Below the pieces are notes generated by a model, which saw nothing but the letters and a program-made list of their open reading frames with translations, did not search any database and was not told the origin of the DNA. Source: Acidobacteria bacterium RIFCSPLOWO2_12_FULL_68_19 (lineage in GTDB: Bacteria > Acidobacteriota > Vicinamibacteria > Vicinamibacterales > UBA2999). From it: 33,593 nt of DNA. Both the position numbers and the translations under genes were made by a program. Below are positions 1-33,593 of this stretch, one piece after another (position 1 is the first letter of the stretch; every line of letters begins with the position of its first letter). Where the stretch lies: contig MELF01000025.1 of NCBI GenBank assembly GCA_001767525.1, positions 113,971 through 147,563 on the forward strand. The letters are read 5' to 3'.

Positions 1-736
1 CCGGCTCGCCGTGCATGATCTCGCCGATGATGCTGGCCTGGCTCTTGCCGTCGAACGCCTTCCTGCCGGTGACCATCTCGTACACGAGCGCCCCGAAGGC
101 GAAGAGATCCGTGCGCGCGTCCGCCTCGCTCCCCTCGAGCTGCTCCGGCGCCATGTACTGCATCGTGCCGAGGATCGTGCCCGGCACCGTGAGCGGACTG
201 TCCTGCGTGGTCAGCGCCGACAGCGTCGACACGGGGGACACCTTGAGCTTCGCCAGGCCGAAGTCGAGCAGCTTCGTTCCGCTCTCGGTGAGCATGATGT
301 TGCCTGGCTTCAGATCCCGGTGGACGATGCGTGCCTGGTGCGCCTTGTCGAGCGCGTCGGCGACCTCGATGGCGTACTCGAGCGCCTGCTCGAACGGCAG
401 CGCCCCTTTCGCGAGCCGCTGTGCCAGCGTCTCGCCCTCCAGGTACTCCATCACGATGAAATCGACCGCCTGGCCTGAGCCCGTCGAAGGCTCCTGGTGG
501 CCCACGTCGAAGACCGGGCAGATGTGCGGGTGGCTCAGGGCGGCGAGCGTTCTGGCTTCGACTTCGAACCGGTGCTTCAGCGCCGGGTCGGCGGCGATGT
601 GCTCGGGGAGCACCTTGATGGCGACGGTGCGGTTCAGGCGAGTGTCTCGACCTCTATAGACCTCGCCCATACCGCCGGCCCCAAGGGCGGACTGAATCTC
701 GTACGGCCCAAGGCGCGTGCCGGCGGCCAGACCCAT
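1..736 (-). CDS. Serine/threonine protein kinase, N-terminal part (cut by window edge)
   Basis: About 245 residues of a bacterial Hanks-type kinase; the 3' end lies beyond base 1. The ATG at 734-736 gives [15 protein letters not shown], followed by the Gly-rich loop [11 protein letters not shown], the VAIK lysine, the catalytic loop HRDLKPGN, the DFGLAK metal-binding motif and the MAPEQ activation-segment end, so the visible domain looks catalytically complete. Family knowledge: such kinases phosphorylate proteins on Ser/Thr and often continue into a membrane and sensor region, which cannot be seen here. Between the strands following DVGHQ and preceding [13 protein letters not shown] lies an extra [10 protein letters not shown] stretch, encoded by a short element at 474-490 that looks like an in-frame repeat insertion. 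The gene is divergent from soxC, with 175 bp between the two starts. Confidence 0.93.
474..490. repeat. Short repeat-like element inserted in frame in the kinase gene
   Basis: The 17-mer CCTGAGCCCGTCGAAGG encodes PSTGSGQ on the minus strand, between beta strands of the kinase N-lobe where related kinases usually have a short turn (typically DVGHQDG-DFLVMEYL). I recall near-identical TTCGAC-GGCTCAGG elements scattered in genomes and proteins of this lineage, but cannot check that here. It keeps the reading frame and sits in a surface loop, so the kinase probably tolerates it. Confidence 0.45.
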
Positions 737-911
737 GCTCAGCGCATTCTAGCGCCAACCCGGGAGAATGAACCTTCGATCGGACCCCCGACGATGTGGA
801 TCCAGGCGTCCGAGAGTGACCGACGCGCCTCGAAGTCGAACACGGCGAACGTCATCCGGGCTTTCTGCTACTATGACCGCGCCTTCGACAACTTCGGAAG
901 GAGAACCTCCT

Positions 912-2144
912 ATGGGTTCGCATCCCCGTTCCGACCGTCGTCGTTTCCTGACGAGCGGCGGCGCCCTGGCCGGGTTTGTGATGGGAGCGACCCGGCCGGG
1001 ACGCAGTCAGACCGCCGCACCCTACGAGCCTCAGGGTCTGCTCGCCTACGGCCAACCCTCCCGGTTCGCCAACCTCGTCCGCAGGACCACCGGCCGGCCG
1101 ACCACCATCACCGATACCGCGCTGATGACGCCGCTCCAGGAACTGGACGGGATCATCACACCCTCCGGCCTCCACTACCTGATGGACCACGTCAACGGCA
1201 TTCCCGATATCGATCCGCGCCAGCATCGGCTGCTGCTGCACGGGATGGTGGACCGTCCGTTGACCTTCACGATGGAGGAGCTGAAGCGCTTCCCGTCGGT
1301 GTCGCGGATCCATTTCCTCGAGTGCAACGCCAACAGCCGGCCGCTGCGTGGTCCGAACCGCGAGTCGGTCCAACTGGTGCACGGGCGCACCAGCTGCAGT
1401 GAATGGACGGGGGTGTTGCTGTCGGTTCTGCTCGCGGAGTGCGGCGTTCAGCAGCAGGCGAGCTGGATCGTGGCCGAAGGGTCGGACTCGAACCGGTACA
1501 CCATGAGCATTCCGCTCGGGAAGGCCCTCGACGACGCCCTGGTCGCCTACGCGCAGAATGGCGAACCGGTGCGCCCGCACCAGGGCTATCCGCTGCGACT
1601 CGTGGTGCCCGGGTGGGAAGCCATTCGCGCGGTCAAGTGGCTGCGCCGCGTTCACGTGGTCGACCAGCCCTACATGGCGTGGCACGAGAGCGGGAACAAC
1701 GCCGACACCAGACCCGACGGCAAGGGATTGTGGTTCCGGTTCGAGCTGGGGCCGAAATCGGTCATTACGCGACCGTCGGGCGGGCAGCACCTGCCCGGCC
1801 CCGGGTTCTGCGAGATCACCGGGCTGGCATGGAGCGGCGGCGGCATCGTACGCAGGGTCGACGTGTCGACCGACGGCGGCCGCACCTATCGGGAGGCGGA
1901 ACTGCAGCAGCCGGTGCTGCCGCACGCGCACACCCGCTTCCGCTTCCCGTGGCGGTGGAACGGCGAAGAGGCCGTGCTGCAGTCGCGCTGCACGGACCAA
2001 CGCGGCGAGGTCCAGCCCACCATCGAGGAGGCGGCGAAGATCCTGAACGCCACCATCGACTACTTCTATCAGGCCGACCACTTCAACGGCATCCAGCCGT
2101 GGAAGATCGCCCGGGACGGGAGCGTGACCAATGCGCTGCCGTGA
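912..2144 (+). CDS. soxC: SoxC-like sulfite/sulfane dehydrogenase, molybdenum-cofactor subunit
   Basis: 410 residues from the ATG at 912, which has a strong upstream ribosome site (AAGGAG at 898-903); an in-frame ATG at 768 lacks one and would bury the export signal. The N-terminus carries a Tat motif (DRRRFLT, residues 8-14) and a hydrophobic stretch, so the folded Mo enzyme is probably exported to the periplasm. The oxidoreductase molybdopterin domain follows, with the likely Mo-ligand Cys138 in HFLECNANS. The C-terminal third (CEITGLAWSGGG, VDVSTDGGRTYREAE) matches the Mo-cofactor dimerisation domain. The coding end overlaps soxD by 14 bp. No soxXYZAB genes are visible, so the role may be free sulfite or sulfane oxidation rather than the full Sox cycle. 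The sulfite oxidase family assignment is firm; the exact substrate is inference. Confidence 0.87.
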   Translation: MGSHPRSDRRRFLTSGGALAGFVMGATRPGRSQTAAPYEPQGLLAYGQPSRFANLVRRTTGRPTTITDTALMTPLQELDGIITPSGLHYLMDHVNGIPDIDPRQHRLLLHGMVDRPLTFTMEELKRFPSVSRIHFLECNANSRPLRGPNRESVQLVHGRTSCSEWTGVLLSVLLAECGVQQQASWIVAEGSDSNRYTMSIPLGKALDDALVAYAQNGEPVRPHQGYPLRLVVPGWEAIRAVKWLRRVHVVDQPYMAWHESGNNADTRPDGKGLWFRFELGPKSVITRPSGGQHLPGPGFCEITGLAWSGGGIVRRVDVSTDGGRTYREAELQQPVLPHAHTRFRFPWRWNGEEAVLQSRCTDQRGEVQPTIEEAAKILNATIDYFYQADHFNGIQPWKIARDGSVTNALP

Positions 2145-2697
2145 GCGTCTCCTCGCCGCGGCGGTCACGCTCGCCGCGTGCGTGCCGGCACAGGCACAGG
2201 GACCGACCTATGGGCTCGGACGGACGCCAAGCGCCGAGGACATCAGGGCCGCCGACACGGCGGTGGCGCCCGACGGGACCGGATTGCCACCGGGGAGAGG
2301 CACGGCGAGAGACGGAGCCGGGGTGTACGCGCAGAAGTGCGCGGCCTGTCATGGCCCGAACGGCACCGGCACCGCGCTCCATCGCGGGCTCATTCCGCTC
2401 GGCAACGCGAAGCCGGTGAAGATCCAGGGAAGCCTCGTCCCATACGCCACCACCGTCTGGGACTTCATCAACCGCGCCATGCCGTGGACCAAGCCGGGCT
2501 CGCTCGTCGCCGACGAGGTGTACGCGGTCACCGCCTACGTGCTGTATCTCAACGACATCGTCAAGGACACCGACGTCCTCGACGCCACGAGCCTCTCGAA
2601 AGTACAAATGCCCCACCGCGACGATTTCATTCCGGCACAGCCTGGGTGGAAGCCCGGCACACGACGACAGTTCGGCAACTATCCCAAGCGTCAGTGA
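2131..2697 (+). CDS. soxD: SoxD-like c-type cytochrome, electron acceptor of SoxC
   Basis: 188 residues with a Sec signal (MRCRERLLAAAVTLAACVPAQAQG). One haem-c site CAACH is at residues 70-74, followed by HGPNGTG, and Met117 in RAMPW is a plausible distal ligand, as in SoxD/class I cytochromes. The start lies inside soxC (14-bp overlap) with GGGAG upstream, implying translational coupling. It would take electrons from the SoxC molybdenum centre in the periplasm and pass them to the respiratory chain. It is half the length of the di-haem SoxD of classical Sox operons and resembles the single-haem sulfite-dehydrogenase cytochrome partner. Confidence 0.85.
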   Translation: MRCRERLLAAAVTLAACVPAQAQGPTYGLGRTPSAEDIRAADTAVAPDGTGLPPGRGTARDGAGVYAQKCAACHGPNGTGTALHRGLIPLGNAKPVKIQGSLVPYATTVWDFINRAMPWTKPGSLVADEVYAVTAYVLYLNDIVKDTDVLDATSLSKVQMPHRDDFIPAQPGWKPGTRRQFGNYPKRQ

Positions 2698-2710
2698 GGA
2701 GGAGGGCGCG

Positions 2711-3655
2711 ATGAAGGCTCCTCTCGTCCTGGCGGCGCTGTCCATCGCCGCCATGTCCCAGGCCGGCGCGGGCTGGTCGCCCACGGGCTCCATGCCGTAC
2801 GAGCGGTCGGAAACGGCCGCGGTGGCGCTGAACGAGAAGATCTATGTCATCTCCGGCAACTCGCGCGGCGTGGAAGCCAACGCGTTCACGCAGGAATACG
2901 ACCCCACCACCGGAGGATGGCGGGAACTGGCGCTCATGCCGTCGGTCGCCTCGCATGCCGGCGCCGCGGCGCTGAACGGCCGGATTTACGTCGTCGGCGG
3001 CTTCGTCGCCAACGTCCATGCCGGCGCGATCAATCGCGTGTTCGAATACGATCCCGCGACCGATCGCTGGCGCGCGGTCGCGCCGCTCTCGGCCCCGCGC
3101 GGCGCCTCTGGCGTCGTCGCGCTGAACGGAAGGCTCCACGCCATCGGCGGGCGCGACATGGAACGCCGGACCGTGGCGACACACGAGGTCTACGATCCGG
3201 CTGCCAACACCTGGGGTCTGGCCGCGCCGCTGCCGCTGGCGCGCGACCATCTCGGGATCGCCGTCGCCATGGGACGCATTCATGTCGTCGGCGGGCGCAC
3301 CGACGCCACCGTCGACAACACCGCGCGCCACGACGTGTACGACCCCGAGCGCAACACGTGGAGCACGGCGGCGCCGCTTCCCACCGCCCGCAGCGCGGGC
3401 GTCACGTTCTCCCTCGACGGCCGCATCGTCTACGCGGGCGGCGAATGCCGCGACGCCGCGGCGCGCACCACGTTTACCGAGGTCGAGGCGTACGATCCGA
3501 CGACCGACCGCTGGACCGCGTTGCCGCCCCTGCAGCCGGGGCGACACGCGGCGGCGGCGGCGGCAATCGGCAGCCAGGCCTATCTGTTCGGCGGCAATAC
3601 GGGGTGCGGCGGCGGCGGACCGTCGAACGACGTACTCAGCTTCCGCCTCCGTTGA
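2711..3655 (+). CDS. Exported Kelch-repeat beta-propeller protein
   Basis: 314 residues: a signal peptide (MKAPLVLAALSIAAMSQAGA) and then about six Kelch blades. Each blade has the YDP..N/D.W......P pattern and a following GG-rich turn (YVVGGF, HAIGGR, HVVGGR, VYAGGE, YLFGGN). The start follows soxD by 13 bp with GAGGAGG upstream, so it is the third gene of the soxCD operon. Kelch propellers usually bind partners or act as scaffolds; galactose-oxidase-type catalytic residues are not apparent. A link to the sulfite dehydrogenase complex is inferred only from the operon. The 3' end overlaps the convergent amidase gene by 20 bp. Confidence 0.85.
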   Translation: MKAPLVLAALSIAAMSQAGAGWSPTGSMPYERSETAAVALNEKIYVISGNSRGVEANAFTQEYDPTTGGWRELALMPSVASHAGAAALNGRIYVVGGFVANVHAGAINRVFEYDPATDRWRAVAPLSAPRGASGVVALNGRLHAIGGRDMERRTVATHEVYDPAANTWGLAAPLPLARDHLGIAVAMGRIHVVGGRTDATVDNTARHDVYDPERNTWSTAAPLPTARSAGVTFSLDGRIVYAGGECRDAAARTTFTEVEAYDPTTDRWTALPPLQPGRHAAAAAAIGSQAYLFGGNTGCGGGGPSNDVLSFRLR

Positions 3656-4850
3656 GCAGGACTCGTTCGATTTCCACCGCCACGCGCAGCACTCGAGAGT
3701 CGTCGCCCGGACTGCCGGTGAGCTGCACGCCGAGCGGCAGGCCGGTGGCGTCGCCCATGGGAATCGTGATCGCCGGCGTGCCGAGCGCGGTCCACGGTGA
3801 GTTCATGCGCGGATCGCCGGTCGAGGCCAGGCCGAACGGCGCCGGGCCCACGGCCGCGGGCACGAGCACGACCGGCGTCGTGGCGTGGATCTCCGCGGCG
3901 CGCTCGCGGCACGCGGCGATATGTCGCCGCGCGTCGTCGTACCGCCCGCTCCCGACGCCCCGTCCCTCCTGGACGAGATCGGCCAGGTCGGCCAGTTGCG
4001 CGCCGTACGCCTCGTACCGCTCCCGATGCACGCCGGCCGCCTCGTACGCCATCACCACGCGCGAGGCGGCGTGCAGCTCGGCGAGCAGGCCGCCAAGATC
4101 GAGCGGCTCGACGGCCATACCCGCCTTCCGCAGCCGCGCGACCGTGCGCTGCAGCGCGGCGGCCATGGCCGGCTCGACATCCGGCAGCGGCTCGGGGATG
4201 CCGAGCGCGAAGTCCGCGGCGGGCGACGGGCTGGGATGTCCCAGCGCCTCCCAGAGCGCCAGCATGTCGGCGGCGGACGAGGTGAAGAACCCCAGCGTGT
4301 CGAGGCTCGGCGCGAGCGGAAGAACCCCGTCGAGCGACACGAGCCCGTAGGTCGGCTTGAAGCCGGCGACGCCGCAGAAGGAGGCCGGCCGCAGCACCGA
4401 CCCGAGCGTCTGCGTGCCGAGGGCGAACGGCACCGTCCCGGCGGCCACCGCCGCCGCCGATCCACTGGAGCTGCCGCCGGGGGTGTGCGCGAGGTTGCGT
4501 GGGTTCCGCGTCGGCGCCGGCGTCCGGTACGCGAACGCCGTCGTCTGGGTCTTCCCCAGGAGGATGGCGCCGCGCCGCCGCAGATCCTGGACGACGGCGG
4601 CGTCCTCGGCGCCGGTCCGGCCTTTGTAGATCGGCGACCCGAACTCCGTGGCCAGACCGCGCGTCTCGATGATGTCCTTGACGCCAAAGGGCACGCCCGA
4701 GAGCGGTCCTTCGCCGGTGGCCGGCTGCGGCGATACCCGGACCCAGGCGTGAATCGACGGGTCGAGGAGGGCGATGCGGTCGAGACAGCCTTGGCGCGCG
4801 CGCTCGCGTTCCTCCCGCGAGGCGCGCATCCAGTCGGTGAGACCAATCAC
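3636..4850 (-). CDS. Amidase-signature family hydrolase, cytoplasmic
   Basis: 404 residues from a GTG start at 4850 whose GTGA overlaps the stop of the upstream propeller gene, implying coupled translation. The amidase-signature triad is visible: Lys58 (GVKDII), Ser127 in GGSSSGS and Ser151 in LGSVLRPASFCG. The spacing of 69 and 24 residues equals the Lys62-Ser131-Ser155 spacing I recall for malonamidase E2. There is no signal peptide, so it probably acts in the cytoplasm, releasing ammonia from a small amide. It is shorter than GatA (about 480 residues), and no gatB or gatC is near, so a tRNA amidotransferase role is unlikely. The substrate cannot be told from sequence. Last gene of an acetamidase-propeller-amidase operon. 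Confidence 0.88.
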   Translation of the reverse strand: MIGLTDWMRASREERERARQGCLDRIALLDPSIHAWVRVSPQPATGEGPLSGVPFGVKDIIETRGLATEFGSPIYKGRTGAEDAAVVQDLRRRGAILLGKTQTTAFAYRTPAPTRNPRNLAHTPGGSSSGSAAAVAAGTVPFALGTQTLGSVLRPASFCGVAGFKPTYGLVSLDGVLPLAPSLDTLGFFTSSAADMLALWEALGHPSPSPAADFALGIPEPLPDVEPAMAAALQRTVARLRKAGMAVEPLDLGGLLAELHAASRVVMAYEAAGVHRERYEAYGAQLADLADLVQEGRGVGSGRYDDARRHIAACRERAAEIHATTPVVLVPAAVGPAPFGLASTGDPRMNSPWTALGTPAITIPMGDATGLPLGVQLTGSPGDDSRVLRVAVEIERVLLNGGGS

Positions 4851-5935
4851 CGCGTGGCGGCCGCCAGACCCAGGAACGCGAACTTCTGCACGCGCCGGTT
4901 CACGGGCTGGAGCGGCGTGACTTCGGTGGTGTAGAGGTTGCCCTTCGAGTCGATGTTCATGTGGTGGAGCGTGCCGAACTCCCCCGGCGCGGATCCCCAG
5001 CGGCCGAACTCGTCGAGGAGCGTGAGCGTGCGCCGATCGAAGACCATCAGCTTCGCCTGGCTCCTGTTCGCGACGTACAGGAACCGCTGTCCTAGGTCGG
5101 CGGAGAACGCGGTGCTCGCCGCCGTCGTCCCGTTGCCGCATGCCGGCGCCCGGCACTCGCGCCCGATGAACACCTGGCTGACATAGGTGCCGTCGAGGCG
5201 GAACAGCTGCACCCGCTTGCCGCCCCGATCCGACACGTAGACGAGTCCGTCGCGCGACACCCGGACCGCGTGCACCGGCTGCACGAACTGCGGCGCGCCC
5301 TTCGGGTCGGCATCGGCGCTGGCCGGCGGGCCGTCGGTCGGCGGGTTCCCGAATGCCCCCCACATCCGCTTGAAGCGGCCGGTGCCTGCGTCGAACACGG
5401 CGATCCGGCGGTTGCCGTACCCGTCGGCCACGAAGAGCTCGTTGGTCGCCTCGTGCAGGAATGCGTCGGCGGGGCGGTTCAGGTTCGCCGTGTCGGCATT
5501 CCCCTTGCTCTGCCCCGCCCGGCCGATTTGCGACACGAACCTGCCGCCCCGGGTGAACTTCAGGATCTGATGGTCCTTCTCGCCGTTGCCGCCGATCCAG
5601 ACGAATCCCTTCGGGTCGGCGTAGATGCCATGTTCGACCTCCGGCCACTCGTATCCCGGTCCCGGCCCGCCCCACGCCTGGATGAAGGTGCCGGCCGCGT
5701 CGAACTCGACGACCGGCGGCGCCGCGCGCGGCTTCTCCGCCGGCTCGAGCGAGCCCGGCCGCTGCAGGACCCACACGTGATCCTGGGCGTCGATCGAGAC
5801 GCTCGACACCTCGCCGAACTGCCAGTCGTTGGGAATTCTCGGCCAGGAGGGGTCCGGCTCGAAGCGCGGCACGTCGCGCCCCTGCGCGACGACGAGCGCC
5901 GACAGCAGGATCAGTCCGACAACCGTCCTGTGCAT
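4847..5935 (-). CDS. Exported NHL-repeat six-bladed propeller (amidating-lyase-like)
   Basis: 362 residues with a Sec signal (MHRTVVGLILLSALVVAQG). NHL-type blades recur: VSIDAQDHVWVLQRPG, IYADPKGFVWIGGNG, LFVADGYGNRRIAVFD, VSRDGLVYVSDRGGKRVQLF, MNIDSKGNLYTTEV. This architecture matches proteins annotated as NHL or peptidyl-alpha-hydroxyglycine alpha-amidating-lyase-like. True lyase activity needs specific metal-binding His and Tyr residues that I cannot confirm by eye. The gene starts 7 bp after the acetamidase stop and its TGA overlaps the amidase GTG, so it is the middle gene of an amide-related operon. It could be a binding protein or an enzyme acting on secreted amides. Confidence 0.8.
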   Translation of the reverse strand: MHRTVVGLILLSALVVAQGRDVPRFEPDPSWPRIPNDWQFGEVSSVSIDAQDHVWVLQRPGSLEPAEKPRAAPPVVEFDAAGTFIQAWGGPGPGYEWPEVEHGIYADPKGFVWIGGNGEKDHQILKFTRGGRFVSQIGRAGQSKGNADTANLNRPADAFLHEATNELFVADGYGNRRIAVFDAGTGRFKRMWGAFGNPPTDGPPASADADPKGAPQFVQPVHAVRVSRDGLVYVSDRGGKRVQLFRLDGTYVSQVFIGRECRAPACGNGTTAASTAFSADLGQRFLYVANRSQAKLMVFDRRTLTLLDEFGRWGSAPGEFGTLHHMNIDSKGNLYTTEVTPLQPVNRRVQKFAFLGLAAATR

Positions 5936-5942
5936 GGGGCCC

Positions 5943-6965
5943 TCATTTCGCGAAGATCGACTTCGGGATCATCGCGTGCACGCCCTTGGTCCCGTCCACG
6001 AGCTGCGTCACGCGGAGGTCGACGGCCACCGACGTCAGGATGTACGCCTCGTCTCGAGTGAGCTTCTTCTCCGTGACGAGGAAGTCGATGGCCTCCCGCG
6101 TCGCGAGCTTGGACGCTTCGTCCAGGTCGGGATTGAGTCCCATCGTGATGTAGTGTGTGGGCGTTTCGGCGCGCGGCCAGTTCAGGCGCATCCCCTTCCG
6201 CAGAATCACCTGCACCGTGCCGCGCACCGACGTCTCGAGCGCCGTGAGCGTCACCTCGCCGTCGCCCTGCATCGCGTGCGCGTCGCCCATCGAGAGCAGC
6301 GCGCCCGGCACGTGCACCGGCAGATACAGCGTGGATCCCGCGATGAGCTCCTTGTTGTCGAGATTGCCCGTATGGTGACCGGGCGGACCGCTCGACACCC
6401 GCCCGACGAGCGGGTTCGGCGCCACGCCGATCGATCCGAAGAACGGCGCCAGAGGCAGCGTGATGCCGGGGGCGAACTCGGTGACGCCGCGCGCGGTGTC
6501 GAAGCGAAACAGCTTGAACCGCGTGTATGGGAACTCGTCCGGCAGCGTGCCGCCGCCCGGAATGAAGCCGGTCACGCCGTACGGATGCAGGAACTCGAAG
6601 CCGAGGATCCGGACCTCGAGGACGTCGCCCGGCTCGGCGCCCTCGACCCAGATGGGACCGGTCAGCGGATGCGCCCCGGGGCCGCGCTCGGTCACGGCCG
6701 CTTCCACCGCCTTCATCGACTCCGGAATCTCGGCCTCGGAGACGCCGGCCGCCCGCAGCCGCGCCAGCCCACGGGCGATCATCGTCTCGACGCGAACCGT
6801 CTCGCCGGACGCGACGCGGAGCACCGGCTTCAACCCGGCGTCGTAGTACCCCCAGTGCACGTGCTGCGGCAGGAGAGGCAGCTCGCGCATCTGCCGGGAC
6901 TGCGACGAGGCGAGCGGCACGAGCAGCAGCCCCGCAGCCGCCAGGAGGAGAATCGTCCTAGACAT
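5943..6965 (-). CDS. Exported acetamidase/formamidase family protein
   Basis: 340 residues from the ATG at 6965, which begins a clear signal peptide (MSRTILLLAAAGLLLVPLA). The open frame runs 32 codons further upstream through a tandem repeat and should not be counted as protein. Family motifs are present: GAEPGDVLEVRILG, PGHHTGNLDNKEL, GSTLYLPVHVPGALLSMGD and HAMQGDGEV, which hold the conserved metal/substrate residues. The family hydrolyses formamide, acetamide or related short amides to ammonia and the acid, and is usually cytoplasmic, so the export signal is notable. First gene of a three-gene operon with an NHL propeller and an amidase. Confidence 0.85.
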   Translation of the reverse strand: MSRTILLLAAAGLLLVPLASSQSRQMRELPLLPQHVHWGYYDAGLKPVLRVASGETVRVETMIARGLARLRAAGVSEAEIPESMKAVEAAVTERGPGAHPLTGPIWVEGAEPGDVLEVRILGFEFLHPYGVTGFIPGGGTLPDEFPYTRFKLFRFDTARGVTEFAPGITLPLAPFFGSIGVAPNPLVGRVSSGPPGHHTGNLDNKELIAGSTLYLPVHVPGALLSMGDAHAMQGDGEVTLTALETSVRGTVQVILRKGMRLNWPRAETPTHYITMGLNPDLDEASKLATREAIDFLVTEKKLTRDEAYILTSVAVDLRVTQLVDGTKGVHAMIPKSIFAK

Positions 6966-6973
6966 AGAGGTCA

Positions 6974-7072
6974 GTACCGTCGCACCCTCGGACGTACCGT
7001 CGCACCCTCGGACGTACCGTCGCACCCTCGGACGCACCGTCGCACCGTCGCACCCTCGCACCGTCGCACCGT
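6974..7072 (-). repeat. Tandem GC-rich repeat (GTGCGACGG/GTGCGAGGG type)
   Basis: Three exact copies of the 20-mer GTACCGTCGCACCCTCGGAC (plus strand, 6974-6993, 6994-7013, 7014-7033) are followed by about 39 bases of the same motif in 9-10 base units (CGCACCGTCGCACCCTCG). It fills most of the 117-bp gap between the esterase gene and the acetamidase start. A related block lies at the right end of the window. Reading through it gives Arg/Cys/Gly-rich nonsense that can falsely lengthen the acetamidase. Confidence 0.9.
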
Positions 7073-7082
7073 TACCCCCCGT

Positions 7083-9179
7083 CTATTGGCTGGTGTTCTG
7101 TGGCGCCAGCACGTTGCTCGCCTGCGCCTGCGCGACGAGCCGATCGGCGTCGGCCGGCAGCAGGAAGCCGTCACGCACCGCGCCGGCCGCCGCCACCTTC
7201 ACCGCCTCGACGTAGCCGTCGTGGTTCGTGTACCGCTCCTCGAGCGACGGCCGCGGATCGCCGCTGGCGATCCGCTCCGCTCGCGTCGTCGCGAACGGGA
7301 TCATGCCGGCGGCGTAGTTGCAGATCTTCCCCTGGTGGAACCCGTCGGCCACGATGTTCCAGCCGAGATAGGTCCCGAGTGGCGCGGCGCGCAGCACCAC
7401 CGGCACACCGCCCAGTTCGTTGCCGTCGGCGTCGACGCGCGGCACCTTCATCCTGATGACGTGCCTGATCCCCGGCGGCACCGTCGACGGCACCCCAGAG
7501 GCATCCATCTGGTTGAAGGCCGGTCCCCAGTCATAGTCGAGCATCGGACTGACGATTCCGGTCGGGGCGCCGGCCGGCACGCCGGGAATCGTCGGAAATC
7601 CGGTGGCTTCCTTCGTAGGATCCACGAGGTGGCCGTTCGCCAGGCTCGGATATCGGCTCGCCGGCGGCGCCGCGTCCTTCATCACCCAGTTCCGGAAGTG
7701 GACGCGCAGCGCGTTCGTTGTTTCCGTGTAGGGCATCGGGTTCTCCGCGAACGTTCCTCGCCCGAAGCCCGGACCCGGGCACTGGGGCGGCTTTCCCGCG
7801 ACGACGGTGAACCCGCCGCGCCCGCCGCCGTGGGGAGTGCTGCCGATGTAGTAGCGGCGCACGTTGGCCGGCAGCGGGATATCGCGCTCGGCCGTTGTCC
7901 CGATCCAGCTCGGGCTCATGTAGAGCGCCCAGGCCTCGGTGCCGCCCAGCATTTCGACGATCTTCGGGCACGTCTTCGTCGCATTGCACCGATCGAGGAT
8001 GCTGGCGGCGGGCAGATTGCGCACCGGGTCGGCCCACGGCGTCCACCACGCGGGGCCCTCCATGCCGCCTTCGTACAGCTTCGAGGCGGCGTCGGGCGTG
8101 CCGAAGCGGACGTTCAGCGGCAGCCGGCCCGACGCGATGATCGGCCACATGCCCTCGTACACCTGTCGGCTGCGCTCGTCCTGGTTGAAGCCGAGGTGCA
8201 GCAGCGCCCGGAGGAAGCGGCCCGACTGCGAGCGCCCGCGGCTGATGACCCATGACACCTGCCTGGCCACCGGGTTCGGCGTTCCCGCCTCGTCGCGCTC
8301 GGCGTGCTTGAAGAAGGAGGCGACATCGCGAAAGGCGGCGAACCCGATGCCGAGAACGTAGGGGTCCTGCGACGTGAAGACGACCTGATACAGCAGCTTC
8401 GGATCGAAGCCGCCCTTCACGCAGATCTGCGTGGGATCCGGCGTGCCGGGAAACGGGTTCGACGCGCCGCAGCGCGCCCACGCCCAGTCGCCCGCCGGCA
8501 CCGGGCGCACGCCGCTCACCTTGCCGTCAATGGTCTCGGCGGTATGGGTCTCCAGCCGCGCCTTCGCCGTATCGAGCGTGACCGGCTTGTACGGAACAGG
8601 GTTGGCGTTGACGATCATCGGCCGCGAGTCGGGTCCGCTCGCGTTGACAATCCGCCCGAACACGAGGCCCGTAACGGGCGACCCGTCCGGATGCTTCGCC
8701 ACCGGCACGACGACGTAGTCGTTGGCGTCGCCTGGCGCCGTGTTGCCGGAGTTGTCGCCCTGCCAGCCGCTGCTCAGACCCACGTCGCCCAGCAGCCGCT
8801 CCGACTCGGCGATCGTGATCCGGCCGCCCCGGTTCGGCACGTCGTGCCACATCAGGCGGCTGCTCTTCGACATGTCGATCGGCTTGACGAGATAGAAGGT
8901 CGCCATGTACTCGACCTTCCCGCCAGCATTCCTCGGGGCGAGCAGGATGTCGGTGATGAGGCGGTGGCGCGGATCGTTCGGGTCGAGCTCGCCGAAGGCG
9001 CGTCCCGCCAGCGTCTCGTACTGCCCGGCGCTGCCGAAGGTGCGGCCGTCGAAGGCGGGCGACACCTTCTTGTCGATGACGATGCGCTTGACCTCGGCCT
9101 CGGCCGGCCGCGCCGCCGTCACCAGCGCGACGAGCGCGGCCGCTATCCACGGGAACCGGTGGCGAACGGGCGACGGCAT
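7083..9179 (-). CDS. Exported alpha/beta-hydrolase domain protein (Abhydrolase_10 type)
   Basis: 698 residues from the ATG at 9179, chosen because GAGGAGG precedes it and it opens with a signal peptide (MPSPVRHRFPWIAAALVALVTAARPAEA). The region after it (VKRIVIDKKVSPAFDGRTFG, GQYETLAGRAFGELDP) is typical of a large secreted hydrolase family common in Acidobacteriota and Proteobacteria. The likely nucleophile is in SRGRSQSGRFLR, a GxSxS/G-type elbow, and a later NHDGYVEAV may supply acid/His residues. The family is sparsely characterised; an esterase or lactone-hydrolase activity is probable but the substrate is unknown. It is transcribed alone or with the acetamidase operon, from which a 103-bp spacer containing the tandem repeat separates it. 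Confidence 0.82.
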   Translation of the reverse strand: MPSPVRHRFPWIAAALVALVTAARPAEAEVKRIVIDKKVSPAFDGRTFGSAGQYETLAGRAFGELDPNDPRHRLITDILLAPRNAGGKVEYMATFYLVKPIDMSKSSRLMWHDVPNRGGRITIAESERLLGDVGLSSGWQGDNSGNTAPGDANDYVVVPVAKHPDGSPVTGLVFGRIVNASGPDSRPMIVNANPVPYKPVTLDTAKARLETHTAETIDGKVSGVRPVPAGDWAWARCGASNPFPGTPDPTQICVKGGFDPKLLYQVVFTSQDPYVLGIGFAAFRDVASFFKHAERDEAGTPNPVARQVSWVISRGRSQSGRFLRALLHLGFNQDERSRQVYEGMWPIIASGRLPLNVRFGTPDAASKLYEGGMEGPAWWTPWADPVRNLPAASILDRCNATKTCPKIVEMLGGTEAWALYMSPSWIGTTAERDIPLPANVRRYYIGSTPHGGGRGGFTVVAGKPPQCPGPGFGRGTFAENPMPYTETTNALRVHFRNWVMKDAAPPASRYPSLANGHLVDPTKEATGFPTIPGVPAGAPTGIVSPMLDYDWGPAFNQMDASGVPSTVPPGIRHVIRMKVPRVDADGNELGGVPVVLRAAPLGTYLGWNIVADGFHQGKICNYAAGMIPFATTRAERIASGDPRPSLEERYTNHDGYVEAVKVAAAGAVRDGFLLPADADRLVAQAQASNVLAPQNTSQ

Positions 9180-9200
9180 GCGAAACCTCCTCGGCCGGGG

Positions 9201-9240
9201 TCCCCAACCCGGGGTCCCCATCGCGCCTGCGCGATGGGGT
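9201..9240. repeat. Hairpin repeat element in the esterase 5' region
   Basis: Contains a perfect 10-bp inverted repeat, CCCCATCGCG (9216-9225) and CGCGATGGGG (9230-9239), with a 4-base loop. It is preceded by two direct copies of GGGGTCCCCA-like sequence (TCCCCAACCC, GGGGTCCCCA). It lies 22 to 61 bp upstream of the esterase start codon, so it would form in the mRNA leader or DNA rather than at a gene end. No T-run follows, which argues against an intrinsic terminator. It may be a REP-like dispersed element. Confidence 0.6.
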
Positions 9241-9552
9241 GGGCGTCGCGCGGTTGTTGCGCGTTGGGGCGCCCTCGTGTGGCCCAAATCCTAGCACCAC
9301 CACGCCGACCTTCGACACAGGCAGGACCCGCTCACCGAAGTGCCCCGTTCACACCGGGGGGACCCGTCAAGTCGTTCTGGCGTTGAACCCCTGTCAAGCC
9401 ACAAGTAACGGTTACCGAGCGGAACCTTGACCGATTGCGACCTGGCGAGCAGAATGGCCCCGTTCGACCGGTACACGAAAGATCCGTGGACGTCCCGCGG
9501 GAGCGGTAACCACGTTTGGCGCGATCCACCCATACAACGTTCGGCGGACAAC
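9241..9552. other. Gene-free stretch upstream of vapBC
   Basis: No convincing coding sequence on either strand; the open frames here lack ribosome sites and recognisable protein. Two GGTWACC heptamers occur at 9410-9416 (GGTTACC) and 9505-9511 (GGTAACC), and a third lies just downstream at 9558-9564. The region appears less GC-rich than the flanking genes and probably belongs to the acquired TA segment. Confidence 0.5.
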
Positions 9553-9570
9553 GAGACGGTAACCAGTCTC
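9553..9570. promoter_or_regulatory. Inverted repeat abutting the vapB -35 box (candidate operator)
   Basis: GAGAC (9553-9557) and GTCTC (9566-9570) flank GGTAACCA, placing a third GGTWACC heptamer inside a dyad that ends exactly where TTGACC starts. AbrB-type antitoxins such as VapB bind dyads at their own promoter, so this is a plausible autoregulatory site; that assignment is inference. Confidence 0.4.
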
Positions 9571-9599
9571 TTGACCATATATAGACAGACATCTATACT
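9571..9599 (+). promoter_or_regulatory. Sigma-70 type promoter of vapBC
   Basis: TTGACC (9571-9576) and TATACT (9594-9599) are separated by exactly 17 bp, in locally AT-rich DNA. Transcription would begin about 7 bases after the -10 box, at or next to the A of the vapB ATG (9606), predicting a leaderless or near-leaderless mRNA; no Shine-Dalgarno sequence is present. ATAGA (9581-9585) and TCTAT (9592-9596) form a dyad within the promoter, a second candidate operator. Confidence 0.7.
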
Positions 9600-9605
9600 T
9601 TTTCT

Positions 9606-9842
9606 ATGAAGAGCGCCCGCGCGAAGCTGTTCCAAAACGGCGGGAGCCAGGCCGTCCGACTTCCCAAGGCGTGCCGGTTCCCTGAGCAGCAGGAAGTCTC
9701 GGTTCGCCGGGAAGGCAATCGAGTCATTCTCGAGGCTCCGGATCAGTGGTCGGACGATTTTCGAGCTTGCCTGGGCGCGTGGCCAGAAGACATCCCTCGG
9801 CCAAAGCAACGCCTGATCCGGGACGTACGGCATCGGCTGTGA
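9606..9842 (+). CDS. vapB: VapB-type antitoxin (SpoVT/AbrB swapped-hairpin family)
   Basis: 78 residues. The N-terminus (AKLFQNGGSQAVRLPKACRF) is the classic VapB AbrB-like DNA-binding motif, and the C-terminus with DQWSDDFRACLG should wrap the toxin. The family neutralises a PIN-domain RNase and represses its own promoter with it. Its TGA overlaps the toxin start (GTGA, 4 bp), so translation is coupled. The promoter lies immediately upstream with almost no leader. Confidence 0.9.
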   Translation: MKSARAKLFQNGGSQAVRLPKACRFPEQQEVSVRREGNRVILEAPDQWSDDFRACLGAWPEDIPRPKQRLIRDVRHRL

Positions 9843-10237
9843 CTCCCGAGTTCATGCTCGACGCCGACACCGTGAGTATGGCCCTGCGCGGCCAGGGAGC
9901 GGTCGGGGCACGCGTGCTGGAACATCGCCCCTCGCAGTTGTGTCTCAGTTCCATCACGTTGGCGGAATTGCGCTTCGGGGCTGACGCGAAGAATTCTCGG
10001 AAGCTTCACACCTTGATCGATACGTTCGTGGCAACCATCGCGGTGTTGCCGTTCGATCAACTGGCCTCCGATCGGTTTGGACGAGTGGCCGTAGCGCTGG
10101 CCAAACGCGGAGAACCGATTGGGACATTTGACACGCTCATCGCCACACACGCGCAGTCACTGGGCCTGACACTCGTCACCAACAATACCCGGCATTTTCG
10201 CCGTGTCGCCGGACTCAAAGTAGCCAACTGGATCTGA
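9839..10237 (+). CDS. vapC: VapC-type PIN-domain ribonuclease toxin
   Basis: 132 residues from a GTG start at 9839 overlapping the vapB stop by 4 bp; longer frames upstream lie inside vapB. PIN acidic residues are visible: Asp8 (FMLDADTVS), Glu43 (LAELRFGA), Asp98 (GTFDTLIATHA) and Asn115/Asn116 in VTNNTRHF. The order and spacing match VapC/FitB-like toxins that cut tRNA or other RNA with Mg2+. The usual MLDTN opening reads MLDAD here, which still keeps the first acidic residue. It appears intact. Confidence 0.9.
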   Translation: MTPEFMLDADTVSMALRGQGAVGARVLEHRPSQLCLSSITLAELRFGADAKNSRKLHTLIDTFVATIAVLPFDQLASDRFGRVAVALAKRGEPIGTFDTLIATHAQSLGLTLVTNNTRHFRRVAGLKVANWI

Positions 10238-10318
10238 CTTCTTGGTATTGCGATCGGGCAATGGCCGCCGAACCCCTATCGGCTTGCAGCCGACGGCGGT
10301 CAGCGCGATCATGGAGCC

Positions 10319-10516
10319 GCCGCACTGGACGAGGTCATCCGCAGCATCGCCGAAGATTCGCCTGATGGAGCGGTGCGAGTCCTTATCCGCGCCCTTGAAG
10401 CGGCGGCCAGTGTGGCCACGTTCGCGGAACGCGGTCGGATCGTGCCGGAAATCGGTGAATCAACGCTCCGCGAGTTGTTCGTGTACGACTACCGGTTGTT
10501 CGAACACCGCGAGCCG
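10319..10516 (+). pseudogene. RelE/ParE-family toxin remnant
   Basis: One frame open since the vapC stop encodes ALDEVIRSIAEDSPDGAV, then FAERGRIVPEIGE and TLRELFVYDYRL. This is the helical hairpin, the ERGR-VPE turn and the REL-V-YR strand of ParE/RelE toxins. The first beta strand and a start codon with ribosome site are missing, and after HREP the frame continues into unrelated Arg-rich sequence without the usual last strands. No cognate antitoxin is adjacent. The upstream part (10242-10318) includes a small dyad CGGCT-TGC-AGCCG (10280-10292). I read it as a decayed third TA module between two intact ones. Confidence 0.7.
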
Positions 10517-10586
10517 CATGCGACGCTCACTCACAGACAGGCACGGTGCCGGCGGTTCGTCCTACCGCGTGTGCTACCATCTCGTC

Positions 10587-10856
10587 ATGCCGCGACGAAC
10601 CAAACGCTCCGTCTCTCTTCCGCCTGATCTGGCGCGGGACATCGAGCGCGCCGCAACACGATCGGGCACGACCTTCAGCGGCTGGCTTTCGGACACAGCC
10701 GCACACCGGCTGCGCCTGGAAGCGGGCCGGCGGGCCATCGCCGCGTGGGAGCGCGAGCATGGAGTGCTTACCGCCGAGGAATGTGCCGATGGACTGGCCC
10801 GAGCCCGTTCGATCCTCGGTCGCTCGACGCACCGATCGTCGCGACGTTCCGCGTGA
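10587..10856 (+). CDS. Ribbon-helix-helix antitoxin of the second VapBC-like pair
   Basis: 89 residues. The opening MPRRTKRSVSLPPDLARDIERAA followed by TRSGTTFSGWLSDTAAHRLRL fits the ribbon-helix-helix fold: one beta strand and two helices that dimerise on DNA. The Ala/Arg-rich C-terminal half would be the toxin-binding part. The ATG at 10587 is preferred over longer frames, which run through the ParE remnant. It lies 6 bp upstream of a PIN toxin gene. The fold class is fairly secure and pairing is from context. Confidence 0.78.
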   Translation: MPRRTKRSVSLPPDLARDIERAATRSGTTFSGWLSDTAAHRLRLEAGRRAIAAWEREHGVLTAEECADGLARARSILGRSTHRSSRRSA

Positions 10857-10862
10857 GGGCGA

Positions 10863-11246
10863 ATGGCCGGCGTCACCTACGATACCGGAGCGCTGGTCGC
10901 GGCCGAGCGCAACGACCGGCGCATGTGGGCTCTGCACGCGGCGTTCTTCACGGAGGAGGTGGTGCCGGTCGTACCGGCCCCTGTGTTGGCCGAAGCGTGG
11001 CGGGGCGGTTCCCGCCAGGCCAGTCTGTCGCGCCTCCTGGCGATGTGCGATGTAGAGCCGCTGACCGAGACGCAGGCACGAGCTGTAGGCATGCTCGCCG
11101 GGAAAGCGGGGCATGACGATATCGTGGACGTGGCGGTCGTCGAAGGCGCGGCCCGACGCCGGGATGCGATCGTGACGTCCAACGAGCGGCACATCCGCCG
11201 TATTGCCAACGCCGCTGGGGTCCAGGTGCGGATCGAGGGCATCTGA
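10863..11246 (+). CDS. PIN-domain toxin of the second TA pair
   Basis: 127 residues with a PIN-like pattern: Asp7 (VTYDTGALVAAE), Glu44 (APVLAEAWRGG), Asp86 and Asp89 (GHDDIVDVAVVEGA) and a final VTSNERHIRRIA strand-turn where VapC toxins usually have TSD. It is predicted to be a Mg2+-dependent RNase. The start is 6 bp after the antitoxin stop with GAGGG upstream. It is unlike the first VapC in sequence, so the two pairs are not a recent duplication. Confidence 0.82.
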   Translation: MAGVTYDTGALVAAERNDRRMWALHAAFFTEEVVPVVPAPVLAEAWRGGSRQASLSRLLAMCDVEPLTETQARAVGMLAGKAGHDDIVDVAVVEGAARRRDAIVTSNERHIRRIANAAGVQVRIEGI

Positions 11247-11258
11247 CGACGACGGCGT

Positions 11259-11288
11259 TGGTCCGGCCGAAGCCGGACGCCACGTACG
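11259..11288 (+). repeat. Dispersed hairpin repeat GGTCCGGC-CGAA-GCCGGAC, copy 1
   Basis: Arms GTCCGGC (11261-11267) and GCCGGAC (11272-11278) enclose a CGAA loop and are followed by GCCACGTAC. A second copy in the opposite orientation lies at 18382-18413 with about three mismatches over 30 bases. It sits just after the PIN toxin stop and just before the convergent serine hydrolase end. It could also act in the mRNA 3' end, but no T-run follows. Confidence 0.75.
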
Positions 11289-11293
11289 ACGCG

Positions 11294-12523
11294 TCACGAT
11301 TTCGACGATCCGGCGAGCCGGTAGACGGCGCGCTCGAAGGCGTCGTGCACGGCCAGCGCACGCGGGTCGGCAAACGGCAGGAACTGCATCAGGATCACTC
11401 CGGCAACCCCGCGCTGCTGATCGACCCAGAAGTACGTGTTGTTGATGCCGCCCCAGCTCAGGCTGCCGGGCGATCGCTTCCCGGGCTGCTCTGTCGCGGT
11501 GATGAGGAACCCGAGGCCCCACTTGTCCCGGCCGTCGGCGACGAACGAAAAATCGCTGCTGCGCTCCGGTAATGCCGTCTCGAGCGCCGGCACGCCGAGC
11601 CGGCCGATGTGGTTCTGTCCCATGAGCGCGACCGTGTCGCTCGACACCACACGCGCGCCTCCGAGCGCGCCGCCGTTGAGCAGCATCTGCAGAAAGCGGA
11701 TGTAGTCGGCCGCCGTCGACGACAGCCCGCCACCGCCGATGGGGCGCGCAACCGCGAGCGGCGGCTGCGTCGGCTCGACGACGAACGTGGTCGTCCCCGT
11801 GCGGCGATGAACCGTCACGACGCGGGCGCGGGTGTCCTCGGGAACCGTGTAGAACGTCTCCCGCATCCCGAGCGGGGCGAAGATGTGCTCGCGGAAGTAC
11901 GTCTCGAGCCCCTGGCCCGAAATCACCTCCACCAGCCGGCCCACCCAGTCGGTGCTCGTGCCGTACAGCCATCGCTCGCCCGGCTCGAAGAGGAGAGGGC
12001 CGGCGGCGAATTGCTCGCCGTCGCGCGGCTTGAAGTCGCGGACGATGGGGCTCGTGAAATTGTAGCCAAGACCCGCCGTATGGGTCAGCAGGTGGCGAAC
12101 CGTGACCGTCTTCTTCACAGGGCGAAGGCGATAGGCGCCGGTGCGCGCGTCGAAGCGCTCGAAGACGTCGAGATCGGCGAACTCCGGCAGGTATGTCGAC
12201 GCCGGGTCGTCGAGCCGGAGCCGGCCCGCCTCGACGAGCTGCATGAGCGCCGCCGAGGTGATCGGCTTGGTCATCGACGCGATGCGGAAGATCGCATCGA
12301 GCTGGAGCGGCCGGCGGCTCGGCAGATCGGCCACGCCGAAGGCGCCCTGGTAGATGACGCCGCCCGAGCGCGTTGCGGCGATCGCCACGACGCCCGGGAT
12401 GTCGCCGCGCGCGACCGCGCCCGCCAGCACGTCGTCCACCCCGGCGCGCGCCAGCGTCTGCCCGGCGGCGACCGACACGGCCAGCGCGACCGCCGCGACG
12501 ATCCCGGCCGGAAGCCTCGTCAT
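11294..12523 (-). CDS. Exported serine hydrolase, beta-lactamase/class C (EstB-like) fold
   Basis: 409 residues with a signal peptide (MTRLPAGIVAAVALAVSVAAGQ). The SxxK nucleophile motif is Ser83-Met-Thr-Lys86 (IASMTKPIT), and the Tyr element follows as HTAGLGYNF (Tyr154). The C-terminal LSWGGINNTYFWVDQQ is typical of EstB-like esterases and CubicO-type proteins and takes the place of the KTG box. AAGGAG lies 6 bases before the ATG. Most members act as esterases or peptidases rather than true beta-lactamases, and no resistance role should be assumed. It follows a small secreted protein by 10 bp and is the last gene of the thioesterase operon. Confidence 0.87.
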   Translation of the reverse strand: MTRLPAGIVAAVALAVSVAAGQTLARAGVDDVLAGAVARGDIPGVVAIAATRSGGVIYQGAFGVADLPSRRPLQLDAIFRIASMTKPITSAALMQLVEAGRLRLDDPASTYLPEFADLDVFERFDARTGAYRLRPVKKTVTVRHLLTHTAGLGYNFTSPIVRDFKPRDGEQFAAGPLLFEPGERWLYGTSTDWVGRLVEVISGQGLETYFREHIFAPLGMRETFYTVPEDTRARVVTVHRRTGTTTFVVEPTQPPLAVARPIGGGGLSSTAADYIRFLQMLLNGGALGGARVVSSDTVALMGQNHIGRLGVPALETALPERSSDFSFVADGRDKWGLGFLITATEQPGKRSPGSLSWGGINNTYFWVDQQRGVAGVILMQFLPFADPRALAVHDAFERAVYRLAGSSKS

Positions 12524-12533
12524 CTGACGCTCC

Positions 12534-12902
12534 TTACTCGAGCGACACCGTGTAGGTCGCGTGGCAGTCGCTGGTGAGATTCTGCTCGACCGTCGTCTTC
12601 AGCTTGTCCTTGGTGATGTCGTAGGTGAGCCGTCGTCCGCCGAGCGGGAGGCCTTCGACGCGCGCCTTCCCCTCGGAGTTGGTCCCGACCTCGAGATCCA
12701 TCCGCTTGAGGCCCATGAAGCCGTACCGGATCCGGACGTGCACCGTGGCGGCGTAGGCCGGCACGCCGGCGGCGTCTCTGACGGTGAAATCGGCCGTGCA
12801 GACGCCGAGCCGGGCGCTGATGGTGGCGAGGTCCGGTTTCGCTGTTTCCGAGGGCTGCTGTGCCGGCACGAGCAGCGCGAGCCCTAACGCGAGCGTCAGC
12901 AT
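12534..12902 (-). CDS. Small exported protein, possible Ig-like/carboxypeptidase-regulatory fold
   Basis: 122 residues: a short signal peptide (MLTLALGLALLVPAQQ) and then a beta-rich domain with DFTVRDAAGVPAYAATVHVRIRY and TNSEGKARVEGLPLGGRRLTYD. That pattern (variable interaction strand, G-K-A/V-turn, LPxG-Y) resembles carboxypeptidase-regulatory-like or transthyretin-like domains that bind partners. Two Cys, in GVCTADF and SDCHATY, may form a disulfide. It lies between a thioesterase and an exported serine hydrolase on one transcript. Function unknown. Confidence 0.7.
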   Translation of the reverse strand: MLTLALGLALLVPAQQPSETAKPDLATISARLGVCTADFTVRDAAGVPAYAATVHVRIRYGFMGLKRMDLEVGTNSEGKARVEGLPLGGRRLTYDITKDKLKTTVEQNLTSDCHATYTVSLE

Positions 12903-12933
12903 GGCGGAAGCGAGTGTAGCCCGATTCGGGCGG

Positions 12934-13362
12934 TCAGATCATCCCCGCGACCTCGAATCGTGACGCGATGGCCTCCGGGATGGCCACGGCCTTCATCGGC
13001 TCGCCGGGCCGGTGGCTCACGCAGGCGATCGTCATCGAGCCGGTGGCAATCCGGGTGTCCCCGCGCGTCACTTCGCACGCGTACCGGATCGTCTTGGCGG
13101 CAATCGCCGCAATGCGGACCCGGACGTCGAATTCGTCCTCGAAGCGGAGCGGCCTGTGGTACTCGAACGAGGCGGCGACCCTGGGGAACGCGATCCCGGC
13201 GTCTGGCGGCGCGATACTGAGCCCCGCCTGGCGCCACAGTTCGTGCACCGCTTCCTCCATGTAGCGGAAGAACCAGCTGAAGTGCGCGATGCCGGCGGAA
13301 TCGACCTCGTGGAACTGCACGCGGCGCCGCAGACAGAATTCAGAGACTCGCCGAGGACTCAT
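12934..13362 (-). CDS. Acyl-CoA thioesterase, YbgC/FadM-like hotdog fold
   Basis: 142 residues from the ATG at 13362. The 4-hydroxybenzoyl-CoA thioesterase signature is visible in VQFHEVDSAGIAHFSWFFRYMEEA, with the catalytic Asp in EVDSAGIAH, followed by FPRVAASFEYHRPLRFEDEFDV and the YACEVTRGDTRIATGSMTIACV strand pair. It hydrolyses short or aromatic acyl-CoAs in the cytoplasm. It is first in an operon with a small secreted protein (31 bp) and a serine hydrolase, and divergent from the exported operon at 13429. Confidence 0.85.
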   Translation of the reverse strand: MSPRRVSEFCLRRRVQFHEVDSAGIAHFSWFFRYMEEAVHELWRQAGLSIAPPDAGIAFPRVAASFEYHRPLRFEDEFDVRVRIAAIAAKTIRYACEVTRGDTRIATGSMTIACVSHRPGEPMKAVAIPEAIASRFEVAGMI

Positions 13363-13384
13363 CTGTGCCTTCGAGTTTAATATC

Positions 13385-13413
13385 TTGACTCGCCGCCGGG
13401 CGGGGCGTTCAAT
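13385..13413 (+). promoter_or_regulatory. Possible promoter for the 13429-15779 operon
   Basis: TTGACT (13385-13390) is followed after 17 bp by TTCAAT (13408-13413), 15 bases before the first start codon. The -35 match is good and the -10 is weak. It lies in the 66-bp gap between divergent genes, where a promoter must exist. Confidence 0.35.
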
Positions 13414-13428
13414 AGGCGCCAGCCGCAG

Positions 13429-14247
13429 ATGCCTGCCCCACTCTCTCGGTGGGTCTTCGTCACGGTCGCCACGGCGGCCGCGCTGTGGCTCTCCACCGTG
13501 GGCGCCTCGGGCCAGGCCGCCGCCGTCCGCAGCCCGCGCACCCCCGACGGCAAACCGAATCTGAACGGGATCTGGCAGGCGCTCAACGAGGCGTACTGGG
13601 ACATCGAGCCGCACGCCGCCTCGCCCGGCCCGGTCCCGGTTCTTGGCGCGGCAGGCGCGGTACCGCCGGGGCTCGGCATCATCGAGGGCGGCCGGCTCCC
13701 GTACCAGCCCCCCGCGGCGGAACAGCGGCGCAAGAATCTCGAGAACCGCCTCGCTCTCGACCCCGAAATCAGATGTTACCTCCCGGGCGTGCCGCGCGCG
13801 ATGTACATGCCGTACCCGTTCCAGATCGTCCAGTCGCCGCAGTTCGTCATGATGGTCTTCACCTTCGCGCGGGCGGTGCGAACGCTGTACATGACCGACC
13901 ACACCGAGGCGCCCGCCGACAGCTGGATGGGGTGGTCGAACGGCCGCTGGGACGGCGACACGCTCGTCGTCGATACCACGGGCTTCAACGGCAAGACCTG
14001 GTTCGACCGCTCCGGCAACTTCTCGAGCGACGCGCTCCATGTCGTCGAGCGCTTCACGATGACCGACCCGGATCATCTGCGCTACGAAGCGACCATCGAG
14101 GATCCCAAGGTCTTCACGCGTCCGTGGACGATCGCCATGCCGCTCTACCGGCGGCTCGAGCCGAACGCGCAGTTGCTCGATTTCAGGTGTGTGGAATTCG
14201 CGGAGGACCTGATCTACGGGCACCTCCGCAAGCAGCCGGCCCCGTGA
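13429..14247 (+). CDS. Exported protein of unknown function, 'GRWDGDTLVV' family (short form)
   Basis: 272 residues. A signal peptide (MPAPLSRWVFVTVATAAALWLSTVGASG) is followed by the motif RTPDGKPNLNGIW (near residues 36-48) and, mid-protein, NGRWDGDTLVVDTTGFNGKTWFD. The C-terminal third (VVERFTMTDPDHLRYEATIEDPKVFTRPW) is beta-rich. I know this family as exported proteins of unknown function common in Acidobacteriota; no enzyme activity is established to my knowledge. It shares its motifs with the next gene, showing paralogy, and both precede a DUF6152-type gene. The strongly conserved Asp/Trp motif suggests a binding pocket. Confidence 0.75.
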   Translation: MPAPLSRWVFVTVATAAALWLSTVGASGQAAAVRSPRTPDGKPNLNGIWQALNEAYWDIEPHAASPGPVPVLGAAGAVPPGLGIIEGGRLPYQPPAAEQRRKNLENRLALDPEIRCYLPGVPRAMYMPYPFQIVQSPQFVMMVFTFARAVRTLYMTDHTEAPADSWMGWSNGRWDGDTLVVDTTGFNGKTWFDRSGNFSSDALHVVERFTMTDPDHLRYEATIEDPKVFTRPWTIAMPLYRRLEPNAQLLDFRCVEFAEDLIYGHLRKQPAP

Positions 14248-14249
14248 TT

Positions 14250-14300
14250 GTGGGGCGGGGCCTGTTGCTCATTGTAGGGCGGGTCCTCTTGGACCCGCCG
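14250..14300 (+). repeat. Hairpin repeat between two paralogous exported genes
   Basis: GGCGGGTCC (14278-14286) and GGACCCGCC (14291-14299) form a perfect 9-bp stem with a TCTT loop. Just before it, ATTGTGGGGCGGGGCCT (from about 14247) is a degraded direct copy of ATTGTAGGGCGGGTCCT. I recall TTGTAGGGCGGGTCC...GGACCCGCC as a frequent dispersed element in this bacterial group, which I cannot verify here. It lies in the 76-bp gap between two genes of one operon and may tune their relative expression. Confidence 0.65.
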
Positions 14301-14323
14301 GAGTCGAAACAGAGGGACATCGC

Positions 14324-15343
14324 ATGCGCAATCGACGAGTCGTCGTTGTCATGATCCTCTTCGCCCTCACCGCGTCGATCGCACCCGTTGCCGCCCAGGA
14401 GACCGCGGCCGGAAGAGTCACCGCGGAGGCGGCCGGATACAGGGCGCCCCGCACGCCCGACGGCCAGCCCGACCTTCAGGGCTACTGGACGAACTCGACC
14501 TATACCCCGCTCCAGCGGCCGCCCGACATCACCAGGGAGTTCTTCACCCGCGAGGAAGCGCTCGAGATCATGAAGAAGGCGGCGGCGGCCGAGAGCGAGC
14601 AGACCGTGCCGGGCACGGTCGCCGACGTGCACTACGACTTCACGCAGTTCGGACTCGACCGCAACCAGGGAGGCGTGCCGCTGAATCTCCGCACGTCGCT
14701 CGTCTTCGACCCGCCCGACGGAAGACTGCCGCCGCTCACCGCCGAGGGGAAGCGGCGCGCCGCCGAGCGCGCCGAGACGCGCAGGCGCATGGGCGCCGTG
14801 ACCGACGCGGCGCAGAACCAGTCGCTCAGCGTCCGCTGCATCCTGATGGATCGGGCCGGCCCGCCGATGCTCCCCGGGGCGTACAACAACTACTACCAGA
14901 TCATCCAGACGCAGGGATACGTGATGATCCTCGTCGAGATGATCCACGAGCCGCGGATCATCCCGCTCGACCTCCGGGCGCATCTGCCCGAGCACGTCCG
15001 CCAACTGACCGGCAACTCCATCGGCCGCTGGGACGGCGACACGCTCGTCGTCGAGACGACGAACTTCACCGACAGGACGGCGTTTCAAGGCGCGAGCGAG
15101 CAGATGCGCCTGGTCGAGCGGTTCACCCGCGTGGCCGGCGATCGGATCCTCTATCAGTTCACCATCGACGACCCGACGACGTGGGCGCGGCCGTGGTCGG
15201 GGGAGCTGCCGATGATGAAGACGACCGGGCCGATCTTCGAGCACGCATGCCACGAAGGGAACTACAGCCTCTACAACACGCTCGCCGGCGCGCGGGCGGA
15301 CGAGAAGCGGGCAGCAGAAGCCGTTCGCAAGTCTTCACAGTAG
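14324..15343 (+). CDS. Exported protein of unknown function, 'GRWDGDTLVV' family (long form)
   Basis: 339 residues with a signal peptide (MRNRRVVVVMILFALTASIAPVAAQ) and AGAGGGA upstream of the start. It shares RTPDGQPDLQGYW and GRWDGDTLVVETTNF with the preceding gene, as well as a C-terminal VERFTRVAGDRILYQFTIDDPTTWARPW block, so the two are paralogues fused to different middle regions. The insert (residues about 70-170) is Arg/Glu-rich and contains SLSVRCILMDRAGPP, with a Cys matching the EIRCYLPGVPR Cys of the neighbour. Function unknown. The TAG stop forms part of the next gene's AGGAG, so the genes are translated together. Confidence 0.75.
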   Translation: MRNRRVVVVMILFALTASIAPVAAQETAAGRVTAEAAGYRAPRTPDGQPDLQGYWTNSTYTPLQRPPDITREFFTREEALEIMKKAAAAESEQTVPGTVADVHYDFTQFGLDRNQGGVPLNLRTSLVFDPPDGRLPPLTAEGKRRAAERAETRRRMGAVTDAAQNQSLSVRCILMDRAGPPMLPGAYNNYYQIIQTQGYVMILVEMIHEPRIIPLDLRAHLPEHVRQLTGNSIGRWDGDTLVVETTNFTDRTAFQGASEQMRLVERFTRVAGDRILYQFTIDDPTTWARPWSGELPMMKTTGPIFEHACHEGNYSLYNTLAGARADEKRAAEAVRKSSQ

Positions 15344-15353
15344 GAGTCACGCG

Positions 15354-15779
15354 ATGACCACCAAGCACGGCGCAGTCGTTTGCATCGTTCTGGGCATGCT
15401 GCTGGCGGCGGCACCGCTCGCGGCGCACCACTCCTTCGCAGGGGAGTTCGACGCCACCAAGCCGGTCAAGCTGACGGGCAACCTCGTCAAGTGGGAGATG
15501 ATCAATCCCCACTCGTGGTTCCACATCGACGTGAAGGGGCCTGAAGGCCAGCTGGTGCGCTGGATGATCGAGGGCGGGAGCCCGAACCAGCTCATCCGCC
15601 TGGGCGTGACGAAGAATACGCTGCCGGTTGGCGTGGATCTCGTCATCGAGGGCTATCTGGCGCGCGACGGCAGCAACAAGGCGGTCGGCCGCAATTTCAT
15701 CCTGGCCGACGGCCGGCGCCTCTTCCTCGGCGGCTCCGCTCCCGAGAGCGGGAACGACAGCGGACCGGTCGTCAAGTAG
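15354..15779 (+). CDS. DUF6152-type exported protein
   Basis: 141 residues: a signal peptide (to about residue 24) and then AAHHSFAGEFDATKPVKLTGNL, INPHSWFHIDVKG and GRNFILADGRRLF. The HHSFA start of the mature protein and the INPHSWF motif are the hallmark of the DUF6152 family as I know it, a small OB-like beta-barrel of unknown role. The conserved His residues at the mature N-terminus could bind a metal. AGGAG 8 bases before the ATG overlaps the stop of the upstream gene. Last gene of the three-gene exported operon. Confidence 0.82.
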   Translation: MTTKHGAVVCIVLGMLLAAAPLAAHHSFAGEFDATKPVKLTGNLVKWEMINPHSWFHIDVKGPEGQLVRWMIEGGSPNQLIRLGVTKNTLPVGVDLVIEGYLARDGSNKAVGRNFILADGRRLFLGGSAPESGNDSGPVVK

Positions 15780-15816
15780 GACGGCCGAGGTACGAGCGGC
15801 CGGCGAGTGACTGGAC

Positions 15817-16581
15817 TCATTCGACGAACGGCTCGATACCCGCCGCCTGGAGGACCGGCGCGGCAGAGGGCGATGTGAGGTAGCGCAGCAGCGCGCGCGA
15901 GGCATCCGGCTCGCGGGCGGCCGTGCCGAGGCCGCCGGCAAAGCCGATCCACGTCTGCAGTTCCTGCGGAATGCGCCCCACCAGCTCGACGCCGGGCACG
16001 CCGAAGATCCGGGACGCGACGACGACCACCAGGTCGACCTCGCCGCGGGCGACGATCTCCACGTTGTATTCGCCGGGCATCGGCCGCAGCCGGGGCTTCA
16101 TCTGCGACGTAATCCCGAGACGGTCGAGGAGGCTGACGAAGTACCGGCCGCTCGCCCCCTCCTCGGGATAGGCGACCGAGCCGGCGTCGAGCAGCGTGCG
16201 CGTGAACGCGGCGACCGTCAAGATGTCGGGCGTCGGTGTGCCGGCGCGAACGCCCACCCCGATCCCCGCGCGTCCGATGACCGCGCGCGTCGCCGCCACG
16301 ACCTTGCCGCGAGCGATCAACGTGTCCAGCACCGGCGGGTTGAGGATGGCGACGTCGAACGCCTCGCCCTCGAGGATCTTCCGCTGCAGCTGCGGGTTGA
16401 CCTCGAAGCGGATGTTGACGCGGTGGCCGGTGGCGCGCTCGAACTGCGTGCAGAGCTCGGCGATGGCGTTGCGCGCACCGTTGCCGCTGAGGACCTTGAT
16501 TTCGGCCGCTCGCGCCGGGGCCGCCGCGAGCAGTAGACACGCGTACGCAATCGCCGCCGACGCGGCCGTCCTCGCCCTCAT
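15817..16581 (-). CDS. Periplasmic solute-binding protein, ModA/PBP2-like
   Basis: 254 residues with a signal peptide (MRARTAASAAIAYACLLLAAAPARA). The mature start EIKVLSGNGARNAIAELCTQFERATGHRV and the later FDVAILNPPVLDTLIARGKVV fit the type 2 periplasmic-binding fold of the ModA/extracellular substrate-binding class. Molybdate is not certain, because the ModA ligand residues cannot be assigned by eye. No ABC ATPase or permease is next to it. ATGA overlap with the upstream amidase implies co-translation, so it may capture or sense a compound related to the amidase substrate. Confidence 0.78.
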   Translation of the reverse strand: MRARTAASAAIAYACLLLAAAPARAAEIKVLSGNGARNAIAELCTQFERATGHRVNIRFEVNPQLQRKILEGEAFDVAILNPPVLDTLIARGKVVAATRAVIGRAGIGVGVRAGTPTPDILTVAAFTRTLLDAGSVAYPEEGASGRYFVSLLDRLGITSQMKPRLRPMPGEYNVEIVARGEVDLVVVVASRIFGVPGVELVGRIPQELQTWIGFAGGLGTAAREPDASRALLRYLTSPSAAPVLQAAGIEPFVE

Positions 16582-18176
16582 GGCTCACCCGGGAGCGCCG
16601 GCGTCAGGGCCGGCGGCCTGCGATGCCGGGTTCCCTGCTCGTAGGCGTAGCCCAACCTGAAGAGCGTCGGCTCGGCGTACGGCCGCGCCAGGAACTCGAG
16701 CCCCACCGGCAGCCCGTCGGTCGTGAAGCCCGCCGGCACCGTCAGCGCCGGGAATCCAAGCGTGGAACTGAGCCGCCGGTTGCTGCCCTGTCCGGTCGTG
16801 TCGAGCTGCGGATCGGTCATGTCGCGGGCGCCAAGCTTCGCCGGCTGGTGGTCGTAGGTCGCATGCACGAGCGCGTCGAGCCGATGATCGGCCATGGCGC
16901 TGAACACCTGCTGCCGGATCCCGTCGTTGATGCGCAGCGCCTGGAGGTACCCGGCTTCCTCCGGCGAGCGCCCGATGTTGCTCATCAGCACGCGGACCCT
17001 GGACGGCACCACTTTGCCCGAGAGCAGGATGTCGCGGAGCGTCTTCACCGGAGCGTTCGGGTGCTCGGCGAGGTACCCGTTCACCGCCGGCTCCGTTTCG
17101 AACACGTTCACATCCCAGGCCCGGGCCACCCGTTGGGCGAGTTCGGGAATCGCGACAGGATCGACGACTTCAGCCCCGAGTCTCCTCAGGTCGGCGACGG
17201 CCCGATCGACGACCGCCTTCACCTTGCGATAGTCCGGAGACGAGGGGTCGGCCTTCGGATCGATCGGCTGACGGATGACGCCGACGCGCGCACCCTTCAG
17301 GCCGTCCTGCGCCAGGAACGCCGTGTAGGTCGCCGGAATCTGTCCGACCGCCTGTGCCGTGATCGGATCCTTCGGGTCGTAGCCGGCGATCGCGTCGAGA
17401 AGCCGCGCGGCGTCTCCGACCGTGCGCGCAATCGGTCCGAGCGTGTCGGTGCTCGGTTTGGCGGGCATCATGCCGTGCCGGCTGACGAGCGGCACCGTCG
17501 GCCGCAGCCCCACCAGGCCGTGCACCGCCGCCGGGCCGCGTATCGAACCGCCCGTGTCCTCCCCAATCGCCGCGGCGGCGAAGTTGGCCGCCACTCCCGA
17601 GCCGCTGCCGCTCGAGGAGCCGCTCGCGTTGCGCGTCGGATCGTAGGCGTTGCGGATGGGACCGCCGGCCGACGCCGTGCTCAGGTAGCCGGCGGCATAT
17701 TCCCCCATCGTCGCTTTCCCGACGATCACCGCGCCTGCGCGCCGCAGCTTCGCCACGACGGTCGCGTCGCGCTGCGGCACGAAGTCCTTGAACAGGATCG
17801 ACCCGTACGTCGTCGGCATGTCGCTCGTCTCCACTTGATCCTTGACGAGCACCGGGACGCAGTGGAGCGGCCCGGCCGGGCCCGAGGCGCGGAACGCGGC
17901 GTCGAGCCGGTCGGCTTCCTGCCGCGCCCGTGGGTTGACCGTCTGCACGGCGTTCAGCCGCGGGCCGCTCTGGTCGTACGCCTCGATGCGGCGCAGATAG
18001 GCGTCCACGAGCGCGCGGCACGTCAGCCTGTTGGCCCGGAACGACGAGTGAATATCGTCGATAGTGGCCTCCAGCAGGTGGAAGGGGGCGGGCGGCCCCT
18101 GGGTTCGGACGGTCGAACCGGAAACCAGCAGGAGGAGCGCGAGACCGAACGTCAGCGTCTTCAATGGCGACCTCAC
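16578..18176 (-). CDS. Exported amidase-signature family hydrolase
   Basis: 532 residues from a GTG start at 18176; the N-terminus (MRSPLKTLTFGLALLLLVSG) is a signal peptide, unlike the cytoplasmic amidase at 3636. The triad residues are Lys112 (VLVKDQV), Ser187 in ASGSSSGSGSG and Ser211 in GEDTGGSIRGPAAVHG, all intact. The length is normal for AS enzymes. The ribosome site before the GTG is weak, so the start is less certain. It sits between a gluconolactonase stump upstream and a solute-binding protein gene that overlaps its stop by 4 bp. It likely cleaves an amide in the envelope; substrate unknown. Confidence 0.87.
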   Translation of the reverse strand: MRSPLKTLTFGLALLLLVSGSTVRTQGPPAPFHLLEATIDDIHSSFRANRLTCRALVDAYLRRIEAYDQSGPRLNAVQTVNPRARQEADRLDAAFRASGPAGPLHCVPVLVKDQVETSDMPTTYGSILFKDFVPQRDATVVAKLRRAGAVIVGKATMGEYAAGYLSTASAGGPIRNAYDPTRNASGSSSGSGSGVAANFAAAAIGEDTGGSIRGPAAVHGLVGLRPTVPLVSRHGMMPAKPSTDTLGPIARTVGDAARLLDAIAGYDPKDPITAQAVGQIPATYTAFLAQDGLKGARVGVIRQPIDPKADPSSPDYRKVKAVVDRAVADLRRLGAEVVDPVAIPELAQRVARAWDVNVFETEPAVNGYLAEHPNAPVKTLRDILLSGKVVPSRVRVLMSNIGRSPEEAGYLQALRINDGIRQQVFSAMADHRLDALVHATYDHQPAKLGARDMTDPQLDTTGQGSNRRLSSTLGFPALTVPAGFTTDGLPVGLEFLARPYAEPTLFRLGYAYEQGTRHRRPPALTPALPGEP

Positions 18177-18188
18177 CGTCGAGTCGCG

Positions 18189-18365
18189 CTATTTCGACCG
18201 GCCGGCAGGCCCTTCCAGCCCCTTGAATCCTCCGCGCACCACTTCGACAGGCGTGCCCGGGGCGATCACGCCGGGGATGGCCGATTGTGCGGTGCGGGAT
18301 TGCTGCCCGGCGAGAACCGCACCGGACATCAGCGCAACAAGGAGGTACGGCAGGATGCGTTGCAT
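18189..18365 (-). pseudogene. SMP-30/gluconolactonase-family gene stump (N-terminal 58 codons)
   Basis: An ATG at 18365 opens a signal peptide (MQRILPYLLVALMSGAVLAG) followed by IPGVIAPGTPVEVVRGGFKG and LEGPAG, then RSK and a TAG. The VIAPGT-VE-V--GF-G-EGP pattern is the N-terminus of secreted SMP-30/gluconolactonase/LRE propellers, which normally run on for about 250 more residues. The frame stops 13 bp before the amidase GTG, so most of the gene appears deleted and joined to the amidase upstream region. An inverted dispersed repeat lies 17 bp before its start codon. Expressed as is, it would give only a leader and a short peptide. Confidence 0.68.
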
Positions 18366-18381
18366 GAGGCGGCTCCGTTCC

Positions 18382-18413
18382 CCTACGTGGTGTCCGGACT
18401 TCGGCCGGACCAG
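18382..18413 (-). repeat. Dispersed hairpin repeat, copy 2 (inverted relative to copy 1)
   Basis: Read on the minus strand, TGGTCCGGCCGAAG is followed by TCCGGACACCACGTAG, matching copy 1 at 11259-11288 apart from about three positions. It lies between the amidohydrolase stop (18421) and the gluconolactonase stump start (18365). Confidence 0.75.
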
Positions 18414-18420
18414 GACGTCG

Positions 18421-19389
18421 TTACGCGCCGGCGAAATCGTACAGCGTCCGTGGGTTCTCGACGAGAATCCGGCGCCGCGTCCCCTCCTCCGGCGCCCAGC
18501 GCGCCATCAAGTCGAACAGCCGCGCGTCGTCGGGTTTCCGGGTTTCGTTTGGATGCGGCCAATTGCTCCCCCAGACCAGCCGTTCCGGCGCCGCCGTGAC
18601 GAGCGCCTGCCCCACGCTGACCGCGTCGGCGTACGCCGGCGGACCGTCTTTCGTGTTGTCGTAGGTGACCGACAGCTTCACCCAGGTGCGGCCGCGGTCG
18701 ATGAGGCGGCGGACAACCTTGTAGGCGGGATGCGCCACGCCCCCAGCCCCCGACATGTGTGCGATGTGATCGAACACGATGGCCGACGGCAGGCGGTTCC
18801 ACAGCGCCTCGGCCGCGGCGATCTGATCGGCGGTCATGTTGATCTGGACGTGCCAGCCGAGCCTGGCGATGCGCCTGGCGAGCGGCTCGATCATCTCCTC
18901 TGTGACGACGGCCGTCTTCGGGTCGGTGAGGCTGAACCGGATGCCGCGAATGCCGGCGCCGTGGAGCTCGTCCAGCTCGGCGTCGGTCGCCGCCGGATGG
19001 AGGACGGCGACGCCTCGCGCGTTGGGCGCCATCTGCGCAACGGCGTCGACGGTGACCCGGTTGTCGGTGGCGTAGTTCCGGGGTGTAACGACGATCACGC
19101 GGGTCGTCCCGATTCGCTTCTGCAGGAGCCGGTACTGCGGCACCGCGGCGCTCCCCGGCGCCGCACGCTCGCTCGGCGGCATCGGAAAGCGCGCCGTGTC
19201 GTAGATGTGCATGTGGCAGTCGCACGCCCGGGCGGGCGCCGCGAGCGCGGGCGGGGCCGTGCCAGAGGAATTCGGCACCGCGATCTGCGCCTGGCTCTCG
19301 CGCGGCCTCGCCGCAAGTCCCGCGCTGAGCGCGGCGATCCCCGCCCGTTCGAGAAAGGTCCGTCGCGTCAGTCCGTCGTCGCCGGCCAT
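18421..19389 (-). CDS. Tat-exported amidohydrolase, PDC-hydrolase (LigI)-like TIM barrel
   Basis: 322 residues from the ATG at 19389; a GTG four codons upstream (19401) is the alternative, and neither has a clear ribosome site. A Tat signal (LTRRTFLERAGIAALSAG, residues 7-24) precedes the amidohydrolase metal motif DCHMHIYD (His59, His61). Later metal/barrel elements are VFDHIAHMSG, the VKLSVTYDN stretch, and WGSNWPHPNE near the C-terminus, where Asp/Asn-Trp-Pro-His is typical of amidohydrolase_2 enzymes such as 2-pyrone-4,6-dicarboxylate lactonase. It would hydrolyse a lactone or decarboxylate an aromatic acid derivative. Export is unusual for LigI itself. It precedes the gluconolactonase stump and amidase on the same strand. 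Confidence 0.83.
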   Translation of the reverse strand: MAGDDGLTRRTFLERAGIAALSAGLAARPRESQAQIAVPNSSGTAPPALAAPARACDCHMHIYDTARFPMPPSERAAPGSAAVPQYRLLQKRIGTTRVIVVTPRNYATDNRVTVDAVAQMAPNARGVAVLHPAATDAELDELHGAGIRGIRFSLTDPKTAVVTEEMIEPLARRIARLGWHVQINMTADQIAAAEALWNRLPSAIVFDHIAHMSGAGGVAHPAYKVVRRLIDRGRTWVKLSVTYDNTKDGPPAYADAVSVGQALVTAAPERLVWGSNWPHPNETRKPDDARLFDLMARWAPEEGTRRRILVENPRTLYDFAGA

Positions 19390-19432
19390 CGTGGCGGCCA
19401 CATGCTAGCACGCGGCCGGCTGGTCCAGCGGT

Positions 19433-19780
19433 TCAGGGGCCGCCCACCGGCTTGCCAGCCGACTGGATGACCTCGTGCATCTCGAAGACGCTGGGACCGG
19501 CGAATATCTCCCTGGGCGTCTGTTGGGAGTGAGCCGTGCGGAAGTCTTCGCTCTCGGTCCACGCGATGAAGTCTTCCTTCCGCTCCCAGTACGTGAGCAC
19601 GACGTGATAGTCGGAGCCGCCCATCTGCTGTCCCCGCAGCGTGATCGGTTCCGGCCGCAGGATGTCCAGCCGCACGAAGCCGGGATGCCTGTCGACCAGC
19701 CCCGCGCGCTTGGAGAACCGCGCGGCGAACTCCGCTTCCTTCCCTTTGACCACGGGCACGCGATTCGATACCACAATCAT
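19433..19780 (-). CDS. Antibiotic-biosynthesis-monooxygenase (ABM)/IsdG-like protein
   Basis: 115 residues from the ATG at 19780, preferred over a GTG two codons upstream because AGGAG lies 5 bases before the ATG. MIVVSNRVPVVKGKEAEFAARF opens the ferredoxin-like ABM fold; Asn6 and the later LTYWERKEDFIAWTESEDF resemble haem-degrading IsdG/HmoB proteins, where Asn and Trp line the haem pocket. The usual catalytic His is not certain (HSQQTP is a candidate). No signal peptide. It lies 43 bp upstream of the amidohydrolase and 39 bp downstream of a cupin gene. Confidence 0.8.
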   Translation of the reverse strand: MIVVSNRVPVVKGKEAEFAARFSKRAGLVDRHPGFVRLDILRPEPITLRGQQMGGSDYHVVLTYWERKEDFIAWTESEDFRTAHSQQTPREIFAGPSVFEMHEVIQSAGKPVGGP

Positions 19781-19819
19781 GGGCACTCCTGCGATTGGCG
19801 CTCCGTCGGCGAGCGCGAC

Positions 19820-20209
19820 CTACCGGCTGAACTTCTCGCGATTCTTGAACTCGACCATGACGAACTCGGCCTCGCGCGTCCCGATATTCTCGGGGAGATG
19901 GACGTTGCCGTCGCCGCACCCGAGCGCACCTGCCGGGACCGACGCGGGCTCGGAGGTCCCGTCCGGCAGCGTGAAGTTGAAGGCCTGATCGGTGAGGAAG
20001 ACCACGCAGTTGGCGGAATGGGTGTGCATCACCGATTTCTGGCCGGGACCGTACCGCACGCGAAGCACGCGCACCAGGTCGTTCTCGAACGAGATGGAAT
20101 AGTGCATCGGGTCGGCGCTGACCGCATCCGGAGCGGGTTCGGTGCCGCGCTGGGCCAGCAACGCCGACGACGTGACGCCAAGGATGATGCCGAGCACCAG
20201 GTTCCGCAT
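19820..20209 (-). CDS. Exported small cupin-fold protein
   Basis: 129 residues from the ATG at 20209, with GAGGT 5 bases upstream; a GTG two codons earlier (20215) overlaps that ribosome site. A signal peptide (MRNLVLGIILGVTSSALLAQ) is followed by VRVLRVRYGPGQKSVMHTHSANCVVFLTDQ, which has the G-(X)-HxH cupin motif 1 with a metal-binding HTH. The remainder (SVPAGALGCGDGNVHLPENIG, AEFVMVEFKN) gives motif 2 without all metal ligands. It may bind a small ligand in the envelope. Function unknown. Confidence 0.75.
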   Translation of the reverse strand: MRNLVLGIILGVTSSALLAQRGTEPAPDAVSADPMHYSISFENDLVRVLRVRYGPGQKSVMHTHSANCVVFLTDQAFNFTLPDGTSEPASVPAGALGCGDGNVHLPENIGTREAEFVMVEFKNREKFSR

Positions 20210-20310
20210 GTTCACCTCATTGGTCGTGGTGCGAAGGATTCACGTGACCGGGCCTGTCCGCCGATCGCGGGCTGTGGCGGCCTGTTCGCTCATGATCGGA
20301 AGAGCACGAT

Positions 20311-21447
20311 TCAGTAGCCGAGCTTCAATTCGCCCTCGGATATTCCGTTCACCGTACCTTCCTTCAGCCATTCGAGCGAAGCCTTGAACAGCAGCGCGTG
20401 GTTCTTCTCCCACATGGCATTGTGGGACGAACAGGCCAGGTCGATGAACACCTTTTGCTTCGAGCCTAGATCCGCGAAGAGGTCCCGAACCCGTTCAGGC
20501 GCGACCTGCTTGTCGTGTGCACCCGCTACCATCAGGAAGGGCGTGTGCATCCTGGCGACAACCGCCTGATTGAAACCCCATGTCGGCACCCGCGGTGCAC
20601 GCCGTACGCCGGCGCCCCAGGCAGCGCCGACAGGATCGGAGGCGAGCATGTCGGACCAGACCGCTGCGCTCGCCTCGGGTTCGTACTGCTCGGAACAACC
20701 GACCTGCCGATCCCAGTTGGCTGTGAAGTCGGCGTGGGACTGCGTCGTCATTGAGCCGTTGCCAGGGGACGTCGGGCTTGCCGCGTCAAGCGGTCCGGTG
20801 CGGTTGTACGCGGGTGCCAGCACCACCAGCCGCGCCACCTTCGCCGGGTTCCGCGCCGCATAGCCGCCGGCGCGCGGCCCGCCTTGCGACCAGGCCACGA
20901 GCGAGACCTTCTCCACCCGCCGGAGCGCACGGAGGTAGTCGACGACCGTTCCAATGTCGTTCCAGTCCGAGCCCATCGTTGTGATGGGCGCAGGATGGGA
21001 CGGCGCACACGGTGCGGGGATCAGGTTCGGAACGAACTGTGCTTGCTGCTCCTTCGCAAGATTGCACGGATCGTTCATCGCCGGTGGGCGCGTGGAGCGG
21101 CCGTAGCCGGTCATGTCGACGGAGAAGACATCGAAGCCCGCCTTGGCCAGGTACGCCATCCAACTGTAGTCCTTGTAGGGAACGTCGAAGGCGACTTCGG
21201 CCGGTGTGCCCGCACCGTGTACGAAGAGCACGACCCCGTCCGGGGCCGGACCGCCGCGCAGAGCCGTGCCCGCCAGCACGACTTCGCGCACGTAGATCTG
21301 CGCCACCTGCCCCGCGATGGCCGGCGCAGTCGACGTCGCTCGCACGTAGTGATCGAGGACAATGATGCGCGAGCCGTCGTCGCCGGCCGCCGCGGACGCC
21401 ACGAGCAGCACGGCGAGCGTGCAGAGTACGGAGACGGTGCGAAGCAT
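20311..21447 (-). CDS. Exported alpha/beta-hydrolase
   Basis: 378 residues from the ATG at 21447, with AAGGAGGA 3 bases upstream and a signal peptide (MLRTVSVLCTLAVLLVASAAAG); the open frame continues 64 codons upstream without protein-like content. VLFVHGAGTPAEVAF supplies the oxyanion region and LVAWSQGGPRAGGYAA the nucleophile elbow (Ser in AWSQGG). Asp is in VAGAHDKQVAPER and His in LACSSHNAMWEKNH, so the catalytic triad is complete. The substrate is probably an ester; it is transcribed 101 bp upstream of the cupin gene. Confidence 0.85.
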   Translation of the reverse strand: MLRTVSVLCTLAVLLVASAAAGDDGSRIIVLDHYVRATSTAPAIAGQVAQIYVREVVLAGTALRGGPAPDGVVLFVHGAGTPAEVAFDVPYKDYSWMAYLAKAGFDVFSVDMTGYGRSTRPPAMNDPCNLAKEQQAQFVPNLIPAPCAPSHPAPITTMGSDWNDIGTVVDYLRALRRVEKVSLVAWSQGGPRAGGYAARNPAKVARLVVLAPAYNRTGPLDAASPTSPGNGSMTTQSHADFTANWDRQVGCSEQYEPEASAAVWSDMLASDPVGAAWGAGVRRAPRVPTWGFNQAVVARMHTPFLMVAGAHDKQVAPERVRDLFADLGSKQKVFIDLACSSHNAMWEKNHALLFKASLEWLKEGTVNGISEGELKLGY

Positions 21448-21611
21448 CGATCCTCCTTCGTGAACGGCTCTCGCGGCGCCGGCCTGGCAGCGGTTCGGCA
21501 TTTGGTCCACTGCGCGACTCTTCCGCCGGCTGGAGTCGCAGTGCATCGACAGGGACCTCGTGCGCGAACGACGCGAGGACGCGCTCCAACGGTTGCAATG
21601 AGCCGCGCGCC

Positions 21612-21890
21612 TCATCGGCGCTTGGCGCGTCGGCTCCATTGCGAGGTCAGACCGGTCGTGCCATACGCCTCGATCGGAATGCCTCGTCCTTGGGCGAGCG
21701 CGGCGCGCGCTGACGCAATACGACGCAAGAACTCCGGGTGATGTTCGAGGCGGTAGTCGAACCAGTCCTCTTCCGAGTCAAACCCGATGAGCACCCCAGC
21801 AGGACGTCCGTGACGCGTGACAATGATTTCTTCCGTGGCTGCCAGACGCAGGTACTTCGAGAGGTCATCCTTGACCTTCGCCAGTGCCAC
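21612..21890 (-). CDS. Phd/YefM-family antitoxin
   Basis: 92 residues from the GTG at 21890, the only credible start in the frame, which lies inside the toxin tail (26-bp overlap). ALAKVKDDLSKYLRLAATEE and IIVTRHGRPAGVLIGFDSEED are the Phd/YefM DNA-binding dimer motif; the EDWFDYRLEHHPEFLRRIASA part is the toxin-binding helix. The gene order is toxin first, the reverse of most phd/doc pairs. A full set of module features is present, so it is probably functional. Confidence 0.85.
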   Translation of the reverse strand: MALAKVKDDLSKYLRLAATEEIIVTRHGRPAGVLIGFDSEEDWFDYRLEHHPEFLRRIASARAALAQGRGIPIEAYGTTGLTSQWSRRAKRR

Positions 21891-22185
21891 TGTCGTCGGG
21901 TGTGCCCGCTTCGTCGAGCCACCTCTGCGCCGCGGCTTTGGGGATGATGGCGAGGATTTCGACCGCACTCTCGGTAACGTCATAGAACACCCTGATATCG
22001 TTGACGCGCAGACGGTATTGCGGTTGCTGCACACCGCGCAGGCGCTTGATGCGGCTCTTGCTGACCTTCGTAGGTCCGAACCGAAGGTGGCGCTCCATGG
22101 CGTCGCGCACCTCGCCCCGCTGGCGGGCTGAGAGCCTTCGATACGCCCGACCCGCATCAGGCGCAAGGATCAACTCACACCGCAT
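21865..22185 (-). CDS. RelE/ParE-family toxin
   Basis: 106 residues from the ATG at 22185. MRCELILAPDAGRAYRRLSARQ, MERHLRFGP and KRLRGVQQPQYRLRVNDIRVFYDV follow the RelE fold: helix pair, basic loop KSRIKRLRG, then the RLRVNDIRVFY strands. The final part AQRWLDEAGTPDDSGTGEGQG is a Gly/Asp tail beyond the fold, encoded where the antitoxin frame begins. Such toxins cleave mRNA on the ribosome. A perfect 9-bp dyad overlies its promoter and abuts its ATG. Confidence 0.86.
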   Translation of the reverse strand: MRCELILAPDAGRAYRRLSARQRGEVRDAMERHLRFGPTKVSKSRIKRLRGVQQPQYRLRVNDIRVFYDVTESAVEILAIIPKAAAQRWLDEAGTPDDSGTGEGQG

Positions 22186-22208
22186 GTCTGGCTAGATTAT
22201 AGCCAGAC
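22186..22208 (-). promoter_or_regulatory. Palindromic operator with embedded -10 box of the RelE/Phd operon
   Basis: GTCTGGCTA (22186-22194) and TAGCCAGAC (22200-22208) are a perfect 9-bp inverted repeat around GATTA. On the minus strand the dyad contains TATAAT (22201-22196), a consensus -10 box, and ends one base before the toxin ATG. Initiation about 7 bases downstream would give a leader of only a few bases. I see no good -35. The layout fits repression by the Phd-RelE complex; that is inference. Confidence 0.75.
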
Positions 22209-22798
22209 TCACCCAGGCATCCTAGTTCGTCTTCCGATCGGTCAACGAATCCCTTAACCTGGATGATTCACGAACGCGTCGTTCACACTGCTGGGCGCTC
22301 CCTTCTCCGTTCGTGTTCCGGTTCGGTGCGGCCGTGCCTCGGTCCCCGTCGCGCCGGGTCGAGGGGTTCCGGCGAGGACGAGCCAGAGACCTCCGACCAG
22401 TGACCCGCGAACCCGCGAACCGACCGTGAACACGAACCGAGCACCGAGCCCCGAGAAGCGTGAACGACTGATTCATGACTAGTGCGGGCTGATGTCGTGC
22501 CAAACGCAAGACCCCATCCGCCAGCACACGTCCGGAGGAAGGACGAAGTTCTTGCACCACCTCGGCGCGCCCGGGACGGCAATGCCTGCAACTCGATCAA
22601 CCGGGCGTTCGGACCTGAAAGCCTGACAGCCGGCTGCGCCGTTCGAGGTGGACGGTCGGCCCCCACCTCCGCCTCGCCGAACCACATGGACCGAAGCCGG
22701 CAGGTCGCGAACAGCCGGACCCGAGCGCGGCCGTACGACGAGGCAGGACCAGTCGCCTGGCCGGACGCCGGCGCCGGCCGGCGGCTACCGCGGCGCCT
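22209..22798. other. Gene-free stretch between the TA module and the GNAT gene
   Basis: I find no convincing coding sequence in these 590 bp. Scattered inverted repeats occur: GTCGTTCAC (22278-22286) against GTGAACGAC (22460-22468), GTTCGTGTTC (22309-22318) against GAACACGAAC (22428-22437), and TCGGTGC against GCACCGA. The arms do not nest in one hairpin. The right half contains short open frames on both strands with no family I recognise. It may be a decayed gene cluster next to the TA module. Confidence 0.5.
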
Positions 22799-23761
22799 CT
22801 ACCGCCAGTCGTCGACGGCGAAGACGCCCGCGCGATGGTAGCCGGCGTCGTTCCCCCGGTGCATGGCCACCCCCAGACGATCCGCCCGGAACCCGCGCCC
22901 GAGCATCTGGCGATATGCTTCGTGGCGCGCGGTGCTCACGCCGGCCACGAGCCGCGGCAGCCGCTCGCGTGCGGCGAGCGCCTCGCACGCGTCCAGGAGC
23001 TGGCCGAAATGTTCCCCGGCGCGCGGCCCGGGACGCGCCGCGCCGAACTTCACGTAGCAGGCGCCGCTGCCGCCTTCGGTACCCGCACCGTAGTGGCAGA
23101 CGGCAAGCGCCACGAGCCTCCCGCCATCCCACACGAGCACCGACTCGCCGAGCCGATGCGCCTCCACGGCCGCGATCTCCCGCGTCAGGTCGAGCCCCTC
23201 GTACACCGCAGTCGTCAACTCACGGCACTGCACGAGCATCGCCGCCTGCTCCGCCCGCGGAACGTCGGAGAATCGAGACCACCCCGCCGTCCCGCCGGCC
23301 GCACGCACGGACCGCGACATGATGGGGGTCAGCGACCGCGGCCAGAACCCGAACTTCTGATACAGGCTGAGGTGCTTCGGGCTGTGCGGGAACGTGAACA
23401 GACCCGCCTGCCGCGTGCCCCACGCCGCGAACCGCTCCAGGACCGGCGCCATCAGCCGGGAGGCGATGCCGCGGTCCCAGAGGTCCGGGCGGACGGTCAG
23501 CGGACCGAAATAGCCGACGCTCCCCCAGTTGGCCGCGAAGTTCGACCCGACAAGGACGCCGCCGATCTCCGCCGCGAACGCCGCTCCCGGGTCCGACCGC
23601 CACCGCGGGCGCACGTAGGCGACGTCGCCCATGAAGCGGGCCGGATCCGGCGCGCCGAGGAAGGTGCCGAATGCGAGACGCAGGACCTGGTCGGCAAGGT
23701 CGAGGTCGGCCTCGCGGAGCGGACGGACAACGATGTCGGCGCTTGAGGCGAACTGGCTCAT
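22799..23761 (-). CDS. GNAT-family N-acetyltransferase, tandem-domain type
   Basis: 320 residues from the ATG at 23761; the frame runs 30 codons further without signal. The N-terminal GNAT domain has IVVRPLREADLDLADQVLR and the acetyl-CoA motif VGYFGPLTVRPDLWDRGIASRLM, followed by SLYQKFGFWPRS. A second, degenerate GNAT-like half follows (VKFGAARPGPRAGEHFGQLLDACE, AYRQMLGRGFRADRLG), like mycothiol-synthase-type two-domain enzymes. It transfers an acetyl group to an unknown amine. It is divergent from the small membrane-protein gene, with a 76-bp shared promoter gap. Confidence 0.85.
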   Translation of the reverse strand: MSQFASSADIVVRPLREADLDLADQVLRLAFGTFLGAPDPARFMGDVAYVRPRWRSDPGAAFAAEIGGVLVGSNFAANWGSVGYFGPLTVRPDLWDRGIASRLMAPVLERFAAWGTRQAGLFTFPHSPKHLSLYQKFGFWPRSLTPIMSRSVRAAGGTAGWSRFSDVPRAEQAAMLVQCRELTTAVYEGLDLTREIAAVEAHRLGESVLVWDGGRLVALAVCHYGAGTEGGSGACYVKFGAARPGPRAGEHFGQLLDACEALAARERLPRLVAGVSTARHEAYRQMLGRGFRADRLGVAMHRGNDAGYHRAGVFAVDDWR

Positions 23762-23837
23762 CGGTCTCGTCGCAGACAAGATGACATACAATCGCCGTCG
23801 CCAGCCATCACATATGTCGCACGCGAGGCCAACACGT

Positions 23838-24287
23838 ATGACCTGGGTCATCTTCGTCGCCGGAGCGATCGTGTCGTGGGGCGCCTACGGCGCGCTTCTG
23901 CACATGGGACAGACGCAGCTCGGCAATCCGCTGAAGGCGCTGCTCTGCGTCGGCGTGGCGTACTTCCTGATTGGCGTGCTCGTCCCGGTGGCGGGCCTGA
24001 GCGCCCAGGGCGACCTCGGCGGGTTCAGCACCGGCGGACTCGTCACCGCCACGGTCGCCGGCGCGCTTGGCGCCGTGGGCGCCGCGTGCATCATCTGGTC
24101 GTTCCGCGCCGGCGGCCTGCCGGTCTACGTGATGCCGCTCGTCTTCGGCGGCGCGCCGATCGTCAACGTCTTCGTCGCCATGGCCATCCACCCGCCCAAG
24201 CAGGCGGTGAGCCCGCTCCTCTTCGTCGGATTCGTCCTGGCGTCGATCGGCGCCGCGATGGTCCTCTACTACCGGCCGGCCGCGTAG
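23838..24287 (+). CDS. Small EamA/DMT-like membrane protein
   Basis: 149 residues from the ATG at 23838; upstream in-frame ATGs lie within the divergent gene's promoter region. About five hydrophobic segments are visible (WVIFVAGAIVSWGAYGALLHMG, ALLCVGVAYFLIGVLVPVAGL, VTATVAGALGAVGAACIIWSF, VYVMPLVFGGAPIVNVFVAMAI, LLFVGFVLASIGAAMVLYY). The APIVNVF and YVMPLVFGGAP motif fits the EamA half-transporter family. It is half the usual DMT length and so may dimerise. Its 3' end overlaps the convergent propeller gene by 19 bp. Confidence 0.75.
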   Translation: MTWVIFVAGAIVSWGAYGALLHMGQTQLGNPLKALLCVGVAYFLIGVLVPVAGLSAQGDLGGFSTGGLVTATVAGALGAVGAACIIWSFRAGGLPVYVMPLVFGGAPIVNVFVAMAIHPPKQAVSPLLFVGFVLASIGAAMVLYYRPAA

Positions 24288-25555
24288 AGGTTCCGCTCGG
24301 TCCTGATATACCAGCGGCCGTCGACGAGCGCCGGCGAGGCGAGCGTCCGCTCGCCCATGTCGTTGACGTGCAGCAGCTCGAAGGACGGCCCCGCCCGCAG
24401 GACGAACGTCTCCCCTTCGTCGTTGGTGAAGAACACCTTGCCGTCGACCGCCACGGGGGAGGCCGAAAAGCCCTCGCGCCGCGCGACGCCGAGCCGCCCC
24501 TGGAAGAGCGCCTTCCCCGTCTGCGCGTCGAGCGAGGTGACGATGCTCGCCATGTCGTTCACCATGTAGAGCTGGCTGCCGTAGAGAATCGGCGACGGCA
24601 CAAACGGCGACCCCCGCGGACTCGTCCACGCCAGGTGCGTCCTGGTCACGTCGCCGCTCCCGCCGGGCCTGATGGCGAGCGTCGGCCCGGCACGCCCGGA
24701 CGAGCAGAAGACGAGCCCGTAGCCGACCACCGGCGTCGGAATCACTTCGTACGTCGTGCCGCTGCAGCGCCACAACTCACGCCCGGTGGCCGGATCGTAG
24801 GCGTGCACCCACTGCTGGCTGTTGACGATGACCTCGTCGCGCCCGCCGACACGCACGGCGATCGGCGTGCCCCACCCGGCGCCGGCGTTCCTGCGCGTGC
24901 GCCAGAGCTGCTGGCCGGTCCGCGTGTCGAAGGCGGCGATGAACGCCCCGTCGTACTGGTCCTGATAGAGGATGATGCGGTCGCGATAGAGGAGCGGCGA
25001 TCCCGCCGAGCCGTGGTACGCGTCCATCGGACCGAGGTCGCGCTGCCACACCAGCTTGCCGCCGAAATCGAACGCAAACAGTCCCCGCGGCCCGAACGAC
25101 ACATAGATGCGCTGCCCGTCGGTGGCGGGCGTGGACGAGGCGTGACCGTTCTTGTAGTGCGCGCCCCGGTCGGTCGGTCCCTGCGGCGCGGGCGCCTCCC
25201 ACAACAGGCGCCCATCCGATCGACGGTACGCCAGCAGCGTCAGCTTCCGCCCCCCTTCGTACGCCGTCGTCAGGAAGATGCGGTCCGCCCAGACGATCGG
25301 CGACGAATTGCCGCTGCCGGGCACCGGCGTCTTCCAGAGGATGTTCTCGGTGGGCGACCACCGGTCGGCATAGCCGCTGCCGGCCGCAAGCCCCTGACCG
25401 GACGGCCCGCGCCAGCGCGGCCAGTAGCCGGCCCCCGCCCCTTCGTCGGCGATCATGCGCACGGCCGATGGGGGCTCCTGACCGGACACGGGCGGCGGCG
25501 GGCCCGCCGCGAACCACGCAAGGACAATCGCCGGGAGAAGCAGCCTGCCGCTCAT
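24269..25555 (-). CDS. Exported PQQ-like beta-propeller protein
   Basis: 428 residues from the ATG at 25555, which overlaps the preceding gene's stop (ATGA). A signal peptide (MSGRLLLPAIVLAWFAAG) is followed by WPRWRGPSGQGLAAGSG, a motif common at the start of Planctomycete/Acidobacterial PQQ-like proteins. Propeller blades then carry the tryptophan docking pattern (DGRLLWEAPAP, GGKLVWQRDLG, TGQQLWRTRRNAG, TGRELWRCSGT). The PQQ-binding Cys pair and Ca2+ ligands of alcohol dehydrogenases are not evident, so it is probably a structural or binding propeller. Last gene of the SixA-to-propeller operon. Confidence 0.85.
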   Translation of the reverse strand: MSGRLLLPAIVLAWFAAGPPPPVSGQEPPSAVRMIADEGAGAGYWPRWRGPSGQGLAAGSGYADRWSPTENILWKTPVPGSGNSSPIVWADRIFLTTAYEGGRKLTLLAYRRSDGRLLWEAPAPQGPTDRGAHYKNGHASSTPATDGQRIYVSFGPRGLFAFDFGGKLVWQRDLGPMDAYHGSAGSPLLYRDRIILYQDQYDGAFIAAFDTRTGQQLWRTRRNAGAGWGTPIAVRVGGRDEVIVNSQQWVHAYDPATGRELWRCSGTTYEVIPTPVVGYGLVFCSSGRAGPTLAIRPGGSGDVTRTHLAWTSPRGSPFVPSPILYGSQLYMVNDMASIVTSLDAQTGKALFQGRLGVARREGFSASPVAVDGKVFFTNDEGETFVLRAGPSFELLHVNDMGERTLASPALVDGRWYIRTERNLYAAGR

Positions 25556-27039
25556 CGGAGATCGTAGGCCGCCATCTCGGCCAGATTGCGGATGAGCAGG
25601 ACGCCGTCGGCCATGGCGGGATGATTCCAGGTCTTGCCGCTGAGGGCCGGGAACCGGACGAGCTCCTCGTGCCCCTTCGGCGTTGCCCGGACGAGGGCCA
25701 GATCGCCGTTCTCGGTCAGCACGATGAGGTGGCCTCCCGCCAGCATCACCTGGCCGAACCCGTAGCGTCCACCCTTCCATTGCAGCTCGCCCGTCGCGGC
25801 GTCGATCGAGGCCAGGATCGATTCGTCGAGCCCGTAGATGAACCCGTCGTGCAGGACCGAACTGGTGAACTGGTTCTTCATGCGGTTGTTGCGCCACACC
25901 TCGCGGACGCTGAACGGAGTCGTCTTGTCGCCGGCGGCAGGCGACAGCTCGATCACGGCCGCGCCGGCGCCGTAGCCGGACGAGAGGAACACCCGATTCT
26001 CTCCGAGGACCAGCGGCTGTCCCGCGTTGATGTCGAACGCGGTCCGCCAGGGATACTCCCAGAGCAGCTCGCCGCGACCTGGCGACAGGCCGACCAGCCG
26101 CGTAGCGGCAAATACCAGGAGCTGCCGGACGCCGCCGAGCGTGACGAGCATCGGCGAGGCGTACGCTTGCTTGTCGGAGAGCGACGACCAGACGCGGGCG
26201 CCCGTGCGCCGATCGTAGGCGACCACGGATCGGCCGTTCGGTCCTCCCGGCAGCACCACGACCGTCTGCTCGACAACGAGCGGCGAGGCGGCCATGCCCC
26301 AGTCGAGGTTGGTGGCGCCGTTCTCCTCCAGCATGTTCGTGCGCCACACCGTGCGGCCGGCCGTCTCCTCGAGCGCCCGCAGCTCGCCGGCTGCGCCCAG
26401 CGCGAAGACGACCCCGTCGGCCCACGTCGGCGTGGCGCGCGGGCCGTCGCCGCCGAGCGATTCACGAAACTCCGCGTTCCAGCCGCTCGTCCACAGCTCG
26501 CGGCCGGTCGCCAGCTCGTAGGCGGCAACCACTTCCTGCGGTCCACGTTGCTCGATGGTGAACGCCCGGCCGCGAGCGATCACGAACGACGCGTAGCCGC
26601 CGCCGACCGGCTGCTTCCAGATGGGTGTGAGCCCGCCCGCGGGCCACGCCGTTCGAACGGCGCGCTGCCGGTACTGGCCGTCGCGGAACGGCCCGCGGAA
26701 ATCCGTCCAGTAGGGAGGCGCCGCAGCCGGCGCCACGACCGGCGGCAATCCGGACGCCGGACCGGTCGTCGGGTTCGCGGCGGGCGCCGGATCGATCGGC
26801 GCGGCCCGCGCCGTCGCCAGAGGCGCCGGCGGCGCCTCGGCGCGGGCGAACTGCTGACGCTGCGCTTCGCGGTGGCGCGCGATGTCGGCCGCGTGCGCGT
26901 CAGGGTCGATCTCGAAGGCCGGGCGCGGCGTGCCGCCGCCGTCGAGCCGGATGCGGAAGCCGAAGAATACGTACAGGACGGCCACCACGACCATGCCCGC
27001 AACAATCACGACAGCCGCGGCGGCGAGCAGGCGCCTCAT
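25552..27039 (-). CDS. Membrane-anchored PQQ-like beta-propeller protein
   Basis: 495 residues from the ATG at 27039, sharing one base with the permease stop (TGATG). An N-terminal anchor (LLAAAAVVIVAGMVVVAVLYVFFGF, residues 4-28) is followed by a Pro/Ala-rich linker of about 75 residues. The propeller then starts at YWTDFRGPFRDGQYRQRAV and has repeated blades (TGRELWTSGWNAEF, AGRTVWRTNMLEE, TGARVWSSLSDKQ, RGELLWEYPW, TGELQWKGGRYGF). BamB-like propellers use this layout to scaffold envelope complexes. It likely stands beside the permease in the periplasm. Confidence 0.85.
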   Translation of the reverse strand: MRRLLAAAAVVIVAGMVVVAVLYVFFGFRIRLDGGGTPRPAFEIDPDAHAADIARHREAQRQQFARAEAPPAPLATARAAPIDPAPAANPTTGPASGLPPVVAPAAAPPYWTDFRGPFRDGQYRQRAVRTAWPAGGLTPIWKQPVGGGYASFVIARGRAFTIEQRGPQEVVAAYELATGRELWTSGWNAEFRESLGGDGPRATPTWADGVVFALGAAGELRALEETAGRTVWRTNMLEENGATNLDWGMAASPLVVEQTVVVLPGGPNGRSVVAYDRRTGARVWSSLSDKQAYASPMLVTLGGVRQLLVFAATRLVGLSPGRGELLWEYPWRTAFDINAGQPLVLGENRVFLSSGYGAGAAVIELSPAAGDKTTPFSVREVWRNNRMKNQFTSSVLHDGFIYGLDESILASIDAATGELQWKGGRYGFGQVMLAGGHLIVLTENGDLALVRATPKGHEELVRFPALSGKTWNHPAMADGVLLIRNLAEMAAYDLR

Positions 27040-30000
27040 CACTCGGACCTCAGGGCGTCGAGCAGCGGGGCGTGCGTGGCGGCCCGCGTGGCCACCAGCG
27101 AGGACAGCAGCCCCGTGACGAAGACGCCGAACAGGAGCAACGCGCCGCCGCTCCCGATCGGCAGTCGCCCGCCGCGCTCGGCCACCGCCGGCGCGATGGC
27201 GAGCGCCGCACAGAGCGCCCCGGTGGCGAGTCCGCCGGCCAGCAGCAGCGTGTTCTCGGCCGCCGCCATCAGCAGGAGGTGCCGGCGCCGGTACCCGACG
27301 GCGCCAAGCAGCGCCAGCTCGCGCCGCCGCTCGAGCGCGTTGCGCAGGAGCACCGTCGCGAGTCCGATGGTCCCGAGCAGCAGACCGAGTCCACCGAGCG
27401 TACGAAACGTCGAGAGGTAGGTGTTTTCCACTCGGTGGAACGCTGCGAGCCGCTCGGCCGTGCCGGTCGCGTCGGCGCCGAGGTCGGCCAGCGCCGCTTC
27501 GATCCGGCCGGCGGCCTCGTCGACCTCGCCGGGAACGGTCTCGAGCAGCAGGACCCGGTATCCCTCCGCCTCGGGGAACAGCTCGAGGAACCGGTCCTCG
27601 GCCATCAGCAGTTCGCTCTGGAAGATGCTGTCGCGGAGCGCGGCCACGAGCCGCAGCCTGACCTGCCGGTCGCCGCGCCTGATCACGATGTCGTCGCCGA
27701 GCCGGCGCCTGAGGATGTAGGTCATGGAATTGGCGTCGGCGACGACCGGCACCGCGCCGTCCGGCTCCCGGCGCCGCAACAGCAGCCACGGGTTGGCGCG
27801 TTCGGCGTCGGTCGAGGCGAGCGAGCTCTGAAACGCGAAGCGCCCCTCGCGCAGGAAGGCGTCGCGCGGCGCCAGGATGCGCGGGTTCCGCGGCTCGTAC
27901 AGATTGAGGCAGCTGGCATCGTCGCCCGGCTGGAGCCGGAACGGCTCGATCCGCGTTTTCTCGAGACCAGCCAGATTGAGCGCGTCGCGCCCTGCGGCGG
28001 AGTTCGGATCGTGAGCGATCGGCAGGAGCGTTTCGACGAGGAGCCCGTAGCCGCCAAGCCCCGACTGCCGGTCGCCCGCGTCGATGTCCGCGTCGCGCCG
28101 GAACGCATCGACCGCGATCAGGATGAACGTCGCCGACGCGATCACCGCGATCGACAGCACGCTGCGCCCGGGGCGGTATGTGGTGTTCCGCAGGCCCAGG
28201 TGCGTCACCGGCTGCCAGCCCCGCCCGGCAATCACCTGGCGCGACCGACGCCGCAGCGCCGCCGCACACAGTGTGAGCGCGGAGGTGAGCAGCAGCGCCC
28301 CCGCCCCGAAGAAGGCGCCGCTCCGATCCACGACCCCGGCAGCGGAGGCCCAGAGGAGCAGGACGGCCACGAGCGCCAGTCCGAGCGCCACGCGCGCCCG
28401 GCTGACGAGGGCACCGCGGGGCCGGCTCGGGCCAGGCGCCCCCAACGTGGCCTCCGCCGGCGGATGGACCGGCGTCGGCGCCGCCTCCACGGCGACCTGA
28501 CCTGCCAGCAGACTCCGTTCCGAGATCCGCGCGAGGCTGCGAAGCGTCCACCAGATGCAGCCGAGCGCGGCGCCGATGCCGCCGAACGCGCCGGCAAGGA
28601 GCGACGCCGGCGAGATGTGCAGCGTCAGGGCGCTCGTCCCGACGGCATCGATCCACCACGTGCGCAAGCCGATCATCAGCAGGGCCGCGTATCCGACGGC
28701 GCCGAACACGCCCATGGCGCTGCCCGCCACGGCGAGCACCAGTCCCTCCGACAGGAACAGACGCCGTACGTCAGCGGCCCCGAAGCCGACGGCGCGGAGC
28801 AGACCGACCTCGCGCCCGCGCTGCTCGATCCCGAGCTTGAAGAAGAGCGCCGCCAGCAGCACCCCCGAGACGACGATGAAGAAGCTGAAGTAGAGGAAGT
28901 AGGCGCCGAAATCGGTGGCGCCGCGCGAGGCTGCGAGCCCCTCGCCGCGCACGTCGCGCACGGCCAGCCCGGCTTCGAGCGGATCCAGACTCGCCCGCAG
29001 CCGCTGCTCGTAGGCCTCCTTCGCCTGGTCCAGCGGCTCACCGACCTCCGGCGCCATCCGGATGGACGTCAGCGCGCCGTACCGCGAGCGCCAGAGCTGC
29101 TGCCCGGTCTCGAGCGGAATGAACGCTTTTGGCGTCGTCCGGTGCTGCTCCCAGTACTGCTCGTCGACCCGGCGGATCCGGCGCAGGTCGATCGGGAACG
29201 GCGGATTCCAGTCGAGCAGCGTCGGCGAGTCGGTAATGCCCGGGTACTCCGGCGCCAGGTCGCGGTCCCCCGCCTCGACCGGCACGATCCCGGCCACGCG
29301 GACGGCAGTGGACCGCGTCACGAGCTGTCCGGGTTCCTCCCAGAGGTAGTACTCCATCGACACGACGTCGCCGAGGCGGGCGGCGAGCTCCCGAGCCGCC
29401 CACTCGTTCAACACGATCGGCGGCTCCTGTCCCTCGGCGGCCGTCCGCGCCGGCGCCACCGTCGCCAGATCGACCGCCGTCACGAGGGCGTACGGAATCT
29501 CCCGCTGACCGAGACGCAACGTGTTGGCGAGGTACGTGAGGATGGGGACGGCCTTCATGCCCCCCGCTTCGGCCGCCGCGACGGCGGCGCGCGCCGAAGT
29601 GTCGGCCAGGAGTCCCGAATCGGCGCCGAGGACGATCACCCCGCGGTCCCCGAGAACGCGCAGCGTCAGGCCGAGATCGTCGAGCGTCGCCCGGTCGCGC
29701 ACGAGCTGCTCGAGCGCCGGGGTGCCCCGAGCGCTGGCGCCGGACTGCGAGAACAGCATCGTGTTGACACGGGCCCCGACCTCCAGCTCCCGCTGCAGCT
29801 CCTCGAGCGGCACGAACACGGACCGTATCCCGCCCTGCTGCTGGTCGAGGGAGAACTCGCCAAGCTCCGACGCGGGCAGGATGGCACGGACCGTGAGGCG
29901 CAGCGTACGCGTCAGGTCGTCTTTGCGGCCGTGCAGCGACTCGAGCGGAATCTCCGACGGGCGCTCGACGCGCACGAGCAGCGGGCGGTCCGGGACGGCG

Positions 30001-30404
30001 CCCAGTTCCGCCGCCAGTGCCGGGCTGAGGAGCACACCGCCCCTGGCGGGGCCCGTGACGGTTTCCTCGTGGAAGGTCCAGAAGCGCGCGTCAACGCCGT
30101 AGACGCGCACCTGCCCGGCGCGCCGGCCGCTCTCCTGGTCGGTGACGATGCCGGGAAGAATGATGAGAGGGGCGCCGTGAAGGTCGTCCGCAAGCTGCTC
30201 CCGAAAGAATCCCGGCGCGGCGACGACCCGATCGGTGCGGCCGAGCCGCTGGAGCACCAGGTCGCGCAGGCTGCCGCGGACCGAGTCGCCCACGAGCAGC
30301 GCGCCGGCCAGCACCGCCACGGCCGTGGCGACGCCGGCGACGACAGCGGCGTTGGTGCGCCAGTAGTGGGTCAGACCCCGAACGACGAGCTGGCGGAACG
30401 TCAT
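27039..30404 (-). CDS. Large FtsX/MacB-type ABC transporter permease, two-unit (LolE/MacB-like)
   Basis: 1121 residues. The N-terminal membrane helix (about residues 18-40, VVAGVATAVAVLAGALLVGDSV) is followed by a periplasmic MacB-like domain of about 470 residues. An FtsX domain follows (about 500-640: LYFSFFIVVSGVLLAALFFKL, VLAVAGSAMGVFGAVGYAALL, LLAGAFGGIGAALGCIWWTL), then a central hydrophobic unit (VALGLALVAVLLLWASAAG) and SVLSIAVIASATFILIAVDAF. A second periplasmic part and a second FtsX block end the protein (LGGLGLLLGTIGLATVLLRNA, LLLAGGLATGALCAALAIAP). Such permeases work with a cytoplasmic ATPase to move lipoproteins, lipids or drugs across the envelope; no ATPase gene is visible in this operon. 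ATGA overlap with the dagK-like stop. Confidence 0.88.
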   Translation of the reverse strand: MTFRQLVVRGLTHYWRTNAAVVAGVATAVAVLAGALLVGDSVRGSLRDLVLQRLGRTDRVVAAPGFFREQLADDLHGAPLIILPGIVTDQESGRRAGQVRVYGVDARFWTFHEETVTGPARGGVLLSPALAAELGAVPDRPLLVRVERPSEIPLESLHGRKDDLTRTLRLTVRAILPASELGEFSLDQQQGGIRSVFVPLEELQRELEVGARVNTMLFSQSGASARGTPALEQLVRDRATLDDLGLTLRVLGDRGVIVLGADSGLLADTSARAAVAAAEAGGMKAVPILTYLANTLRLGQREIPYALVTAVDLATVAPARTAAEGQEPPIVLNEWAARELAARLGDVVSMEYYLWEEPGQLVTRSTAVRVAGIVPVEAGDRDLAPEYPGITDSPTLLDWNPPFPIDLRRIRRVDEQYWEQHRTTPKAFIPLETGQQLWRSRYGALTSIRMAPEVGEPLDQAKEAYEQRLRASLDPLEAGLAVRDVRGEGLAASRGATDFGAYFLYFSFFIVVSGVLLAALFFKLGIEQRGREVGLLRAVGFGAADVRRLFLSEGLVLAVAGSAMGVFGAVGYAALLMIGLRTWWIDAVGTSALTLHISPASLLAGAFGGIGAALGCIWWTLRSLARISERSLLAGQVAVEAAPTPVHPPAEATLGAPGPSRPRGALVSRARVALGLALVAVLLLWASAAGVVDRSGAFFGAGALLLTSALTLCAAALRRRSRQVIAGRGWQPVTHLGLRNTTYRPGRSVLSIAVIASATFILIAVDAFRRDADIDAGDRQSGLGGYGLLVETLLPIAHDPNSAAGRDALNLAGLEKTRIEPFRLQPGDDASCLNLYEPRNPRILAPRDAFLREGRFAFQSSLASTDAERANPWLLLRRREPDGAVPVVADANSMTYILRRRLGDDIVIRRGDRQVRLRLVAALRDSIFQSELLMAEDRFLELFPEAEGYRVLLLETVPGEVDEAAGRIEAALADLGADATGTAERLAAFHRVENTYLSTFRTLGGLGLLLGTIGLATVLLRNALERRRELALLGAVGYRRRHLLLMAAAENTLLLAGGLATGALCAALAIAPAVAERGGRLPIGSGGALLLFGVFVTGLLSSLVATRAATHAPLLDALRSE

Positions 30405-31309
30405 ACCCGTGCATCCGCAGGTACGGCCACGCGCAAGGCACGCGGACGAGGCCGCGCCGCGACGAGCGTCCCGCCGACGTACGGCTCGCCGTCGAGGTGA
30501 TACGCCATCGGACCGGCCGACGTCACCCGAATGTCGACGGCGGCGCGGGTGGCCACCTCGGGCACGCGGGCAATCTGCCCCAGGAACACGCGTGGCGCCT
30601 GCACCAGTGCCGAGAGCGGCGACCGCGCCGTCACCACCACCACGTCGAGCCGCCCGTCGGTCAGCCGCGCGGCCGGCGCGATGACGAAGCCGTTGCCGTA
30701 CTGCCGGGCGTTGGCAATGGCGACGAGCAGCGCGCGAGTCCTGAGCGCGGCGCCGTCGGCGAACACCGTATGGTAGTCCGGCCGGTAGGTGAGCAGCTCA
30801 CGGGCGGTGATGGCGAGATACCGGACCAGTCCGCGCCGGACACGGCGGGACGAGGCGAACCGGTGCGCCACCCGCGCGTCGAGGCCGATCCCGGCGATGT
30901 TGAAGAAGAGCCGCCCGTCGAGCTCTCCGGCATCGATCCAGCACTCCCGTCCGCCCAGCGCGACTTCGATCGCCCGTACCGGGTCGAACGGGATGCGCAG
31001 CTCGCGGGCGAGCCCGTTGCCCGATCCGCTCGGGACGATGCCGAGCGTGGCGTCGCGGAAGGCGAGCGACGAGCCCACCTCGTTGACGGTGCCGTCGCCG
31101 CCCCATGCGACGACCATCGAGGCGCCGTCGTCAAGGGCGGCGCCGGCGAGCTCGCGCGCCTGGCCGGGGCGCTCGGTCACGAACACCTCCACTTCGAGGC
31201 CGCGGCGGGCGATCATCGATCCGGCCAGCTCCGCACGCGCCTGCGCGACGCCCTTCCGGCCGCCGGCCCCGGAGATCGGGTTGATGATGACGGCGACGCG
31301 TGTGGCCAC
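30401..31309 (-). CDS. Diacylglycerol/lipid kinase family protein (YegS/DagK-like)
   Basis: 302 residues from the GTG at 31309, directly following the SixA-like stop (TAG|GTG). The lipid-kinase nucleotide motif GGDGT is at residues 70-74 (VVAWGGDGTVNEV), followed by IVPSGSGNGLAREL (92-104), then FFNIAGIGLDARVAHRF and the C-terminal AYHLDGEPYVGGTL. The family phosphorylates diacylglycerol, sphingosine or related lipids with ATP, feeding phospholipid recycling. Pairing with a MacB-like permease suggests envelope lipid handling. The 4-bp overlap with the permease start implies coupled expression. Confidence 0.87.
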   Translation of the reverse strand: MATRVAVIINPISGAGGRKGVAQARAELAGSMIARRGLEVEVFVTERPGQARELAGAALDDGASMVVAWGGDGTVNEVGSSLAFRDATLGIVPSGSGNGLARELRIPFDPVRAIEVALGGRECWIDAGELDGRLFFNIAGIGLDARVAHRFASSRRVRRGLVRYLAITARELLTYRPDYHTVFADGAALRTRALLVAIANARQYGNGFVIAPAARLTDGRLDVVVVTARSPLSALVQAPRVFLGQIARVPEVATRAAVDIRVTSAGPMAYHLDGEPYVGGTLVAARPRPRALRVAVPADARV

Positions 31310-31816
31310 CTACGTCGCCAGCCTCCGCAGCAACCGTGGCGGCACGAACCAGATGAGCGCGCCGGGCCGCCCAGGCGTCAGGCTCTCGACGTCGACGCGG
31401 CAGACGCCCCCCTTCTTGAACGGCAGCGCCCGGCCGGCGCCAATCAGATGCGCCGCCAGCTCGCCGAGGCCCGGCGCATGGCCGACGAGCGCGATGCGGC
31501 GGCGGGGCGCCGCCCGGGACAGTTGCGGCAGCACCGACACGGGGGCGCGCCCCGGGGCGAGCGCGTCGAGCACCCGGATCGCCGGCCTGCCGGGCAGCCC
31601 GGCCGCCAGCACCTCCGCGGTCTGGTGGGCCCGCACCAGGGGGCTGGTGAAGATCTCGTCGACGTCCACCCCCAGCGCGCGCAGCCCGTCGACGGCCTCC
31701 CTGAACCGCGCGATGCCCCGCGCGGTCAACGGCCGCTGGTCATCGTCGGGCCACTCGTCGCCGCGCTCGGCGGCGATGGCGTGACGGACGAGGTACAGCT
31801 CGACCGGACTGGACAT
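31310..31816 (-). CDS. sixA: SixA-type phosphohistidine phosphatase
   Basis: 168 residues. The RHG motif opens the protein (LYLVRHAIAA, His12 the phosphorylated nucleophile, Arg11), then TSPLVRAHQTAEVL gives the Arg62 phosphate clamp and VGHAPGLGELAAHL the second catalytic His113. This is the short SixA branch of histidine phosphatases; SixA in E. coli dephosphorylates the NPr/ArcB phosphorelay, but the partner here is unknown. The gene name is by family and may not mean the same target. First of five coupled genes, with a small open frame ending 3 bp upstream. Confidence 0.85.
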   Translation of the reverse strand: MSSPVELYLVRHAIAAERGDEWPDDDQRPLTARGIARFREAVDGLRALGVDVDEIFTSPLVRAHQTAEVLAAGLPGRPAIRVLDALAPGRAPVSVLPQLSRAAPRRRIALVGHAPGLGELAAHLIGAGRALPFKKGGVCRVDVESLTPGRPGALIWFVPPRLLRRLAT

Positions 31817-31819
31817 CGG

Positions 31820-31915
31820 CTACGCGGCCGGCGACAGCCGGACTTTTCCGCGCTTCAGTTCCGACGGCGCCGCCGCGTGTCTGCCGGTCGCCGGGGGTGT
31901 CGGTCGCCGCGCCAT
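31820..31915 (-). CDS. Possible 31-residue upstream peptide before sixA
   Basis: ATG at 31915 reads MARRPTPPATGRHAAAPSEL and stops at 31820, 3 bases before sixA. TATAGT (31930-31925 on the minus strand) lies 9 bases before the ATG, so a transcript starting there would have almost no leader. I recognise no family and composition alone does not prove coding. It might be a leader peptide that sets translation of sixA. Confidence 0.25.
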   Translation of the reverse strand: MARRPTPPATGRHAAAPSELKRGKVRLSPAA

Positions 31916-32012
31916 GTGGGGTCTACTATACGACGCGCGGAGGCGCGGCTGATTCATCAGGCCGCCGTGCACGGCGTCACCACGGCACGGTATCTATCGA
32001 GAATTGATTAGA

Positions 32013-32198
32013 ATGGTTCGGATGGGCAAGGCGCAGGTATGCGTCCTGTGCCGCAGGCATCCGGTCGACGAGCGCTGGCGGCCATTCTGCAGCGAGCGAT
32101 GCCGGAACGAGGATCTGGCGCGGTGGGCCGACGGACGCTACCGCGTCCCCGGCGACCCTGTGCCCGTCCCAGACCAGGACTCCGACGACAGAAGCTGA
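32013..32198 (+). CDS. yacG: YacG-like zinc-finger DNA gyrase inhibitor
   Basis: 61 residues from the ATG at 32013; ATG 32022 and TTG 32004 are alternatives, and no strong ribosome site decides between them. Four Cys form the YacG zinc site: Cys10 and Cys13 (CVLC), Cys26 and Cys30 (FCSERC), with the conserved ERWRPFCSERCRNEDLARWADGRYRVPG. YacG binds GyrB and blocks DNA binding in E. coli. The acidic tail (PVPDQDSDDRS) is typical. Its stop precedes citrate synthase by 7 bp, an unusual partner. Confidence 0.87.
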   Translation: MVRMGKAQVCVLCRRHPVDERWRPFCSERCRNEDLARWADGRYRVPGDPVPVPDQDSDDRS

Positions 32199-32205
32199 CC
32201 GCACC

Positions 32206-33492
<1,287 letters not shown>

Positions 33493-33493
33493 C

Positions 33494-33575
33494 GAGGGTG
33501 CGAGGTGCGACGGTGCGAGGGTGCACCGGTGCGTCCGACGGTGCGAGGGTGCGAGGGTGCGGGCGGTTCACGGTT
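33494..33575 (+). repeat. Tandem GC-rich repeat, second block (runs near the window edge)
   Basis: GAGGGTGCGAGGTGCGACGG, GTGCGAGGGTGCACC, GGTGCGTCCGACGGTGCGAG and GGTGCGAGGGTGCGGG follow one another, the same units as 6974-7072 read on the minus strand, including the shared CGGTGCGTCCGA. The block follows citrate synthase directly and leads into GGTTCACGGTTCCGG. It may continue beyond the edge. Confidence 0.85.
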
Positions 33576-33593
33576 CCGGGTACGATGCTGCTC

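Follow-up and report, generated by a model that had tools for sequence, protein, structure and literature searches.

Metal proteins with an N-terminal histidine have been found by signal-strapping, among them DUF4198, DUF6702 and the anglerases, with N-terminal His shares of 79% in DUF4198 and 65% in DUF6702, and the HupE_UreJ_2 permease family carries N-terminal-His metal-binding domains as well (PMC12537917); DUF6152, the family of the third protein of the locus described here, is absent from the main text of that article. DUF6152 resembles these proteins in being secreted, with His at the likely mature N-terminus, TonB receptors as neighbours and a HupE_UreJ_2 gene near one copy, whereas it differs in its predicted OB fold, as opposed to their beta-sandwich, and in having a His-His pair in 71/71 proteins, vs. 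an N-terminal His in the 79 and 65% given for DUF4198 and DUF6702 (PMC12537917). In the copper pairs CopC/CopD and YcnI/YcnJ, as probably here, a secreted N-terminal-His protein is encoded beside a membrane protein with invariant His; in contrast to those pairs, DUF6152 has a predicted OB fold, the barrel pair and the cytochrome of the present module have no counterpart, and a relation to CopD found no profile support.

Barrel paralogues have expanded next to TonB-dependent receptors (CarboxypepD_reg/OMP_b-brl_4 type), which recalls SusC/SusD; the SusD fold is helical, however, unlike the barrel predicted here, and the receptors mostly do not belong to the operon. G-x-W on the first strand is the calycin signature, and the barrel family combines it with a predicted up-and-down barrel. 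It departs from the calycin superfamily in a conserved Cys pair, in a helical insertion in P2, in matching none of its sequence models in Pfam or NCBIfam, and in that its alpha-type barrels always occur as two paralogues side by side. A full-text literature search returned no paper naming DUF6152, DUF6644, PF19649, PF20349 or GDTLVV.

Three secreted proteins and their predicted folds

Three genes occupy positions 13429-15779 of the window (the whole stretch of DNA analysed, 33,593 nucleotides), all on the + strand like every feature given below, and they represent a single copy of a set of bacterial genes not described before, which consists of two related secreted barrels and a small protein that probably starts with His-His. 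The first encodes P1 (13429..14247; 272 aa), an alpha-type secreted member of the barrel family according to its ORF, its place in the alpha clade and its homology to P2. After 76 bp follows P2 (14324..15343; 339 aa), of beta type as judged from ORF, clade and model, and after a further 10 bp a DUF6152 protein (PF19649; 15354..15779; 141 aa) with a leader and a predicted OB-fold domain, assigned by Pfam match, alignment and model. The ORFs, together with hydrophobic leaders seen directly in the three sequences, bore out the first-pass annotation, which had described three exported genes. The paralogy of P1 and P2 proposed there also held (29% identity, E=5e-25), with the motifs PRTPDG-P-L-G-W and GRWDGDTLVV-TT-F common to both and differing middle sections, as did the naming of the third protein as DUF6152 (98.8 bits vs. 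a Pfam curated cut-off of 27).

Structure prediction and fold search, suggested at that stage for all three proteins, were run for two of them, P2 and DUF6152, and yielded a lipocalin/FABP-like barrel and an OB fold, respectively. The P2 model (pLDDT 85.0) had the strand order of an antiparallel up-and-down beta-barrel, with a large helical insertion between the first and second strand. Its best PDB fold matches were retinol- and fatty-acid-binding proteins (Z 9.5, rmsd 3.4-3.9, 113-114 residues), and Foldseek gave one match below 1e-3 (9.7e-4); the luciferase NanoLuc was among the fold matches, most of the others being binding proteins. A lipocalin/fatty-acid-binding-like barrel is well supported for P2 by the model, with modest scores, and such matches show no function; the barrel family is filed as calycin-like by fold alone. 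For DUF6152 (pLDDT 82.8) the PDB fold matches were OB-fold proteins (Z 9.5) and none of 942 Foldseek matches reached E<=0.001, so that the OB fold, also well supported as a prediction, goes with modest matches.

Neither P1 nor P2 had a Pfam family at E<=1, nor P1 an NCBIfam match at that threshold. The search of 96 barrel members gave two unrelated single Pfam matches at E<=0.01 and none in NCBIfam, and no curated lipocalin/FABP sequence model of Pfam or NCBIfam matched P1, P2 or the 96 members. A PDB sequence search with P2 and DUF6152 gave no meaningful match (best E 0.24, 0.17 and 0.29); by sequence, neither a characterised enzyme with the GRWDGDTLVV motif nor a solved relative was found.

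Several positions were near-invariant in the 91 barrel members of the same genome: G (0.96) and W (0.91) of the first-strand G-x-W, an Arg (0.95), a Glu (0.93) and an Asp (0.98). E265 and D283 were invariant across 96 sequences. The G-x-W corresponds to G47-I-W49 of P1 (13567..13575), on the presumed first strand, homologous to residues 42-56 of the P2 model and with G47 and W49 in at least 90%, and to G53-Y-W55 of P2 (14480..14488), where G53 is invariant in 96 sequences. Two Cys were both present in 85/91 members. In P1 they are Cys116 (13774..13776; invariant in 55 sequences) and Cys254 (14188..14190; placed by alignment and pair count), and in P2 Cys172 (14837..14839; invariant) and Cys309 (15248..15250; invariant in 12 and in at least 90% of 96); a disulphide may join them.

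The absolute conservation previously attributed to Trp-Asp-Gly-Asp did not hold, exact WDGD being present in 18/91 members of this genome and 19/166 others, with WEGD and WEGN common in its place. In the P2 model, GRWDGDTLVV (residues 234-243; 15023..15052) lies in a hairpin of strands 231-237 and 240-246, and the same stretch of P1 (residues 172-181; 13942..13971) is presumed from the alignment to form a like hairpin. Since WDGD varies freely and sits at the turn of these strands, its reading as an absolutely conserved, and for that reason functional, motif found no support, and GRWDGDTLVV was rejected as an active-site motif.

DUF6152 displayed a different pattern. His25-His26 (15426..15431), likely mature residues 1-2 given the putative cleavage site, were invariant in 37 sequences, and a His-His pair was found near the likely mature N-terminus in all 71 proteins examined. 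The (-3,-1) cleavage rule was satisfied before HH in 67/71, and in 47/71 another site up to four residues away satisfied it as well; mature DUF6152 probably begins with two histidines. Asn51-Pro52-His53 (15504..15512) was also invariant in the 37 sequences, with NPH in 66/71, and the conserved His53 is a candidate second His, comparable with the copper histidine brace of LPMO and CopC. The idea that the HHS start could bind metal is strengthened by the 71/71 count.

Recurrence of the families in the genome and in other phyla

At least 91 barrel genes were counted in the 4.2-Mb genome, a lower bound that covers the window and 40 further stretches and leaves aside one weak match on contig C10. 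They represent about 2.5% of the genes, roughly 1 in 40, on an estimated 3,660 genes, a figure extrapolated from 677,056 bases with 589 called genes. A long branch set one member, C35, apart as an outlier. Clades included alpha (21 genes, P1 among them), beta (12, with P2) and gamma; every alpha gene (21/21) had an in-cluster partner, beta in nine cases and gamma in 12, and the alpha and beta trees agreed (Mantel r=0.69, p=2.5e-4). DUF6152 was present in 34 copies and DUF6644, a predicted membrane protein, in 13. A barrel gene lay within 1.5 kb of 24/34 DUF6152 genes (5.8% of the genome in reach), and 17/37 Oar-like TonB receptor genes (69 rows merged by hand into 37) had a barrel gene no more than 4 kb away, vs. 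11.6% expected. The binomial and Fisher values presuppose independent genes and genomes, which is not the case. Catabolic genes were observed near some barrel copies.

Across Acidobacteriota, where at most about 19 barrel candidates were scored per genome, barrels and DUF6152 occurred in the same 9/119 genomes and neither in any other; DUF6644 above its cut-off was found in these same nine. The best 80 loci among the matches listed, a sample biased for gene-order counts by its selection on beta similarity, included 15 with consecutive alpha, beta and DUF6152; the record titles named Gammaproteobacteria for three of these and Gemmatimonadetes for one. At six loci of Acidobacteriota and Gemmatimonadota among the matches listed (L118, L126, L164, L168, L215 and L216) the module was more complete, with alpha>beta>DUF6152 facing DUF6644<DUF6644. 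Cytochrome-c'-like genes near the module in relatives gave 20 matches, with CxxCH in 20/20, and at one locus (L176), seen once, a HupE_UreJ_2 gene (E=4e-53) stood at the place of DUF6644 in other loci. P2-like matches and DUF6152 each appeared in seven plasmid records, the two sets overlapping in part and two small N. humi plasmids being near-copies. In the seven plasmid stretches inspected a delta-type barrel adjoined DUF6152 in 7/7, with DUF6644 also in six; on the alphaproteobacterial plasmids the module has a reduced form. No DUF6152 was found in a phage collection searched for it.

The recurrence of these families together in the genome, the phylum and other phyla is more than chance, and supports the shared extracytoplasmic role, of unassigned kind, put forward in the first-pass annotation. 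Its three-gene system stood in part: the three genes are real, but DUF6644 also belongs to the system, as does a c'-type cytochrome in several relatives, and barrels number at least 91 in this genome. As regards DUF6644 itself, a CopD relationship was tried and found no support (hhalign of 6 DUF6644 vs. 5 CopD, thin profiles, probability 1.2%, E 0.042; DoxX control 0.1%, E 0.64). A DUF2214 hint appeared in one of five proteins (E=0.0015), with DUF2214 at E<=1e-8 in 0/60 genomes.

Possible role of the module

We read the operon, with a rough probability of 0.4, as one copy of a periplasmic metal/redox module that would owe its ligand specificity to the barrel pairs; the module and the folds are well supported, and for the metal, the ligand and the chemistry we infer the following. 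Alpha and beta would jointly bind one small, probably hydrophobic, ligand. DUF6152 would hold a transition metal, copper in the first place, by the histidines at its mature N-terminus. DUF6644 and the cytochrome would bring electrons to this metal site or take them away, linking the membrane with the periplasm, and the bound ligand would then be oxidised, reduced or released for uptake. The many barrels, fewer DUF6152 and fewest DUF6644 point to a shared metal/redox core that may serve many interchangeable ligand-binding pairs. Counted against this reading are the 10/34 DUF6152 with no barrel within 1.5 kb, the strict alpha>beta>DUF6152 order in only 3/9 alpha-beta pairs of this genome, the distance of 3.7-5.9 kb from any DUF6152 for 4/13 DUF6644, the lack of DUF6644 beside the window operon and that of a cytochrome-c'-like gene in the 41 stretches of this genome.

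The invariant His-His start would also suit metal acquisition or trafficking, an alternative that we regard as unlikely, in which DUF6152 captures metal in the periplasm, the barrels bind metal chelates imported by TonB-dependent receptors, the next carrier of the metal is DUF6644 or HupE_UreJ_2, and no organic substrate is transformed. By the criterion published for such proteins, an N-terminal His alone can chelate metal (PMC12537917). The HupE_UreJ_2 gene beside the L176 operon and the TonB receptors, near barrels in this genome and also near the alphaproteobacterial copies, agree with it as well, whereas at least 91 barrels are many for few metals, catabolic genes adjoin some copies, and the CopD comparison gave no profile support.

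Those receptors are likewise in line with uptake only, a somewhat more doubtful explanation in which secreted alpha/beta pairs bind hydrophobic nutrients and deliver them to TonB-dependent receptors on the SusC/SusD pattern, with DUF6152 as a structural adaptor. The resemblance of the barrel to lipid- and retinoid-binding proteins, the large paralogous expansion, the 17/37 receptors and the lipobox-like leaders of 8/91 members fit this view, but consecutive alpha, beta and DUF6152 runs are usually without a receptor, as is the window operon, and DUF6644, the cytochrome and the invariant HH and NPH are left unexplained. A more specific version of the redox idea, which we consider improbable, would make DUF6152 the redox subunit of a periplasmic oxidoreductase of a new class, with copper on the N-terminal His-His of its OB fold. 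DUF6644 pairs and the c'-type cytochrome would give electrons to it or accept them from it, and interchangeable alpha/beta pairs would present it with different hydrophobic substrates; this would account for a redox core of few genes beside so many barrels. Some enzymes have lipocalin-like folds, and conserved residues of the barrels, namely Arg, Glu, Tyr and Asp (R, E and D in >90% of the 91 members), might line the barrel and catalyse isomerisation, cyclisation or decarboxylation, but this is very improbable, as the fold matches are mostly binding proteins, such residues may be structural and no active-site match was found.

Significance for the family

A family that accounts for about 2.5% of one genome's genes has no convincing Pfam-A or NCBIfam match. 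Its exact co-occurrence, across 119 genomes surveyed, with two other families of unknown function, and a conserved module spread over several phyla, make a single testable system of what were three separate unknowns. Should the N-terminus of DUF6152 hold copper or another metal, an OB-fold scaffold would be added to the N-terminal-histidine metal proteins, and this would open a route to the role of many secreted barrels in these soil and water bacteria.

Operon and protein family

The window is the end portion of contig C25, in a genome of 4.21 Mb assembled as 52 contigs. The operon lies on its forward strand and was read as ORFs at 13429-14247 (P1), 14324-15343 (P2) and 15354-15779, with intergenic gaps of 76 and 10 bp, respectively. 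P1 and P2 are paralogues by sequence comparison (29% identity, E = 5e-25), and the third protein scored 98.8 bits against the Pfam model of DUF6152 (cut-off 27). P1 and P2 gave no Pfam family at E ≤ 1 and nothing in NCBIfam; at E ≤ 0.01, 96 relatives (alignment A5) gave no NCBIfam match and only two unrelated single Pfam matches. One relative matched Oxidored_molyb (E = 2.2e-4). Around the operon, exported-looking hydrolase-type genes were read by eye at 7083-9287, 16578-18176 and 18421-19401, resembling α/β-hydrolase, amidase and amidohydrolase; a short PIN-domain-toxin-like protein with a small ORF upstream (10863-11246) and a second PIN-toxin-like reading (9746-10237) were likewise noted by eye only.

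Searches of this genome returned 102 rows with P2 and 94 with P1 as query, and iterated profiles started from either protein converged, over 40 stretches of the genome plus the window, on an identical set of at least 91 ORFs ("barrels") and on 34 DUF6152 ORFs; Pfam's own model likewise counts 34 DUF6152. Since 589 genes in 677,056 bases give an estimated 3,660 or so for the genome, barrels make up about 2.5% of genes. Apart from one outlier, FastTree separated them into clades alpha (21 members, P1 among them), beta (12, P2 among them), gamma (21), delta (25) and epsilon (11), gamma and delta being working labels that each pool several adjacent branches. The P2 model (96-row alignment; pLDDT 85.0, pTM 0.82) is a strand meander with a helical insertion, in which the GRWDGDTLVV motif common to P1 and P2 forms a hairpin; its best PDB comparisons were retinol- and fatty-acid-binding proteins (Z 9.5).

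Gene pairing and co-occurrence

A barrel gene lay within 1.5 kb of 24 of the 34 DUF6152 domains, on the same strand in 23, with 5.8% of the genome in reach. All 21 alpha genes had a beta (9) or gamma (12) partner in their cluster, one gamma gene serving two alphas; the distance was ≤280 bp in 20 cases, and the remaining pair stood 637 bp apart with DUF6152 in between. Among the nine alpha-beta pairs, DUF6152 occurred somewhere in the cluster of seven, in strict alpha>beta>DUF6152 order in three, counting the window. Partner order varied (alpha-beta, beta-alpha, divergent), and the pairing thus outlasts rearrangement. Sequence distances were correlated between alpha and beta (r = 0.69, p = 2.5e-4, 9 pairs) and weakly between alpha and gamma (r = 0.22, p = 0.018, 12 pairs). 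We infer that alpha and its partner form a physical or functional couple.

In other genomes, 80 loci, the best matches to beta among those listed and not an unbiased sample of gene order, held 16 instances of consecutive alpha, beta and DUF6152 in 15 loci, both gaps being <200 bp in 13 loci; the record titles include Gammaproteobacteria (L113, L123, L176) and Gemmatimonadetes (L168) as well as Acidobacteria. A beta-alpha pair also appeared in a record titled Klebsiella pneumoniae MAG (L171), probably a mislabel. DUF6152 was present in 9 of 119 genomes drawn from the phylum, barrels in the identical nine, and DUF6644, a predicted membrane protein family, above cut-off in the same nine and below it in one more; the nine represent five family codes (f1, f5, f6, f30, f46) and are not independent. 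Barrels and DUF6152 were absent from four other families of the window's order in this sample (f2, f3, f4, f7). At these search thresholds, one 2.5-Mb genome (G030) had just one gene each for DUF6152, alpha and beta, plus two for DUF6644, all of them in C38:20175-23509.

The DUF6152 N-terminus

The model from His25 onward (37 rows; pLDDT 82.8) has a five-stranded OB-like order, and its PDB comparisons include PriB and SSB, with Z reaching 9.5; Foldseek gave no match under 1e-3. His-His (His25-His26 in the window's protein), the likely start of the mature protein, was found in 71/71 proteins (34 from this genome, 37 others), preceded by Ala (66), Gly (4) or Val (1), and NPH in 66/71. The (-3,-1) cleavage rule was satisfied before His-His in 67/71, but a nearby alternative site also satisfied it in 47/71. 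PMC12537917 reports that cleavage leaves His as the leading residue in 2.6% of its signal-peptide set, and that DUF4198, DUF6702 and anglerases bind metals through such a His.

The fuller module

In six loci (L118, L126, L164, L168, L215 of G030 and L216 of G092) alpha>beta>DUF6152 faced DUF6644<DUF6644, and all six held a cytochrome-c'-like gene; in L168, L215 and L216 it was the same-strand neighbour of DUF6644, and in the other three it was positioned differently. CxxCH occurred in 20/20 cytochrome-c'-like matches, but only 2 of 8 proteins tested exceeded the Pfam cut-off for PF01322; no such gene was found in the stretches of the window's genome examined. This genome has 13 DUF6644-like ORFs, nine ≤1 kb from a DUF6152 and four at 3.7-5.9 kb. 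Hydropathy most often predicted 3-5 membrane spans in DUF6644, and one His was invariant (60/62, a gap in the other two), as were Lys, Trp and GR. A HupE_UreJ_2 gene occupied the position of DUF6644 at L176, the sole case in the sequence examined, and PepSY_TM genes lay nearby in L217, in L219 (at cut-off) and in L227 (below it). On alphaproteobacterial plasmids (Sphingobium, Novosphingobium, Croceibacterium, Sinorhizobium), a delta-type barrel accompanied DUF6152 in 7/7 stretches examined, and DUF6644 in 6/7. One Sphingobium sp. TomTYG65 plasmid (L193) has barrel, DUF6152, barrel, DUF6152, two DUF6644 and a TonB receptor in one block, adjoining monooxygenase and sulfonate-use genes.

The window's genome has some 37 genes for Oar-like TonB-dependent receptors (PF25183), many near barrels: 17 of the 37 were no more than 4 kb from a barrel gene, against an expectation of 11.6%. 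In raw counts, 15 of 120 neighbour proteins of alpha, beta and gamma genes had CarboxypepD_reg and 10 had OMP_b-brl_4.

On this evidence the module consists of barrel pairs, an OB protein with His-His, two membrane proteins and, often, a cytochrome. For its chemistry we tentatively prefer, at a probability of about 40%, a metal/redox core that many ligand-binding pairs would serve; the rival readings are metal trafficking, plain uptake and catalysis by the barrels as enzymes. The proportions of barrels, DUF6152 and DUF6644 (91 : 34 : 13) suggest, short of proof, that such a core would be shared.
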